Part shown: in pieces, positions 1-52,219 of the stretch
How positions within the stretch are numbered: the first letter of the stretch is position 1
How the letters are laid out: every line of letters begins with the position of its first letter
Origin: a virus
IMG/VR virus record: IMGVR_UViG_3300025127_000055
Span: 1-52,219 of that record
Direction: 5' to 3' (one strand)
Length of the DNA stretch: 52,219 nt
Position numbers and translations under genes: made by a program
Notes under the pieces: model-generated
Seen by the model: the letters and a program-made list of their open reading frames with translations, nothing else
Database searches by the model: none
What the model was told of the DNA's origin: nothing

Positions 1-865
1 TGAGTTTTTCTTCCATATCATCTAATTTATTTACCATGCTCTCAAGTACATCATATTTGTCTTCAGGGATTGATACATAATGTTCTTCAAATAGACTCTT
101 CATTCCTGTTAGGAATGACTCAGACATCTCTGCCTTGAGCCCTTGCTCCACAGCAAGAGAGTTTTCCTCTAACCATTCACCAGCTACATACTCAAGATAA
201 GAGTCAACTCTTTCTGTGAGCTTGATCTTGGTAGAGTCAATTTCTTCCTGTAGTACCTTTGCGTACTCTTTCTCTAAATCTTCCTTTATAATGGAAACTT
301 TAGAGTTAATTGCTGCTTCAAAAATTGTCTTTGCTTTCTCTTGGAACTCTTCCGACAATTCTTCGCCAGCAATTAATGCGTTAATGTCATCTTCAACATT
401 AACTTCAACTGTTTCTTCTGCTTCAGCAACAACTTCTTCTTCCTCTGTTGTTTCTTCTGATTCTTTGATTGCATCTGCCATCTTCTTACGAAGAACTGAT
501 TCAGGTTGCTCTTCTTCTTCTGCAACTACTGTTTCTTCTTCTTTTACTGGTTCTTCAGCAACTACTTCTCCTTCAGTCTCTTCCTCTTCCTTCATTCCTG
601 CAGGCATCGGATCAGCTGGTTTTGCACCTTTATTCACTACATCTTTAACTTGCTTAAGTGAAACACCAGGTGTCTTCAATTTATTTGAATCGTCATCTGG
701 TTTGGAATTTTCAGGTGTAGGGCCTCCAAGATCTTCGTATGATACGGGTGTACCACCTGTTGTTAATTTTGGCATGGGATCTGCTGGTGCAGCATTAGCA
801 TTAACGGCAGTCTTGGATTGCTGTGTCTTTACTTCCATTTCTTGTAATTTAGTACCACGGGACAT
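1..865 (-). CDS. 22: Prohead core scaffold protein gp22 (C-terminus cut by window edge)
   Basis: The ATG is at 863-865 and the frame stays open to position 1, so about 288 residues are visible and the C-terminus lies outside the window. The protein is strongly acidic. It has a Pro/Lys N-terminal part, a Glu-rich stretch around residues 100-150, and a helical, charged remainder. This fits T4 gp22 (269 aa), the major scaffold of the prohead core, which is degraded by the gp21 protease during maturation. The position directly after gp21, as in T4, is the strongest support. A TATAAATA late promoter lies 44 bp upstream. Function is inferred from synteny and composition, because scaffold sequences diverge quickly. 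The gene is slightly longer than T4 gp22 even without its end. Confidence 0.85.
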   Translation of the reverse strand, partial: MSRGTKLQEMEVKTQQSKTAVNANAAPADPMPKLTTGGTPVSYEDLGGPTPENSKPDDDSNKLKTPGVSLKQVKDVVNKGAKPADPMPAGMKEEEETEGEVVAEEPVKEEETVVAEEEEQPESVLRKKMADAIKESEETTEEEEVVAEAEETVEVNVEDDINALIAGEELSEEFQEKAKTIFEAAINSKVSIIKEDLEKEYAKVLQEEIDSTKIKLTERVDSYLEYVAGEWLEENSLAVEQGLKAEMSESFLTGMKSLFEEHYVSIPEDKYDVLESMVNKLDDMEEKL

Positions 866-908
866 TTTTAACTCTCCGATTTAACCTTTGTTTAAAATTT
901 ACTATAGT

Positions 909-916
909 TATTTATA
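909..916 (-). promoter_or_regulatory. T4-type late promoter for gene 22
   Basis: Minus-strand TATAAATA, a perfect match to the T4 late consensus, in the 53-bp gap between the gp21 stop and the gp22 ATG. The distance to the ATG is about 44 bp. It allows high expression of the scaffold (and probably of genes beyond the window edge) independent of upstream read-through. Confidence 0.8.
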
Positions 917-918
917 AA

Positions 919-1569
919 TTAAAGATTTGTCAAGAAATCACCGAACAATTCGAGTTTTTTCTCTTCAAGTCTTTTCTGATCAACGAGGGTGTTTATTCTC
1001 TTCTGTGTTTGTGCTGCTTGTTGTTCACGAAGAATTCCTCCTTCCCAAATCCACTCTTTTCCTTCCATAATTCCAGATACAAATGCATCGGGTGCAGATG
1101 GATCAGCAACTATATCTGCAGCAGTTGCTAACATAAAATCTTCACCAACAACTTTACATCCATTACGATCTTCTCTTAATGATCCAACACCACGAGAAGA
1201 AACTCCTAACATCACACCTTCATCTAAAAGTGAAGATGCGATTTTACCCATTGGTGTATTAAGCAATTGTGCTTTACCTCTAAAATTACTTCCCTCTTGA
1301 ACGAGTGATGTAATTTTATGAGAAACACGATCAAGGTTTACAGTTGGGCCATCTGGATGTCCAAGTTCACCAAGTGCTCTACCTTTACCAACAAATGCTT
1401 CATTGTATCTGTTGACTTCTCTTGCAAGAGTTTCGACAGGATACATTCTACCATTTCTGTTTTTGATGTTACCTTGTAGAAATACACCTTCAATATAAAG
1501 TTTCTTATTAGAACCTTTACCTTCGGTAATTATTTTTACGTTTGAGACTTCTTCTGTGATTAATTTCAT
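919..1569 (-). CDS. 21: Prohead core protease gp21
   Basis: 216 aa, nearly the length of T4 gp21 (212). This is the serine protease that sits in the prohead and cleaves the scaffold, internal proteins and capsid protein once assembly is complete. The catalytic elements of the family are visible: GELGHPDGP with His71, and LGVSSRGVG with Ser124/Ser125, followed by ADIVADPSAP around residues 151-160. The N-terminal YIEGVFLQGNIKNRNGRMYP segment is typical of prohead proteases. It lies between a 91-aa gene (4-bp gap) and gp22, the T4 order. A late promoter for the next gene sits just behind its TAA. Confidence 0.95.
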   Translation of the reverse strand: MKLITEEVSNVKIITEGKGSNKKLYIEGVFLQGNIKNRNGRMYPVETLAREVNRYNEAFVGKGRALGELGHPDGPTVNLDRVSHKITSLVQEGSNFRGKAQLLNTPMGKIASSLLDEGVMLGVSSRGVGSLREDRNGCKVVGEDFMLATAADIVADPSAPDAFVSGIMEGKEWIWEGGILREQQAAQTQKRINTLVDQKRLEEKKLELFGDFLTNL

Positions 1570-1573
1570 TTTT

Positions 1574-1849
1574 TTAATTTGTATATCCTACAGGTGAACC
1601 TAATACTGCAGCGTTTTCTGCAAATATTGCCTCGGTTGATTTTTTCTCAATAAATTCAACAGTGTTAGCTGGCATGGTAAAAGTTCCAATTGTTGTTGAT
1701 CCTCCAACTGAATCAATAACAGATACTAATTTTGCAGTACTGCTATTATTACAAAGACGCACTACAGTTGCATTTCCAAATGTGGAAGCACCTGCAGCAT
1801 TAGTTCCACATGCAGCCTGACTACCTGTTACTAAAGTTCTATTCGCCAT
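1574..1849 (-). CDS. Small hypothetical protein between gp67 and gp21
   Basis: 91 aa, Ala/Thr/Ser/Asn-rich, no signal peptide or transmembrane segment. It starts with an ATG that overlaps the end of the gp67-like gene by 11 bp, which suggests translational coupling, and ends 4 bp before gp21. T4 has gp68 in this position, but I see no clear resemblance to it. The predicted composition (TVVRLCNNSSTAKLVSVID, then STTIGTFTMPANTVEFIEKK) suggests a small beta-sandwich. By context it may be a minor structural or prohead protein. Function unknown. Confidence 0.75.
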   Translation of the reverse strand: MANRTLVTGSQAACGTNAAGASTFGNATVVRLCNNSSTAKLVSVIDSVGGSTTIGTFTMPANTVEFIEKKSTEAIFAENAAVLGSPVGYTN

Positions 1850-2087
1850 CGGGTTCTTCCTCTTGTGGTTCTTCTTCAGTTTCTAATTCACTAGTCACTT
1901 CAGTTTCTGGTTCTTCCTCAGAGACTTCTGGAACTTCGTCACCAAAAAGTCCTGCACCTACCAGTGGTCGTGCAACATCTATCATCTCTGCACTCTTTGT
2001 GTATAAAATTTCTTTAATTTTATCACTAATATCTGATGCATTAGCATCATCAACCATCATATCCATTAAATCATCATTTGCTGCCAT
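1839..2087 (-). CDS. 67: gp67-like prohead core protein
   Basis: 82 aa with a helical N-terminal half (DKIKEILYTKSAEMIDVARP) and a C-terminal half made mostly of Glu, Asp, Pro and Ser. T4 gp67 is 80 aa with the same design (helical start, polyacidic tail) and the same place between gp20 and gp21. It is an abundant component of the prohead core, processed by gp21. Assignment rests on size, composition and synteny. A perfect late promoter (TATAAATA) overlaps the stop of gp20 about 30 bp upstream, consistent with a protein needed in many copies. Confidence 0.75.
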   Translation of the reverse strand: MAANDDLMDMMVDDANASDISDKIKEILYTKSAEMIDVARPLVGAGLFGDEVPEVSEEEPETEVTSELETEEEPQEEEPDGE

Positions 2088-2116
2088 GTTAAGAAAATAT
2101 TATATTGACTAATATT

Positions 2117-2124
2117 TATTTATA
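2117..2124 (-). promoter_or_regulatory. T4-type late promoter for gene 67-21
   Basis: Minus-strand TATAAATA. Its inner TAA (2120-2122) is also the stop codon of gp20. About 30 bp upstream of the gp67-like ATG. Confidence 0.8.
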
Positions 2125-3787
2125 TCTCTCCACCTTCAGGTGCTTCCGTCGCAGAACCTTGACTTTCAAGATCTGGTTCTGTAATTGGTTGACCTAGATC
2201 CATATTAGGATCCATTGGTGCACCTGTGTTTGGATCAACCATTGCATTTGGATCCATTAAAGTTCCATCTTTAATTTCTTTTTTAATTTGCTTATCTATT
2301 TCTTTGATGTCATCTTCAGTTTGCTTAAGAACTTTTGTGCGAACAAAATGATTCGAGAAATACTTACCCATGTATGGTTCCATCGATGCAACCACACCAA
2401 GTTGCTCATTTAATAATTCATTCTTCTTAAGATCTGAGAAATGGTTGTCATATAGAAAATCATACTGAATATGATCTTCCAATTCACTCCAATCATCTGG
2501 TGTAATAATATTTTTTAGAATTAGTTGAGTCTTCAACATATCGTTAAAAACTTGAGCAAATCTTTTTCTTAATCTTCCTACAAACTTAGTAAATTTAAGT
2601 TCATCTCTTAATATCTCAGATGAACGACCTAAGTTAAATCCACCTTGACTATCCAATCGACTTGATGGAACATTTAATGATTTGTATAATTTTGATTGAA
2701 AGTATTCGATATCAGTGAGTTCACCTAAGTTTTGTCCACCAGGTAAAGTTGTAATTTCGGTTCCCCGACCACCTTCTCTTCTTGGCAACCAGAAATCTTC
2801 AAGCATTGCCATATATTTACGGTCATCACGAATCTCTCCAGTGTCAGCATTATAAACTAACTTGTTACGATAACGATTCATAACATCACGAAGATATTGT
2901 TCAGCCTTAATCTTTGGAAGATTACCAACATCAATATAAAATATTCTTCTTTCTGGAGCACGAGATAATCTATAAATTACAAGACTATCTTCAACCATTC
3001 TTAATTGGTTAAGTGCTTTGATTGCTTTATGTAAATATGATAATACTGTTTGTTTATTACGATCTACTAAACCAGATGTGCAATATGTAATTGCGTCTTT
3101 TGCGATTTTAACTGCACCTTTTGCAGTTTTAGTTGGATAGATTCCACTTCCACCTTTCTTTCCTGCATTTGGGTCATATAAGTAATATTCATTTATTTTT
3201 GGAGCATCTGCATTTTTTGGATCATTTCCATTTCGAGCAATATCAAATGGAGATAAACTATTTGAACCAGTTTTATCTGTTTCACGAACTAATCTTATTT
3301 TAAGTGGATCAATATATCTTATTTCTTTAATTCCTTCTGATGGATTATCTAAGTCAATAACTTTATGGTAAAATATTCGACCATCAATATACCAAGTACG
3401 AAAAATTTCATGACACTTTTTATCAAAGTTCATGACACTCTTGATATATTTAAATTCTTCTCGAATAGAATCTTTTAATCTATCCGATGCATTTAGATTT
3501 GATAATTCAATTTCAACTGGTGAATCATCTAAATCAGAAACGATTGCTTCATTTACAACATCTTCAATTGCACTATCACACTCTGGGTGTAAGCACATTT
3601 CACGATATCTACGAACTAAATCTTGCTCACTCTTGTAAACACCTTCAATATCAACATATTGACCGTAAAATCCACTAGAGACATAAAAGTCTGATTTATC
3701 TTCATCAGTAGGAGGTACGGGAGAAACTATCCCCTTTGATTGCTTATCCTCTCCATCAGGGATTTTAAATCCAAAAAGTTTTGCCAT
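2120..3787 (-). CDS. 20: Portal vertex protein gp20
   Basis: 555 aa (T4 gp20: 524 aa). It forms the dodecameric portal through which the terminase pumps DNA and to which the neck attaches. Typical T4-portal segments are visible: an N-terminal YVDIEGVYKSEQDLVRRYREM region, a HPECDSAIEDVVNEAIV helix, RAPERRIFYIDVGNLPK near the middle, and the GGFNLGRSSEILRDELKF block. Cyanophage g20 diversity studies use this gene. The C-terminal 60 residues are Pro/Asp/Gly-rich (repeats of DPN), probably flexible. Gene order gp19-gp20-gp67 agrees with T4. Confidence 0.97.
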   Translation of the reverse strand: MAKLFGFKIPDGEDKQSKGIVSPVPPTDEDKSDFYVSSGFYGQYVDIEGVYKSEQDLVRRYREMCLHPECDSAIEDVVNEAIVSDLDDSPVEIELSNLNASDRLKDSIREEFKYIKSVMNFDKKCHEIFRTWYIDGRIFYHKVIDLDNPSEGIKEIRYIDPLKIRLVRETDKTGSNSLSPFDIARNGNDPKNADAPKINEYYLYDPNAGKKGGSGIYPTKTAKGAVKIAKDAITYCTSGLVDRNKQTVLSYLHKAIKALNQLRMVEDSLVIYRLSRAPERRIFYIDVGNLPKIKAEQYLRDVMNRYRNKLVYNADTGEIRDDRKYMAMLEDFWLPRREGGRGTEITTLPGGQNLGELTDIEYFQSKLYKSLNVPSSRLDSQGGFNLGRSSEILRDELKFTKFVGRLRKRFAQVFNDMLKTQLILKNIITPDDWSELEDHIQYDFLYDNHFSDLKKNELLNEQLGVVASMEPYMGKYFSNHFVRTKVLKQTEDDIKEIDKQIKKEIKDGTLMDPNAMVDPNTGAPMDPNMDLGQPITEPDLESQGSATEAPEGGEI

Positions 3788-3817
3788 TGTATAAACGTTT
3801 TGCTACTATTATAGCAC

Positions 3818-3825
3818 TATTTATG
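3818..3825 (-). promoter_or_regulatory. Probable late promoter for gene 20 (CATAAATA)
   Basis: Minus-strand CATAAATA, one base off the T4 late consensus, 31 bp upstream of the gp20 ATG. The TAA at 3821-3823 is the stop codon of gp19. Confidence 0.6.
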
Positions 3826-4456
3826 CTCCTGTGCCAAGTTGAGTCTGTGATTGTGCATCTAAAGCATCAAACCACTGTACTTGTAACTCAACAGTAAACT
3901 CTTCAAGAGTGTCAGAACTATCGTAAGATAATGGAATATCTGATATATTTGTTGGGAAAGTTCCGTGGAACTTATACATTTTGAGAACAGGTAATTGTGA
4001 AGCAGTATCAGGAGTTGAACCACTCACAGCTGCTCTTCCCAATTGTCTTACAAATAAATCTTTCTGATATGCTGTTGGATCTGTGATACCAGCATTATCT
4101 TCATGTTTGTTGATTAAGTTCATCCATCTTTCAAATGCTGTCCTAATTTTAAAGTCAACATCATTAATGATAGTGATTGTCCAAGGATCAAATGTACGAT
4201 CTCCTGCAACTTTTAAATTTCTTCCTCTGAATGGGATAAGAATAGGTGCAATATTTGAAGCAGGTAACTGTGCTGCTTTAACTAAAAATCGACTCTTGTC
4301 TGCAATTTCATCTTTCGTTGAATCAACAGGAATTGCATTATCAGGAAAGAATAATTCACATTCAAATAAATTAGGACGAGCACCACCCCCGACCATTTTA
4401 CCCTTAAAAGCATCAAGAGTTCTATCTTTAGTATTTGGAATGTTTAGGTTAGCCAT
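3821..4456 (-). CDS. 19: Tail tube protein gp19
   Basis: 211 aa (T4 gp19: 163 aa). It polymerises into the inner tail tube inside the sheath. The sequence matches T4-like tube proteins: an N-terminal GGGARPNLFECELFFP stretch, PFRGRNLKVAGDRTFDPWTITIINDVDFKIRTAFERWMN in the middle (a hallmark of the tube fold) and a C-terminal DTLEEFTVELQVQWFD strand. It sits between sheath and portal genes as in T4. The extra length is in loops (residues about 130-160). No own promoter is evident, so it is probably read from the gp18 transcript. Confidence 0.95.
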   Translation of the reverse strand: MANLNIPNTKDRTLDAFKGKMVGGGARPNLFECELFFPDNAIPVDSTKDEIADKSRFLVKAAQLPASNIAPILIPFRGRNLKVAGDRTFDPWTITIINDVDFKIRTAFERWMNLINKHEDNAGITDPTAYQKDLFVRQLGRAAVSGSTPDTASQLPVLKMYKFHGTFPTNISDIPLSYDSSDTLEEFTVELQVQWFDALDAQSQTQLGTGA

Positions 4457-4478
4457 TTAATTTTTTTCCTCTAGTAAG

Positions 4479-7001
4479 TTAAACGTTTCCAACGACTTCT
4501 TCAAAACTTACTCCTGTGCGTGTAGCAACAAATGTAAGTCCAATAAAGTTAATCGACCTTGCGGGTTTTACGAAAATGTCAGCTTTAAATTGATTTGAAT
4601 CAACTACAGCTGGAGTGTTGTTTGTCTCATCACAAATAACAACAAAATCAGTGATACCTCTCTTTGCTTTAACATCACGAAGGAAAGGATCAACTATATT
4701 TAAGAAGTTTGTTCTTGTGATTACATCATTAAATTCAAATAACTGATCTCTTGCTGCTCTTTCGATTGCAGTCTCTATTGTGAGGAACAAACGACGAACG
4801 TTAATACGATCAAATGCTGATGCAACACCAAGTCCAGTTCGATCACCAAAGAGAATAATTCCTGCACCTGGAGATGCAATCACTGGATTGATTCTCTTTG
4901 GATAGATAATATCTCTTTGTGCTTGTGATGGGTTATATGCAAGTTTAACTGCTCCGTTAATTGCTCCTCTAGATGCACCAGCTGGTGAGAACCAAGAGAA
5001 TGAATTAATTGATGTTCTTGCCATTAATCCACCAATATCCCCATTTAATGGGATATATCTAAACTCATTATTAAATCTATCAAACGCATATTTGTAACCT
5101 GAGTCAAATACTGCGTAAGATGATGATTGAAGTGCAGCATAGTAATCTACTATGTTATCTGTTTGTGTGTCTGAGTTAGGAACATTTACAACTCCTGCAC
5201 GATGTGGTGATATACAAGCAATACAATCTTTTCTTAAATCTGCAATTGCAATCAATGCTGATGCTTTTGCTTGTGAATCAAAGATTGTAGCACCACCACT
5301 TGGCCCCTGCAAAATAAAGTTAATTATGTATTCTGCTGGATTTTTAAGAATATTATATGAATTGATTATATCACCCTTATCAACTATATACCTGTCATGA
5401 GTTGTAACACCAAGTGTTGTTGTGGATGAATAATCTTTACCACCTGTGAAATCATAAGATCTATTTCCTTGAACATTAAAGATTGTTCCTGCAGCATTTG
5501 CACCCCAGTTACCTGAAGTTGTTGTGAAATCCTTAATGTCGGCATCACCAGAACCAGAATTAATTGCTTTTAGTGATGAGGGTGAAGTATCACCTGCTAT
5601 GCCAGTTGGTGCAGCACCTGCATAGATAAACTCTGATCTATTTGCAAGATAGTTTTTATAGTAAACTTCTTCTGGTGGTTGTCTTTTACCATCTTTTGCT
5701 TTTGAAAGATAAAGATGTTTTTCGACTATGTTACCTGCGATTCCTGTTGCACTACCATCTTCATCAACAACCACTATGTGCATTTCATCATTTGCACCCT
5801 CTCTTGATGCTGCGTATTCAGAAGTGCCTGGTTTTTCTGCAATCGAGTTCCAAGCAATATCAGCACCTTTAGTTAATCCTAGTGTTTGCGAATTATACCA
5901 GTCTTTAACAGTAGTTGTGGTAAAGTTGGAAACTGCATCTCCGTTTGCCTTAATTACAAATGTGGTATTTGTATTGGTTGTTGTTGATACTCCCGATGAT
6001 CGAGTAAACGTAAATACTGCACCATCACCTGAAGTCGATATTCCCGTTATTGCTTTATCAACAGTTACTGTACTTGCTCCAATTGCAACGACTGTTGTTC
6101 CAGTTGAAATTACGGAATTACCACCAGTTACAGTAACGATGTCACCTAATAAAACATCAGTGCTAATTCCTGCAATACCTGCGGTTGTTCCAATTCCTGT
6201 AATGGTAATATCAAAAGCACTATCAACGACACCAGATGTTGTTCCTATTCCTGTTGATGTAGTTGTTGTTTCAGTCTCAGATGTTGAAGTTAAGAACTTA
6301 AGTAGATCATAATTGGTTGGTGATACATCACCTTCAGCAGTTACCCTATCAACAACCTTTACAGTTATTTGATCAGTTCTAATTCCTGGCCCTCCAGCAG
6401 TTCCAACTCCAGTTATAATTCCTCTCATGAATCCAGATCCATAAGCAGTTGTTGTTCCACTTCCGACAGAAATTCTTCCAGTTATTGTTTGGGTTATACC
6501 CATACCGACTGTTATACCAGCAGTTCCGATACCTGGTAAAGTAATAACTTGATCAGCAAAGTGGTCAATTACTGATACTCTTAATCCATTTCCCCATGTA
6601 CCAGGATTTTTTGCTGCGTAGAACCAACTAGAAGCACTTGAGTGATTTGATGTGTAATCGTCGTATGATTTAATTTTAACATCAGCAGCAGTTCCAGTTA
6701 CAGTTCCAACACCAGCATTTTTTAAACTTGTATTATCGGATCTTAAAACTCTTAAGACACCACCATATGAAAGATATGATGATGCAGTCATCCAATATTC
6801 GAATTGTCCGTCTTTGTCTAATGGTTTACCGTAAGTTGCAAGTAAATCTTGCTCGTTTTCTATTAATATCGGTACATCTATTGGGCCTTTCTCAAATGGG
6901 CCAGCAATCGCTCCGACCAGTTCTTGTGCTCCAGATATATTACCGATAGTCAAGTCAACTTCTCTTACCTTGACTCCAGGAGATACTAAGTTAAGCGACA
7001 T
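4479..7001 (-). CDS. 18: Contractile tail sheath protein gp18
   Basis: 840 aa (T4 gp18: 659). It builds the contractile sheath around the gp19 tube. The N-terminus (MSLNLVSPGVKVREVDLTIG) and the C-terminal 380 residues (GPSGGATIFDSQAKASALIA, FDRINVRRLFLTIETAIERA, KPARSINFIGLTFVATRTGV) are typical of T4-like sheath proteins. The surplus is in a Thr/Gly/Ile-rich segment, roughly residues 100-370, with runs such as GIGTTSGVVDSAFDITITG. This is probably the surface-exposed protease-resistant domain enlarged by a beta-rich insertion. A late promoter lies 40 bp upstream. Confidence 0.96.
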   Translation of the reverse strand: MSLNLVSPGVKVREVDLTIGNISGAQELVGAIAGPFEKGPIDVPILIENEQDLLATYGKPLDKDGQFEYWMTASSYLSYGGVLRVLRSDNTSLKNAGVGTVTGTAADVKIKSYDDYTSNHSSASSWFYAAKNPGTWGNGLRVSVIDHFADQVITLPGIGTAGITVGMGITQTITGRISVGSGTTTAYGSGFMRGIITGVGTAGGPGIRTDQITVKVVDRVTAEGDVSPTNYDLLKFLTSTSETETTTTSTGIGTTSGVVDSAFDITITGIGTTAGIAGISTDVLLGDIVTVTGGNSVISTGTTVVAIGASTVTVDKAITGISTSGDGAVFTFTRSSGVSTTTNTNTTFVIKANGDAVSNFTTTTVKDWYNSQTLGLTKGADIAWNSIAEKPGTSEYAASREGANDEMHIVVVDEDGSATGIAGNIVEKHLYLSKAKDGKRQPPEEVYYKNYLANRSEFIYAGAAPTGIAGDTSPSSLKAINSGSGDADIKDFTTTSGNWGANAAGTIFNVQGNRSYDFTGGKDYSSTTTLGVTTHDRYIVDKGDIINSYNILKNPAEYIINFILQGPSGGATIFDSQAKASALIAIADLRKDCIACISPHRAGVVNVPNSDTQTDNIVDYYAALQSSSYAVFDSGYKYAFDRFNNEFRYIPLNGDIGGLMARTSINSFSWFSPAGASRGAINGAVKLAYNPSQAQRDIIYPKRINPVIASPGAGIILFGDRTGLGVASAFDRINVRRLFLTIETAIERAARDQLFEFNDVITRTNFLNIVDPFLRDVKAKRGITDFVVICDETNNTPAVVDSNQFKADIFVKPARSINFIGLTFVATRTGVSFEEVVGNV

Positions 7002-7040
7002 GTCTTTCCCTCTTTATAAAAGATTCAATTTTACTAAAAG

Positions 7041-7048
7041 TATTTATT
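7041..7048 (-). promoter_or_regulatory. Probable late promoter for gene 18 (AATAAATA)
   Basis: Minus-strand AATAAATA, one base from the T4 late consensus, 40 bp upstream of the gp18 ATG in an 85-bp intergenic gap. Confidence 0.65.
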
Positions 7049-7086
7049 ATTTGCTACTTTTACATTGGGGAAACAATGCATGAACA

Positions 7087-7323
7087 TTACCAATCAGGGT
7101 ATGACCACTCAGTTGACACCTTTGTTTTCTTTCGATTCTTTAAAATTCTTTTGACTGTGCATATCTTACATTCATAAGAATAACCAGATGGAAAGTTTCT
7201 TTTATTTTTGCGAATTAGATAAAACTCATTTACTAAATCTTTCGTCTCTCCACAAACTCTACACTTTCTTTCTTGAAAGAGTAAATGTTCAAGAGTAAAA
7301 CCAAACTCTTCGTTCTTATTCAT
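7087..7323 (-). CDS. Small zinc-ribbon protein downstream of terminase
   Basis: 78 aa with two CxxC knuckles, Cys21-Cys24 (KCRVCGETK) and Cys52-Cys55 (ECKICTVKR), separated by 27 residues, then a basic tail. The pattern K-C-x-x-C-G-x-x-K ... F-Y ... C-K-x-C is the zinc-binding front part seen in many phage HNH / endonuclease VII-like proteins. No HNH catalytic part follows, so this may be a degenerate nuclease remnant or a small zinc-dependent nucleic-acid binder. Its ATG overlaps the stop of the preceding 38-aa ORF (TAATG), so it is translationally coupled to the terminase gene. Function not known. Confidence 0.75.
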   Translation of the reverse strand: MNKNEEFGFTLEHLLFQERKCRVCGETKDLVNEFYLIRKNKRNFPSGYSYECKICTVKRILKNRKKTKVSTEWSYPDW

Positions 7324-7439
7324 TAGAGTATAAGAATTGTTTGTGATCCGTCTTTGTTATCTATGATAGTTATTTTTCTTTTTGGAAACGATTTTGATAA
7401 TAATCTTTTCAATCTAACATTCTTAAATGGATTCTTCAT
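7323..7439 (-). CDS. 38-aa basic ORF coupled to gp17
   Basis: A short ORF (38 codons plus TAA) that exactly bridges gp17 and the zinc protein. Its ATG overlaps the gp17 stop (TGATG) and its TAA overlaps the next ATG (TAATG). It is Lys/Arg-rich in the first 22 residues (MKNPFKNVRLKRLLSKSFPK) and has a hydrophobic end (TILIL). Tight stop-start overlap on both sides makes it a real coding sequence more likely than chance. Function unknown; a small DNA- or protein-binding accessory is possible. Confidence 0.6.
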   Translation of the reverse strand: MKNPFKNVRLKRLLSKSFPKRKITIIDNKDGSQTILIL

Positions 7440-9082
7440 CACCGATACTCCCACATATATGAACGATCTCCATATTCATCAACATGCCAAGTGTCTCCTT
7501 CAGAATCAACAAAACTACCATCATCCAGTCCGTCAGATATAAAACCAAAGGGTGCCATATCTTGTTCGATTTGATTTTTCTGTTCTTCATATAATCTTTT
7601 TCTTACGTCCTGATCAGTAAGTTCTTTGAAATAATCTTGTGCAACTAACCATGCATATATTACAAGACACATTGCCAAGTCATCATTACATCCCTCTTCA
7701 GCCTCAAATGAATTACTTTTTGATATAAATGTAGTCAATTCAGATATTATATTATAATCTTTAAATATTAATTTATCCTCTTCAATCATAGTCTTGAGGT
7801 TCAATGCACCAACCTTCTTAACTGTCTTTGACATTTTGACTCCAAGTTGAGTTTTCTTTCCACTGAATCCTTGTCCTACAATTTGACCAGCACGGCCTCT
7901 CATCGAGCACATTAAAAGATTTTCATATTCCATATCAAAGTTTAATATTGAAGCAATTTGATCTCCAATATCATTTACTTCACATAATATAAAAGACTTA
8001 TTGTAATTCATTGCTACTTCATATATGATATTTGGAAACAACATCGGTTTGATTTCGTTGTTTCGATATTTTGCTACGACTTTATGAGGAAACTCAGTAA
8101 TATCAGTTAAAACAAATGCAGAGTAATCTTCACCAACCCCTCGTGCAACGTCAACTGTCATCAAATAATCATGATTTCTTTCTGGTGGAAAATAAACATC
8201 TAGACCTGCATTTTGTTGTATTGGATTATCATATACTAAAGATTTAAGTTTACTTGGTGCAATCAACGTATCAATAGATCCCAAAAACTCACATTCAAAC
8301 TCAATTTTGAATTGTTGTTCCGATGTGTTTGCTATCGTTTGTTTCTTCCACTTTGCATTTCGACCTGGTACTTCAGACCAGTGAACATCAGTTGGTGTAT
8401 ATTCATTTTTTCCTCTTTCTGCATCATGCCACAATCGATAGAAATGATTCATACCATGTGGAGTAGAAACTATGATGACTTTGGTTTTTTTACCAGAAGT
8501 AATAGTAGGATATACAGAGGCAAAGAACGAGTCAGCAATATGATTAGGAACAAAGGCAAATTCATCCAGAAAAAGAATGTTGAAAGACATACCTCTAACT
8601 GCAGATGCAGAGGTAGATGCTGCCAAGATTTTAGATCCATTTTCTAACTCCAGTGATCCACGATTCCATACTAACACACCCTGTTGCATCCATTTTGGAA
8701 GATTTTCATATGCAGTCTGTAATCTTCCTAATAATTCTCTTGCAGTTGCAGCTTTGTTTGCTAGTATACCAATATTTACACTATCATTAAAAACAGCATA
8801 ATGAAGTAAATAGGACACCACAGTCGTTGACTTACCAGTCTGACGAGGCATCTTACAAATATTAAAACGATTTTTATGAAATCTTTTAATTAATTTTTCT
8901 TGAAACTTGTATGGTTGAAAAGGTACAAGACCTTCATCAAGAGACACAATTTTTACATACTTCTGTGCAAAGTATACGGGATTATTTTTACATTTAACAA
9001 ACTCTTCAATCTGCTCTGCAGAAAATTGAATTGGTGTATTTGCTTTTTTTAGATTAGGATTACCAAGATAAATTTCACTCAT
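7439..9082 (-). CDS. 17: Terminase large subunit gp17 (packaging ATPase/nuclease)
   Basis: 547 aa (T4 gp17: 610). It is the motor that cuts the concatemer and translocates DNA through the portal. The ATPase domain shows Walker A RQTGKST (residues 80-86), Walker B ILFLDEF (169-175) with the catalytic Glu, and coupling motif VSTPHG (205-210). The nuclease domain begins with the Asp of MTVDVARGVGEDYSAFV (about 308-324) and has a later acidic pair in GCNDDLAMCLVIYAW. The N-terminal extension of T4 gp17 is shortened. It follows gp16 and a 236-aa gene. Start by ATG with a 6-bp gap to the upstream stop. Confidence 0.97.
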   Translation of the reverse strand: MSEIYLGNPNLKKANTPIQFSAEQIEEFVKCKNNPVYFAQKYVKIVSLDEGLVPFQPYKFQEKLIKRFHKNRFNICKMPRQTGKSTTVVSYLLHYAVFNDSVNIGILANKAATARELLGRLQTAYENLPKWMQQGVLVWNRGSLELENGSKILAASTSASAVRGMSFNILFLDEFAFVPNHIADSFFASVYPTITSGKKTKVIIVSTPHGMNHFYRLWHDAERGKNEYTPTDVHWSEVPGRNAKWKKQTIANTSEQQFKIEFECEFLGSIDTLIAPSKLKSLVYDNPIQQNAGLDVYFPPERNHDYLMTVDVARGVGEDYSAFVLTDITEFPHKVVAKYRNNEIKPMLFPNIIYEVAMNYNKSFILCEVNDIGDQIASILNFDMEYENLLMCSMRGRAGQIVGQGFSGKKTQLGVKMSKTVKKVGALNLKTMIEEDKLIFKDYNIISELTTFISKSNSFEAEEGCNDDLAMCLVIYAWLVAQDYFKELTDQDVRKRLYEEQKNQIEQDMAPFGFISDGLDDGSFVDSEGDTWHVDEYGDRSYMWEYR

Positions 9083-9088
9083 GACAAC

Positions 9089-9799
9089 TTACGTTTCTTG
9101 TCCAGCAAATAGCATAGGTTTTGATGGATCTACGGTTGATGGACTGAAATACATTACTACTGCTGTTGGATATACCTTTTGCACTTCTGCAGTCATTTCT
9201 GACTTTGATGGTCTCTTAAATGATGCAATAAACATTTGAGTTGTAATCAATTTACCCCTCCAGTTAAGAACTATTGTATATGTTTTACCTCTTTCCTGAA
9301 TACGAAGGTATGATTCATAAGTAAATGTCTTACCCTTAATGCGAGTGTCCATTTCACCAGTTCTACCTGGTCTCATTTTTCCAATTGGTATATTTCTTTT
9401 TGGTAGTGCACTCTTACGAGTTCTTTTGAGTGTAGCACCTCCACCACCTTTTGTTTGTGTGATGACTGCATCCTGATCGTATTTTTTACCAAGTGCTTTG
9501 ACTGCTTTTTTAAACTTTCTTTTACCCATCTTTCCAGAAGTTACAACGTGACTTCTTTCTTTTACTTTAGTAACCTTACCTGTTTTATCATCTTTTTCAT
9601 CATATCTACCAGTAACTTTAGTTGCACCTGGCAAACCTTTACCACGAATATCTTTATCTAATTGCTTTGCCCTTGCACGATTTTCTTTTGCTGATTTATC
9701 TCCACGACTTCCAGAAAGAACGGCCATACCACCTTTATCTGACTTACTCTTCAGTCTTGTTAAACTACTTTCTTGTACAAATTCTTTGAATGACTTCAT
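9089..9799 (-). CDS. Highly basic protein with capsid-targeting-like leader, between gp16 and gp17
   Basis: 236 aa. The first about 160 residues are very Lys/Arg/Gly-rich (KGGMAVLSGSRGDKSAKENR; KMGKRKFKKAVKALGKKYD), and a compact C-terminal domain follows (KTYTIVLNWRGKLITTQMFI ... VYPTAVVMYFSPSTVDPSKP). The N-terminus MKSFKEFVQESS closely resembles the capsid-targeting leader of T4 internal proteins (MKTYQEFIAEA), which gp21 cleaves after a Glu. That suggests an internal, DNA-associated protein co-packaged in the head. T4 has no gene between 16 and 17, so this is an insertion. Its ATG overlaps the gp16 stop (ATGA). Identity of the C-terminal domain is unknown. Confidence 0.7.
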   Translation of the reverse strand: MKSFKEFVQESSLTRLKSKSDKGGMAVLSGSRGDKSAKENRARAKQLDKDIRGKGLPGATKVTGRYDEKDDKTGKVTKVKERSHVVTSGKMGKRKFKKAVKALGKKYDQDAVITQTKGGGGATLKRTRKSALPKRNIPIGKMRPGRTGEMDTRIKGKTFTYESYLRIQERGKTYTIVLNWRGKLITTQMFIASFKRPSKSEMTAEVQKVYPTAVVMYFSPSTVDPSKPMLFAGQET

Positions 9800-10215
9800 T
9801 CTTCTTCCTTTTCTACCTTATTATTTAGAACTCCGTTTTTCAATAACTTTGAAAGTTCAGAAGTAGATCCTACAAATAGTGCATTATTTACTGTTTTTGG
9901 TGAATCTTTTTCTTCTTTATTTAATTCTTTCATTTTAGATTGAAGATCAATTAACTTATCAGTCGTATCTCCAACACTTTTAATTAATTGTCCTGCAACT
10001 TCATATGCTCTGGGATGATCACTTCCCTGTGCTACTTCAAGAATACCATTAAGTGCTTCTTGTCCTTTTTCAATTAAAGAATATAAGTTACCTCTTGAAT
10101 ATTCATAATCAAGAGTAGAATCTTTCTTTTTTTCTACTTTTTCAATTTTATTTTCTTTTGATGCATCAACAGGTTCCACATCCAAAAATTCATCTATTTC
10201 ATCAAACTTACTCAT
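9796..10215 (-). CDS. 16: Terminase small subunit gp16
   Basis: 139 aa (T4 gp16: 164). It is the regulatory and DNA-recognition partner of gp17 and forms rings of helical hairpins. Central helices are visible (NLYSLIEKGQEALNGILEVA, then HPRAYEVAGQLIKSVGDTTD). The C-terminal NNALFVGSTSELSKLL segment matches the T4 NATVFMGSPTEL motif. The N-terminal 45 residues are acidic or charged and probably disordered. Its ATG overlaps the gp15 stop by 4 bp (ATGA), typical of the coupled neck-terminase cluster. Confidence 0.92.
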   Translation of the reverse strand: MSKFDEIDEFLDVEPVDASKENKIEKVEKKKDSTLDYEYSRGNLYSLIEKGQEALNGILEVAQGSDHPRAYEVAGQLIKSVGDTTDKLIDLQSKMKELNKEEKDSPKTVNNALFVGSTSELSKLLKNGVLNNKVEKEEE

Positions 10216-11264
10216 ACGTCAACTCCTTTTGTAGGACTATAAGTTCTAAAGTCTGGTAAATCAAACCTTTGTTCACTAAATCCAAAGTCATCACCAACCT
10301 CTACTAGTGCATCATCTTGAGCATTTACTGCATCAACCGCATCACCATTTATATGAGTATCTATAGTTGTTCCATCTTCACCACGTCTAACAGTAATATG
10401 ATTACTCTCAATTTTTTTAATAAACATCAGTTCATTACCGATAGCAATATAAGTATCTACAACTAAACTTGATGTATCCTGAACTAAGAATTTCTTCTGT
10501 GTCCTTGTAATATCTTCTGCAAGAGTTGTTACTGCATCATCATTATAATCCTTAAGTGCTCTTGGTGTCGCAACGTATCTCTTAGATCTTGTTGCAGTTT
10601 TAGTATTAGTGCTAGTATAGTAATCCACATTAACTTTCTTAATAAGACCTGAACCAGAATCTGATACTGGGCCAAATAAGTAAGTTTTTGCAGTGAATGC
10701 TAGAGTATGTGTTATAACTCTTTTTTGATCATATCCACTATCATAATTATCATCAAAAGTTACACTTTCTAATATCATTGGTATATCTCTTTTTTCTCCA
10801 ATTGCTTTAACTAAATCAACAGTTAAATTAAATGATGGTTGGAAGAATGGTAATATCTGTTCAATAATTTGTAGAGAGTCTTCATTATATTGAGTCATTG
10901 CATATAACTTAAAACTTAAATTATAAGGAACTGGCATGAAAACTTTTCTTGCACTTTTTGATCCATCTCTTGTAAATGCTTTAAAAGTTTGCATTGTTGA
11001 AACTTTTCTTGCTGGATCATAGGATATTCCATCCATTTCAAACGCTAAACGAGGTAAAGTTATTGCAACTCTTTTTCTTAAATCTGGTTTTTGTTCTAGT
11101 CTTGCTAAAAACTTTTCTGTTGGCCCATAAGCAATTGGGACTCTTACAGTAGAAAATGCTCCACCTGCAGCAGTCTGATGTTTGATGTCAATTTCATTAA
11201 AAAGTGTACCAAAGGCTATAATAGTCCTTCTGATTATTTCATGGTAATAATAGGTTCCTAACAT
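10212..11264 (-). CDS. 15: Tail terminator / sheath stabiliser gp15
   Basis: 350 aa (T4 gp15: 272). It caps the sheath and joins tail to neck. T4-like features: an N-terminal YYYHEIIRRTIIAFGTLFNEI helix-strand unit, RVPIAYGPTEKFLARL, LPRLAFEMDGISYDPARK, PVPYNLSFKLYAMTQYNEDS, and QIIEQILPFFQPSFNLTVD. The additional about 80 residues near the C-terminus (SSLVVDTYIAIGNELMFIKK, then VRRGEDGTTIDTHINGDAV) form a module also present in the gp7-like and DUF4815 proteins of this phage. The T4 fold therefore seems extended by an appended beta domain. It lies 27 bp after gp14. Confidence 0.93.
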   Translation of the reverse strand: MLGTYYYHEIIRRTIIAFGTLFNEIDIKHQTAAGGAFSTVRVPIAYGPTEKFLARLEQKPDLRKRVAITLPRLAFEMDGISYDPARKVSTMQTFKAFTRDGSKSARKVFMPVPYNLSFKLYAMTQYNEDSLQIIEQILPFFQPSFNLTVDLVKAIGEKRDIPMILESVTFDDNYDSGYDQKRVITHTLAFTAKTYLFGPVSDSGSGLIKKVNVDYYTSTNTKTATRSKRYVATPRALKDYNDDAVTTLAEDITRTQKKFLVQDTSSLVVDTYIAIGNELMFIKKIESNHITVRRGEDGTTIDTHINGDAVDAVNAQDDALVEVGDDFGFSEQRFDLPDFRTYSPTKGVDV

Positions 11265-11288
11265 ATCTTAAACAGGACTTATCCAAAC

Positions 11289-11296
11289 TATTTAGA
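11289..11296 (-). promoter_or_regulatory. Degenerate late-promoter-like box before gene 15 (TCTAAATA)
   Basis: Minus-strand TCTAAATA 25 bp upstream of the gp15 ATG; its TAA is the stop of gp14. Two deviations from TATAAATA, so it may be only a residual or weak late promoter. Confidence 0.3.
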
Positions 11297-12737
11297 AATC
11301 ACCGAATGGGTTCTCTTCGGTAAAGTCTATGATCGAGTCTGCTTCAGACTCTACTGCAATATTTTCGTTATATAAATCATACTCATCTTGATCAGAAACA
11401 CTCCTAACAACATATTCTGAATCTGATCCTAATAAAGTAGTTCCAATTCCAACAACTGATTCTCCAACAGCAAATCCAACTCCACCAATATTTGTAACTT
11501 TGAGTATTCTATCACTTGAATCCCAATCAGCAACAATTGCTGTTGTTCCTGTTGAAACTCCTCTGACAAGTTCTTTAAATTGATAATTACCAGTTGCTAA
11601 TCCAGCTCTTGTTGGTGAATCTATAGTTACGGTTGGAGTTGCAGTATACCCAATACCTGCAAATGAATATCTGATAGAAGCAAGTTGACCAAGAGTATTG
11701 ATTATTGCCACTGCCTTTGCAGTTGATCCGATTCCAATATTAGTATCTAATCCAACAGCATTTATAGAAACATTTGGAACAGTAGCATAACTTGCACCTG
11801 GATTAGTGATGGTTGGAGTGGATATTGTTCCTTCTGCTATCACTGCGGTTGCTGCAGCACCAGTTCCAAATGCATTTTGACTTCTGATTGTGATTGTTGG
11901 AGGTGTTGTATATGCAAAACCAGGATTAGTTATTTCAATACGGTCTATTGACTGTCCCGTTTGTCCACTTCGACTTGTCATGATTGCAACCGCAGTTGCA
12001 TTAGTTCCTTGACTTGGTGCTGATGATATACCAATTAGAGGTGGGAGTGTATATCCTGTTCCATCATTAATTAAATCAATGAATGCAACACCCTTACCAA
12101 TGTTAGTATTACCTGTATCTTTAGATAATTGAACTGTTGCTGTTGCTGTTGATGCAGCAATACTGACCATACTTAATCTTGTTGTGAATCCAAATTCAAC
12201 TGCAGCTCTGTCTACTTCTTCAACACCAGTATCAATATCCTCATCAAGAGCATAATCCATTACCTCACAACTTAAAGTGTAAACATAAAGATTATTTAAT
12301 TGATAAAATGGTTTCTTACCCTCAACATATTTTATTTCAAACATAGTATTATCAAGAGGAAAATAAATTAAGTCTCCTTCTTCTGGTCTTGTTGCTAATT
12401 CTATCTGACTATCTCCAGTCAAAAATGGACTAATAAAATCCTCATATCTTTCTTTTGATATAACGAAAGTGACTGCATCTGTGGTTTGAACTCCAAATTT
12501 TTGTAAAATATCTCCATTACCTTCAAATCCTTGGTAATTTAAAAGATATGCTTCCATACGATAAGCATCATCAAATGTAGAGGACACAACCTCTTTCAAA
12601 ATTGTTTTTTTATTTACAATTTTTCGAGGAAGATAAACTATATCTTGACCATAAATCTTTAATTGTTCATTTATGAGATCCTGAACTAATCTCTGTTCAC
12701 TTGAAGATCCTTGTAAAAAATACGGAGAAAGTGGCAT
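11292..12737 (-). CDS. 14: Neck protein gp14 with repeat insertion
   Basis: 481 aa against 256 in T4 gp14, a neck/head-completion protein that forms the ring below gp13. T4-like parts: QDLINEQLKIYGQDIVYLPR, AYLLNYQGFEGNGDILQKFG, and PEEGDLIYFPLDNTMFEIKY (T4: KEGDLIYFPMDNSLFEI). The end ENPFGDF corresponds to T4 SSPFDNDFMD. Between about residues 195 and 430 lies an insertion of three or four repeats of the type NDGTGYTLPPLIGI / NPGFAYTTPPTITIR / NPGASYATVPNVSI, each followed by a G-A-A-rich strand. The same repeats occur in gp8, gp7-like and the DUF4815 protein. Probably they form a surface decoration on the neck. Confidence 0.92.
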   Translation of the reverse strand: MPLSPYFLQGSSSEQRLVQDLINEQLKIYGQDIVYLPRKIVNKKTILKEVVSSTFDDAYRMEAYLLNYQGFEGNGDILQKFGVQTTDAVTFVISKERYEDFISPFLTGDSQIELATRPEEGDLIYFPLDNTMFEIKYVEGKKPFYQLNNLYVYTLSCEVMDYALDEDIDTGVEEVDRAAVEFGFTTRLSMVSIAASTATATVQLSKDTGNTNIGKGVAFIDLINDGTGYTLPPLIGISSAPSQGTNATAVAIMTSRSGQTGQSIDRIEITNPGFAYTTPPTITIRSQNAFGTGAAATAVIAEGTISTPTITNPGASYATVPNVSINAVGLDTNIGIGSTAKAVAIINTLGQLASIRYSFAGIGYTATPTVTIDSPTRAGLATGNYQFKELVRGVSTGTTAIVADWDSSDRILKVTNIGGVGFAVGESVVGIGTTLLGSDSEYVVRSVSDQDEYDLYNENIAVESEADSIIDFTEENPFGDF

Positions 12738-12741
12738 AATA

Positions 12742-13557
12742 TCATCCTATAAAGTCAAGTGGTGGCAATTCGTACTCCGTCTTGAGTGTATTTTCTAATT
12801 CTTCAAGTTCTCTAACTGCATCTTCATATATTTCTCTTCCATTTAACTGAACTCCACCAGGTAACATTACACCTTGGAACTTAATTAAGTTTGTTCCCCA
12901 CTGTTTTTTAATTAGTGAGGTTGCATATTTCTTCAACCAAAAATCATTGTATATTTTACTTACATCTGCAGGATCTAAAAGACGATAACCATCAATAATT
13001 ATAAAGGTGTCATCAGACATCTGTTGAAAATCAATATCCAAATATAATCTTCCTTGCTTTTTGTTAAATCTTATCTGAGTATCTGGTGTAATGATACGAC
13101 TTAAATCTTCCAAATAAGTTTTGGTCATTGTATAGTTCAATAAATCAAGTGCACCATAGTAGTAAAGATCATTCAAGAATATTTGATATTTAATATTAAA
13201 TAAACCACTTGATATAGTGCTGTTATCTATTTTAAGAACTCTTTCTACACCTAATACATGGTCAGGCAACTGTATAAAATTTTGTGACTCTTCAAACGTA
13301 GTTGTGGTTATACCCACTGTGGAACTCGCAGTAGTGGTGGTAATTCCACTTGTTAATGTTTCTTTTTCTTCTTTCGTAACTTTATGCTTTAAGAGCATTC
13401 TCTCAACACCATCAAAATGACGTTCTTGAAAATACTGAATCGCATCATCAATTAAGTCATCGATTTGATCATCATCAACATTAATTTCCAGCACAGGATA
13501 ACCTAATTTTCTTAGGCAGTAATCAATTAATCCTTGTCTACTGGCTGGTTTACTCAT
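12742..13557 (-). CDS. 13: Neck protein gp13
   Basis: 271 aa (T4 gp13: 309). It binds the portal after packaging and, with gp14, completes the head. The N-terminal RQGLIDYCLRKLGYPVLEIN, then DDQIDDLIDDAIQYFQERHF, is the conserved helical unit of T4-like gp13. DPADVSKIYNDFWLKKYATS and KKQWGTNLIKFQGVMLPGGV form the second conserved half. ATG overlaps the stop of the upstream coiled-coil gene (ATGA), and gp14 starts 4 bp after its end. Confidence 0.93.
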   Translation of the reverse strand: MSKPASRQGLIDYCLRKLGYPVLEINVDDDQIDDLIDDAIQYFQERHFDGVERMLLKHKVTKEEKETLTSGITTTTASSTVGITTTTFEESQNFIQLPDHVLGVERVLKIDNSTISSGLFNIKYQIFLNDLYYYGALDLLNYTMTKTYLEDLSRIITPDTQIRFNKKQGRLYLDIDFQQMSDDTFIIIDGYRLLDPADVSKIYNDFWLKKYATSLIKKQWGTNLIKFQGVMLPGGVQLNGREIYEDAVRELEELENTLKTEYELPPLDFIG

Positions 13558-13730
13558 TTTTTCTCCTTTTTCTGAACTTCTTCCAATTCAAGCAATTGTT
13601 TTTGTAAATCCATGTAATCCTTTGTCATAGACTCAATTTTTGCCTCTAGTAATATATTTTGATTAATTAATGTTGATAATTTCTTATGGTAATGATTAAT
13701 CAAAATATTCACATCAACTTCACTATTCAT
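13554..13730 (-). CDS. 58-aa coiled-coil protein upstream of gp13
   Basis: I place the start at the ATG at 13728-13730, 4 bp after the stop of the 476-aa fibre-like gene. The frame is open further upstream, but only inside that gene. GGAGG of the fibre gene end lies 14 bp upstream. The product is almost entirely helical, with a Leu/Ile heptad pattern (INQNILLEAKIESMTKDYMD, LQKQLLELEEVQKKEKK), so a short dimeric or trimeric coiled coil is likely. Stop and gp13 start overlap (ATGA). It could be a fibre chaperone or oligomerisation partner; function unknown. Confidence 0.7.
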   Translation of the reverse strand: MNSEVDVNILINHYHKKLSTLINQNILLEAKIESMTKDYMDLQKQLLELEEVQKKEKK

Positions 13731-13734
13731 AGTA

Positions 13735-15165
13735 TCAGAATTGACCTCCATCAATCGTTGTTGTCCACTTCGGTATGCCACTGGCATCCGTTGTGAGTAT
13801 AAAGTTTGAGGTGGATATACCAGCAGTAGTGCCAGCCGCACCAACCATTTTACCAGTAGTATCGAAATAGATAATTCCGTTACCAGCTGTTGAATAATCT
13901 CCACTTTGGAAATATATTCCTTTTATATCTAGGAAACCTTTTGTACCACTTAAAACGTTACCAGTAATAGTCGCATCAGGAATATATGTGAAAGATCTTT
14001 CAGGTGCATTACTAGTTTCACCTGTGCTATCATTATAACCAAAGAATCCAGTTTTGTTATTTGCTACTCCAGTTCCAGTATTATAGTTGAAAGAAATACC
14101 ACGATCAGTATTGGTATCAAAACCGTGTGTGATTGTTAATTGTGCAGTCGTTGTTATACCGCCAGTTGTTTGTCCATCAATAAAAATAGTTCCAATTCCA
14201 GTTCCACCTGGTTGTGTTGTATAAGAATTAATTGTGGTAGTTCCAGCACCTGGTAATGAATTACTACCAGTTATAACGTCACCAGTGTTGATACCAACAA
14301 CAGAATCTAAAGTGATTGCTGATACACCAGATCCAACTGTAGACATAACAGTTCTTTTACTGGATACATCACCAATATTCATTATTGGATCATTTAAAGT
14401 CGCATTAGTAGAGTTAACAGTGGTTGTTGTACCATCAACCTGTAAACTACCCTTGATGATGACCATACCATCACTGTCTAGACCGTCTGGATATGGATCA
14501 ATGAATAAAGTGTTTCCACCACCAGATCTAGTTCTTATAACATTAGATGAAATTCCAATGTTATCAACATTGAATCCACCAAACATTTCAACTTGCGTAT
14601 TATAAACCCATGTTGCACCAGTAACCTGAATTTTGTTAGTTCCATCTTCATCATATTCAATACTTGCATCTTCACTAGCACCGAATGTTAATTTAGTATC
14701 ATCATCAATAATTACTTGACCTGCACCATTAGGAACAAAACGAATATCTCCATCAGTATTATTTGAATATATCGTATTTCCATCAAGTGTAAGATTATCT
14801 ACTGTCCAAGTATCAACTCTTGGTAAAGTTTGAGATGCATATGCTGCCCCCAAACCTGAAGAACCACCACCTGGATGACCAGTGTAACTAACATCTAAAA
14901 TTGGAATAAACCCGTTCGATACACTACCAGCATGGGCATTTGAACCATCTTTAACCGCACCTGGTGTGATATTCATCATATCAGTGTAGTACTTACCACC
15001 AATTACTATCGGATCTGGATCTGGACTTGTATTGTCTCCAACAAATAATCTTCCACCCTTATTTCCTTGATTACCATTTGCAATTGTGACAGCGAGTTCA
15101 CCGTAGTTTATAGTTGACGGAGCAGCGTTGCCAGTCGATCTCTTTACTCGTATTATGCTGGCCAT
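13735..15165 (-). CDS. Fibre-like virion protein (Mtd-N-type start)
   Basis: 476 aa. The N-terminal 60 residues (MASIIRVKRSTGNAAPST, then GELAVTIANG and GGRLFVGDN) resemble the N-terminal domain of tropism determinants and tail-fibre attachment domains, where GELA-x-GRLFVGD forms a small beta unit. The remainder is Gly/Thr/Asn/Asp-rich beta sequence with DGDIRFVPNGAGQVIIDDDT and LQVDGTTTTVNSTNATLNDP, common in phage fibres. It follows a 75-aa gene with no gap. By location (where T4 encodes gp12 and wac) it is a candidate receptor-contact or short fibre/whisker protein. The precise role is inference. Confidence 0.7.
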   Translation of the reverse strand: MASIIRVKRSTGNAAPSTINYGELAVTIANGNQGNKGGRLFVGDNTSPDPDPIVIGGKYYTDMMNITPGAVKDGSNAHAGSVSNGFIPILDVSYTGHPGGGSSGLGAAYASQTLPRVDTWTVDNLTLDGNTIYSNNTDGDIRFVPNGAGQVIIDDDTKLTFGASEDASIEYDEDGTNKIQVTGATWVYNTQVEMFGGFNVDNIGISSNVIRTRSGGGNTLFIDPYPDGLDSDGMVIIKGSLQVDGTTTTVNSTNATLNDPIMNIGDVSSKRTVMSTVGSGVSAITLDSVVGINTGDVITGSNSLPGAGTTTINSYTTQPGGTGIGTIFIDGQTTGGITTTAQLTITHGFDTNTDRGISFNYNTGTGVANNKTGFFGYNDSTGETSNAPERSFTYIPDATITGNVLSGTKGFLDIKGIYFQSGDYSTAGNGIIYFDTTGKMVGAAGTTAGISTSNFILTTDASGIPKWTTTIDGGQF

Positions 15166-15393
15166 TTAAAAACTTCCCCCATTAATGTTTAAATTTTGTG
15201 TTGCTCCTGGCGTTAATTCTGAAGTTGCTTCGAATTTACTTGTTGCTGCATTAAAAACCAACACCATTCCATCTTGCAATCCACCAGATATATCAACATC
15301 TGATAAACCACCTAAAGTTCCTCCACTACCCGATATAGTAGATATAACTTTTTTAGCATTTCTTGAACCGACTCTGACTTTAATATCAGCCAT
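15166..15393 (-). CDS. Small virion-associated protein, LSDVD motif
   Basis: 75 aa. The motif GLSDVDISGGLQDGMVLVFN, followed by ATSKFEA, is a recurrent unit of phage fibre and adhesin proteins (L-x-D-V-D ... L-x-Y-N-x-x-T-x-x-W/F). It directly precedes the 476-aa fibre-like gene (stop at 15166, next ATG at 15165), so the two are translationally coupled. It could be a separately encoded fibre domain or collar adaptor. No catalytic features. Confidence 0.65.
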   Translation of the reverse strand: MADIKVRVGSRNAKKVISTISGSGGTLGGLSDVDISGGLQDGMVLVFNAATSKFEATSELTPGATQNLNINGGSF

Positions 15394-15398
15394 GTTAA

Positions 15399-15737
15399 TT
15401 AACCTGTAGTGACTCCAGCAGTAACAATCGCACTTCCACTGACAATTCTTGTTTTTAAAGAACCATCATTTAACAACACATCATAACTATATCTACCTGC
15501 TTTCAAAGTAGATGTAATAGAAGATCCTAAAGATATTCTTAATTGCCCTTGTGTTCTGTTTGGAAATGACACGGTAAATGATGCCTTATCATTCAAAGAA
15601 GCAGGATGTTTTTTTAGTTTCGAAGTAGCTGAGTAACCACTTAAATCTAGTGGTGCATTTGATGAACTTTCTAGATTGAAAGTTTGGTCAAAATCAGCTC
15701 CAGCATCAATTACTATGTTACTAATATATGCTGCCAT
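15399..15737 (-). CDS. Small Ig-like/baseplate-upper-protein-like virion protein
   Basis: 112 aa, beta-rich. The N-terminal part VIDAGADFDQTFNLESSSNA, then PLDLSGYSATSKLK, resembles the first domain of BppU-type baseplate upper proteins (GxDFxxxFxL...PxDLsGxxaxxxlr). First gene after a perfect TATAAATA (15767-15774), so it probably opens the late fibre-neck transcript 112 aa - 75 aa - 476 aa - 58 aa - gp13. Function by resemblance only. Confidence 0.6.
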   Translation of the reverse strand: MAAYISNIVIDAGADFDQTFNLESSSNAPLDLSGYSATSKLKKHPASLNDKASFTVSFPNRTQGQLRISLGSSITSTLKAGRYSYDVLLNDGSLKTRIVSGSAIVTAGVTTG

Positions 15738-15766
15738 TATTTAACTAATTAGAATCTATCTTGGAA

Positions 15767-15774
15767 TATTTATA
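15767..15774 (-). promoter_or_regulatory. T4-type late promoter for fibre-neck cluster
   Basis: Minus-strand TATAAATA, 30 bp upstream of the ATG at 15737. Likely drives the small fibre genes through gp13-gp17. Confidence 0.8.
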
Positions 15775-15776
15775 AA

Positions 15777-16001
15777 TCATTTATCCATAATGTTTAGAAG
15801 AAGAGTTTTAATCTCATCCATATCCTGTTTTAAGCAGTCCAAATCACTACGCATATCGTCAAATTTCCTTTTTTCTTCATACTTTTTTTGAGAAAGTTTT
15901 ATAAATTTATCAAATTCACCCTTATTTCTATTCACTATGGCATTTGACTCCATGTCTCTGACATGAGTTTTGTCAGTTTCTACTTTTAAGTACCTTTCCA
16001 T
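15777..16001 (-). CDS. Small charged coiled-coil protein
   Basis: 74 aa, strongly helical and charged (KFIKLSQKKYEEKRKFDDMR, then DCLKQDMDEIKTLLLNIMDK). ATG overlaps the TAA of the 2458-aa gene (TAATG). The heptad-like Leu/Ile pattern in the last 35 residues points to a coiled coil. Possibly a small oligomerisation or assembly factor for the giant protein encoded just upstream. Not recognised. Confidence 0.7.
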   Translation of the reverse strand: MERYLKVETDKTHVRDMESNAIVNRNKGEFDKFIKLSQKKYEEKRKFDDMRSDLDCLKQDMDEIKTLLLNIMDK

Positions 16002-19000
16002 TACTCTATTTCAAATGACCTAAGAGCAATTGCTCTAAAATTTTTAAGTCGAGGTGGTTTTGCCTGATTAGTTGATGTCATAACAACTTTAATCATGAAT
16101 GCATTAAATTGTGCAGTATTCTCTGCAGTAAATTTATATTCACTAAAGGTATTACGTTTAGCATTTGGTTTGACAATAGTATCTGGTAATCCGTTTGTAT
16201 TAAATGGAACATAACTTTGTCTAGCACCACTACCATCACTTCTGACTAATTTATAGAAGACTCTAATATCACCTTCTGCTTCTCGATGTCCGTCAAACTG
16301 AACCATCAATGAATTAGAAACAAACTCTAAGTTAATTAGTTTTGTTTCATAAATCGCATTATTTGGATCTGAACCTGGAATTTTTGTTCGACTATCAGTT
16401 TCAAAATCATCAACTTTATCATCAACTAGATTACTAAGTAATATCGCATTAGCTGTATCTAAATTAATCATTGGAGATACATCCTTATTATTAGTTGAAA
16501 GTGTTAATTCAAGGAAAAGTGATTTGTTATTATCAAGTAAATGATATTCATTTGCTCCAGATGCTACAATTCTTGGAGTGTCAAAGTAATTAATTTTATT
16601 CAATGCAACATTCTCATAACCCATATCGTTAAATGAGGGTTCATTTCCACTTAAACTTGTTCCAGAAGTTGTTTTAATTCTAGCAGAAATATTTGTCCCA
16701 CTAGGTGTAATTGATGTTATTTGTGGATTTATTGCTTCAAAAGGCATGTTTTGAGTCACATGTAAGTCATTTCCACCACCAGCTTTAGTCGTTCTAAATG
16801 AAACTTCAGTTGACGCTGTAGATACTTTTACATGATAACTATCAAATGTTTTTTCTCTAGGATCCATATCATGTCTTTTATTGATTTTTCTTAAAGAAAT
16901 ACCATTAAATTCATACTTAAATACATATGCTTTTGCTTTATGGTCTGATTTTCTACGATCATCAACACCAGCATCTATAGCTCTAGTAATACCTGTTAGA
17001 GTATTACCATTTACACCAGTGTATTTAATTACTTCTTTATCTATCTGAACGAATCCAGGAAAATCTGCAGTTACTGTTTGATCCTCAAAGACATTGAACC
17101 CAGTCGCACTTGCAAGAGATATGATAGTTGTATCGTCATCAATTTTTTGTGTTAATGTTGTTGGTTTAACGTCTGACCTAAATCTTGTAATTCTAAGTTC
17201 ATTTGTATTTGAATGCATTCCATGATTTTTATGTTTAACTCTCATGGTATATCCATCTCTTATAGGATCTGCAATGACAGAAGTTATATCAGCATTAGCA
17301 ATCGTATTTTGACCTCCACCGTTAGGGAAGTGTTTCATGTCTTGACTATCTACAAAATTATTTTTAACATCATCCAAAATGATTACGTTTGTACCACCAA
17401 GTCCAACATGAGACTTCACAACAACTCTAACTCCTGATCCAGTTGAACCAAGAGCATTTAACATTAATAGATCACCAGGTGCATAACCAGAACCACCATT
17501 TTGAATATTAATATTTGCAGCAGTTACTGCACCATTTTGAACTGTGACATTTGCAGTTGCACCTTGACCAAATCCAGTCAAACTTGTAAATCCAATTCCA
17601 GTGTATAATTGAGAAGATCCACTTGTGGGTGTAAGTCCAATACCAGTATTTCCAACCACTGTTAAATTACTACCTGATGCTCCAGTTTTTATTGGGCCTC
17701 CTACAGAAAATACTTTTGCTGTATGATCAAAACTGTTTACTGTTTGTTCAAACTTGTCTCCTTGTGTAAAAACAGTTTGAGTTGTTGCTCCCAAATTAAC
17801 ATTGACTCTTTTTGAGAATGTAGTTACTGTATTTCTTCTTTTAATTCTATGTCTTTTAATTCTAGAGTTGTAAAGTAAAACACTTGATGGGGTATTAGTT
17901 ATAAACTCTGCTTTGTTGAGTACAAATTTAAGATCTTCATATTGACTAGGAGTCCATGTACGATTATTTTGTGATTTAAATAAAGAACCCAAAGTTGGTT
18001 GTGTTGCATTTAATCCTTGAGTTATTAAATCAGTTTCACCCATTCTATTAATAAATGCCAAGTAATTAAGAGTACCAAATGCCATTAATACCATGCAATA
18101 CTCATGTCCACTTTGCAAATAAACAGGTGTCTTAAATTTAAATGATGATGCTAAAGAACCATCATCAGAAATTTTAACATCTTTTGATTTTATTTTAGTT
18201 TCACCAAATGGGACAACTGTTGAGGTTGGAACACCATCTCTCATTGTTCTTATTTGAATAGTCACTGGGACTTTTTTATCTTTTGTTTTAAAGAATAAGT
18301 CACCACCAGTTATAAAAATACCATTTTCATAAGTATCAGACTCTACAAAAAATGATTGTGCCAATGGATCACTATCTTCAACTTCAACATTTGTTCGAAT
18401 ATCCACATCAGTTTCAGTTTCAGTTCTGGTTCTATTAAATGTTCGAGAAACATCCTTTCTTCCAACTTCTTTTCTCTCTATTTGTGGTTGTTTTATTGAT
18501 AGAGTTTGTTCTTGTGTATTTGTTTGATATCCACTAGCAAAGTATTCTGCCTCTGCTGAACTAGAACCAGGATCTAATATAGCTGCATTTCCAGCATCAG
18601 TGGTTATTCTAATTGTATTATTTCCAGTTGTAAATACAGGATTACTTGAAATTTTAGGATCAGGAACATGTAAAGAGAAAATTAAATCTCCTTGTTCATC
18701 ACTAACTAATGCTGGAGTTCCTACAGTTGCTTCTGCAGATCCATCCTCATTTACAAGTTCCATCCCTTTGAATACGTATCCACTATTTTCAACATTATTT
18801 TCTAATGATAAATCAGCAGTATCGATGTTTAATACTTCACTAGTGCTTGAGTATGCTGAAGATAATGTTGTAATCGGATATGCCAAATTCGTGAGGGTTT
18901 CGGTTGGATCATTATAAGGCCCTTCTTTATGATTTGGTGTTGCCACCCTAAATTTAATTTCAGGAATTGAAGTTGTTTCATTAGACTGAGATATACTTTC

Positions 19001-22000
19001 AACAATATCATTAACTGCAAAAGTTCCTTTTACCATTTTAATTGGAAGGAATTTAGGAACTGCATAAGGTGTCAAATCAGTATTTTCCATGAAAACATAA
19101 AACCTTGTATTTGGTTTTACTCTCTGAGCAAAAACTTCAATATTTCGAGATCTTACATTGTAAGAAACATTCATACTTACAACTTTAGTTCCCAAATCTA
19201 TAACTTGCTCACTAGCAGACAACTCCAAACCAAATTCTCTTTCGACACCACTTTCTTCAAATGTTTGTCTTATTGTGTTTCTAACATCTGTAGTGGTAGT
19301 TGTAGTTGTAGTTGTTGTATCTCCTCTCCTTTGAACATCAGTGTCAACATCTCTACGTAAAATTTCCCTACCAATAACATCCTCATCAACTAAAGTAGCA
19401 CTATCTCTACCATTCCAAGTAGTTTCATGAGAGTTCCAAAAACTGGATGCCATTCCACCATTCTCATCATCAACTCCTAATAGATCTGCTATACCATCAA
19501 AAACACTATCAACTTGAATATTTTGGGAAGGTAATACTGTCTCTTCAATCCAAAAATCTGAACTTGGTGTTAATTCAATTAATCCAACAAACGTAGTGAC
19601 AAGAAATGGATTTAAATTTTCAACTCTAGTTGCATTTTGTTGATTTATGAATGGAACTTCTGTATAACTTAAGGTTAGAGCAGGCCCTCCTCTTGTAATG
19701 TTAGAATCATCAAAATCGTTGGTAAACTTATAATCAGTAGTTATTGGATTTCGAGATGAACTATTTGTTTCAAAAACTAATGAAATATTTCTTTCTGTAG
19801 ATCTTGGCCTACACTCTCCTCTCACTATATCAATATCAAAATTCGATTCACCTTTTAAGTTATGTGTTTTGTGACTTTGAAAATTATCTACATAAAAACC
19901 AGACTTAAATTTATCTAACCCAGTATTTGGATCTTTTACTGACAAGTTTTTAGTATCACTTTCAAGTAAAGATAAAGTTGTGTAATTTTCTAAATTTTTA
20001 ATTCTACTTTCAAGACTACCAATGTCCCTCATTGTATATCTTTTATGTGGAACAGTTTTAGTAATTATTTTAGATGCATTACGAACATATGGTGGATATG
20101 AAATTGTTGCGACTTGGAAAGCCCCTTCATCATGAAGAGGTGCTTTAGGGATTCTTGATGGTTTACCCTCTTTTAGAGTAAATTTTCCATCTTTTGATAG
20201 GTATAATCTATCAACCCTTCCCAAATAGTAAGAATAATCAACAACAACAGTTTTGTTTGTAACTACTGTCTCAGAATTTGATGTTGAAAAGTTTCTAGAT
20301 GCATATGAAAACGGAGAATTGCTACTTGATGTGTATGGTGCTACTCTAGGTCTAAAATCAATGTAATCAGAAGCAAAAGAATCAAAAACAAATGGTATGT
20401 CCGTTGAATAATCAAGAGTGTTATAACTGTTTACTGTCTCAATATTACCCATTGACTCGTCATTAACAAGACGATCAAAAATAACTCTTATTTTACGAGT
20501 TGGTTTTTCAGCATCTGAATTTCTTACGAGTCTTGCATAATCAACAAAATCATCTCTATGACCACTATCTAAAGTAAAACTATCAAGTATATTTGTATCT
20601 CCAATAACTATATCAGATATTCTGGCTATAATCCCAGAGGTCATGAGAGAAATACTTTCCTCCAATTGGAATGTATTTTCGTTTTCATAAACAAAAGACA
20701 ACTGAGTCGCTCCTACGACCACTACACGAGCAACTGCACCTGATGTGGCACCAATAAATTGTTCACCAACTAGCACGTTACTCGTAAATGTATCACTTTG
20801 CTCATCAACACTTATTACTGGCAATTCTGGATCATTTGTATCATTTGATTCTAAAACTGCTAAAACACGAGTTGCTTCTGGGAAGTTCAATGATATTTCT
20901 TCGTCTTGAACTCTTGTTCCATAAACTTGACTGAAAGATAATCCATCATTTAAAGATGTTGATCCAATACCAGATCCTGACAATTCGGATTTACTAACAA
21001 TTAAATTTTCACATCTTGTGATGGTTTTTTGTTTTGAAACTAATTTGCTTCTTCTCACTGCAACAGTTAAAGTTGCAGATCCGTTTGGTAATCCAGAAAT
21101 TGTAACTGTCTTAAGATTAGCAGAAACAGTTACCTGTGGTTCAAAAAGAGTTATTGGATTATCATTTACATCTAAAACATAATTATCAACACTAAACAAT
21201 TCAAAAAATAATTCACTTGTATCTCCACCAAGTGCACTAATGTTAAAAACAGCAGAACTTCCTGATACTGTTGCTGTAAATTGTTTTCTAGTAATATAAG
21301 AACTATCTAAGACATTCATGGATGCTACATAATCATTTGCTAGTTTAACTCTTAAACCAGGATTATCAGACTCATTTAAAGTTGAAACTACAACATTTAC
21401 ACCAGATAATGGGTTAGTTCCTGATGTATTAGTAATACCACCTACACAAACTCCACTTACATTTGCAACTGCTGCAATAGTTACATTGTTTTGAGTGACA
21501 TCTGTAACTCTGTTAAAAGTAGGATCTGTTTGTCCTACTGTTCCGTATGAAATAATATCACCAATCTTTACTTGACTTCTAAAATCAGCAACTTGAGGTG
21601 ATGCTAATGTATTACCACCAGTGATATTAAATTCAATACTTTCAGGAAATACTTTCTTTTTAGTGTTTAAGACTGTGTTTGCAGCAAATGTTGTATTTCC
21701 AGATCCAACACCTCCAATTGAACCAGTGGTACTATGAACTGCTTTGATAGATTCGATATCATTATCTACTATTTCTGTAATATTATTTCCAGAGTCAATT
21801 CCATTAATAATTAATGGTTCATTAACTTGAAATGTTCCATTTACATCACGGAGAGTTACTGATGTTCCTCCACTCACTGCAGCAACTGCATATCCAGCTG
21901 ATCCACTATACTTACCTTTTACGTAGGAATCTGCAGCAATTGTAGTATCGTTTGATACTGTAAGAACTGTATAAAGTTGAATATCATAAACTTTTAAATC

Positions 22001-23377
22001 AAATACAGTAACTCCGATACCTGCGGCCGCCTTTTGATTAAAATCAAAAACTCTTGCATCTCCAATAATTGTTCCAGTAGTGGAAAATTTATTGACAGTT
22101 AATCTTTGATCAACTAATTTTATTTTTGCATCATTACTAAATCCTGTAGTTGGTGTTCCTTTTACATTAGTAATTTTTATTGATGTTCCAACTCGAATTG
22201 GAACACTTTGGTTTTCAAGTAACTTAGTAGTTCTTGGTTTTAAGATGTCTAAAGATGTTGTTGATATTTTATCAATTTCATAACCTCGAACAAATGCCTT
22301 TCCAGCTGAAATTTGCAAACAAATAGAATCTTCACCAGGAGCATTCCCATTTGAGGTTTGCTGATTATTAAAATATATTCCTCGATTACCAATTCTATCA
22401 TTCAAAGATTCTCTTACCTCAAGAGAAAAAGGTCTTACATAATAATCACCAGATTCATCGTAAGTTCTTCTTGCTAATTCTTCTGCAAATATATTATATT
22501 CAGTTTTTGTTACTATTTCTTCAACTCTTCCATTTTCAACTCTAAGAAGTTCAACAAAATTAGTATCGTCGTTATCTGTTAAAGATTTTTTATGTAATCT
22601 TGTTGATAATTTAAATCTATCAGCACCAGGTGCAGATTCATTTGAAAATCCTTTAGCATTATCATATAGATCAGAATTTACTAATGATGGACTTACAACT
22701 TCTTCTTTTAGTAAAAATCCAGCTCTGTAACTTGGTGTATTTGAATATTGGTCTAGGATTATTGTAGAAGTTACATTCTTAACAAAAAATCCTCGAATGA
22801 AAAAGACACCCTCACTCACTGAAATCGCAGATCCTGTGGATGTAGAATTGGAAACAACACATCTTGCAAATTGTCCATTTTCTGCAATGCTTGTATTTGC
22901 ATAGTTTATACTAGAAAGAGTTATGAGGTTTTCACCATCAGCAAAAATTTTTGTCTCTCCATCAGTTCCCGATTTTGTATATTTAATGTATAGGGTATCA
23001 AATCCATCAATCGATTCGGAAGATGTTAACCTATTAACCACAGTCGCTTCAACACCTGTTGTCTCACCCTTTATTTCTATTTTATTATCTGCTAGAATAT
23101 TTGTATAACTACTAACTGGAACATTTAGGAAATTTGGATCTATTTTAACTGCTGTATACTCTGGATCATATGTAACTCCACCAGGAATAACCATTGAACC
23201 TTCTTTAAAAAAGTGTTGTCCAAACTTTTCAACTTGATCTTGAAGAATCGTTTGTAGAGTTGTTAATTCCCTAGCTTGAATTGGAAATCCTGGTTTGAAT
23301 AAAACTTTGTGATAGTTTTTACTATCAACAAAATCATCAAAATATGGGGAAACGTTTAAATTAGTATTTTGTGGCAT
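16001..23377 (-). CDS. Giant DUF4815-type baseplate/tail-fibre protein (2458 aa)
   Basis: 2458 aa. The N-terminal about 250 residues (NVSPYFDDFVDSKNYHKVLF, then KPGFPIQARELTTLQTILQD) are the DUF4815 domain of large marine T4-like phage structural proteins. It occupies the place of T4 gp9-gp12, so a baseplate-periphery or adhesin role is likely. Parts: DUF4815 front; long beta-rich middle; Thr/Arg-rich linker near residue 1380 with TTTTTTTTTT; GQGATANVTV and NGGSGYAPGDLL repeat around residues 1940-1970; FVQIDKEVIKYTGVNGNTLT module near 2090; and a conserved C-terminal sandwich (LVRSDGSGARQSYVPFNTNG). No catalytic motif seen. Translated right after gp8 (4-bp gap). Confidence 0.85.
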   Translation of the reverse strand: MPQNTNLNVSPYFDDFVDSKNYHKVLFKPGFPIQARELTTLQTILQDQVEKFGQHFFKEGSMVIPGGVTYDPEYTAVKIDPNFLNVPVSSYTNILADNKIEIKGETTGVEATVVNRLTSSESIDGFDTLYIKYTKSGTDGETKIFADGENLITLSSINYANTSIAENGQFARCVVSNSTSTGSAISVSEGVFFIRGFFVKNVTSTIILDQYSNTPSYRAGFLLKEEVVSPSLVNSDLYDNAKGFSNESAPGADRFKLSTRLHKKSLTDNDDTNFVELLRVENGRVEEIVTKTEYNIFAEELARRTYDESGDYYVRPFSLEVRESLNDRIGNRGIYFNNQQTSNGNAPGEDSICLQISAGKAFVRGYEIDKISTTSLDILKPRTTKLLENQSVPIRVGTSIKITNVKGTPTTGFSNDAKIKLVDQRLTVNKFSTTGTIIGDARVFDFNQKAAAGIGVTVFDLKVYDIQLYTVLTVSNDTTIAADSYVKGKYSGSAGYAVAAVSGGTSVTLRDVNGTFQVNEPLIINGIDSGNNITEIVDNDIESIKAVHSTTGSIGGVGSGNTTFAANTVLNTKKKVFPESIEFNITGGNTLASPQVADFRSQVKIGDIISYGTVGQTDPTFNRVTDVTQNNVTIAAVANVSGVCVGGITNTSGTNPLSGVNVVVSTLNESDNPGLRVKLANDYVASMNVLDSSYITRKQFTATVSGSSAVFNISALGGDTSELFFELFSVDNYVLDVNDNPITLFEPQVTVSANLKTVTISGLPNGSATLTVAVRRSKLVSKQKTITRCENLIVSKSELSGSGIGSTSLNDGLSFSQVYGTRVQDEEISLNFPEATRVLAVLESNDTNDPELPVISVDEQSDTFTSNVLVGEQFIGATSGAVARVVVVGATQLSFVYENENTFQLEESISLMTSGIIARISDIVIGDTNILDSFTLDSGHRDDFVDYARLVRNSDAEKPTRKIRVIFDRLVNDESMGNIETVNSYNTLDYSTDIPFVFDSFASDYIDFRPRVAPYTSSSNSPFSYASRNFSTSNSETVVTNKTVVVDYSYYLGRVDRLYLSKDGKFTLKEGKPSRIPKAPLHDEGAFQVATISYPPYVRNASKIITKTVPHKRYTMRDIGSLESRIKNLENYTTLSLLESDTKNLSVKDPNTGLDKFKSGFYVDNFQSHKTHNLKGESNFDIDIVRGECRPRSTERNISLVFETNSSSRNPITTDYKFTNDFDDSNITRGGPALTLSYTEVPFINQQNATRVENLNPFLVTTFVGLIELTPSSDFWIEETVLPSQNIQVDSVFDGIADLLGVDDENGGMASSFWNSHETTWNGRDSATLVDEDVIGREILRRDVDTDVQRRGDTTTTTTTTTTDVRNTIRQTFEESGVEREFGLELSASEQVIDLGTKVVSMNVSYNVRSRNIEVFAQRVKPNTRFYVFMENTDLTPYAVPKFLPIKMVKGTFAVNDIVESISQSNETTSIPEIKFRVATPNHKEGPYNDPTETLTNLAYPITTLSSAYSSTSEVLNIDTADLSLENNVENSGYVFKGMELVNEDGSAEATVGTPALVSDEQGDLIFSLHVPDPKISSNPVFTTGNNTIRITTDAGNAAILDPGSSSAEAEYFASGYQTNTQEQTLSIKQPQIERKEVGRKDVSRTFNRTRTETETDVDIRTNVEVEDSDPLAQSFFVESDTYENGIFITGGDLFFKTKDKKVPVTIQIRTMRDGVPTSTVVPFGETKIKSKDVKISDDGSLASSFKFKTPVYLQSGHEYCMVLMAFGTLNYLAFINRMGETDLITQGLNATQPTLGSLFKSQNNRTWTPSQYEDLKFVLNKAEFITNTPSSVLLYNSRIKRHRIKRRNTVTTFSKRVNVNLGATTQTVFTQGDKFEQTVNSFDHTAKVFSVGGPIKTGASGSNLTVVGNTGIGLTPTSGSSQLYTGIGFTSLTGFGQGATANVTVQNGAVTAANINIQNGGSGYAPGDLLMLNALGSTGSGVRVVVKSHVGLGGTNVIILDDVKNNFVDSQDMKHFPNGGGQNTIANADITSVIADPIRDGYTMRVKHKNHGMHSNTNELRITRFRSDVKPTTLTQKIDDDTTIISLASATGFNVFEDQTVTADFPGFVQIDKEVIKYTGVNGNTLTGITRAIDAGVDDRRKSDHKAKAYVFKYEFNGISLRKINKRHDMDPREKTFDSYHVKVSTASTEVSFRTTKAGGGNDLHVTQNMPFEAINPQITSITPSGTNISARIKTTSGTSLSGNEPSFNDMGYENVALNKINYFDTPRIVASGANEYHLLDNNKSLFLELTLSTNNKDVSPMINLDTANAILLSNLVDDKVDDFETDSRTKIPGSDPNNAIYETKLINLEFVSNSLMVQFDGHREAEGDIRVFYKLVRSDGSGARQSYVPFNTNGLPDTIVKPNAKRNTFSEYKFTAENTAQFNAFMIKVVMTSTNQAKPPRLKNFRAIALRSFEIE

Positions 23378-23381
23378 CTTT

Positions 23382-24971
23382 TTAGAACTCTATTACGATT
23401 TTTACCTCTTCCTTTTGTGAAGGGGTTCTTGTTACTGGTGCTCGATTATCAACATAGATGATATCCCCAGAATATTTTTTAACATCTGGATTTGCTTTTC
23501 CACTAACAAATGTTTGACCTAAACTTTGATTTTTTCCAGTTGATATGGTAACAGAATCACCATTAAAAGTTGTGTCAACGGTTGCATTTTCTGGACTTCC
23601 TCCAGTAATTACAATGCTTTGACCCACAAAATCAAGTTTTTTGTAAGAATATTGTGAAAGTGTTGAAAATCCGACTGGTTGATAATATCTCAATACTCCA
23701 GTATCTGAATCCCAAGAAGCAACATAACCTACTGCAGTAGATCCAAGTCCAACTGTTTGAGTAATTAATGAATTAGTTGTATATGTTATATCTGATAGTG
23801 CTGTGCTACCAGTAGATTTCAACTTTAATGCACTCAAATTAGTTGCAGTCGTATTATTTAGAAGGTCAGTTCCACTAAATTGAAGAGGATTTTTAACTAT
23901 ACCAACACGAGAAAAGTCATTACCAATGACATAATCTGGAGCATCGTCAACATTGTTGTCATACTTAGAATATACCATTACCCTAAGTCCACCTAATTCA
24001 CGATATATGTCAGCACCATGACCTCCTTTTGGTGGGATTACTACTTCAAAATTAACACCACTTCCTGCATTAAGACTTTTTCCTCCATATGTTCCTGTTT
24101 CAAATCTAACAGAAGCATAAGTGAATCCAGTCCCACCAACAACACTCTCTACACTTTCTACTGATCCTCCAGCTACATTTATTGTTATTGTCCCACCACT
24201 TCCATCTCCAATAATTGGTATATTTGCAATTGTTCCATTAAGAGAACCATCCACCTCAACTCCAGAACCAGAATTTGTAACGACTACAGTTTCAATTTTT
24301 CCATCAACTGCAGCATTTTTCACAGATGAAGTTGAAGCATCACCCCATTTTTGTGGGAGTGGTATGAATTTTGTAGTTGCAAACTTAACTATATCTGATG
24401 GTGTAATGCTATAAAGATATTTCCACAAATAACCATCAGACCCATTACCAGCCACTTGAGGAGAGTTATTAGTATGTGTAGGTTCAAATAAAGATTTTTG
24501 TCCACTGGAGTTAGTTGAGTTCGTTCCATTGTTAATACAAAGATATACTTTAAATTCAGAAGTAACAACGTAATAAGTTGATCCATAAAGAGATGTGGAT
24601 GAACTATTCGGTGTTAAATTTTTATCAGTGTAACTATTTTTAGCAGAATAGTTATTTCTATACATCTCATATACCGTTCCTGATTGCCAATCCACTCTTG
24701 GAACAACTATCCTAACATCATTTGAAGTTATTTTCTTCAAAAATAGCATACTATCATAGTAAAAACTTTCTTGAGCGAAAGAATCTACTGGAGCTGGAGT
24801 TTCAGAACCCCAGTTAGGATCTCCATAATTCTTAATGTTTATATTCTGTGGATTTGGGTGTGCTAAAAACGTATAATAATTATTATTTCCAGACGTGCCA
24901 ATACCTACGAAACTATCTACAAAAGTTTGTGCGTTTAATATTCGATATTGGTCAGTGATTATTGCAGGCAT
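23382..24971 (-). CDS. 8: Baseplate wedge protein gp8 with insertion
   Basis: 529 aa against 334 in T4 gp8, part of the baseplate wedge. Conserved T4 features: N-terminal VRIVVPRVDWQSGTVYEMYR (T4 AVIPRRDWGDTRYP), GSDGYLWKYLYSITPSDIVK (T4 GDGYVWEYLFEIPP), FIPLPQKWG, and the end KKYSGDIIYVDNRAPVTRTP ... EEVKIVIEF (T4 SGEMIYMENRPPI... EEINILFTF). About 200 additional residues in the middle (about 215-420) contain GSG repeats (NSGSGVEVDGSLNG, VGGTGFTYASVRFE) related to those in gp14. Preceded by a late promoter at 24991-24998. Confidence 0.94.
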   Translation of the reverse strand: MPAIITDQYRILNAQTFVDSFVGIGTSGNNNYYTFLAHPNPQNINIKNYGDPNWGSETPAPVDSFAQESFYYDSMLFLKKITSNDVRIVVPRVDWQSGTVYEMYRNNYSAKNSYTDKNLTPNSSSTSLYGSTYYVVTSEFKVYLCINNGTNSTNSSGQKSLFEPTHTNNSPQVAGNGSDGYLWKYLYSITPSDIVKFATTKFIPLPQKWGDASTSSVKNAAVDGKIETVVVTNSGSGVEVDGSLNGTIANIPIIGDGSGGTITINVAGGSVESVESVVGGTGFTYASVRFETGTYGGKSLNAGSGVNFEVVIPPKGGHGADIYRELGGLRVMVYSKYDNNVDDAPDYVIGNDFSRVGIVKNPLQFSGTDLLNNTTATNLSALKLKSTGSTALSDITYTTNSLITQTVGLGSTAVGYVASWDSDTGVLRYYQPVGFSTLSQYSYKKLDFVGQSIVITGGSPENATVDTTFNGDSVTISTGKNQSLGQTFVSGKANPDVKKYSGDIIYVDNRAPVTRTPSQKEEVKIVIEF

Positions 24972-24990
24972 TGATACTTACATTTTTGAT

Positions 24991-24998
24991 TATTTATA
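24991..24998 (-). promoter_or_regulatory. T4-type late promoter for gene 8
   Basis: Minus-strand TATAAATA, 20 bp upstream of the gp8 ATG, in the 31-bp gap after the gp7-like stop. Confidence 0.8.
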
Positions 24999-25002
24999 CC
25001 TG

Positions 25003-28000
25003 TTATGTATAAGAAGTTCTCATAGGTAGAGTTCTTATGATTTGAGTTGAAGTTTCTATCCCAAGTAAACCATTCTGATTATGGAAAGTAAACGGTTTTG
25101 AATTTGCACTTCTAGATACATTAATTGAACCCCAACTATAATTTCCAGATTTATAATAAGCAGATAAACCTGCAGTGTTTATACCTGAAATTGAACTCAC
25201 ATTTGCAAAAACTCTTGTCATTGATGATCCAACAGATACAAAATGTGCAGCATAGTATACATTATCTAAGAAACTATTTCCAATACTAACAGTTTCTGGG
25301 CCAGAAGATGTGGTCTTAATTCCAGTGACACCAGATCCTATAAAGGTATTTTTAATTACAAAATAATCACCAGTAGTAATTCCTGATTTTGAAATTTGAT
25401 TTGAACCAGGACTTGGTGAATATATTAATGGATCTGGTTTGATTTCAAAAAATATTGCAGGCCCAGTTGTATTGATTCCAGTTGCACTAAGACCAATTCC
25501 AGTTACAATCCCATAATCACCATTGTAACTAACCTCTTCAATTGTCTCCACAACAGCTGTTGTTCCTAAACCTACTATGTTTATATCATTTTGAGTCTGT
25601 CCTAAATTATCAACTTGTTGGAATAACCAAGTATCTTGAACATAAATTTTAGTATCAGTTGGAGTTATTGACTTTATAATTCCTGTTGTTGGTAATATTT
25701 TTGGTTCTAAGTAATTTCTTTCCTTTGACATACTTTGACCATCAATAATTAAGTCTTCAGTTTGTTTTCTCCACATTGTTGGGCGAGAGAAAGTGCCATC
25801 AGTTGATATACCAACTCCAGAATATGTAGTGGTCTCCACAGTATCTGAAGCAATTAATTCATACACAACTCGATTATCTTGTTCTGATTCTCTATCTACA
25901 ATACTTCTAGATTCAGTCCTAACCTTCGAATCCTCATCTATTGTAACTCTGACAAATAAATCAGATCCAGAACCACCAATTGCTGTCTTGATTCCAGCCG
26001 TATATAACGCTCCAGTGTTTATAATAGTCACACCTAAAACTCCCCCATCAGGAGTTATACTGTCAATTTTTAGTTTAGCTAAGTCTACATTTGGATTTTT
26101 CTTTCCTGTTGGGTTTTCTAGAGTTACTCCTGCAGCATCATTTCCCGATTCATCAGATCCTCCTAAAAGTTCAACTTCCTGACCTATTGCAAATCCACTT
26201 CCACCGTTTGTTATAGTAACAGTTTCAATTAAATTGTGAGGTGTTGTTGTTACAATTCCAGAATTGACATTCTCTTCACTATAGTATTGTAATTTTAATT
26301 GATCACCTGGTTTTATTGTTTCATCAACATCTTCTTTTATAAAATCATCACTGGATCCAGTATAAAAATACATTTTAAAGTTACTACCTGCTTTTGGAGC
26401 CTCCCTAAATGTCATTCGTGTTCCTTTTTCAAATTCATAATCTTGACCTGGTTTTTGAAGAATATCGTTGATAAAAATTAAGAAATTATTTTGAAGTATG
26501 ATTCCTGACCCCTCTCTTGCCACTATACTATAGTATTCTTTATCTGTTATGGTTCTAGTAATTAAAAATGATCTCCTAAATCCATTAAATTGTGCACTAA
26601 AATCATCAAGTTCCAATAACTGACCAAAACACCATCCTGCAAATTTATCATGGAATTTATTTTTTACAGTAATATTAAAAGCACTAGTTCCTATTCCAAC
26701 TTGGAAAGGTAATGTTGTCAATTGCAAATTGTCTCCTATTTCATAACCAATACCACGGTCTGACATATCAAAGGATACGATACTACCTCCTGTTCCAACT
26801 ACAACATCAATTTTTGCTCCACTTCCATTACCACCAGAAAGAGGTATATTTTTGTAAGGACTTGGAGGTGCTACTGTAACAAAATTTATTCCAGTAGAAA
26901 TTCCGACTGATGTATATCCAGTGCCAGGATTATTGATAGTTACAGATGTTACTACTCCAGCAGTAACAAAAGCAGAAATTGCTGCACCAACTCCAGTTGT
27001 TGAACTAACTGATACTAATGGATTTGATAGATATCCAGCACCACCACTTGCTATACCAACAGACTGAATTGTTCCACCTGCAGATACAACAGCTGTTAAA
27101 ACTGCTTTTCTTGGAACTTGATATGCACTCCCGATACCAACATCAAATTCATTTATGATTCCACCTTTAGGTAAATCTTTATTTGCAGCAGTTCCAGTAA
27201 AATCAATTGTTTGTCCAGTTCCAACAAGTCTGTAATCTGATTTATTGATATCTCCGACATCTCCATAGAAAGGTTTTTGGAATATATTATTAATTAAAAA
27301 TGCACCAAAACTATTGATAACACCAGATACATCAGTCCCGTTTGATGTCAAATCAAACTTATCTGTAGATCCATCAAATCTATCTGATATATCATCAATA
27401 ATAGCATTAGTATTATAATTTAATCTATAATATGCTCTACCAGAAAACGTGGAGAAAGTGACAATACCAGAACTAGCAGTTGGGCCATATGGTGCTTCAG
27501 AAAAATATATTCTTCCTTCTTTTATTCGATAATCACCTTTAACTACAGTTACTGCTGCACCAACAGTATGTGCTGCAGCCACTGTTCCCATTTCTCCTCT
27601 TACTACATTTAATGAGTTTGTAGACCCAACACCAACTAAATTAACCTTAACTATTTCGTCCTCTATTTTAAGTAATGATTTTCCTGAAATTTCTGATACA
27701 TCATTTAAAAATACTATATTAGTGGATAATCCAACTGCTGTTGATAGACCTACAGAAACAACTGTAGAGAACCCAACAGGACTTTGAATCATATTGTCTA
27801 TACTGATTAAACCTCTAATTGTAGCGTCATCTGGAGGGACTGACACAGTATTTGTATTACCAATACCAATAACATTGGTAAATGTAACTGCAAGTCCAGC
27901 AGAAGCAAAACTAGCAGCAATAGCCACTTGAATAGTATCAGAGTCTACTTTGATTGCAAAAATTTCTGATGGCAATAAAGTTGTTGCAGCAACACCTGTA

Positions 28001-31000
28001 TTTGTATCTGATGTAATTCCAATTCCAATTGGTGATTGACCAGTATGAGGTTTGTATATTAATCTTTCACCAGTATTAAAATTATGATCTGATATAGTTA
28101 TTTGACTACTCACAGTGTTTATACCAGAAGGATTAAATTCTCTATGAAATAATCGATTACCTCCAGTGAATACATTAAAACTAGTGGTTCCAATAACTCC
28201 ACCACCTGTAGAAGTAACAATTCCTGTAAATTGAGAACTTATATCATCAATTAAGAGAACTTTATTTGATACTGATTCATTATAATCAGTTATAATTTTA
28301 GATCTGAATATAACTAGTTTTGATAAATTTTCATCATCAGTATCTTCTCCAACCATGTCATAGTAAAATCTTTCATGAACTGAAACTTCTTCGTTAATAT
28401 CAACATCAAAATCTATCTGTCCTTCTGCTTTTGGTCTTAAATTTTTCTTTCCCTCAGTTGCATTAGCAGTTGTACCGATACCTAAATTACAGAAATTTTT
28501 AAATCCAGCAACATGACCTAAACTGTCAACCGAATCTTTCCAAGTATCATAAGGAACGTCACCTTTAATTGAATATGAAAATCTTTGATAATAATCATTA
28601 TCATGTATATTTTGCACATCTAAATTTAATTTTCCAATATCATCTTTCCATCCATTAAAATTAACAGCAGTGCTATCTACATTCAAATCAAAATCAAATT
28701 TAAATTGTTTTGTTACTGTTCCTTTGTTATTACTTATTGTTCCTGTAATCTTATCACCTGCAATGAAATCTCCATTAGGATTAAATACCTTTAATGATTC
28801 TGATACTTGATTCCAACCATTTTTAGATACAGTTGCAAAAACATCCCTTCCATCAACTTTAACTACCTCTTCATCAATAAAAGATGTTCTTTTGAATACT
28901 GGTGTAAATACTGCTAAATCATCTTTCTTTATGACTCTACCAAAATTATTATCTATTTGATATAATCCTCCAGTGGTGCCAAGTCCAACTAATGAATAAA
29001 AGATTGCCTCCTGACCACCACCTGTGCTGATACCAGTTACTCTAAAATATGTGTAGTTATAATCACTTGAATTGTATCCATCGGCATCATCTGTTATCTT
29101 AATATTTTCAACAAATATTTCGTCATTTACTGCAAATGGAAATTGTCCAGCATTATTATAAAAACCACTATCAGACCCAGAATCTGGAATTGGTGCTCTT
29201 AAACTTAATCTAACTGTTTTATTACTATTAGTTGTAGCTGCAGTTACAACAATTCCATTTGAATTTGTAGTTGGTATAATTCTAAGATCTTCTGATAATC
29301 CACTCTCATTTGTTAAAATTTTAACTTCACCGACTGATGTTCCTGTTAAAGATGTTTGAGCAACTATAGAAGTTTTACCTATAGCTAAAACATTTGGTGG
29401 ACTTATGTAATTTATACCTCCTGATGATATTCCTATACTTTCAAGAGTTAAAGTATCTTTTAATTCTAAAATTACATTACTATCTGCTTTTGGTTTCAAA
29501 GTTTTATCAGGTGAAAATTCTAAACCTTGATTAGAAACTTTAGTGTCATTAGCACTTCCAATATCGTCTGTTTCTACAGATAAAACTGCATTTACACCAG
29601 TGGTGGTGCCAATAGAGGTTATAATTGGTAGTTTGTCAACGTTAATACCATCACTTAAGACTTTTACAGAATATATACCTCCAATCTCTCCTGTTGAACT
29701 CGTTGAGTAAAATGCAGATGAAAATCCCGAATTTGTATAGGAGTTTGTTTCTGAAACAGTTTTTGGGTTAAAGTTAAAAGTTGTACTACCAATTCCAGTA
29801 ACTCTATGTTTAGTGTTAAACAAAGAATCTTTTACTTCTATCTTAGCATAATCAGAAACTCTTTCATCAACGGGTAAGAATAAAGTTTTATCGTAATTTG
29901 TATTTTTACCTTGAATTTTATAGAAAAATTCAGTTGATAAAGAACTTCCAACTGATATTAAAATATTACTACTTGTTTTAGTTATTAAATCACTATTATA
30001 TTTTGATTTAAAGTTTTCATCATTATAAAAATCTATCTCAAAATTAGTTAAACTTAAATCAGACGTTACAAAATTAATTATGTTATTTTTATAAAAAGTT
30101 AATTTTGGATTTATTTTTGATATTTCATGATCCTGACCCCCAGTTGATGCGATACTTACGTAATTGATTGGAAATATTGATAAATCATGAGAATTTTCTG
30201 CCAATCTGATAGTGTTTATTGAATCTCTAATAACATAGTAAACTCCATCATTAACTAATGGAGAAGCTGGGGTTGATGAATTATAGACAATTAAGTCACC
30301 TGTTTGAAAATCATGGTTATTGATTGTTATTTTAGAATTTGTTGTGCCTGTTCCAATTGCTGAATCTAAAAAAGATAAAGGATTTACAACTAGTTTTCCG
30401 ATGGTTGAATTATATTTAAAATTAAAAGTTTGAGTGTTATCTGAAGTAATATGAAGTTCAAATTCATCATTTACTGATAATCCGTGTTGTTGTCCTGAAG
30501 TTGAACCAACAGAAACAGTTACTGTTCCATCTACTCTTCTTGCAAAACCAGATACTTTTTCACTGATCTTTTCAATTTTGTTATCATCGCCAACACTAGA
30601 ATTAATTGATGTAAAAAATATTTGATTAGTTTTAAATGAAACCTTTTCAGTTGATAAACCAATAAAATCATCACTTATCTTAGAACAATAAAATGTACCA
30701 ATTCCAGATAAATCAAATGCATTTGATAAGTTAAGATTTTTTGTTCCTGTAATTGTTGACCCAATAGAGGTTAATCTTACTTCTTCACCATTCTTAAAAT
30801 TATGATTTGGTAAATATATTGCCTTTGCTGGAATTGATTTGTTAATTGGAAGACTACCAGCAAATCCAACAACCACTTTAGTAGTCGTAGTTCCGATACC
30901 AACTGATTTAGTTGCTTCAAAATAACTTACAGATGTTGGTTCTGCATTTTTGTTTTTTATTTTTTTAGGTATAGAATATGTAAATTCTGTTTGTAATTTA

Positions 31001-34000
31001 GTTACTATCGATCCTGCACTATGAGTTGATGATGATGAATCATCATATCCTCTTCTAACTCGATATCTATTATTAACATCATCGTGTCCAAGTATAAGAA
31101 ATTTTTCTGTTCCTATTTGAACTACATCATCCACTTTAAACTTTCTAGAAATAGTGGAATCCGAAAAAGTTGCAAATGTTGTGATTCCAGTTGTCGAATC
31201 GTTTGCAATGTTTGTAGATAATCCAGAACTTACTGTTGTAACTCCGATAGTCTTTATGCCTTCAATGTTTTTATAACTTGTTGAAGTTATTCCTGATATT
31301 TCAACTATGTCCCCATCAAAAAATCCATGAGGAAGAGTTGATAATCCTGTGACCTTCCCATCAGTTACAGTAAATGTTAAATTGTTTACTACTGTATTTG
31401 TAGTTTCAACTGAAACAATCGTTTTTCCAATGACTTGATCTACCTTAGCTAAAATAGTAGGATCATTAAAGTTTAATTTATCATTTACCTTATAGTTTGA
31501 TCCAAATTGATCTACTTTAACACCAGTTATTGTAGATGATTTAACTGAACCAACTTTTAATTCTGCATTTGAATCTAAAGAGTCTTGTAATAGAGGATAT
31601 CTCCTAAAATCGTCGTTTAATCCTAAATGAGTAACATTTCGTTTATAATCCCCACTGTTTACAATTTCATCTGTTTGTTTGCTATCTGTTATGTAATTAA
31701 AACGATCTGTGGCATCACGATGTGAAAATGTGATATATGGAAATGATGGATTTTTAGTAGTATTATCTATTGTTGAAAAGTAAGCATAAGTTCCTTCAGG
31801 AAAATCAGAATTAATCACAAATTTTCCATTGTTTTCATCTAAATCTCCACTTTGATTATAAGTATAATCTTCAATAAAGAATCCACTTTGGTAATTAGGT
31901 GGTCTTAATTGAGTATCTGCTACTGGATTGAGAACATAACTTGATTTCATAAAAGTAAATCCAATTCCCGTTCTTTCTCCAACTGGGCCATATATCGGAT
32001 TACCGTCATAAGACCAACCAACAATTTTTGAATGATTATCGGTCAATTCTGTTAAAGATTCGTCAATATTATCTCTAAGTAAACGACGATATTTTTTAAC
32101 TGGATAAAATGAACAAATTTTATTATTTTTTGATAAATCTCCGTTTACTTGTAAAAGTTGAGAGTTGTTTTCAGTTAAACTATAATCGTATCTCTCTACT
32201 GCATTTATCTGCCATTCATGTAATTTAGAATTTATAATTGCACCAGATCCAGTAGGTATTACATCTATTAAGGTATCATTTAAACTATAACCAGATCCAC
32301 TTTCAACCACAATAACATCAGTAATTTCTCCATCTGCAATTACAGATTTCAATTCAGCAATTTGCCCACTTGTTCCAGAAGTACCACCAACTCCAACAAC
32401 TTTAAGATTTGGTGGTGTCGTGTAGTTAGTACCACCATTTACAATATCAACATCTGTTATTTTTCCATCAAGAATAATTGGACGTAAAACTGCATCTCCA
32501 TCTCCAGTTAGTAGTTTTATTTCTGGTTGACGTATATAATTAATAATATCTGTTACACCATATCCAACTCCACCATCTTCAACATAAATGTTTTTTAACC
32601 CACCTTTAACCACAGGTGTGGCAGTTGCTTTGAAATAATCAGGAATTATAGTCGTTTGTCCAACAGATACCGTTCCGTTAATACTAACTTCAATATCTGG
32701 ATATTTAAATGTATGCGTACCAACACCGACACTATTTAAATTTCTATATATTTTTCTTTCATAATCTTCAATATTATTTTCAATTAATTCAACTTTAAAA
32801 TCAGTTATGTTAGCTGTGTTATTACTTGCGTCAACCGCATTAACGTATAAGAGGAAAAGATCACCATTTTCACTAACAGCAGTAAATTCACCAGTAAGAA
32901 CTCCAATTTCCCCATCCCAATCTGAAAATTTAGTTTCACTTCCACCAATATGAACAATTCTGGAGTGTCTGTTGGCATTATCAAAATTGATCTGAAAATC
33001 AGTGTTTAATGAAATTCTATATTTTTCACCAATTCTTAAATTGTTAAGTTTAATTCTAACAAAACCAGCAGGACTACTATGATCATCAACTTGTTGCCAT
33101 GAAGTAGCACCACTTACGTAAGTATGTGAAACTAATCTATTTGTATGATGAAAGGTGAATCCCACTGCGTAATTAGTATCTTCATCAGGCCCTTTATCAG
33201 AAAGTTTAAATTTATCATCAGATATTTTAGTAACTTTATATCTAGTTATTGTGTTCAATCCAACAATTCTATCATTAAAATTATTACACATATATTCTAA
33301 AATATCACCATTTTTCAAATTGTGATTTTTAGCATAAATGTAATTATTTTCTGTGTTAACTCCACTGTAAATTTCAACAGGACTACTTACTGGATAACTA
33401 TTGCTTCTAACTGAAATTTGATGTTTGTCATATCCAGATCCAGAATCATTAACAATTATTCTATCAATAATTTTTCTTATATTTTTAGATCTAAATGTGT
33501 GAGTTTGATCTCCATTAGAAGTAAATTCTATTAAATTTGTTTTACTTATTGCTTTTTGTTCACTTACTGCTAATCGAAAAGAATCTTCATCAATTTTTGC
33601 TATAAAATATGATGTATTCGATCTTAGTCTATCAGTAGATGCAATTCCAGTTTCAGCAAAACTAACAGCGATTCCAATTGGAGTTCCAGAAGCTATGTAA
33701 GTTACTTCTTCACCATCAAAAAATCTATGTTCACCATTAATTTTATTATCTCCCACCTCAATATTAGTTTCATCAAATATTTTTTGATGAGTAAGACCTC
33801 TCATTTTTGCTTCACAGATTGCACCAGACCCATTTCCTCCAACTACTTTTACAGAGGGAGTGTCCAAATAATCAAATCCAGATTTATCTAAAATTATTTC
33901 TGATATAGATCCAGTAAAATTTGCATTTGCTATACAACCACTTCCACTAGTGTCTGTTATTATCAGTGATGGTGATTCAATAATATTAAAATCATTTCCA

Positions 34001-36162
34001 GAATCTAAAACTTCAATATTATCAATCTGTCCATAAAAAACTGAATCTTTAGAAATTGGAGAGTGGTATTCAATACCATTCAAAGACACTCCAATTTGTC
34101 CACTAATATTAGTATTTTCAGTTTTTATTTTAGGTGTTTTGTATATCCTTTTGAAATGATTTTGATTAGTTAACTTTTCTCCTCCATACAAATCAGCAGG
34201 AATTATCGAATGTAAATCTGATCCTGTTCCTAAAAATACTTCAAATAAATTTTCGTACAAACTAGAATTATTTAATGATAGTCTCAAACTATCTTTGTCT
34301 ACAACATTTACATAGTAATAACCACTAGATCCTTTAGATGCAACAGTAGATAGTCCAACATAAACTTTTTCTCCATTTAAAAAATTATGATCATTTATAG
34401 TAATTACTCCATTTGCATCAATACTTCCAAATGTAAAAGATTTTGATCTATTACTTGTTTGAGTATCAAAAGATGGATATCCAGAGAAAGCAACATAAGC
34501 ATTTTTCTCAGAATCTACAAATGAATTTTGTATATTTGATAAAAGTGAAGTAATTCCAAAATTTGAAGAGGCATAGTTTAATTTTTTCTTAATTATATAA
34601 TCTCCAAATATGATATCTGAAATAACTGAAGTATCAATAGAAAAGTCTTTGGGTGAACCAATATTATTAACTTCTATATCCTCTTTAATTATTGCTCCAG
34701 TATCTTTGTATATAACATCAACTTTATCACCAATCTTTAAAAAATGTTCTGTTAAAGTGGAAAAGTTTACGGTGGTAGCTGGATGTTGTTGAACATCAAT
34801 ATACGATAAGTTATTATAAAACCAAGTATTAAATCTTAAATCATTGATATCATATTTTTCTCCTAAGTGTTTTACTTTAATTGAGTCGTCAAGATCAAAA
34901 TATTTTGTAACATCAATATTGTCATCAGATTTAGTGATTGATCCAACCACTCTCATTTGACAAATTTTATTTAAATCATTATTTTCATATCCGTATACAA
35001 AATTCAAATCTATTATAGGATCAGATTCAGTTAAAGTTGTAGTAATACCTGTACATCCAAAAAATTGATTGCTTGATTTAGATGTAAATTCTGCTAATGA
35101 ATATACATTATCTGCATTTGGGTAATAAAAATTACCTGTTTCTCCAAATCCAATCGTGGAGTCTACGGTCACGACTTCAGTTGTTGATGCAGTCGATACT
35201 ACTTTTGTTTTAGTTGAAACTTTAAATTTATTAAATATTGTTCCCTTTGAAAAAGATATTTGATAATACTGTTTATTACCTAAAAATTTTGTAGATACAT
35301 TTGAAACTGAGCCACTAGCAGTTGGATTTATGAGTGAATCTTGGTATATTTTTAGACCTATCAAATTCAAAGGATTACCAGTAAGAACTTCAACCACAAT
35401 GTCGTCAGTTATATCCCATTTTGCTCCTGATGGGATAATAGTTTGATCAAAAGGTTTAATAATCTCAACTTGTTCACCATATAAAACTTGAAAAAGTATT
35501 TTTAAAGATACATCAGTTCCTTTTGAACTATAAAAATCTTTTGCTCTTGATAAAATATTTTCTACGTTCAGTCCATATGCAAAACTTCTTCCCTCTAATC
35601 CAGGTAAGAAGTTTCTTCTAAATTTTTTATAAAACTCCTTTATAAAGATAAAACTTAGGTTTACAACGATTGTATTTGCAGAGTGTGAAACAGCGTTAGT
35701 ATCACTGAATGTTAAAAATTCAGGATTATTATTATTACTAATTTCAGATATACCACTAAATCCACGAACACATCCTGTAAATGAAGTTGCAGTTTTTCCA
35801 GTATATGTAATGATTTCGTTATCAATTTTTAGTAATCCATACTTTTCTGGAAATCCTGTTGTTTGATTTACATTAATTACACCATCATATGCATATATTA
35901 AAGACGTTAAAGTAACTGGTGATTCTGGATTTAAACTATTTGGTGCTGGAACTGTTTGTTTTTCAACTAATGATATATCTGAAATTGTAGATATGTTTTT
36001 AAGAGATGAAATATGATCAGATATGTAGGTAGTTCCATACTCACGTTCTTCCGATTCGTAATATTGGGTTAAAAATTCTTTAAAAAGCGGATTATCAGCT
36101 TGTATGAAATCTGGTATTTGACTACCAAGAATATTTGAAATTTTAATTTTTTTATCTGACAT
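25003..36162 (-). CDS. 7: Giant gp7-like baseplate wedge protein (3719 aa)
   Basis: 3719 aa, against 1032 for T4 gp7. The first about 260 residues match the C-terminal core of T4 gp7: NPLFKEFLTQYYESEEREYG (T4 FEAFCEAYIQYLSDGYGTQY), FYKKFRRNFLP, and AKDFYSSKGTDVSLKILFQV followed by LYGEQVEI (T4 DFYSTKGIEASYKFLFKVLY, NEEVEI). Location between gp6 and gp8 agrees. The remaining about 3400 residues are beta-rich repeats of three families: GxGY/PPxV units, HxFxxGExVxY...YxVxxxxxDxFxLA units, and IGxE...VRG...H..G units. An internal SYDGNPIYGPVGERTG segment resembles YHYH-type virion domains. It is the largest gene here, one uninterrupted frame. The long arm may project as a fibre from the wedge (inference). 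Confidence 0.85.
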   Translation of the reverse strand: MSDKKIKISNILGSQIPDFIQADNPLFKEFLTQYYESEEREYGTTYISDHISSLKNISTISDISLVEKQTVPAPNSLNPESPVTLTSLIYAYDGVINVNQTTGFPEKYGLLKIDNEIITYTGKTATSFTGCVRGFSGISEISNNNNPEFLTFSDTNAVSHSANTIVVNLSFIFIKEFYKKFRRNFLPGLEGRSFAYGLNVENILSRAKDFYSSKGTDVSLKILFQVLYGEQVEIIKPFDQTIIPSGAKWDITDDIVVEVLTGNPLNLIGLKIYQDSLINPTASGSVSNVSTKFLGNKQYYQISFSKGTIFNKFKVSTKTKVVSTASTTEVVTVDSTIGFGETGNFYYPNADNVYSLAEFTSKSSNQFFGCTGITTTLTESDPIIDLNFVYGYENNDLNKICQMRVVGSITKSDDNIDVTKYFDLDDSIKVKHLGEKYDINDLRFNTWFYNNLSYIDVQQHPATTVNFSTLTEHFLKIGDKVDVIYKDTGAIIKEDIEVNNIGSPKDFSIDTSVISDIIFGDYIIKKKLNYASSNFGITSLLSNIQNSFVDSEKNAYVAFSGYPSFDTQTSNRSKSFTFGSIDANGVITINDHNFLNGEKVYVGLSTVASKGSSGYYYVNVVDKDSLRLSLNNSSLYENLFEVFLGTGSDLHSIIPADLYGGEKLTNQNHFKRIYKTPKIKTENTNISGQIGVSLNGIEYHSPISKDSVFYGQIDNIEVLDSGNDFNIIESPSLIITDTSGSGCIANANFTGSISEIILDKSGFDYLDTPSVKVVGGNGSGAICEAKMRGLTHQKIFDETNIEVGDNKINGEHRFFDGEEVTYIASGTPIGIAVSFAETGIASTDRLRSNTSYFIAKIDEDSFRLAVSEQKAISKTNLIEFTSNGDQTHTFRSKNIRKIIDRIIVNDSGSGYDKHQISVRSNSYPVSSPVEIYSGVNTENNYIYAKNHNLKNGDILEYMCNNFNDRIVGLNTITRYKVTKISDDKFKLSDKGPDEDTNYAVGFTFHHTNRLVSHTYVSGATSWQQVDDHSSPAGFVRIKLNNLRIGEKYRISLNTDFQINFDNANRHSRIVHIGGSETKFSDWDGEIGVLTGEFTAVSENGDLFLLYVNAVDASNNTANITDFKVELIENNIEDYERKIYRNLNSVGVGTHTFKYPDIEVSINGTVSVGQTTIIPDYFKATATPVVKGGLKNIYVEDGGVGYGVTDIINYIRQPEIKLLTGDGDAVLRPIILDGKITDVDIVNGGTNYTTPPNLKVVGVGGTSGTSGQIAELKSVIADGEITDVIVVESGSGYSLNDTLIDVIPTGSGAIINSKLHEWQINAVERYDYSLTENNSQLLQVNGDLSKNNKICSFYPVKKYRRLLRDNIDESLTELTDNHSKIVGWSYDGNPIYGPVGERTGIGFTFMKSSYVLNPVADTQLRPPNYQSGFFIEDYTYNQSGDLDENNGKFVINSDFPEGTYAYFSTIDNTTKNPSFPYITFSHRDATDRFNYITDSKQTDEIVNSGDYKRNVTHLGLNDDFRRYPLLQDSLDSNAELKVGSVKSSTITGVKVDQFGSNYKVNDKLNFNDPTILAKVDQVIGKTIVSVETTNTVVNNLTFTVTDGKVTGLSTLPHGFFDGDIVEISGITSTSYKNIEGIKTIGVTTVSSGLSTNIANDSTTGITTFATFSDSTISRKFKVDDVVQIGTEKFLILGHDDVNNRYRVRRGYDDSSSSTHSAGSIVTKLQTEFTYSIPKKIKNKNAEPTSVSYFEATKSVGIGTTTTKVVVGFAGSLPINKSIPAKAIYLPNHNFKNGEEVRLTSIGSTITGTKNLNLSNAFDLSGIGTFYCSKISDDFIGLSTEKVSFKTNQIFFTSINSSVGDDNKIEKISEKVSGFARRVDGTVTVSVGSTSGQQHGLSVNDEFELHITSDNTQTFNFKYNSTIGKLVVNPLSFLDSAIGTGTTNSKITINNHDFQTGDLIVYNSSTPASPLVNDGVYYVIRDSINTIRLAENSHDLSIFPINYVSIASTGGQDHEISKINPKLTFYKNNIINFVTSDLSLTNFEIDFYNDENFKSKYNSDLITKTSSNILISVGSSLSTEFFYKIQGKNTNYDKTLFLPVDERVSDYAKIEVKDSLFNTKHRVTGIGSTTFNFNPKTVSETNSYTNSGFSSAFYSTSSTGEIGGIYSVKVLSDGINVDKLPIITSIGTTTGVNAVLSVETDDIGSANDTKVSNQGLEFSPDKTLKPKADSNVILELKDTLTLESIGISSGGINYISPPNVLAIGKTSIVAQTSLTGTSVGEVKILTNESGLSEDLRIIPTTNSNGIVVTAATTNSNKTVRLSLRAPIPDSGSDSGFYNNAGQFPFAVNDEIFVENIKITDDADGYNSSDYNYTYFRVTGISTGGGQEAIFYSLVGLGTTGGLYQIDNNFGRVIKKDDLAVFTPVFKRTSFIDEEVVKVDGRDVFATVSKNGWNQVSESLKVFNPNGDFIAGDKITGTISNNKGTVTKQFKFDFDLNVDSTAVNFNGWKDDIGKLNLDVQNIHDNDYYQRFSYSIKGDVPYDTWKDSVDSLGHVAGFKNFCNLGIGTTANATEGKKNLRPKAEGQIDFDVDINEEVSVHERFYYDMVGEDTDDENLSKLVIFRSKIITDYNESVSNKVLLIDDISSQFTGIVTSTGGGVIGTTSFNVFTGGNRLFHREFNPSGINTVSSQITISDHNFNTGERLIYKPHTGQSPIGIGITSDTNTGVAATTLLPSEIFAIKVDSDTIQVAIAASFASAGLAVTFTNVIGIGNTNTVSVPPDDATIRGLISIDNMIQSPVGFSTVVSVGLSTAVGLSTNIVFLNDVSEISGKSLLKIEDEIVKVNLVGVGSTNSLNVVRGEMGTVAAAHTVGAAVTVVKGDYRIKEGRIYFSEAPYGPTASSGIVTFSTFSGRAYYRLNYNTNAIIDDISDRFDGSTDKFDLTSNGTDVSGVINSFGAFLINNIFQKPFYGDVGDINKSDYRLVGTGQTIDFTGTAANKDLPKGGIINEFDVGIGSAYQVPRKAVLTAVVSAGGTIQSVGIASGGAGYLSNPLVSVSSTTGVGAAISAFVTAGVVTSVTINNPGTGYTSVGISTGINFVTVAPPSPYKNIPLSGGNGSGAKIDVVVGTGGSIVSFDMSDRGIGYEIGDNLQLTTLPFQVGIGTSAFNITVKNKFHDKFAGWCFGQLLELDDFSAQFNGFRRSFLITRTITDKEYYSIVAREGSGIILQNNFLIFINDILQKPGQDYEFEKGTRMTFREAPKAGSNFKMYFYTGSSDDFIKEDVDETIKPGDQLKLQYYSEENVNSGIVTTTPHNLIETVTITNGGSGFAIGQEVELLGGSDESGNDAAGVTLENPTGKKNPNVDLAKLKIDSITPDGGVLGVTIINTGALYTAGIKTAIGGSGSDLFVRVTIDEDSKVRTESRSIVDRESEQDNRVVYELIASDTVETTTYSGVGISTDGTFSRPTMWRKQTEDLIIDGQSMSKERNYLEPKILPTTGIIKSITPTDTKIYVQDTWLFQQVDNLGQTQNDINIVGLGTTAVVETIEEVSYNGDYGIVTGIGLSATGINTTGPAIFFEIKPDPLIYSPSPGSNQISKSGITTGDYFVIKNTFIGSGVTGIKTTSSGPETVSIGNSFLDNVYYAAHFVSVGSSMTRVFANVSSISGINTAGLSAYYKSGNYSWGSINVSRSANSKPFTFHNQNGLLGIETSTQIIRTLPMRTSYT

Positions 36163-36165
36163 TTC

Positions 36166-38043
36166 TTATCTTATGTACTTTTTATTGCTGATAAAACTAG
36201 ATGGTGGTATGTAATTTGTTCCTGATATATTTGAACCAGAAACAAGAACGTCCTCTAATAAGTTTAATTTACTATTTCCTGTAGTATCTAGCACAATATA
36301 AAGATTCTCTTTTGCCACAATATCATTTGATTCTGGAGTCACTTCAATTTCAATTCTTTCTGAAAGAGATGTTGATACAATATTTACTGGAAATAAATTC
36401 ACTTCACCTCTTACGTAATCCACTGTTCCTGCATTATCATTAACGTATGTTATAATTCCATCAACAAACGTAAAAAATTTAACAGTTCCTGTAAGTTGAT
36501 TCGAGTTTGGAAAATCAGTTAGGTATATGTCACCATCAACTCCTTCAATTCTAAATGCAGAGGAGCGAACATTAAAACCTTCCAAATCAGCATGAAATCT
36601 ATTTCCATAACAAACTTCATATGTTGCAATTGAATTATATGCAGGAACCATATTTCTTCTTATTACAAGAGTTGTGATGTTCGAAGTAATACCAGTATCA
36701 ATACTGTCAATTTGTGAAAGTAACTTACTGTACTTTAATCTTCCACCAAAAGAGTTGATATCTGCTGAAGTTGCATAATTTTCAATTGCTGATGTAATTC
36801 TAGATTGAAGATTTAATTTATCTGAAATAAATCCAGAGTCGTATGAAACAGTTGTGTTATATTCGACATACAAATACATCAAATCAAGGAATTCTTGTTT
36901 AATTCCAGCCACTGTGTATTTTTTAAGATCATTCTTAATTGAATCTTTAACAACATCGGATAAAATTTCACCATACTTAGGTTTAATTGTAATATAAACT
37001 TTTCCGTATTCGGGTGGATCAAGTTCTTCACCGCCATAAGCACTTACAGAGTCAATATTTGGATATAAAAAAGGAATTAGACTCTTATAATCATTTGGTG
37101 TAACTGCTCTGTATTGAGACGCATAGACCCTTGGAGCAAGGTATTTGATGTTATCTATTGATTCTATCGAATCTCCATTATCAGATCTTCCTACAGTCGC
37201 TAGAAGCGATATTCCACTTGTAATATCAGCACCATTATTATCTGTTAATCTTCCACTAAAATTAAAATTTGTGGCACCATTTCCTTCTTTTCCATTTGTA
37301 ACTATGTAACTAACGTTTATTACTGCTTTATCTGCTGGTTTTTTACCCAAAATTCCATCACCAAAAAGAATTTGGTATTTTTCATCATCAATTTCTTGAA
37401 TTAGAAACAATCTAGATTGTGAATTTACATCAAAAATGTTAGTATACGCATTATAAGTTAGAGTTCCTTCATTATCAGTTACTTCAACACGAATTGAAGA
37501 TGTATCAATGTTTGCATTTGGTAAAATATACCTTTCATTGGTCTGTGAATTGTCTACAACGAAAGTTTTTGTTAAATAATTACCCTCATAAATTGAAATA
37601 TTCTCAAAACTAGCAATTCCATTACTATTTGGAGAAACAGTAATATCCTCTGGTATTGAAAATATGTAACTTCCCCCTTGAACCGCACCTAAAGCAACTA
37701 ATCCAGCATTTAATTTAACATTAAGTACGTTTGTTCCTGATACATTAACGTTAAAATTAACGATTGCGGTTGCTGATTTACTTGATCTTGGTACATATCC
37801 AATATTTCTTGCTAATGATACGACATTTTCACGTAGAGTTGCACTATCAATGAAGGATTCATTGACAGCCATGTTCGTATTGTAAGAGTTAATGTAAGAA
37901 TTATAAGCTAAAGTATCAATTAAAATCGAAAAATTAGACCCTTCAAAGTCAAAATCAGTAAAATTTGAGTTTGATCTCAAATAATCTTTAATTTGAGCTC
38001 TTAAAGTGTTAAAATCGAGGTTAGTAAACTGTGTAAATGACAT
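36166..38043 (-). CDS. 6: Baseplate wedge protein gp6
   Basis: 625 aa (T4 gp6: 660), the J-like protein that forms the inner iris ring of the baseplate. The N-terminal FTQFTNLDFNTLRAQIKDYL, then NFSILIDTLAYNSYINSYNT, and VAVNESF/SLARNIGYVPRS-type segments are diagnostic of the T4-like gp6 / baseplate-J family. PRVYASQYRAVTPNDYKSLI and EVCYGNRFHADLEGFN occur further on. ATG overlaps the gp25 TAA (TAATG), and gp7-like starts 4 bp after its stop, the T4 wedge order. Confidence 0.96.
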   Translation of the reverse strand: MSFTQFTNLDFNTLRAQIKDYLRSNSNFTDFDFEGSNFSILIDTLAYNSYINSYNTNMAVNESFIDSATLRENVVSLARNIGYVPRSSKSATAIVNFNVNVSGTNVLNVKLNAGLVALGAVQGGSYIFSIPEDITVSPNSNGIASFENISIYEGNYLTKTFVVDNSQTNERYILPNANIDTSSIRVEVTDNEGTLTYNAYTNIFDVNSQSRLFLIQEIDDEKYQILFGDGILGKKPADKAVINVSYIVTNGKEGNGATNFNFSGRLTDNNGADITSGISLLATVGRSDNGDSIESIDNIKYLAPRVYASQYRAVTPNDYKSLIPFLYPNIDSVSAYGGEELDPPEYGKVYITIKPKYGEILSDVVKDSIKNDLKKYTVAGIKQEFLDLMYLYVEYNTTVSYDSGFISDKLNLQSRITSAIENYATSADINSFGGRLKYSKLLSQIDSIDTGITSNITTLVIRRNMVPAYNSIATYEVCYGNRFHADLEGFNVRSSAFRIEGVDGDIYLTDFPNSNQLTGTVKFFTFVDGIITYVNDNAGTVDYVRGEVNLFPVNIVSTSLSERIEIEVTPESNDIVAKENLYIVLDTTGNSKLNLLEDVLVSGSNISGTNYIPPSSFISNKKYIR

Positions 38044-38444
38044 TATATCCTAGTCGGTTGGAGTAAAAATTCGATATTTTGTGTTGGAAATGGTAATCCT
38101 GTAATTTCATACTCAATTCTTATCTGCAATTCATAAGAATCAACTACAGAATCAATCAAAACATTGGTTAAATTGATTCTTGGTTCATAATTTTTGAGTA
38201 AAGTACTAATTTCTCTTTCTAAAAATGATGCAATGTCAGTCAAATTCGTCTCAAATAACGAATCTTCAATTGATGTACCTAATAAGTCGTTAAAAAACCT
38301 CTCATTTATGCGTGTTCGACATAAATTAATCACTGATTTCTTAATTGCATCTTCATTTTTCAGCACAGTTACATCATTTGTAACAGGATGCCGAGTAAAT
38401 GACAAACTTATGTCCTTAAATGCACGAGAAATTCTAACTACCAT
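38043..38444 (-). CDS. 25: Baseplate wedge protein gp25
   Basis: 133 aa (T4 gp25: 132). Lysozyme-fold sheath-initiation protein of the wedge, not an active lysozyme. Typical sequence: SRAFKDISLSFTRHPVTNDV, KNEDAIKKSVINLCRTRINE, FNDLLGTSIEDSLFE, then the ITGLPFPTQNIEFLLQ end. It is the first gene of the baseplate operon, with a late-promoter box 55 bp upstream. Confidence 0.96.
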   Translation of the reverse strand: MVVRISRAFKDISLSFTRHPVTNDVTVLKNEDAIKKSVINLCRTRINERFFNDLLGTSIEDSLFETNLTDIASFLEREISTLLKNYEPRINLTNVLIDSVVDSYELQIRIEYEITGLPFPTQNIEFLLQPTRI

Positions 38445-38498
38445 TCAATTTGATATATTTTTCCTAATATATCTATAAGGGTTTTTAAGATATAAGTT

Positions 38499-38506
38499 TA
38501 TTTATT
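38499..38506 (-). promoter_or_regulatory. Probable late promoter for gene 25 (AATAAATA)
   Basis: Minus-strand AATAAATA, 55 bp upstream of the gp25 ATG. Its TAA (38502-38504) is the stop codon of the 43-aa ORF. Confidence 0.6.
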
Positions 38507-38633
38507 GTTCTTCTTTCAAAAATTGAGGTTTTTCTTCCTCTTTTTCTTCAAAATAAGCATCAGCATCATACTCATTAATCAATTTTCGACCAGTTTTGGT
38601 AAATTCTTCGGATTTATCCATTTTGATAACCAT
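38502..38633 (-). CDS. 43-aa acidic hypothetical protein
   Basis: ATG at 38631-38633, TAA at 38502-38504. Charged, with a Glu/Lys-rich second half (YFEEKEEEKPQFLKEEQ). The start MVIKMDKSEEFTKTGRKLIN could alternatively begin at Met5. It is flanked by two NATAAATA boxes: one overlapping the stop of the upstream gene, 21 bp before this ATG, and one overlapping its own stop. The dedicated late promoter supports expression as a late gene. Not recognised; by location possibly a baseplate assembly accessory. Confidence 0.6.
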   Translation of the reverse strand: MVIKMDKSEEFTKTGRKLINEYDADAYFEEKEEEKPQFLKEEQ

Positions 38634-38653
38634 TTTTTGTTTCCGTAATGATT

Positions 38654-38661
38654 TATTTATC
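38654..38661 (-). promoter_or_regulatory. Probable late promoter (GATAAATA) for the 43-aa gene and gp25
   Basis: Minus-strand GATAAATA, 21 bp upstream of the ATG at 38633. Its TAA (38657-38659) is the stop codon of the 225-aa gene. Confidence 0.55.
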
Positions 38662-39334
38662 CTAATTCGGGTTCATTTTCGGTATTTTTGCGTTCTTTTG
38701 CAGTTTTCCAAAAATAATTCTCTTCTGAACCCAATCCATCACGATCATGACCGTTTTCTACCTGATAATACACAGTTGAAACCTTAAAATCAGGAATCTT
38801 AGGTGTCTCAGGAGTGATACTATTGTCATATATCCTCATTCTGTTGTTTGGATAGAGACAAAACTGTCCATTATCCAATTCTAAGAGGTTGTGACTCTTA
38901 TGTTCAGCTGGTTGTTCACTTGTTGAGTAGTCAATTGCATCTACATCTTGATGGTAGTTGTCTAAAGTGCAAATATAAGTGCCTGTTTGGTTTCCATAGT
39001 CTCTTGTCATCACTTCATAGTGCATTGAACCGATAAACTGCTTCTGTACTGCTACAACCCCGTAGTCCATGCAGTTCCAAAACTGAAGGTTATGTAATGT
39101 CATATCTGGTTTCGGTGTCTCTGGGTCTGTTGTGAAGGCAGAGATAGGCAATTTATCAAACATTGCTGCATACTCTGGTAAATAAGTTTCAAAGTAAAAG
39201 GCACGACCTGGTATACTCTTTGCAGATACCCATACTCCTTTCACAAACTCACCATGACCACTCTTGTGGTCGGTTAGATACTCTTTTCTTACCCATACCT
39301 CATAGGAGGGTAAATTTGCAATTAAACAAGCCAT
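38657..39334 (-). CDS. Conserved hypothetical protein, 225 aa
   Basis: 225 aa, soluble, no transmembrane segment. It is aromatic-rich, with segments such as KSIPGRAFYFETYLPEYAAM, HNLQFWNCMDYGVVAVQKQF and LLELDNGQFCLYPNNRMRIY, and a charged tail. The sequence style (many Tyr/Trp/Asp, no repeats) suggests a folded globular domain. I recall related uncharacterised proteins in marine T4-like phages but cannot name a function. It follows the zinc-ribbon gene by 2 bp and ends in a late promoter box. Confidence 0.75.
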   Translation of the reverse strand: MACLIANLPSYEVWVRKEYLTDHKSGHGEFVKGVWVSAKSIPGRAFYFETYLPEYAAMFDKLPISAFTTDPETPKPDMTLHNLQFWNCMDYGVVAVQKQFIGSMHYEVMTRDYGNQTGTYICTLDNYHQDVDAIDYSTSEQPAEHKSHNLLELDNGQFCLYPNNRMRIYDNSITPETPKIPDFKVSTVYYQVENGHDRDGLGSEENYFWKTAKERKNTENEPELG

Positions 39335-39336
39335 TT

Positions 39337-39489
39337 TTAGATGTGATGATAAACTTCAACATAAGATTCGCACTTCGGACAAGTAAAAGTGGAAAAGAAG
39401 TCGTATTCTGACTCCTCACCATCATTTATATCCTCCATCGAGTGATCTGCACCCCAGATCAATTCAGTTCCACAATGCCAACAATTCAT
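39337..39489 (-). CDS. 50-aa zinc-ribbon protein
   Basis: Short ORF with two zinc knuckles, Cys3-Cys6 (NCWHCG) and Cys37-Cys40 (TCPKCES), separated by 30 mostly acidic residues (DHSMEDINDGEESEYDFF). This is a classic rubredoxin-like/zinc-ribbon layout found in many small T4-like phage proteins. ATG overlaps the TAA of the one-TM gene upstream (TAATG), and the 225-aa gene follows after 2 bp, so the three are translated as a coupled set. Target unknown; zinc ribbons often bind RNA polymerase, DNA or other proteins. Confidence 0.75.
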   Translation of the reverse strand: MNCWHCGTELIWGADHSMEDINDGEESEYDFFSTFTCPKCESYVEVYHHI

Positions 39490-39827
39490 TAGTTCTCCCA
39501 CTTACCTTTTGTTTCCCACTCGATATACTCTTTATTTCTTTTTTCAATATAATCCCAGAACCATTTATTTGGATCATTTGCATCTGCTACTGATCTTGGT
39601 TCTAATTCTTTTATCTTCTTCTCAAACTCATCTGCAATAATCCAATCCATATCCTTTATAACCTGTCCTGTGAGTTGATTCTCAAATGCAGGACTTTTCA
39701 TATACAGAAAGACAAAGAGGCCTGATGTAAACGTAATAAGAGACGTTCCAAGTGCAAATGCAGCAATAAACCGAGTTCGAATACGACTCGGTGTTCTTTG
39801 AAACTCAACATTCTTATCAAACATCAT
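39489..39827 (-). CDS. Single-TM membrane protein
   Basis: 112 aa. A basic N-terminus (RTPSRIRTRF), one transmembrane helix at about residues 19-43 (FIAAFALGTSLITFTSGLFV, FLYM), then a hydrophilic, acidic helical domain with aromatic residues (KWFWDYIEKRNKEYIEWETK). By the positive-inside rule, the N-terminus is cytoplasmic and the C-terminal domain periplasmic. No lipobox or catalytic motif. It could act in lysis control or superinfection immunity; that is speculation. It shares ATGA/TAATG overlaps with both neighbours. Confidence 0.7.
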   Translation of the reverse strand: MMFDKNVEFQRTPSRIRTRFIAAFALGTSLITFTSGLFVFLYMKSPAFENQLTGQVIKDMDWIIADEFEKKIKELEPRSVADANDPNKWFWDYIEKRNKEYIEWETKGKWEN

Positions 39828-39964
39828 TTACCTTGACCTCTGTATCTCTTCTTTGCCCCGTTACGACTCGTAGCAGAGTACTTACTATGCTTTCCTTTTC
39901 CTTGTCTTGTCTTCTTTGGACGACTTTCAATTAATGAATCACCCATACTGAATCTCATTGCCAT
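39824..39964 (-). CDS. 46-aa very basic protein
   Basis: ATG at 39962-39964 with a good Shine-Dalgarno (AGGAG, 8 bp upstream); TGA at 39824-39826 overlapping the next ATG. The C-terminal two thirds are Lys/Arg/Gly-rich (ESRPKKTRQGKGKHSKYSAT, SRNGAKKRYRGQGK), like a small nucleic-acid binder or ribosomal-protein tail. Too short for confident family assignment. Confidence 0.65.
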   Translation of the reverse strand: MAMRFSMGDSLIESRPKKTRQGKGKHSKYSATSRNGAKKRYRGQGK

Positions 39965-39980
39965 AATTAATGCTCCTTAA

Positions 39981-40020
39981 ACTTTAACGACGATTTTTTC
40001 ACTTTGACGACGATTTTTTC
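39981..40020. repeat. Two tandem 20-bp repeats
   Basis: actttaacgacgattttttc at 39981-40000 and actttgacgacgattttttc at 40001-40020, one mismatch. The second copy runs into the stop codon of the 100-aa gene. The pair lies between that stop and the Shine-Dalgarno of the 46-aa gene. Confidence 0.9.
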
Positions 40021-40321
40021 ACCGCCACTTTGTAAATGGTTTTGACTCCATTGCAACCTTATCCTTTGCTTCAATCAACTTTGCTGTCTCGATCTCATCA
40101 CTTTCATCCGCATTCGTATGATGCGTGACCTCCTTGAGAGTCTTAAGGTATTCAAGAACGTGCTCTCGAATCTCCATCAACTGATCATAACAACCCTGAT
40201 TATGGGCACAACCTCTCAGATTGTGGTCAGGCTTCAGTACTGACTCTGTGAATAAGTCTAAAGCCCTTTGATACTTCTGAGAAGGTGTCTCAGATTGGTC
40301 GATTGAATTTTGATCGTGCAT
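40019..40321 (-). CDS. Small hypothetical protein, 100 aa
   Basis: Strong Shine-Dalgarno (AGGAGG, 5 bp before the ATG). Mostly helical, charged and acidic (SQKYQRALDLFTESVLKPDH, YDQLMEIREHVLEYLKTLKE, SDEIETAKLIEAKDKVAMES) with Cys38 and Cys44 and many His residues around positions 32-45. No membrane segment. It follows the glycosyltransferase-like gene by 9 bp. Its stop lies in the tandem repeat. Function unknown. Confidence 0.65.
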   Translation of the reverse strand: MHDQNSIDQSETPSQKYQRALDLFTESVLKPDHNLRGCAHNQGCYDQLMEIREHVLEYLKTLKEVTHHTNADESDEIETAKLIEAKDKVAMESKPFTKWR

Positions 40322-40330
40322 AGCGTCCTC

Positions 40331-41227
40331 CTAGATGACTCTGGTTTTCTCATGCCCAACTCGAATGAGTGGATCACACCAGATATCAAATCCTGCTTCG
40401 ATTGCATCCAGACAGAAGGATACGTCCTCTCCACACATGTCCTGTACCTCTCCAGACTCGAAGATCTGCATCTTTGGTGCAAACCAAGGGTATTTCATTT
40501 CGGCATGCTCAAACACTCCATTCTTGATGAGTACCCAACCGAATCCTGTGTAATCACAAGTGAACGGCTTCTTTCTCTTACTCATGGTTTCGAGAGTCTC
40601 ATGATTCATGACTCCACCGTTCTTACGGAAGTCACCTTCCTCTAACCAGTGAGCAATTGAAGTTGTTCTCCCATCTTCTGTACAGTACCAACCAGCAACG
40701 ATTTCTCTCTCTTTCTCTGGATCTACAATGATGTTCTTACCAACTACCTGAGTAACTGCTTTTCCTTCCTTATCAAGTTTTGCTTTACCATCTTCACCCA
40801 TTACAGGTTGTATGACATCCTCATAAGTTCTTGCCTCTTTTGGTATTGCATTATGAATTAATCTGTAGAACTTCTCTGTATCGAACATGATATCAGAGTC
40901 AATCCATAACTGATAGTCATATTTTAGATTTCCGTCCCATGGCTTCTGATCTGGCCCTCGTAGTACGTTTGCACCAAGACACTTACATCTTGCGAAGTTC
41001 ACCATACTACTGTAGTCCTGTGAGATCTGAATCGATGCACCACTCTGTACCAGATCAAAACAAAGTCCTACGAAACTTTTCAGAAACTGATAGGAAACTC
41101 CTCTACCTGGTAGACAGAATACGATTGCTTTTCCTCTTATTAATTGTCTACACTCTGCAAGATCAAATGTATCTTCATTCTTCTTTTGCTTGGGTGTTGC
41201 TGCTTTTACAGTAAATCCTTTTGCCAT
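40331..41227 (-). CDS. GT-A-type glycosyltransferase-like protein
   Basis: 298 aa. Domain order fits a nucleotide-sugar transferase of the GT-A fold. An N-terminal strand-helix unit (KAIVFCLPGRGVSYQFLKSF) is followed by a DxD-like metal site LWIDSDIMF (Asp110 and Asp112). A C-terminal acidic/His segment CGEDVSFCLDAIEAGFDIWC, then RVGHEKTR, closes the active site. Between these lies a Lys/Asp-rich loop (about 130-180). Such enzymes in T4-like phages modify bases or surface structures. The acceptor here is unknown; synteny with structural genes would allow virion glycosylation. A sigma70-like promoter lies upstream at 41251-41279. Confidence 0.7.
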   Translation of the reverse strand: MAKGFTVKAATPKQKKNEDTFDLAECRQLIRGKAIVFCLPGRGVSYQFLKSFVGLCFDLVQSGASIQISQDYSSMVNFARCKCLGANVLRGPDQKPWDGNLKYDYQLWIDSDIMFDTEKFYRLIHNAIPKEARTYEDVIQPVMGEDGKAKLDKEGKAVTQVVGKNIIVDPEKEREIVAGWYCTEDGRTTSIAHWLEEGDFRKNGGVMNHETLETMSKRKKPFTCDYTGFGWVLIKNGVFEHAEMKYPWFAPKMQIFESGEVQDMCGEDVSFCLDAIEAGFDIWCDPLIRVGHEKTRVI

Positions 41228-41250
41228 AACTTAGTAATAATTACATTTAC

Positions 41251-41279
41251 ATTATACCATTACAATTCAAATCATGCAA
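41251..41279 (-). promoter_or_regulatory. Sigma70-like promoter for the glycosyltransferase gene
   Basis: Minus-strand TTGCAT (41274-41279), 17-bp spacer, perfect TATAAT (41251-41256), about 24 bp before the ATG. The -35 box matches only three of six, so strength is uncertain. Confidence 0.5.
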
Positions 41280-41306
41280 CAGTTAAGGTATATATGTGAC
41301 TCTTTT

Positions 41307-41459
41307 TCAGTCGAGGGTCGGTTCTTCCAACCTTGACAGCAGATCCTCTAAATCATCTTTCAAAGTTCCGTCAATGAGTAGTATGTTATCGTTCTCTAAC
41401 CGATACTGAAGGGTCTCCATGATTATGTCCTTCTCATAATGGTCTACACTAATTTTCAT
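41307..41459 (-). CDS. 50-aa hypothetical protein
   Basis: ATG at 41457-41459, TGA at 41307-41309. Amphipathic and acidic (MKISVDHYEKDIIMETLQYR, LENDNILLIDGTLKDDLEDL, LSRLEEPTLD) with the heptad-like Leu pattern typical of a helical hairpin. Shine-Dalgarno is weak (AGGA only 2 bp before ATG). About 80 bp lie between its stop and the next gene and hold the glycosyltransferase promoter. Function unknown. Confidence 0.55.
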   Translation of the reverse strand: MKISVDHYEKDIIMETLQYRLENDNILLIDGTLKDDLEDLLSRLEEPTLD

Positions 41460-41581
41460 CTTCCTATAAGTGAATTTATTTTTATATATCCTTTGCGAAC
41501 CTTAGACGACCTCTGAGGCCGTGGGAAATTTTTTCCCTGATGGGGGTTTTGAGTGCTTTTTTACTGGCCGAATATTTTTTT

Positions 41582-41701
41582 CTATGAGAGAATCACAATC
41601 AGGAATGCGATACCAAGTACTCCCATGAAGAAGAGGGGGTTGAGTAATCCAAGGTATTTGAGACCTGATGCAATTGCAATGAGTTTTAATATAAAGTTCA
41701 C
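41582..41701 (-). CDS. 39-aa membrane microprotein (GTG start)
   Basis: GTG at 41699-41701 with a strong Shine-Dalgarno (GAGGTG, 7 bp upstream), TAG at 41582-41584. Two hydrophobic stretches, residues 2-12 (NFILKLIAIAS) and about 18-38 (LGLLNPLFFMGVLGIAFLIV), separated by GLKY. It could form one long or two short transmembrane helices. Single Lys at residue 6 and no acidic residue. Size and hydrophobicity would fit a small holin-like or membrane-tuning peptide, but lysis function is unproven. The ribosome-binding site and in-frame stop support coding. Confidence 0.55.
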   Translation of the reverse strand: MNFILKLIAIASGLKYLGLLNPLFFMGVLGIAFLIVILS

Positions 41702-41876
41702 GGATTGTCACCTCTGTAGGTTAGGGTAGTTAGTCGTTTTTAAACCGCAAGGGGGGCATAACAAAACACATAAGGGGGCAATATAACTGGCTATAAGACC
41801 ACCAAGAACTGCCATAAGCACCCCATGACCAGCTGCTATAAGACACTGCACCCTTATAAGGTTTCTGTATTGTAGA

Positions 41877-42040
41877 GTCTAAACAGATTGACCACTGGCT
41901 GTGAGATGTGTCAAAACATAATGAAGTGTTCACATAATGCTGTGGTGTTCTCATCAGCTGGTGATACTGTTCACCCTATAAGACACTGGTGTGAGCTGTA
42001 CCTTATAAGACTGCTGTATCTGTTCATACTCTGTTTAGAC
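41877..42040. repeat. 10-bp inverted repeat
   Basis: gtctaaacag at 41877-41886 and its exact reverse complement ctgtttagac at 42031-42040, separated by 144 bp that include the CTATAAGACACTG unit. Confidence 0.75.
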
Positions 42041-42085
42041 TGTGTTACCTACTCATAAATCACTAACTCATAACGAATTACCCTT

Positions 42086-42114
42086 ATTATACACGAATCT
42101 CTCCCTACTGTCAA
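42086..42114 (-). promoter_or_regulatory. Consensus sigma70 promoter, minus strand
   Basis: TTGACA (complement of 42109-42114), 17-bp spacer, TATAAT (complement of 42086-42091). Perfect in both boxes and spacing. Transcript would run through the repeat region towards the 39-aa gene at 41701. Confidence 0.85.
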
Positions 42115-42149
42115 ATTGTGTCGTTTCCCTTATACTTGCACTGTGGGGG

Positions 42150-42178
42150 TTGACTTCTGCGGTCTTATGTGTTATAAT
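42150..42178 (+). promoter_or_regulatory. Consensus sigma70 promoter, plus strand
   Basis: TTGACT (42150-42155), 17-bp spacer, TATAAT (42173-42178). Eleven of twelve consensus bases. It points away from the minus promoter, its -35 box 35 bp from the other. No plus-strand gene follows, so the RNA would be non-coding and, beyond 42315, antisense to the early genes. Confidence 0.8.
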
Positions 42179-42272
42179 GAACGCCAAGATCACTATAAGT
42201 ACACACATTTAACGAACGCACTCTATAAGGATTCTACGAACATTCTAGACGGATTCAATAGAGAATACATAT

Positions 42273-42310
42273 ACCTTTTTTAAGCCATTTATTAATGTAT
42301 TTAAAAAGGT
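42273..42310. terminator. Long AT-rich stem-loop (possible terminator)
   Basis: Arms ACCTTTTTTAA (42273-42283) and TTAAAAAGGT (42301-42310) pair with one bulge; loop about 17 nt. It follows the early block on the minus strand and ends the possible plus-strand RNA. No strong U-run on either strand, so termination efficiency is doubtful. Confidence 0.4.
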
Positions 42311-42311
42311 T

Positions 42312-42319
42312 TATTTATA
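42312..42319 (-). promoter_or_regulatory. Late-promoter motif at the end of the early block (TATAAATA)
   Basis: Perfect minus-strand TATAAATA. Its TAA (42315-42317) is the stop codon of the 61-aa gene, as at several structural genes. It would transcribe the 600-bp non-coding region and then the 39-aa gene late in infection. Confidence 0.6.
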
Positions 42320-42500
42320 CACTAAAATAAGGTTGATCTGTCTCTAGGTCTAGGTCGTATTCATCAAATTCAGTAACGAAGTATAGACCACTTTTAAGAC
42401 TCACGAATTTCTCTTTATCCCTTATAAACACTAGAGTTTCGGCATTTAACTGGTCTGTGGTTAGTTCCTTTAATTGGTTCAGTAATTCCTTATACTTCAT
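42315..42500 (-). CDS. 61-aa early hypothetical protein
   Basis: Helical front (MKYKELLNQLKELTTDQLNA) and a compact acidic beta-like end (GLYFVTEFDEYDLDLETDQP). The pattern resembles small cyanophage proteins of the type LNxLTxEQLxxxVxVxxxExDEFYPV... Tyr/Asp-rich end, with unknown role. ATG overlaps the stop of the preceding gene (ATGA). Last gene of the early operon. Confidence 0.65.
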   Translation of the reverse strand: MKYKELLNQLKELTTDQLNAETLVFIRDKEKFVSLKSGLYFVTEFDEYDLDLETDQPYFSV

Positions 42501-42727
42501 AAGGTTGAGCCCCTGATACTTTTTACTTGCATTTGAGTAAATTTCTGTGCATCTATTTTAGTATAAAAAGTGCTAATAATTTCCCTTAATTTGCCTTGTA
42601 ATTGGTACTCTTTTTCTAAGGTTTCGGGGTCATTCTCCTGGAAATCTCTGCTTAATGCTTCGATTATTGTATTAATTTCCTCTTCACTTAGATTACATTC
42701 GAGTAAAATTCCTTTTGTGTGTTCCAT
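42497..42727 (-). CDS. 76-aa early helical protein
   Basis: All-helical acidic protein (LSEEEINTIIEALSRDFQEN, EYQLQGKLREIISTFYTKID). Its first half is similar in design to the product of the gene just upstream (LTEAEISVILFNLEEKYGH), so the two may be diverged duplicates. 3-bp gap upstream and ATGA overlap downstream. Not recognised. Confidence 0.65.
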   Translation of the reverse strand: MEHTKGILLECNLSEEEINTIIEALSRDFQENDPETLEKEYQLQGKLREIISTFYTKIDAQKFTQMQVKSIRGSTL

Positions 42728-42730
42728 AAT

Positions 42731-42943
42731 TTACCACTCCATAGTTGGTTGTTTACTTTGGGCTTTTTCAACTTTCTCATAATACTTGTCTACTGAGCCC
42801 TCTAACTTAGAGAAGATTGTTTGCACCTCTTCGGGGATCTCTCCATCTAATAAGTGGCCATACTTCTCTTCTAGGTTGAAAAGAATCACACTTATTTCTG
42901 CTTCGGTTAGTGTTAGATTGTGTTGTGTGTTTAATGCCATCAT
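42731..42943 (-). CDS. 70-aa early helical protein
   Basis: I choose the ATG at 42941-42943, which overlaps the stop of the previous gene (ATGA) and has GGAG 8 bp upstream. A longer open frame starts at 42976 but overlaps that gene by 37 bp. Sequence: NLTLTEAEISVILFNLEEKY, then DGEIPEEVQTIFSKLEGSVD and a Lys/Glu-rich helix. Related in layout to the 76-aa neighbour. Function unknown. Confidence 0.6.
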   Translation of the reverse strand: MMALNTQHNLTLTEAEISVILFNLEEKYGHLLDGEIPEEVQTIFSKLEGSVDKYYEKVEKAQSKQPTMEW

Positions 42944-43179
42944 GCAATAATCTCCAACTCTTTGAAATTGTGACATACTACTCTTCTGTGATTATCATCT
43001 ATTAGAATAGTTCGGTTTGATTTGGGTGTGTAGTTTTTTGCGTCAGTTTCTCCCTTAATGTAATTGATTAAGACCTGATACTGATTGTTTTTAAATCGAA
43101 CATTGTCCCCAACACCGATTACAGTTGGATTAATGTATCTTTGAATAAACATTTTTTTGTGTAAGTTTCCGTAGCACAT
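42940..43179 (-). CDS. 79-aa early hypothetical protein
   Basis: Starts either at the ATG at 43179, 2 bp after the stop of the 24-aa gene, or at Met10 (43152). The core, VGDNVRFKNNQYQVLINYIK, then NRTILIDDNHRRVVCHNFKE, reads like a small SH3-like/KOW beta barrel. Such barrels bind nucleic acid or ribosomal targets; this is inference. Overlaps the 70-aa gene by ATGA. Confidence 0.6.
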   Translation of the reverse strand: MCYGNLHKKMFIQRYINPTVIGVGDNVRFKNNQYQVLINYIKGETDAKNYTPKSNRTILIDDNHRRVVCHNFKELEIIA

Positions 43180-43181
43180 TT

Positions 43182-43256
43182 TTAATTATGTGGATTGTAA
43201 AAATAAAGTATGTAAAGTATAATGAATATAATGAATATAAAGATTAAACCAGCCAT
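43182..43256 (-). CDS. 24-aa hydrophobic microprotein
   Basis: ATG at 43254-43256 directly behind the stop of the 68-aa gene (TAA, one base, ATG), with AGGAG 6 bp upstream; TAA at 43182-43184. Residues 3-20 (GLIFIFIIFIILYILYFY) form one transmembrane helix almost without polar residues, followed by NPHN. Coupling, a strong ribosome-binding site and a clean helix support translation. Too short for family assignment. Confidence 0.5.
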   Translation of the reverse strand: MAGLIFIFIIFIILYILYFYNPHN

Positions 43257-43257
43257 T

Positions 43258-43464
43258 TTAGTCTCCTGTAGTCATTAATGAATCAATGTAGCTGGGGTTC
43301 TCATCTTCCCAATCTGTGACTGATTCCTCTAAGTTGTCGATTTCATGATGCTCATTTAGAAGTTCGATATACTCACTTATGATAGCATGATAGAAATCTT
43401 CATCTAACTTTGCCCTTTTTAGAACTCTGCGATAGAGTTCTAATGGAAAAACTTTTCTGTTCAT
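43258..43464 (-). CDS. 68-aa early acidic protein
   Basis: Start at the ATG at 43462-43464, which overlaps the TAA of the gene upstream (TAATG) and has GAGGGG 9 bp before it. Basic N-terminal helix (NRKVFPLELYRRVLKRAKLD), then acidic (YIELLNEHHEIDNLEESVTD, WEDENPSYIDS). Early-type small ORF of unknown function. Confidence 0.65.
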   Translation of the reverse strand: MNRKVFPLELYRRVLKRAKLDEDFYHAIISEYIELLNEHHEIDNLEESVTDWEDENPSYIDSLMTTGD

Positions 43465-43751
43465 TACCAAGTCCCCTCTTTATGTGAATAACCAAACTCG
43501 TCAAGTAAAATGTCTCTTACCCTTTCTCTGTCAAGTGAATCACCATCACCCCAAGTACATAGTTCATTGCTGTCGTCAGCACATTGACCAAGATACTTTT
43601 CGGTAGCACCGAGAATGTCAACTTTTGAAAGTGGGTTGCCATCTTTCACAAGTGGATAGAGTGGGTCATTTACCCCATAGAATGAATCAACATACTCAAC
43701 AAAGTTTGTGAGCATATCGTTGAGTTCTGTTGAGTATGTTCCTGAGTTCAT
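43464..43751 (-). CDS. 95-aa early acidic protein
   Basis: The first in-frame ATG (43772) lies between the TATAAT box and the expected transcript start, so I use the ATG at 43749-43751. Acidic, with ELNDMLTNFVEYVDSFYGVN, LSKVDILGATEKYLGQCADD and RERVRDILLDEFGYSHKEGT. Two Cys residues. Promoter cassette at 43761-43833. Not recognised. Confidence 0.65.
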   Translation of the reverse strand: MNSGTYSTELNDMLTNFVEYVDSFYGVNDPLYPLVKDGNPLSKVDILGATEKYLGQCADDSNELCTWGDGDSLDRERVRDILLDEFGYSHKEGTW

Positions 43752-43760
43752 AGTAGTTTG

Positions 43761-43833
43761 ATTGTTATACATTAATTATAAAGGAAGTTGAAATGAAATA
43801 GGAAAAAAGTAGACGATATTTTAATTGTCACAC
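43761..43833 (-). promoter_or_regulatory. Early promoter cassette, diverged copy
   Basis: Minus strand: half-site GTGTGAC with the stop TGA of the upstream gene, then GTCTACTTTTTTCC, TATAAT (43775-43780) and leader ATAACAAT (43761-43768). No clear stem. Clearly related to the other cassettes in its box and leader. Confidence 0.55.
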
Positions 43834-44121
43834 TGCTAACCCTTTTAACTTTAAAATCTCGTCATAATGAAGTTCAGCTGCTATAGTGCGGTAGATTCCA
43901 AAAATCTTGGCCATGTCCACACCTTCCCAATCTGTCCACTCTTCAACATATCCGAGCTGGCTCTCATCATATCCACCTGACTTCAAACTGGGGGCTGATA
44001 TAAACTCAAAGTTTGCATCAATAAAAAAATGCCTTCCAAACTCTTGAGACTCAAATGTGACACTTGGTAAAAACTTTCCGTTAGTCATATTTAAGTAGTC
44101 TTGAAAAAAGAATGTCCTCAT
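43828..44121 (-). CDS. 97-aa early hypothetical protein
   Basis: ATG overlaps the stop of the 48-aa gene (ATGA). Sequence MRTFFFQDYLNMTNGKFLPS, then RHFFIDANFEFISAPSLKSG and QLGYVEEWTDWEGVDMAKIF. Mixed alpha/beta, aromatic-rich. Ends GLAV with TGA inside the GTGTGAC half-site of the cassette. Function unknown. Confidence 0.65.
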   Translation of the reverse strand: MRTFFFQDYLNMTNGKFLPSVTFESQEFGRHFFIDANFEFISAPSLKSGGYDESQLGYVEEWTDWEGVDMAKIFGIYRTIAAELHYDEILKLKGLAV

Positions 44122-44264
44122 TTTGTTTCCTCGTATGAATGAAAGAGTGAATAATAGAGATCGTTTTGAAGTCCAAACTCAAATGAAACATTTGCTTCGA
44201 TCTCGTCAGTAGAGTTATAAATCTTTGAGATTAATTCATACTCTTTTGCTGTAAGTGTTCTCAT
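44118..44264 (-). CDS. 48-aa early protein
   Basis: ATG at 44262-44264 right behind the TAA of the 79-aa gene, with GAGGAGGG upstream; TGA overlaps the next ATG. MRTLTAKEYELISKIYNSTD, EIEANVSFEFGLQNDLYYSL. The TAKEYELISKIYN opening resembles helix starts in small phage ORFs. Clear coupling on both sides supports translation. Not recognised. Confidence 0.65.
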   Translation of the reverse strand: MRTLTAKEYELISKIYNSTDEIEANVSFEFGLQNDLYYSLFHSYEETK

Positions 44265-44504
44265 TTAGCCCTCCTCGCTGATAAAGGTATCTAATCTCTC
44301 AATGTCGAGCTCTGGGTTGAAAGTGAAATCTCTGAATGACTTGTAAGTATCAAAGAAATCAACTCCAGCTATATGATCTACTCCCCACTCTAAGATTTCT
44401 GTTACAAAATCTGCAAAGTCATCACAACAGCAAGCCATATTCTGAAAGTTGTCAACTTCGAGGATTCTGTTGATGATTCTGTCTGTTGGTGAAAGTTTGT
44501 TCAT
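44265..44504 (-). CDS. 79-aa early protein with CCC motif
   Basis: First gene after cassette A. Helical and acidic (NKLSPTDRIINRILEVDNFQ, NMACCCDDFADFVTEILEWG, VDHIAGVDFFDTYKSFRDF). Three adjacent Cys (25-27) are unusual and could bind metal or be redox-active. No clear Shine-Dalgarno in the short 5-prime leader. Function unknown. Confidence 0.65.
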   Translation of the reverse strand: MNKLSPTDRIINRILEVDNFQNMACCCDDFADFVTEILEWGVDHIAGVDFFDTYKSFRDFTFNPELDIERLDTFISEEG

Positions 44505-44515
44505 TTTGAAATTCG

Positions 44516-44587
44516 TTTGTTATACTATTATTATAATGGGTAGAGTATTAAAATCTACCCATGATGTGACAGTAATTAAACTGTCAT
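44516..44587 (-). promoter_or_regulatory. Early promoter cassette A
   Basis: Minus strand order: palindrome TGACAGT-n6-ACTGTCA (44567-44586), stem ATGGGTAG / CTACCCAT (44536-44543 with 44555-44562, loop 11), TATAAT (44530-44535), leader ATAACAAA (44516-44523). Stop TAA of the HicA-like gene lies inside the palindrome. Drives the 79-aa gene. Confidence 0.8.
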
Positions 44588-44767
44588 ACCGATTGATTTT
44601 TTGAGTTGTCTGTCAAGTACTTTTGAATAGTGTTTATTGTTTCTGGGGCTTTTTGGTGTGGTTACTAGAGCCCCTGTTACAATATGCTTAAAGACTAGAT
44701 GATTAGTTTCTCGAATTAAAATAAATCCGTTTCTCTTCATCTTCCTTTTAATTTCCCTCTGCTTCAT
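44576..44767 (-). CDS. HicA-like small RNA-binding protein
   Basis: 63 aa with the HicA/YcfA layout: basic start (MKQREIKRKMKRNGF), the strand with the family His (LIRETNHLVFKHIVTGALVT, His23), then a Pro/Lys turn (TPKSPRNNKHYSKVLDRQLK). In HicA toxins that His is catalytic for mRNA cleavage. This is known for the family, not shown here. The upstream 106-aa gene overlaps by 4 bp. No HicB-like antitoxin (ribbon-helix-helix or HicB fold) is visible downstream. The gene is bounded by 11-bp direct repeats (44580-44590, 44768-44778). Confidence 0.6.
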   Translation of the reverse strand: MKQREIKRKMKRNGFILIRETNHLVFKHIVTGALVTTPKSPRNNKHYSKVLDRQLKKSIGMTV

Positions 44768-45084
44768 ACTGTCATACCTGATACAAAGGGAACTGCTGAA
44801 CCATCTAGGTCATCTGATAAAAACCATGCCCAGTTTTTTTGATTAACTCTCATACTAGGTACAAACTCATTAAGTAAAGCATTGAGTCTAGACTTAGTTG
44901 TATTGGATTGCCAACCGCCATCAAATAGTGTAAGATCGTTTGTAGCTGTATCTACTGAAGCAATGTGATTTCCATGTAGGAATACTTCAACAACTTCTCT
45001 TGATACTCTGACCATAGTATTAGAACCAGCCCAGTTGCGTCTGTATCTGATTGCTGTGTTCATTTGCTGTTCGATCTTTCTCAT
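44764..45084 (-). CDS. 106-aa LHGN-type conserved hypothetical protein
   Basis: Segments NTAIRYRRNWAGSNTMVRVS, EVVEVFLHGNHIASVDTATN, DLTLFDGGWQSNTTKSRLNA belong to a small protein type recurrent in cyanophages and some plasmids (V-x-L-H-G-N-x-I-A ... GWQSxTTKSRLNAL). No function is known to me. First gene after cassette B and translationally coupled to the HicA-like gene (ATGA), so the two may act together. Ends SGMTV, like the HicA-like product, because both ends read through the same repeat. Confidence 0.7.
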   Translation of the reverse strand: MRKIEQQMNTAIRYRRNWAGSNTMVRVSREVVEVFLHGNHIASVDTATNDLTLFDGGWQSNTTKSRLNALLNEFVPSMRVNQKNWAWFLSDDLDGSAVPFVSGMTV

Positions 45085-45103
45085 AATAAAAAATGAATGA
45101 TTG

Positions 45104-45176
45104 TTTGTTATACTATTATTATAATGGGTAGGTTATTAAAATCTACCCATAGTGTGACAGTAATTTAACTGTCACA
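45104..45176 (-). promoter_or_regulatory. Early promoter cassette B
   Basis: Minus strand: perfect palindrome with 9-bp arms TGTGACAGT / ACTGTCACA (45153-45161 and 45168-45176), stem ATGGGTAG / CTACCCAT (45124-45131 with 45143-45150), TATAAT (45118-45123), leader ATAACAAA (45104-45111). Confidence 0.85.
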
Positions 45177-45177
45177 T

Positions 45178-45402
45178 TTACATCATTTTTTCAGCAACAA
45201 AAGCTCCCATAAGTGTTTGATAGATGTCATCACATATTTTTGTGAGTTCATCATCACTTGCTCCAATAGATGGGTGATAGTTAACAAAATCCTCTATTGG
45301 ATCTCCACCGAAAGTAACTTCTCTGATTGAAACATCAGCATTATCATCAATAAATGCTTCATGTAAAACTGTCTCATTTTGCCATGTGTTTTCAAAAATC
45401 AT
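45178..45402 (-). CDS. 74-aa early acidic protein
   Basis: AGGA 7 bp before the ATG. Acidic, with ADVSIREVTFGGDPIEDFVN, SDDELTKICDDIYQTLMGAF. No recognised domain. First gene after cassette C; ends 2 bp before cassette B. Confidence 0.65.
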   Translation of the reverse strand: MIFENTWQNETVLHEAFIDDNADVSIREVTFGGDPIEDFVNYHPSIGASDDELTKICDDIYQTLMGAFVAEKMM

Positions 45403-45412
45403 AGTAGAATCC

Positions 45413-45484
45413 TTTGCTTATATGGCTATTATAATCGGAAAATTGGAAAAAAAGACCGATCATTGTGACAGTAATTAAATTGGT
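45413..45484 (-). promoter_or_regulatory. Early promoter cassette C
   Basis: Minus strand: half-site ATTACTGTCAC, short stem ATCGG / CCGAT (45434-45438 with 45456-45460), TATAAT (45428-45433), AGCCATATAAGCAAA leader. Stem is weaker than in A and B. Confidence 0.7.
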
Positions 45485-45487
45485 TTA

Positions 45488-45745
45488 TTATCTCACTGCG
45501 AATACTGTTTTTAGGTTACGATCTTCTACATAGGCTTTTCCATAGTCTGTAGCCCACTCGATTGCACTTTTTTTAGCAACTTCAAAATCCATTGTATAAT
45601 GCTCGTGATAGCCAAGAGGGTGGTCGGGAACTATAACAGTATAGTCAAATTTATTTCTGGGGTGGTTTGGTTCTCTTCTAAGATTATCAAGTTGAATAAT
45701 CTTTAACTGCTTGAGTGACTCTTCTAAAATTTCAATAGTTGTCAT
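45488..45745 (-). CDS. 85-aa early hypothetical protein
   Basis: The open frame continues upstream to 45847, but the ATG at 45743-45745 has GGGAG before it and stands one base after the TAA of the previous gene. Sequence MTTIEILEESLKQLKIIQLD, then FDYTVIVPDHPLGYHEHYTM, VAKKSAIEWATDYGKAYVED. Ferredoxin-like alpha/beta order is possible. Not recognised. Confidence 0.65.
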   Translation of the reverse strand: MTTIEILEESLKQLKIIQLDNLRREPNHPRNKFDYTVIVPDHPLGYHEHYTMDFEVAKKSAIEWATDYGKAYVEDRNLKTVFAVR

Positions 45746-45746
45746 T

Positions 45747-45941
45747 TTAAACTCCCTTAACTGTATTGGATAAGTATGTTTCTTTAGCTGCACAAATATT
45801 ATCAAATAAATTATCGAATGTTTGAACATCAAAATCATCACTCTCATTAAGATAATTAATTATCTCATCTTGAGAACACATGATATTATATAAGTGGTTA
45901 TACTGACCTTGTGTAAGTTCAATACATAATCCTTTTTTCAT
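45747..45941 (-). CDS. 64-aa early hypothetical protein
   Basis: ATG overlaps the stop of the 51-aa gene (ATGA). Helical (LTQGQYNHLYNIMCSQDEII, FDVQTFDNLFDNICAAKETY). Ends TVKGV. Middle gene of a three-gene coupled set (51 aa - 64 aa - 85 aa) behind the 46105-46141 cassette. Confidence 0.65.
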   Translation of the reverse strand: MKKGLCIELTQGQYNHLYNIMCSQDEIINYLNESDDFDVQTFDNLFDNICAAKETYLSNTVKGV

Positions 45942-46093
45942 TGTGCTAAGTCCTCGAATCTTTGTTGTGCTAATACTTCTGCACTAAATTGTAACTCTTC
46001 ATCATTGAATCCTAATGGATTGTTGTTAGTTACCTCTTCTAATGCTTCCTCAAATAGTGTTTCAAGTAGCATTTCATTTTGTAAAGTTGACAT
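45938..46093 (-). CDS. 51-aa early acidic protein
   Basis: Start at 46091-46093; the longer frame from 46120 would begin within the promoter box of the cassette. MSTLQNEMLLETLFEEALEE, then NPLGFNDEELQFSAEVLAQQ, RFEDLAQ. Acidic helices. Not recognised. Confidence 0.6.
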   Translation of the reverse strand: MSTLQNEMLLETLFEEALEEVTNNNPLGFNDEELQFSAEVLAQQRFEDLAQ

Positions 46094-46104
46094 TTTGAAA
46101 TCCT

Positions 46105-46141
46105 TTTGTAATATGGCCATTCTAGTCTATCTGACTAGAAT
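46105..46141 (-). promoter_or_regulatory. Early promoter cassette, hairpin variant
   Basis: Minus strand: perfect 9-bp stem ATTCTAGTC / GACTAGAAT (46119-46127 with 46133-46141, loop 5), TAGAAT as -10 inside the right arm, GGCCATATTACAAAAGGA leader. The TAG stop of the 91-aa gene is inside the stem. Lacks the TGACAGT palindrome. Confidence 0.65.
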
Positions 46142-46402
46142 TGTGTCAGAGAATTGTGCCAGCTCTGTATCTGGCATATATTGTGCTGGCCTTCTGGTGT
46201 TGATAGTTACCTCATAGTTGTAATTATCAAGTCTATCAAATAGTTCATCAGCCATATCATTAACGTGAATTAATTTTCTATTAACTGTTTCAGTTACGAA
46301 AGTCAAAACTCTTAATCTGACATTCTTCTTAACGTCTCCTAGAAAATCCTTGACCTGATAATAGTCAACTGTCATTGCTCCGTCAGATGATTTGATTTGC
46401 AT
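46127..46402 (-). CDS. 91-aa early hypothetical protein
   Basis: First gene after cassette D, AGGA in a leader with a T-run. MQIKSSDGAMTVDYYQVKDF, VRLRVLTFVTETVNRKLIHV, ELFDRLDNYNYEVTINTRRP. Mixed alpha/beta, probably a small globular domain. Not recognised. Confidence 0.65.
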   Translation of the reverse strand: MQIKSSDGAMTVDYYQVKDFLGDVKKNVRLRVLTFVTETVNRKLIHVNDMADELFDRLDNYNYEVTINTRRPAQYMPDTELAQFSDTILVR

Positions 46403-46416
46403 AATAAAAAAATCCT

Positions 46417-46485
46417 TTTGTTATATGGCCATTATAATCGGTAGGTTATGAAAATCTACCGATTATGTGACACTAATTGAACTGG
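46417..46485 (-). promoter_or_regulatory. Early promoter cassette D
   Basis: Minus strand: half-site ATTAGTGTCACA, stem ATCGGTAG / CTACCGAT (46437-46444 with 46456-46463), TATAAT (46431-46436), GGCCATATAACAAAAGGA leader. Confidence 0.8.
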
Positions 46486-46486
46486 T

Positions 46487-46951
46487 TTATAGGTAGCCCG
46501 CTGTTTCCATTCCAGGCTCATCATAGAACCAACTGAATCCAACTTCGGGAAACATATCCCTTAATTTTTCGCATATCTCTATTGGAGGCCCCCACGCTGT
46601 GTTAAAATTGATTTCAATTTGCTCATCATCATAATCATCTACCTCTACACTTCCATTAATATCCCACTTAGTTCCCCAATTTGAAATGTTCCAATTATAC
46701 CATCTATCGTCATTTCTTCCACTCTTAGGAAATTCCATAGTTACGAATGACACTTCGCCATTTGGCTTTTTAAATTCTTTTCTTACTGGTAACTCCCCAT
46801 CTTCATTTGGTGTATTATTCCAATCTGGACTAGGGATAATCTTACCAAAGACAGTATCCTTAGATTCAAAAATTTCCTGTATTTTTTGAATATCTTGCTC
46901 GTTACCATTCTTTGCGTAAGCGGTAACTCTGTTTTGACACCAATTAGGCAT
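46487..46951 (-). CDS. YubB/DUF1281-like ferredoxin-fold protein
   Basis: 154 aa. The opening MPNWCQNRVTAYAKNG and the late segment INFNTAWGPPIEICEKLRDM, then FSWFYDEPGMETAGYL are the hallmark of the Api92/YubB (DUF1281) family, found in many phages and plasmids with a ferredoxin-like fold of unknown function. Between them is a WNISNWGTKWDINGSVE block. It is the longest protein of this block and stands alone between cassettes E and D. Confidence 0.8.
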   Translation of the reverse strand: MPNWCQNRVTAYAKNGNEQDIQKIQEIFESKDTVFGKIIPSPDWNNTPNEDGELPVRKEFKKPNGEVSFVTMEFPKSGRNDDRWYNWNISNWGTKWDINGSVEVDDYDDEQIEINFNTAWGPPIEICEKLRDMFPEVGFSWFYDEPGMETAGYL

Positions 46952-46971
46952 AGTTGAAAAATGAATGAATG

Positions 46972-47041
46972 TTTGTTATGTTTTAATTATAATCGGTAGG
47001 TTACGAAAATCTACCGATTGTGTGACAGTAATTTAACTGTC
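46972..47041 (-). promoter_or_regulatory. Early promoter cassette E
   Basis: Minus strand: palindrome GACAGT-n6-ACTGTC plus CAC (47022-47041), stem ATCGGTAG / CTACCGAT (46992-46999 with 47011-47018), TATAAT (46986-46991), leader ATAACAAA (46972-46979). Confidence 0.85.
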
Positions 47042-47236
47042 TTAAAATGGGTTGCTCCAGTTGTATGCCTGATAATCTGTAACTAGACCATCTTTGTTGA
47101 GACCATCAACATAATCATTAAATGCACATCTTTTGGCAATGCTATCTCCTCTGAAGTTTGGATTAGATTTTAGAAAGTCTGACCAATCCCATCTGAATTG
47201 CTCAACTGCTTGCTTTTTGGTCATTCTGTAGTTCAT
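47042..47236 (-). CDS. 64-aa early conserved protein (KQAVEQF type)
   Basis: Start at the ATG at 47234-47236 with AGGA 6 bp upstream; the longer frame from 47275 would run through the promoter. MTKKQAVEQFRWDWSDFLKS, then KRCAFNDYVDGLNKDGLVTD, YQAYNWSNPF. The end (N-x-Y-x-D-x-L-x-K-D-G-x-I-x-x-x-Q-x-x-x-W) is a widespread marine-phage and bacterial small-protein signature of unknown role. Confidence 0.75.
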   Translation of the reverse strand: MNYRMTKKQAVEQFRWDWSDFLKSNPNFRGDSIAKRCAFNDYVDGLNKDGLVTDYQAYNWSNPF

Positions 47237-47246
47237 AAGAATCCTG

Positions 47247-47317
47247 TTTGTTATATGGCTATTATAATTGAACAAGATGCTAATTCAATCAAAATTAGAC
47301 ACTAATCAAACTGTCAC
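47247..47317 (-). promoter_or_regulatory. Early promoter cassette F
   Basis: Minus strand: GTGACAGTTTGATTAGTGTC (47298-47317), stem ATTGAA / TTCAAT (47267-47272 with 47284-47289), TATAAT (47261-47266), AGCCATATAACAAACAGGA leader. The TGA of GTGACAG is the stop of the 71-aa gene. Confidence 0.75.
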
Positions 47318-47529
47318 ATTGAATCAACTAACTTATCAACACATTCGCTATAATGCTCGTCAGTTATATTTTTCTTCTTATGATAAAATCTTTCATCTAA
47401 CTCAAGATTATAAATTACTGATTTGGTTGCTTCTAATAAATCCTCATCATCAATATCAAAATCCGCAAGTTCGACCAACTCATAAATTTTTTCAAATAGA
47501 TAATTGAATTGAGTATCGTTAGTTCTCAT
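47314..47529 (-). CDS. 71-aa early acidic protein
   Basis: ATG overlaps the TAG/TAA region of the 86-aa gene. Helical and acidic (FNYLFEKIYELVELADFDID, DEDLLEATKSVIYNLELDER, YSECVDKLVDSM). Stop within cassette F. Not recognised. Confidence 0.65.
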   Translation of the reverse strand: MRTNDTQFNYLFEKIYELVELADFDIDDEDLLEATKSVIYNLELDERFYHKKKNITDEHYSECVDKLVDSM

Positions 47530-47789
47530 TAGTCTAAATCCCTCTCAGAATCAAATCTTCGATCTTTTTTAAAATCACATTTAATATAATCTTGAATCTC
47601 ATCAACAACTTCGCCAAAATGATCTTCCCAATAGTTTTGTGCTTCATCAATAAATTCTGCATCTGACATTTTTTCATAATATCTGTCAAGATCATCAGTT
47701 ACATACGAAACTAAATCTTTTGTTGACATATTATCAACATATCTCTCAACTAAAAAAGATTTGAGTTCATTAATTAGTGCTTTATCCAT
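47529..47789 (-). CDS. 86-aa early acidic protein
   Basis: Helical (MDKALINELKSFLVERYVDN, LVSYVTDDLDRYYEKMSDAE, FGEVVDEIQDYIKCDFKKDR), similar in layout to cyanophage proteins that open with KALIxxLKxFLVExYVDxMS. Coupled to both neighbours by stop-start overlaps. Function unknown. Confidence 0.65.
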   Translation of the reverse strand: MDKALINELKSFLVERYVDNMSTKDLVSYVTDDLDRYYEKMSDAEFIDEAQNYWEDHFGEVVDEIQDYIKCDFKKDRRFDSERDLD

Positions 47790-47962
47790 TAGACTTCTCC
47801 CTCTTCTGGAAACTGTGATAGATACGCATTAGCAAGATGAGACACGAAAAACCACGCACGTTGACCACTCACTCTATTTTCATCACAATAGTGTGATATG
47901 GTATCTTCAACTAATTCAGAGATTTCAACTGCTTGATCTCTCATTTCTTTGATGTCGTCCAT
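47789..47962 (-). CDS. 57-aa early protein
   Basis: Start at 47960-47962; the longer frame from 48007 runs into the promoter. MDDIKEMRDQAVEISELVED, then RVSGQRAWFFVSHLANAYLS. Helical, acidic front; last part amphipathic. Behind cassette G. Confidence 0.6.
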   Translation of the reverse strand: MDDIKEMRDQAVEISELVEDTISHYCDENRVSGQRAWFFVSHLANAYLSQFPEEGEV

Positions 47963-47972
47963 AATAAAAAAT

Positions 47973-48044
47973 CTGCTTACATTATTATAATAGTACCTAT
48001 CCGACACGAATAGGATTTTTATGTGACACTAATCAAACTGTCAC
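47973..48044 (-). promoter_or_regulatory. Early promoter cassette G
   Basis: Minus strand: GTGACAGT-n6-AGTGTCAC (48023-48044), short stem CCTAT / ATAGG (47996-48000 with 48010-48014), TATAAT (47984-47989), GTAAGCAGA leader. Stem sequence unlike other copies. Confidence 0.7.
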
Positions 48045-48045
48045 G

Positions 48046-48240
48046 TCAACCAAACTTTATCCATTTAATTGGATTACCATTAGTAGCCTTCCATAGGTAA
48101 ACTGCACCTATGGATTCAACTAAATTCTCTCCAGTTTTTTTTGCTTCATCAAAATCAGTAAAATTCCAATAATTTGCATCTTCTGAATAAAAATCAAAAG
48201 TGTCAGTTAAAATCCATTTTTTCATAGTTTTGGTAGCCAT
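48046..48240 (-). CDS. 64-aa early protein
   Basis: KKWILTDTFDFYSEDANYWN, then FTDFDEAKKTGENLVESIGA, VYLWKATNGNPIKWIKFG. Start at Met1 (48240) or Met6 (48225), neither with a good Shine-Dalgarno. The sequence directly before Met1, GGTATGATAGT, is one base from the 11-bp repeat around the HicA-like gene. The intergenic 48241-48314 holds a small CAGG/CCTG hairpin and a T-run, perhaps a weak terminator. Function unknown. Confidence 0.65.
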   Translation of the reverse strand: MATKTMKKWILTDTFDFYSEDANYWNFTDFDEAKKTGENLVESIGAVYLWKATNGNPIKWIKFG

Positions 48241-48314
48241 ACTATCATACCTAGAGTTAAAAACAAGGAGCTTACAGGCGATCCTGAGAGGAGCAAAAGT
48301 GTATCAGTGCTATA

Positions 48315-48521
48315 CTATTTGAGTTGAATGTCATAATCAATAGATTTGATGCACCAACCACTAGCTGTAGTGATCTCTTCGATCAAATCTTCCTCATCAT
48401 CAGCCTCCCAAACACCAAGTGCATCATCACGAAGTGCAATTTCATCATCAAATGTTAGTTGATACTCTTCTGATAAACTATCGTTGAGATCAAACTCAAT
48501 TTCTGTTACGTTAAATTTCAT
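48315..48521 (-). CDS. 68-aa early conserved acidic protein
   Basis: MKFNVTEIEFDLNDSLSEEY, then GVWEADDEEDLIEEITTASG, WCIKSIDYDIQLK. The W-x-A-D-D-E-x-D-L-I-E-E-I-T-x-x-x-G-W-C-I-x-S-I-D-Y pattern recurs in marine T4-like phages without known function. ATG overlaps the stop of the upstream gene. Confidence 0.75.
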   Translation of the reverse strand: MKFNVTEIEFDLNDSLSEEYQLTFDDEIALRDDALGVWEADDEEDLIEEITTASGWCIKSIDYDIQLK

Positions 48522-48706
48522 GATAAACTCTTGTTAAGTACTTTTACATTTCTTTTAAGTGTCTCATCATAGACACGAATTGATAGTTCTCCATCAGCAT
48601 CTACAAAACCATTTCGATCAAGTGCATTGCCAACTATCTTCCAAACTTGATGGACTTCTTCATCAGTTAGCATTGAACCGATACTGTAGTAGTGTGTTCT
48701 TTTCAT
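48518..48706 (-). CDS. 62-aa early protein
   Basis: Start at 48704-48706; the longer frame from 48751 covers the promoter region. MKRTHYYSIGSMLTDEEVHQ, VWKIVGNALDRNGFVDADGE, LSIRVYDETLKRNVKVLNKS. Not recognised. Behind the terminator-promoter at 48721-48790. Confidence 0.65.
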   Translation of the reverse strand: MKRTHYYSIGSMLTDEEVHQVWKIVGNALDRNGFVDADGELSIRVYDETLKRNVKVLNKSLS

Positions 48707-48720
48707 TGTGAATGAATTAC

Positions 48721-48790
48721 TTATGTGGCCATTGTAGTAATAAAAAAACAAGGAATCTACAAAAAGTAGACACCTTGTTAACTGTCACGA
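48721..48790 (-). promoter_or_regulatory. Early terminator-promoter cassette H
   Basis: Minus strand: half-site GTGACAGTTAAC, strong terminator hairpin (48742-48779), TACAAT as -10 (48731-48736), GGCCACATAAG leader. The right half of the palindrome seen in A and B is replaced by the terminator stem. Confidence 0.75.
48742..48779 (-). terminator. Rho-independent terminator
   Basis: Minus strand: AACAAGG-tGTCTAC, loop TTTTT, GTAGAt-tCCTTGTT, then a run of seven T. It ends the 65-aa gene transcript at 48797 and is the clearest classical terminator in the window. Confidence 0.85.
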
Positions 48791-48796
48791 GAGTTT

Positions 48797-48994
48797 TCAC
48801 TTACTACTCTCCCATCTGTCATAATCTCCTAAGTCCTCAACATACACATCATTGACTTGTTCTTTTCCTTCTAATTGAAGTAAGTTATACCAATTCCAAA
48901 CAAATGGATTTAAACCAACTTTTTCATCTATCATTACATCTAAGGTTACTCTATATCTTGTCAACTTCTTACTTTCTGGGATTGTTTGAGACAT
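48797..48994 (-). CDS. 65-aa early protein
   Basis: GAGGT 5 bp before the ATG. KLTRYRVTLDVMIDEKVGLN, PFVWNWYNLLQLEGKEQVND, VYVEDLGDYDRWESSK. The YxVTLDVxV...NPxxWxWxxLL...ExVxVxxxED pattern is common in small marine-phage proteins; role unknown. Confidence 0.7.
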   Translation of the reverse strand: MSQTIPESKKLTRYRVTLDVMIDEKVGLNPFVWNWYNLLQLEGKEQVNDVYVEDLGDYDRWESSK

Positions 48995-49062
48995 GATTAC
49001 CTCGTAAGTGAATTTAGTAGTTTATTGATACAAATATACTCATTCCACACTATATGTAGCAA

Positions 49063-49206
49063 TTAAAACTTTTTAAGCAATTTCTCCGTCTCTGGGTCAA
49101 GTGTCTCTCTCACACCAATCCAGCCATTTTGATTCTGTTCCATTAACGAATCAAGGTACTCATCTTCACTTTTGTATTGAGAGTCATACTCAAACTCAAA
49201 TTCCAT
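49063..49206 (-). CDS. 47-aa early acidic protein
   Basis: Start at 49204-49206; the frame extends upstream to 49248 through the probable promoter (TATTAT, ATAACAAC leader). MEFEFEYDSQYKSEDEYLDS, LMEQNQNGWIGVRETLDPET, then EKLLKKF. Not recognised. Confidence 0.55.
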   Translation of the reverse strand: MEFEFEYDSQYKSEDEYLDSLMEQNQNGWIGVRETLDPETEKLLKKF

Positions 49207-49404
49207 AGTTGTTATAATAAAGGACGAGAGGAAACAAAACACGACCAACTGCTTAAGTTCTACTTAAAAGCGTTTTCCTCTGGGTATCCACTACCTTGAA
49301 AGTCTTATGTTGGTGGGTTTGTTTCCCCACCATTAATATAAACCATTTCCACGAATAACGCAAGTATGTGTGTGTAACCTAACAAACTGGCACACTCACT
49401 CATT
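49207..49404. other. Intergenic region with hairpin and diverged half-site
   Basis: 198 bp. Contains a 7-bp hairpin TGGTGGG / CCCACCA (49311-49317 with 49326-49332). A region around 49360-49400 reads GTGTGCCAGTTTGTTAGG on the minus strand, similar to the GTGACAGTTTGATTAG cassette half-site. TATTAT with an ATAACAAC leader stands at 49209-49219. Probably another diverged cassette. Confidence 0.45.
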
Positions 49405-50229
49405 TTATGATATACGATTCTGAATAAGATTATCATAGGATTGATGCAATTCACATCCAATATAATGACGATTCAAAGATTTGGCAACCATAGCAGTAGT
49501 TCCTGATCCGATAAACGGATCAAGTATCGTATCTCCTTCTTCACTTCCTGATAGAATACAAGGTACGATTAACTCCTCTGGATATACTGCAAAATGTGCT
49601 TCTTTGTATGGTTTAGTTCTTATATTCCATACACTTTTTTTTCTTTTTAATCCTTTACCATCTACAGTTAATTCTTTGATGGCATCAACATTAAAATAAT
49701 AATTCTGATTTTTACTTAATAAGAAAACGTACTCATGTGATTTTGTGCATCTATCTCTTACTGATTCTGGCATTGGATTGGGTTTACTCCATATAATATC
49801 TTGACGTAGATACCACCCATCTTTTCTTAATGCAAATGCCAGAAGCCAAGGGATTCCAATAAGGTCTTTCTCTTTATATCCATCTAACTTATTTCCTCTA
49901 CGATTACACTTAGTAGGTAAATCTTGATTGGTTTTAGATACACTTTGTTTAACTAATCCTTGACCTTTTCCTGGTCTATAGTTATAATAACTATCACCAA
50001 TATTCACCCATAATGTTCCATCATCAGTTAGCACCTCCCTGACACTACGAAACACATCAACTAACTGTTCGATATATTTTTCTGGTGTCTCCTCTGCACC
50101 AATCTGATTGTCTTCTCCACCATAGTTACGAAGTCCATAATATGGTGGCGAAGTAACACACATTTTTACTGGTTCAGTTATTGTAGAGATTGTTTTTCTA
50201 CAGTCTCCGAATAGTATTGTATCCTTCAA
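49405..50229 (-). CDS. Beta-type DNA methyltransferase
   Basis: 274 aa. Motif IV TSPPYYGLR (residues 26-34) precedes motif I DPFIGSGTTA (237-246), the beta-class order of amino-methyltransferases. TSPPY fits cytosine-N4 or adenine-N6 enzymes. Target recognition would be in about 85-200 (TKCNRRGNKLDGYKEKDLIG region). Start is TTG at 50227-50229, overlapping the stop of the 45-aa gene (TTGA), with AGAGGA 9 bp upstream. The next ATG would remove the conserved ILFGDC start. No restriction partner is recognised beside it. Likely modifies phage DNA against host restriction. Confidence 0.88.
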   Translation of the reverse strand: MKDTILFGDCRKTISTITEPVKMCVTSPPYYGLRNYGGEDNQIGAEETPEKYIEQLVDVFRSVREVLTDDGTLWVNIGDSYYNYRPGKGQGLVKQSVSKTNQDLPTKCNRRGNKLDGYKEKDLIGIPWLLAFALRKDGWYLRQDIIWSKPNPMPESVRDRCTKSHEYVFLLSKNQNYYFNVDAIKELTVDGKGLKRKKSVWNIRTKPYKEAHFAVYPEELIVPCILSGSEEGDTILDPFIGSGTTAMVAKSLNRHYIGCELHQSYDNLIQNRIS

Positions 50230-50363
50230 CCTATCAAGTCCTCTAATCCTAAAAACTCTTCCATATAATAGTCACAAGTGACTTCATAATATGCTGATAG
50301 TGCTTCAATATCGTTGGCATCAATACCAACTTTTGCAAATAAATCAAGTGTAGAATCGTGCAT
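50226..50363 (-). CDS. 45-aa acidic protein coupled to methyltransferase
   Basis: ATG at 50361-50363, TGA at 50226-50228. Acidic and helical (DLFAKVGIDANDIEALSAYY, EVTCDYYMEEFLGLEDLIG). First gene after the sigma70 promoter at 50386-50413. Its stop overlaps the TTG of the methyltransferase. Could be a modulator of that enzyme or an independent early peptide. Confidence 0.6.
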   Translation of the reverse strand: MHDSTLDLFAKVGIDANDIEALSAYYEVTCDYYMEEFLGLEDLIG

Positions 50364-50385
50364 TGTTTTAAATGATATTGTTTAT

Positions 50386-50413
50386 ATTATAGCATACTGT
50401 GTGCTATGGTCAA
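50386..50413 (-). promoter_or_regulatory. Sigma70-type early promoter for the methyltransferase operon
   Basis: Minus strand TTGACC (complement of 50408-50413), 16-bp spacer, TATAAT (complement of 50386-50391), 23 bp before the ATG at 50363. The -35 overlaps the stop of the 207-aa gene. Confidence 0.75.
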
Positions 50414-51033
50414 TTTACTAGAAATCTTTTCTCGTAAATAATTAAATCTTTTGGAAAATACAGTACAGTTGATGCTTTTAATGGATTTTGAGTATCTAAT
50501 ACTTTTTTTGCAAGATCAACTGTGAGACCTTTACCATTAGGTAATTCATACAATTCAATACCTAAATGGTCATATTTTTCATCAGTTGGAACTAATACTT
50601 TAGGAAAAGATACTTTTTCTGTAATAGTTAATTGACTTAATTTTTTATTTTCTTTTTTTGTGACTTTAACTATTACTCTCAATCTATTCATATACTCACA
50701 AAAAATGTTAAAATTAGTTCTGTCTCCATTATCTCCTCTAGGGTCAAGATGTTGTGGGCAAAGATATTTTTCTGGAAACTCTAACGGAACTCCGCTTGCA
50801 AACTGTGGGGATAGGTAATGATCTGATACTGGTTTAATACCATTAATTTTATCTTTAAGTGCTTGTTCACTAATTAAATACGAATTAATAGTAGATGCAC
50901 TAAAAATTCTATATCCGTCTCTGCCATGAACCCTATACCAATCAGGGTGGTTAGGGCCCCAAGTGTCTTGCCTGTTTGCCCACCCACTTCTGTAGATTGA
51001 AAGTAAATAATTTTGAACTGGAACTGTTGTCAT
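50410..51033 (-). CDS. Unknown 207-aa protein coupled to SF2 helicase
   Basis: ATG overlaps the helicase stop (ATGA), so the two are co-translated. N-terminal WANRQDTWGPNHPDWYRVHG, RDGYRIFSASTINSYLISEQ, LKDKINGIKPVSDHYLSPQF; the middle has CPQHLDPRGDNGDRTNFNIF; C-terminal GLTVDLAKKVLDTQNPLKAS. Its many His and Asp residues could suggest a nuclease, but no PD-(D/E)XK or HNH motif is clear. Function unknown; a partner of the helicase is likely by coupling. Confidence 0.7.
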   Translation of the reverse strand: MTTVPVQNYLLSIYRSGWANRQDTWGPNHPDWYRVHGRDGYRIFSASTINSYLISEQALKDKINGIKPVSDHYLSPQFASGVPLEFPEKYLCPQHLDPRGDNGDRTNFNIFCEYMNRLRVIVKVTKKENKKLSQLTITEKVSFPKVLVPTDEKYDHLGIELYELPNGKGLTVDLAKKVLDTQNPLKASTVLYFPKDLIIYEKRFLVN

Positions 51034-52196
51034 GATCTTACGATAGAAATAGCTGGTTGCCCATCTGTGAATACGGTATCAACAACTGCCTGTACTTTTT
51101 TAGAAGTGCTGATTCCAACCTTATCATACACTGGAATACATACGATTCCAAACTTCTTGTGACAGTTTCCTAATCGGATTACACGACCAATCGATTGACT
51201 AATACCAATGTAGTCCATTGATCTCAAAAACAATACTGCTTCAAGACCATTGACATTGATACCTTCTGATAGGATACTGTGATGTAAGACTACAAATCTC
51301 TTGTCTGTCTTACCCCAAGCATTGAGAACATCAAAGAACTCTTCTCTGGTTACTTTTTGACCATCAATCACACCACCAGTTTTTGATGTGATATACATGT
51401 AAGAGTAACCTCTCCATGCTAACTCATCAACAAACTTTGAGAGTGCAACTAAATTTACAATTTGCTTTGTTGATCTTGCACATATCAAAACTTTGTTAAC
51501 ATCAACTTCATCAATCGTCTCAATGATATGGTCGCAATCTTTCTCATAACCAAATCGACTATCGTCAGTAACGTCAATCTTTTTGACTACAACTTTAGGT
51601 GGTAAAATATGACCCTCATCAACTAACTTAGGGGCTGGTACATTACAAATGACCTGACCAAAAATGTCACTATCATTCATACCAACTTTCTTAGGTGTCA
51701 AAGAATGTTTTGGTGTAGCAGTAAAGAAGTATGATCTCTGTGCATATATTGAATAATACTCAACTGCTTCGATAAAGTTCTTTTGAACTGAGTTGTGTGC
51801 TTCATCAAAATAGATTGTATCAACATCAATATCTGCTTCCTGTATTCTGTGTAATGAATGATATGTAGTGAATATGATTGTATGCAAGTGTAAAGGATAA
51901 ATACAAAATGTTTTTATCTCTTCTGATTTTGTAGTGCTAGTATGATGTGTCTCTCCTGAGTGAACGTGAAGTACATTAACGTCAGTAATATGCTCAAGAA
52001 AATCTGCTGATAACTGATTTGCAAGTAAGATACGAGGAGCAACCACAACAATAGTTCTTCTGCTATTATTGAATCTGTATTTTGCATCTTCGATCATACA
52101 CATTGTCTTACCACCACCAGTGGGTACAATAATCTGACCTTTATCGCACTGCTGCATAGCAACAAGTGAATCTAACTGATGTGAACGTAATTTCAT
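51030..52196 (-). CDS. SF2 DEAH-box helicase
   Basis: 388 aa. Motif I VPTGGGKT (24-31), motif II DEAH (131-134), motif III TATP (159-162), motif VI QSIGRVIR (334-341), so both RecA domains are present in a compact enzyme. Short N-terminus (RSHQLDSLVAMQ as Q-like motif). Similar helicases occur in marine T4-like phages, and T4 UvsW is a functional analogue for recombination and branch migration. Length is shorter than UvsW (about 500). Role in recombination, origin clearing or restriction-like action is open. Confidence 0.85.
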   Translation of the reverse strand: MKLRSHQLDSLVAMQQCDKGQIIVPTGGGKTMCMIEDAKYRFNNSRRTIVVVAPRILLANQLSADFLEHITDVNVLHVHSGETHHTSTTKSEEIKTFCIYPLHLHTIIFTTYHSLHRIQEADIDVDTIYFDEAHNSVQKNFIEAVEYYSIYAQRSYFFTATPKHSLTPKKVGMNDSDIFGQVICNVPAPKLVDEGHILPPKVVVKKIDVTDDSRFGYEKDCDHIIETIDEVDVNKVLICARSTKQIVNLVALSKFVDELAWRGYSYMYITSKTGGVIDGQKVTREEFFDVLNAWGKTDKRFVVLHHSILSEGINVNGLEAVLFLRSMDYIGISQSIGRVIRLGNCHKKFGIVCIPVYDKVGISTSKKVQAVVDTVFTDGQPAISIVRS

Positions 52197-52219
52197 TAAA
52201 ATCTCATTAATACTATTAG

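Follow-up and report, generated by a model that had tools for sequence, protein, structure and literature searches.

The window, i.e. the whole analysed stretch of 52,219 nucleotides (IMG/VR record IMGVR_UViG_3300025127_000055), is part of the genome of a T4-like cyanomyovirus. On its minus strand, eleven similar cassettes are distributed over 5.7 kb between small genes of the hyperplastic region (Table 1). A preliminary description had counted at least ten of these; all ten were found at the positions given for them, together with a weaker eleventh copy that had not been listed.

Table 1. Positions of the cassettes and associated features in the window; the gap is the distance in nt between palindrome and -10 box.
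Feature	Position	Strand	Palindrome	Hairpin	-10 box	Predicted +1	Remarks
Cassette 1	43768-43831	-	43810-43831	no clear hairpin	TATAAT, 43775-43780	43768	gap 29
Cassette 2	44523-44587	-	44566-44587	~44536-44562	TATAAT, 44530-44535	44523	
Kyano_Gp96 gene	44764-45084	-					downstream of cassette 3
Cassette 3	45111-45175	-	45154-45175, perfect	45124-45150	TATAAT, 45118-45123	45111	
Cassette 4	45421-45486	-	45465-45486, distal half degenerate	~45431-45462	TATAAT, 45428-45433	45421	
Cassette 5	46112-46177	-	46156-46177, ATGCCAGA-n6-GCTGGCAC	46119-46141	TAGAAT, 46119-46124	46112	hairpin takes in the -10 box; palindrome inside the end of the upstream gene
Cassette 6	46424-46488	-	46467-46488	~46434-46466, 11 bp	TATAAT, 46431-46436	46424	
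Cassette 7	46979-47043	-	47022-47043	~46992-47019	TATAAT, 46986-46991	46979	
Cassette 8	47254-47317	-	47296-47317	weak	TATAAT, 47261-47266	47254	
Cassette 9	47977-48044	-	48023-48044	~47996-48014	TATAAT, 47984-47989	47977	gap 33
Cassette 10	48724-48788	-	48767-48788	~48747-48779, terminator-like stem plus T-run	TACAAT, 48731-48736	48724	right half of the palindrome contributes to the stem
Cassette 11	49328-49393	-	49372-49393, GTGCCAGTTTGTTAGGTTACAC		TATATT, 49335-49340	49328	not in the preliminary description
Structured RNA	49228-49328	-					conserved, non-coding; closing helix GGGGAAACAAA/TTTGTTTCCTC from the predicted +1 of cassette 11

The constant core of the cassettes is a palindrome, TGTGmCAsT-N6-AsTGkCACA, located 30±1 nt ahead of TATAAT, with its centre near -53.5 and a span of about -43 to -64. 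The -10 box is followed by a predicted start at an A and then, directly before the ATG, by a short leader of 15-30 nt that is rich in A; in isolate genomes, ATG-ORF starts lie at a median of 15-32 nt past the predicted +1. Among the ten listed copies the gap between palindrome and -10 box ranges from 29 to 33 nt, and the TATAAT that had been ascribed to all of them is present in eight, the exceptions being cassettes 5 and 10. Copies thought to carry half palindromes turned out to have complete, albeit degenerate, ones, and the supposedly fixed leader is a tendency only (ATAACAAA, ATAAGCAA, ATTACAAA, GTAAGCAG). Palindromes with at most three mismatches occur five times in the window versus an expected 0.20, a number reached in none of 100 shuffles. 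By employing a two-block score (palindrome plus spaced -10) with a cut-off of at least 18, we found 176 matches in the window and seven isolate genomes, versus 2 in reversed sequences. Shuffles, fixed spacing and reversed-sequence controls thus rule out chance repeats as the origin of the cassettes. Standard sigma-70 and terminator scans missed most of them, and Rfam at gathering thresholds gave no match in the 38.0-52.2 kb region.

The architecture is shared by relatives, as the same promoter was identified in all nine isolates tested, namely P-HM2, S-SSM5, Syn9, S-PM2, S-TIM4, P-SSM4, P-SSM2, P-TIM40 and S-CRM01. With strict cut-offs these had 4-19 cassettes each, and the reversed-sequence controls none, or one in P-TIM40. 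Cassettes are also found ahead of helicase, hsp20-region, cobS and peptidase genes, for which reason "early" may be too narrow a label. Syn9 and P-TIM40 are the phages in which Doron et al. 2016 (ISME J 10:1437, doi 10.1038/ismej.2015.210) reportedly described a novel regulatory element that controls early-gene transcription and is said to be frequent and conserved among T4-like cyanophages. Both phages carry palindrome cassettes, and the element is widespread in the T4-like cyanophages tested here. Going by this general description, the palindromic element is probably the same as theirs, and a core of operator and -10 has probably already been reported for cyanophages. What appears new here is the hairpin slot nested in the promoter, together with the hybrid cassettes and the structured RNA starting from a predicted +1.

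Half-site variants were used to distinguish DNA from RNA symmetry in the palindrome. At position 4 the variants of the distal and proximal halves are independent (Fisher p=0.42), and at position 7 they are anti-complementary (OR 0.31), i.e. against pairing. As the halves do not covary like an RNA helix, an RNA hairpin is ruled out and the palindrome, judged from these variants, is a DNA operator. At IMG/VR loci picked on the palindrome alone, 54 exact palindromes are followed by TATAAT at a distance of 29-33 nt and 4 by one located elsewhere in the next 75 nt. Spacing statistics were taken from this set and from the isolate and window scans, since some of the loci behind a larger set of 443 non-redundant cassettes had been selected by palindrome or by a cassette at gap 30. 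Such constant spacing suggests an activator in contact with RNA polymerase. No -35 column appears in the cassette logo, and the GTTTAC-like -35 of T4-type promoters is missing while the -10 is present. TTGACA is matched at 5-6 of its 6 positions in about 10% of the spacers, which is four to five times as often as in shuffled ones, so some of the cassettes may be ordinary sigma-70 promoters to which an operator has been added. Because -35 elements are weak in marine cyanobacterial promoters, the missing -35 alone is no proof of activator dependence.

Taken as sequence evidence, these data make it probable that the cassettes are the promoters, composed of operator and spaced -10, of a cyanomyovirus-wide regulon that is factor-activated and whose members are swappable with their modules. 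A dimeric candidate DNA-binding factor would most likely bind the palindrome and recruit or position the host RNA polymerase at a sigma-70 type -10 (TATAAT), usually without a good -35, ahead of an A start. The bound factor would thereby act as an upstream activator, rather than a repressor, in place of the -35 contact, and the regulon would consist mostly of early, host-takeover genes.

A variant, in which the phage makes use of a host transcription factor that binds the palindrome, is possible but somewhat doubtful. Early genes need to be read before phage proteins exist, which speaks for it, but the site resembles neither the known Pho box nor the known sites of NtcA and CRP, and searching for the palindrome with TATAAT at a gap of exactly 30 gave no match in any cyanobacterial genome among representatives of 84,980 species, a result by which a host origin of the promoter was rejected at that scope. 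A precedent does exist in phage promoters using host PhoB, as in S-PM2 (PMC10976474). It is unlikely that the palindrome is a stoperator-like repressor operator, by which a later-made phage protein would shut the early genes off. A symmetric operator recurring at many early-type promoters and a phage-specific regulon would suit this, but a centre near -53.5 at such a constant distance from the -10 is activator geometry; repressor sites usually overlap -35 to +20 and accept variable spacing, and the better conserved half of the palindrome is the promoter-proximal one.

Strong spacer hairpins were found in 194 of the 443 non-redundant cassettes (~44%), versus 38-58 with shuffled spacers, and spacer length is 30.4±0.8 with a hairpin and 30.2±0.7 without. 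The spacer hairpin is real but optional. In the window, the stem-loop once claimed for every copy occurs in most, but is absent from the copy listed at 43761 and weak in that at 47247. A T-run follows the hairpin in 37 of the 443 cassettes and in one of the ten listed copies (48721); in the other window stems the 3' arm abuts, overlaps or stops just short of the -10. Since T-runs are missing and a consensus scan yielded 0 terminators in the window, the idea that the stems are transcript ends is unindicated for most of them. Only spacer length appears to matter, leaving the spacer free to house a hairpin or even a whole intrinsic terminator of the upstream gene with the promoter unharmed. Such hairpins would end upstream transcripts, and with room for a terminator in the spacer, every small gene, or module of two or three genes, would carry its own insulated promoter.

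The PeSL cassettes of Arbiol et al. 2010 and Comeau et al. 2014 are reportedly units of a promoter and a stem-loop that lie between small hyperplastic genes and serve as crossover points. This work on T4-type phages is cited in PMC4503421. Encapsidated mini-circles formed from adjacent cassettes are a further trait ascribed to PeSL cassettes. Our cassettes resemble them as composite units in the same kind of location and with the same role in crossover, but the constant part here is an upstream palindromic operator whose distance does not vary, the stem, where there is one, lies inside the promoter spacer, and the GTTTAC-like -35 carried by T4/RB49-type early promoters (PMC1524935) is missing. 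The earlier notion of a distinct, PeSL-like form therefore stands as regards the promoter cassettes and the palindrome that sets them apart from T4, but not as regards a stem-promoter, which is not the defining architecture given that the stem is present in only ~44% of cassettes. Plain PeSL cassettes, with a sigma-70 early promoter, a terminator stem-loop and a palindrome that is incidental or itself a terminator, are quite improbable. Placement between small hyperplastic genes, cassette-mediated shuffling and hairpin enrichment all agree with them, as does the S-CRM01 record, where two such palindromes are annotated as Rho-independent terminators; against this, the palindrome halves lack the covariation of helix arms, their distance to the -10 is fixed, over half of the cassettes have no stem, most window stems have no T-run behind them and the RB49/T4-type -35 is absent.

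Modules appear to have been exchanged exactly at the cassettes, as had been proposed. The close relative L332 lacks a multi-gene segment corresponding to the window genes at 47.24-45.18 kb, and its remaining cassette is a hybrid whose left part is that of cassette 8 and whose right part is that of the Kyano_Gp96 cassette, these being the two that bordered the missing segment. On sequence grounds, this is PeSL-style module shuffling. In L331, one module was moved and one gene replaced, with junctions at cassettes. Kyano_Gp96 genes kept their cassette in 58 out of 75 relatives (control 4), and their upstream neighbors belong to 34 families over 62 loci. Gene pairs were conserved across relatives in 10 of 37 cases with an intervening cassette versus 25 of 47 without (p=0.025; the observations are not independent). 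When confined to the two closest relatives, the junction test has too few cases for significance, and small indels also occur at junctions without cassettes. Near-identical cassettes occur inside one genome and would provide the short homologies at which modules get deleted, moved or swapped. The idea that the repeats persist chiefly for gene exchange, as recombination or mobile sequences with a secondary promoter role, fits the hybrid, the module moves and these near-identical copies but is very improbable, since across phages the cassettes have nothing in common beyond the operator, the spacing, the -10 and the start region, which argues for selection for transcription and not homology.

Cassette 11 is conserved in relatives ahead of the structured RNA. 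In diverse phages the closing helix of this RNA, whose sequence covaries, starts exactly 12 nt downstream of the first T in the -10 box, and its 5' end coincides with the predicted +1. The length of the RNA is put at 83-152 nt. Rfam (E<5) gave no match for the RNA at 49.15-49.42 kb. As for the putative factor, Kyano_Gp96, the gene most steadily found behind a cassette, was considered as a regulator candidate; its model has a pLDDT of 95 and no convincing PDB fold match (best Foldseek E 0.33, best Z 4.3). The MarR-type regulator of P-SSP7 was rejected, being a podovirus protein that binds downstream of the start, with no similar palindrome described for it in the available part of the source.

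In the late promoters of P2 and 186 (Ogr/Delta/B), the -35 is likewise missing and the activator, a zinc-finger protein in the case of Ogr/Delta, has a palindromic site with its centre near -55. This is an analogy by geometry only, as the site sequence differs and the genes here are of early and not late type. T4 middle promoters (MotA box, AsiA) also use a phage-specific element in place of the -35 contact, but the MotA box is located near -30, versus a palindrome centre near -53.5 here. Both motA and asiA are missing from cyanomyoviruses, and how early transcription starts in these phages, which also lack alt and mod, was called unclear in 2010 (PMC2984593).

Lastly, we tentatively suggest that cyanomyoviruses may have swapped the -35-based early promoter of T4 for an operator-anchored one with a conserved putative activator, possibly virion-carried or host-derived, and that the freed spacer could have become a terminator slot for the upstream gene, the genes insulated, swappable units, and the cassette a means of also expressing a conserved structured RNA. 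The motif can be used as an annotation tool, correcting palindromes labelled as terminators, and the operator as a handle for capturing the regulator. How a variable gene pool can be rearranged without any gene losing its own switch is shown by the hybrid cassettes. With a conserved operator, fixed geometry and predicted starts, the question of early transcription in cyanomyoviruses, which are among the most abundant marine phages, becomes directly testable.

Genes for T4-type portal, sheath, terminase, protease and baseplate proteins are present on the contig, whose nearest isolates are the Synechococcus/Prochlorococcus myoviruses S-TIM4, P-RSM4, P-SSM3 and P-SSM4. Its cassettes lie in a minus-strand block of small genes flanked by dam/helicase (49.4-52.2 kb) on one side and by baseplate genes on the other, a position matching that of the block in S-SSM5 and P-TIM40. 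All ten cassettes claimed in the preliminary description are present, each with a palindrome followed 29-33 nt later by a -10 box; allowing up to three mismatches, five palindromes were observed in the window against 0.20 expected. The stem-loop ascribed to every copy held in part, with a clear spacer hairpin in eight of the ten, none at 43761 and a weak one at 47247. The palindromes at 46156-46177 and 44566-44587 run into the 3' end or stop codon of the gene upstream, and this may be why the distal half-site is the more degenerate one.

We searched IMG/VR with the exact palindrome as the sole criterion and tallied where TATAAT came next; the offsets were 29 (3), 30 (31), 31 (12), 32 (5) and 33 nt (3), and only four lay at any other offset up to 75 nt. 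The generic palindrome consensus is TGTGmCAsT-N6-AsTGkCACA. In the logo of non-redundant copies, +1 is a strong A or G, followed by T and an A-rich leader, and there is no -35 column; a subset of about 10% matches TTGACA at 5-6 of 6 positions. Each record (seven whole isolate genomes and parts of two more) contains 4-19 strict cassettes, while reversed-sequence controls of nine isolates gave none, except one in P-TIM40. ATG-ORFs start at a median of 15-32 nt downstream of +1, and cassettes also precede e.g. helicase, cobS and the peptidase adjoining gene 46. In the freshwater phage S-CRM01, five cassettes (127442, 128836, 134498, 140604 and 149102), several near tRNA genes, share a variant -10 and start region, TATGCTAGCTAAG or near.

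In function the window cassettes resemble the promoter-early stem-loop (PeSL) cassette, but they lack the T4-type -35 that is a PeSL feature, and the terminator role of their stems is only putative. Doron et al. 2016 reportedly described an early-gene element for Syn9 and P-TIM40, with which the palindromic element is quite probably identical. In S-PM2, where a study of 2015 reported few PeSL-like features, 12 cassettes were identified under the present definition.

If the palindrome acted as an RNA hairpin, variable positions of its two halves should change together. Even though the sample was partly selected for perfect palindromes, variants at position 4 were independent between halves (p=0.42) and pairing was avoided at position 7 (odds ratio 0.31), which argues against such a hairpin. 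The better-conserved promoter-proximal half (mean mismatches 0.32 vs 0.75 distally), together with the fixed spacing, instead points to a putative protein dimer that, sitting at about -43 to -64, would contact RNA polymerase. Two S-CRM01 palindromes (HQ615693, 125862-125891 and 154634-154661) are annotated in GenBank as Rho-independent terminators.

An eleventh cassette (49393-49328) lies upstream of a conserved structured RNA, 83-152 nt long, whose closing helix covaries and which carries the motifs ACTTTCAAGGT and GAACTTAAG; it has no match in Rfam. The helix arms covary across phages (GGGGAAAC/GTTTCCTC, GTCGAAAC/GTTTCGAC, GTTGAGAGA/TCTCTCAAC). In diverse phages the helix begins exactly 12 nt past the first T of the -10 box, i.e. 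at the predicted +1, as counted on the sequences from TATATT to the helix; an automated count gave 13 in most rows, having accepted a box one base upstream. This coincidence independently supports the interpretation of the cassette as a promoter.

Occurrences of the conserved structured RNA (L numbers are loci)
Source	Position	Strand	Upstream element
Window	49228-49328	minus	palindrome cassette
S-TIM4	41.6 kb		palindrome cassette
P-SSM4	43.2 kb		palindrome cassette
L332	2559-2660		palindrome cassette
L204, L298, L401, L417, L418, L422, L428			palindrome cassette

Of 443 non-redundant cassettes, 194 have a strong spacer hairpin; with shuffled spacers the number was 38-58. A T-run follows 37 of the strong hairpins, e.g. 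in P-SSM2. The 3' arm stops directly at the -10 box or 7-10 nt short of it, in the latter case leaving space for a T-run, and spacers are equally long whether or not they contain a hairpin. The most economical interpretation is a spacer constrained in length and free in sequence, which can thus accommodate terminators. Among the window stems, only 48747-48779 looks like a classical terminator. One sequence family common to relatives covers four window stems; in a ten-copy alignment 96% of its cells pair, vs 28-44% for slid controls. One compensatory G-C/C-G change is seen, covariation counts being too small to prove more.

Module exchange was traced in the closest relatives, L331 and L332, whose nucleotide identity to the window is 81-94%. 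L332 is without the genes of window 47.24-45.18 kb, and its sole remaining cassette is a composite, taking palindrome and spacer from window cassette 8, and -10 flank and leader from the cassette preceding the Gp96 gene. L331 carries the module of gene 46127-46402 at another place and a replacement for gene 45178-45402, with junctions at cassettes. Gp96 genes retain their cassette in 58 of 75 relatives, and their upstream neighbors belong to 34 families across 62 loci. Small insertions are also found at other places, so the cassettes are not the sole exchange points. The Kyanoviridae Gp96 family (PF23790; window 44764-45084, minus strand), which is behind a cassette in most relatives, gave a confident alpha/beta model, for which no convincing fold match was found in the PDB.

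The gap-30 form of the promoter was found in 13 genome stretches, none of them from a cyanobacterial source, and the repeated ones are phage DNA within bacterial assemblies. The 188-kb Nonlabens contig NZ_RMVE01000006.1 (L202, L211; filed as Nonlabens xiamenensis) resembles cyanophage DNA, being 98% identical to P-TIM40 across the 8 kb checked, and NHFO01000061/63 (L204, L206, L210; filed as a Flavobacteriales MAG) likewise resemble cyanophage DNA. Since the gap-30 promoter occurs in no cyanobacterial stretch and the repeated stretches are phage DNA, we infer that the cassettes constitute a phage-specific regulon.
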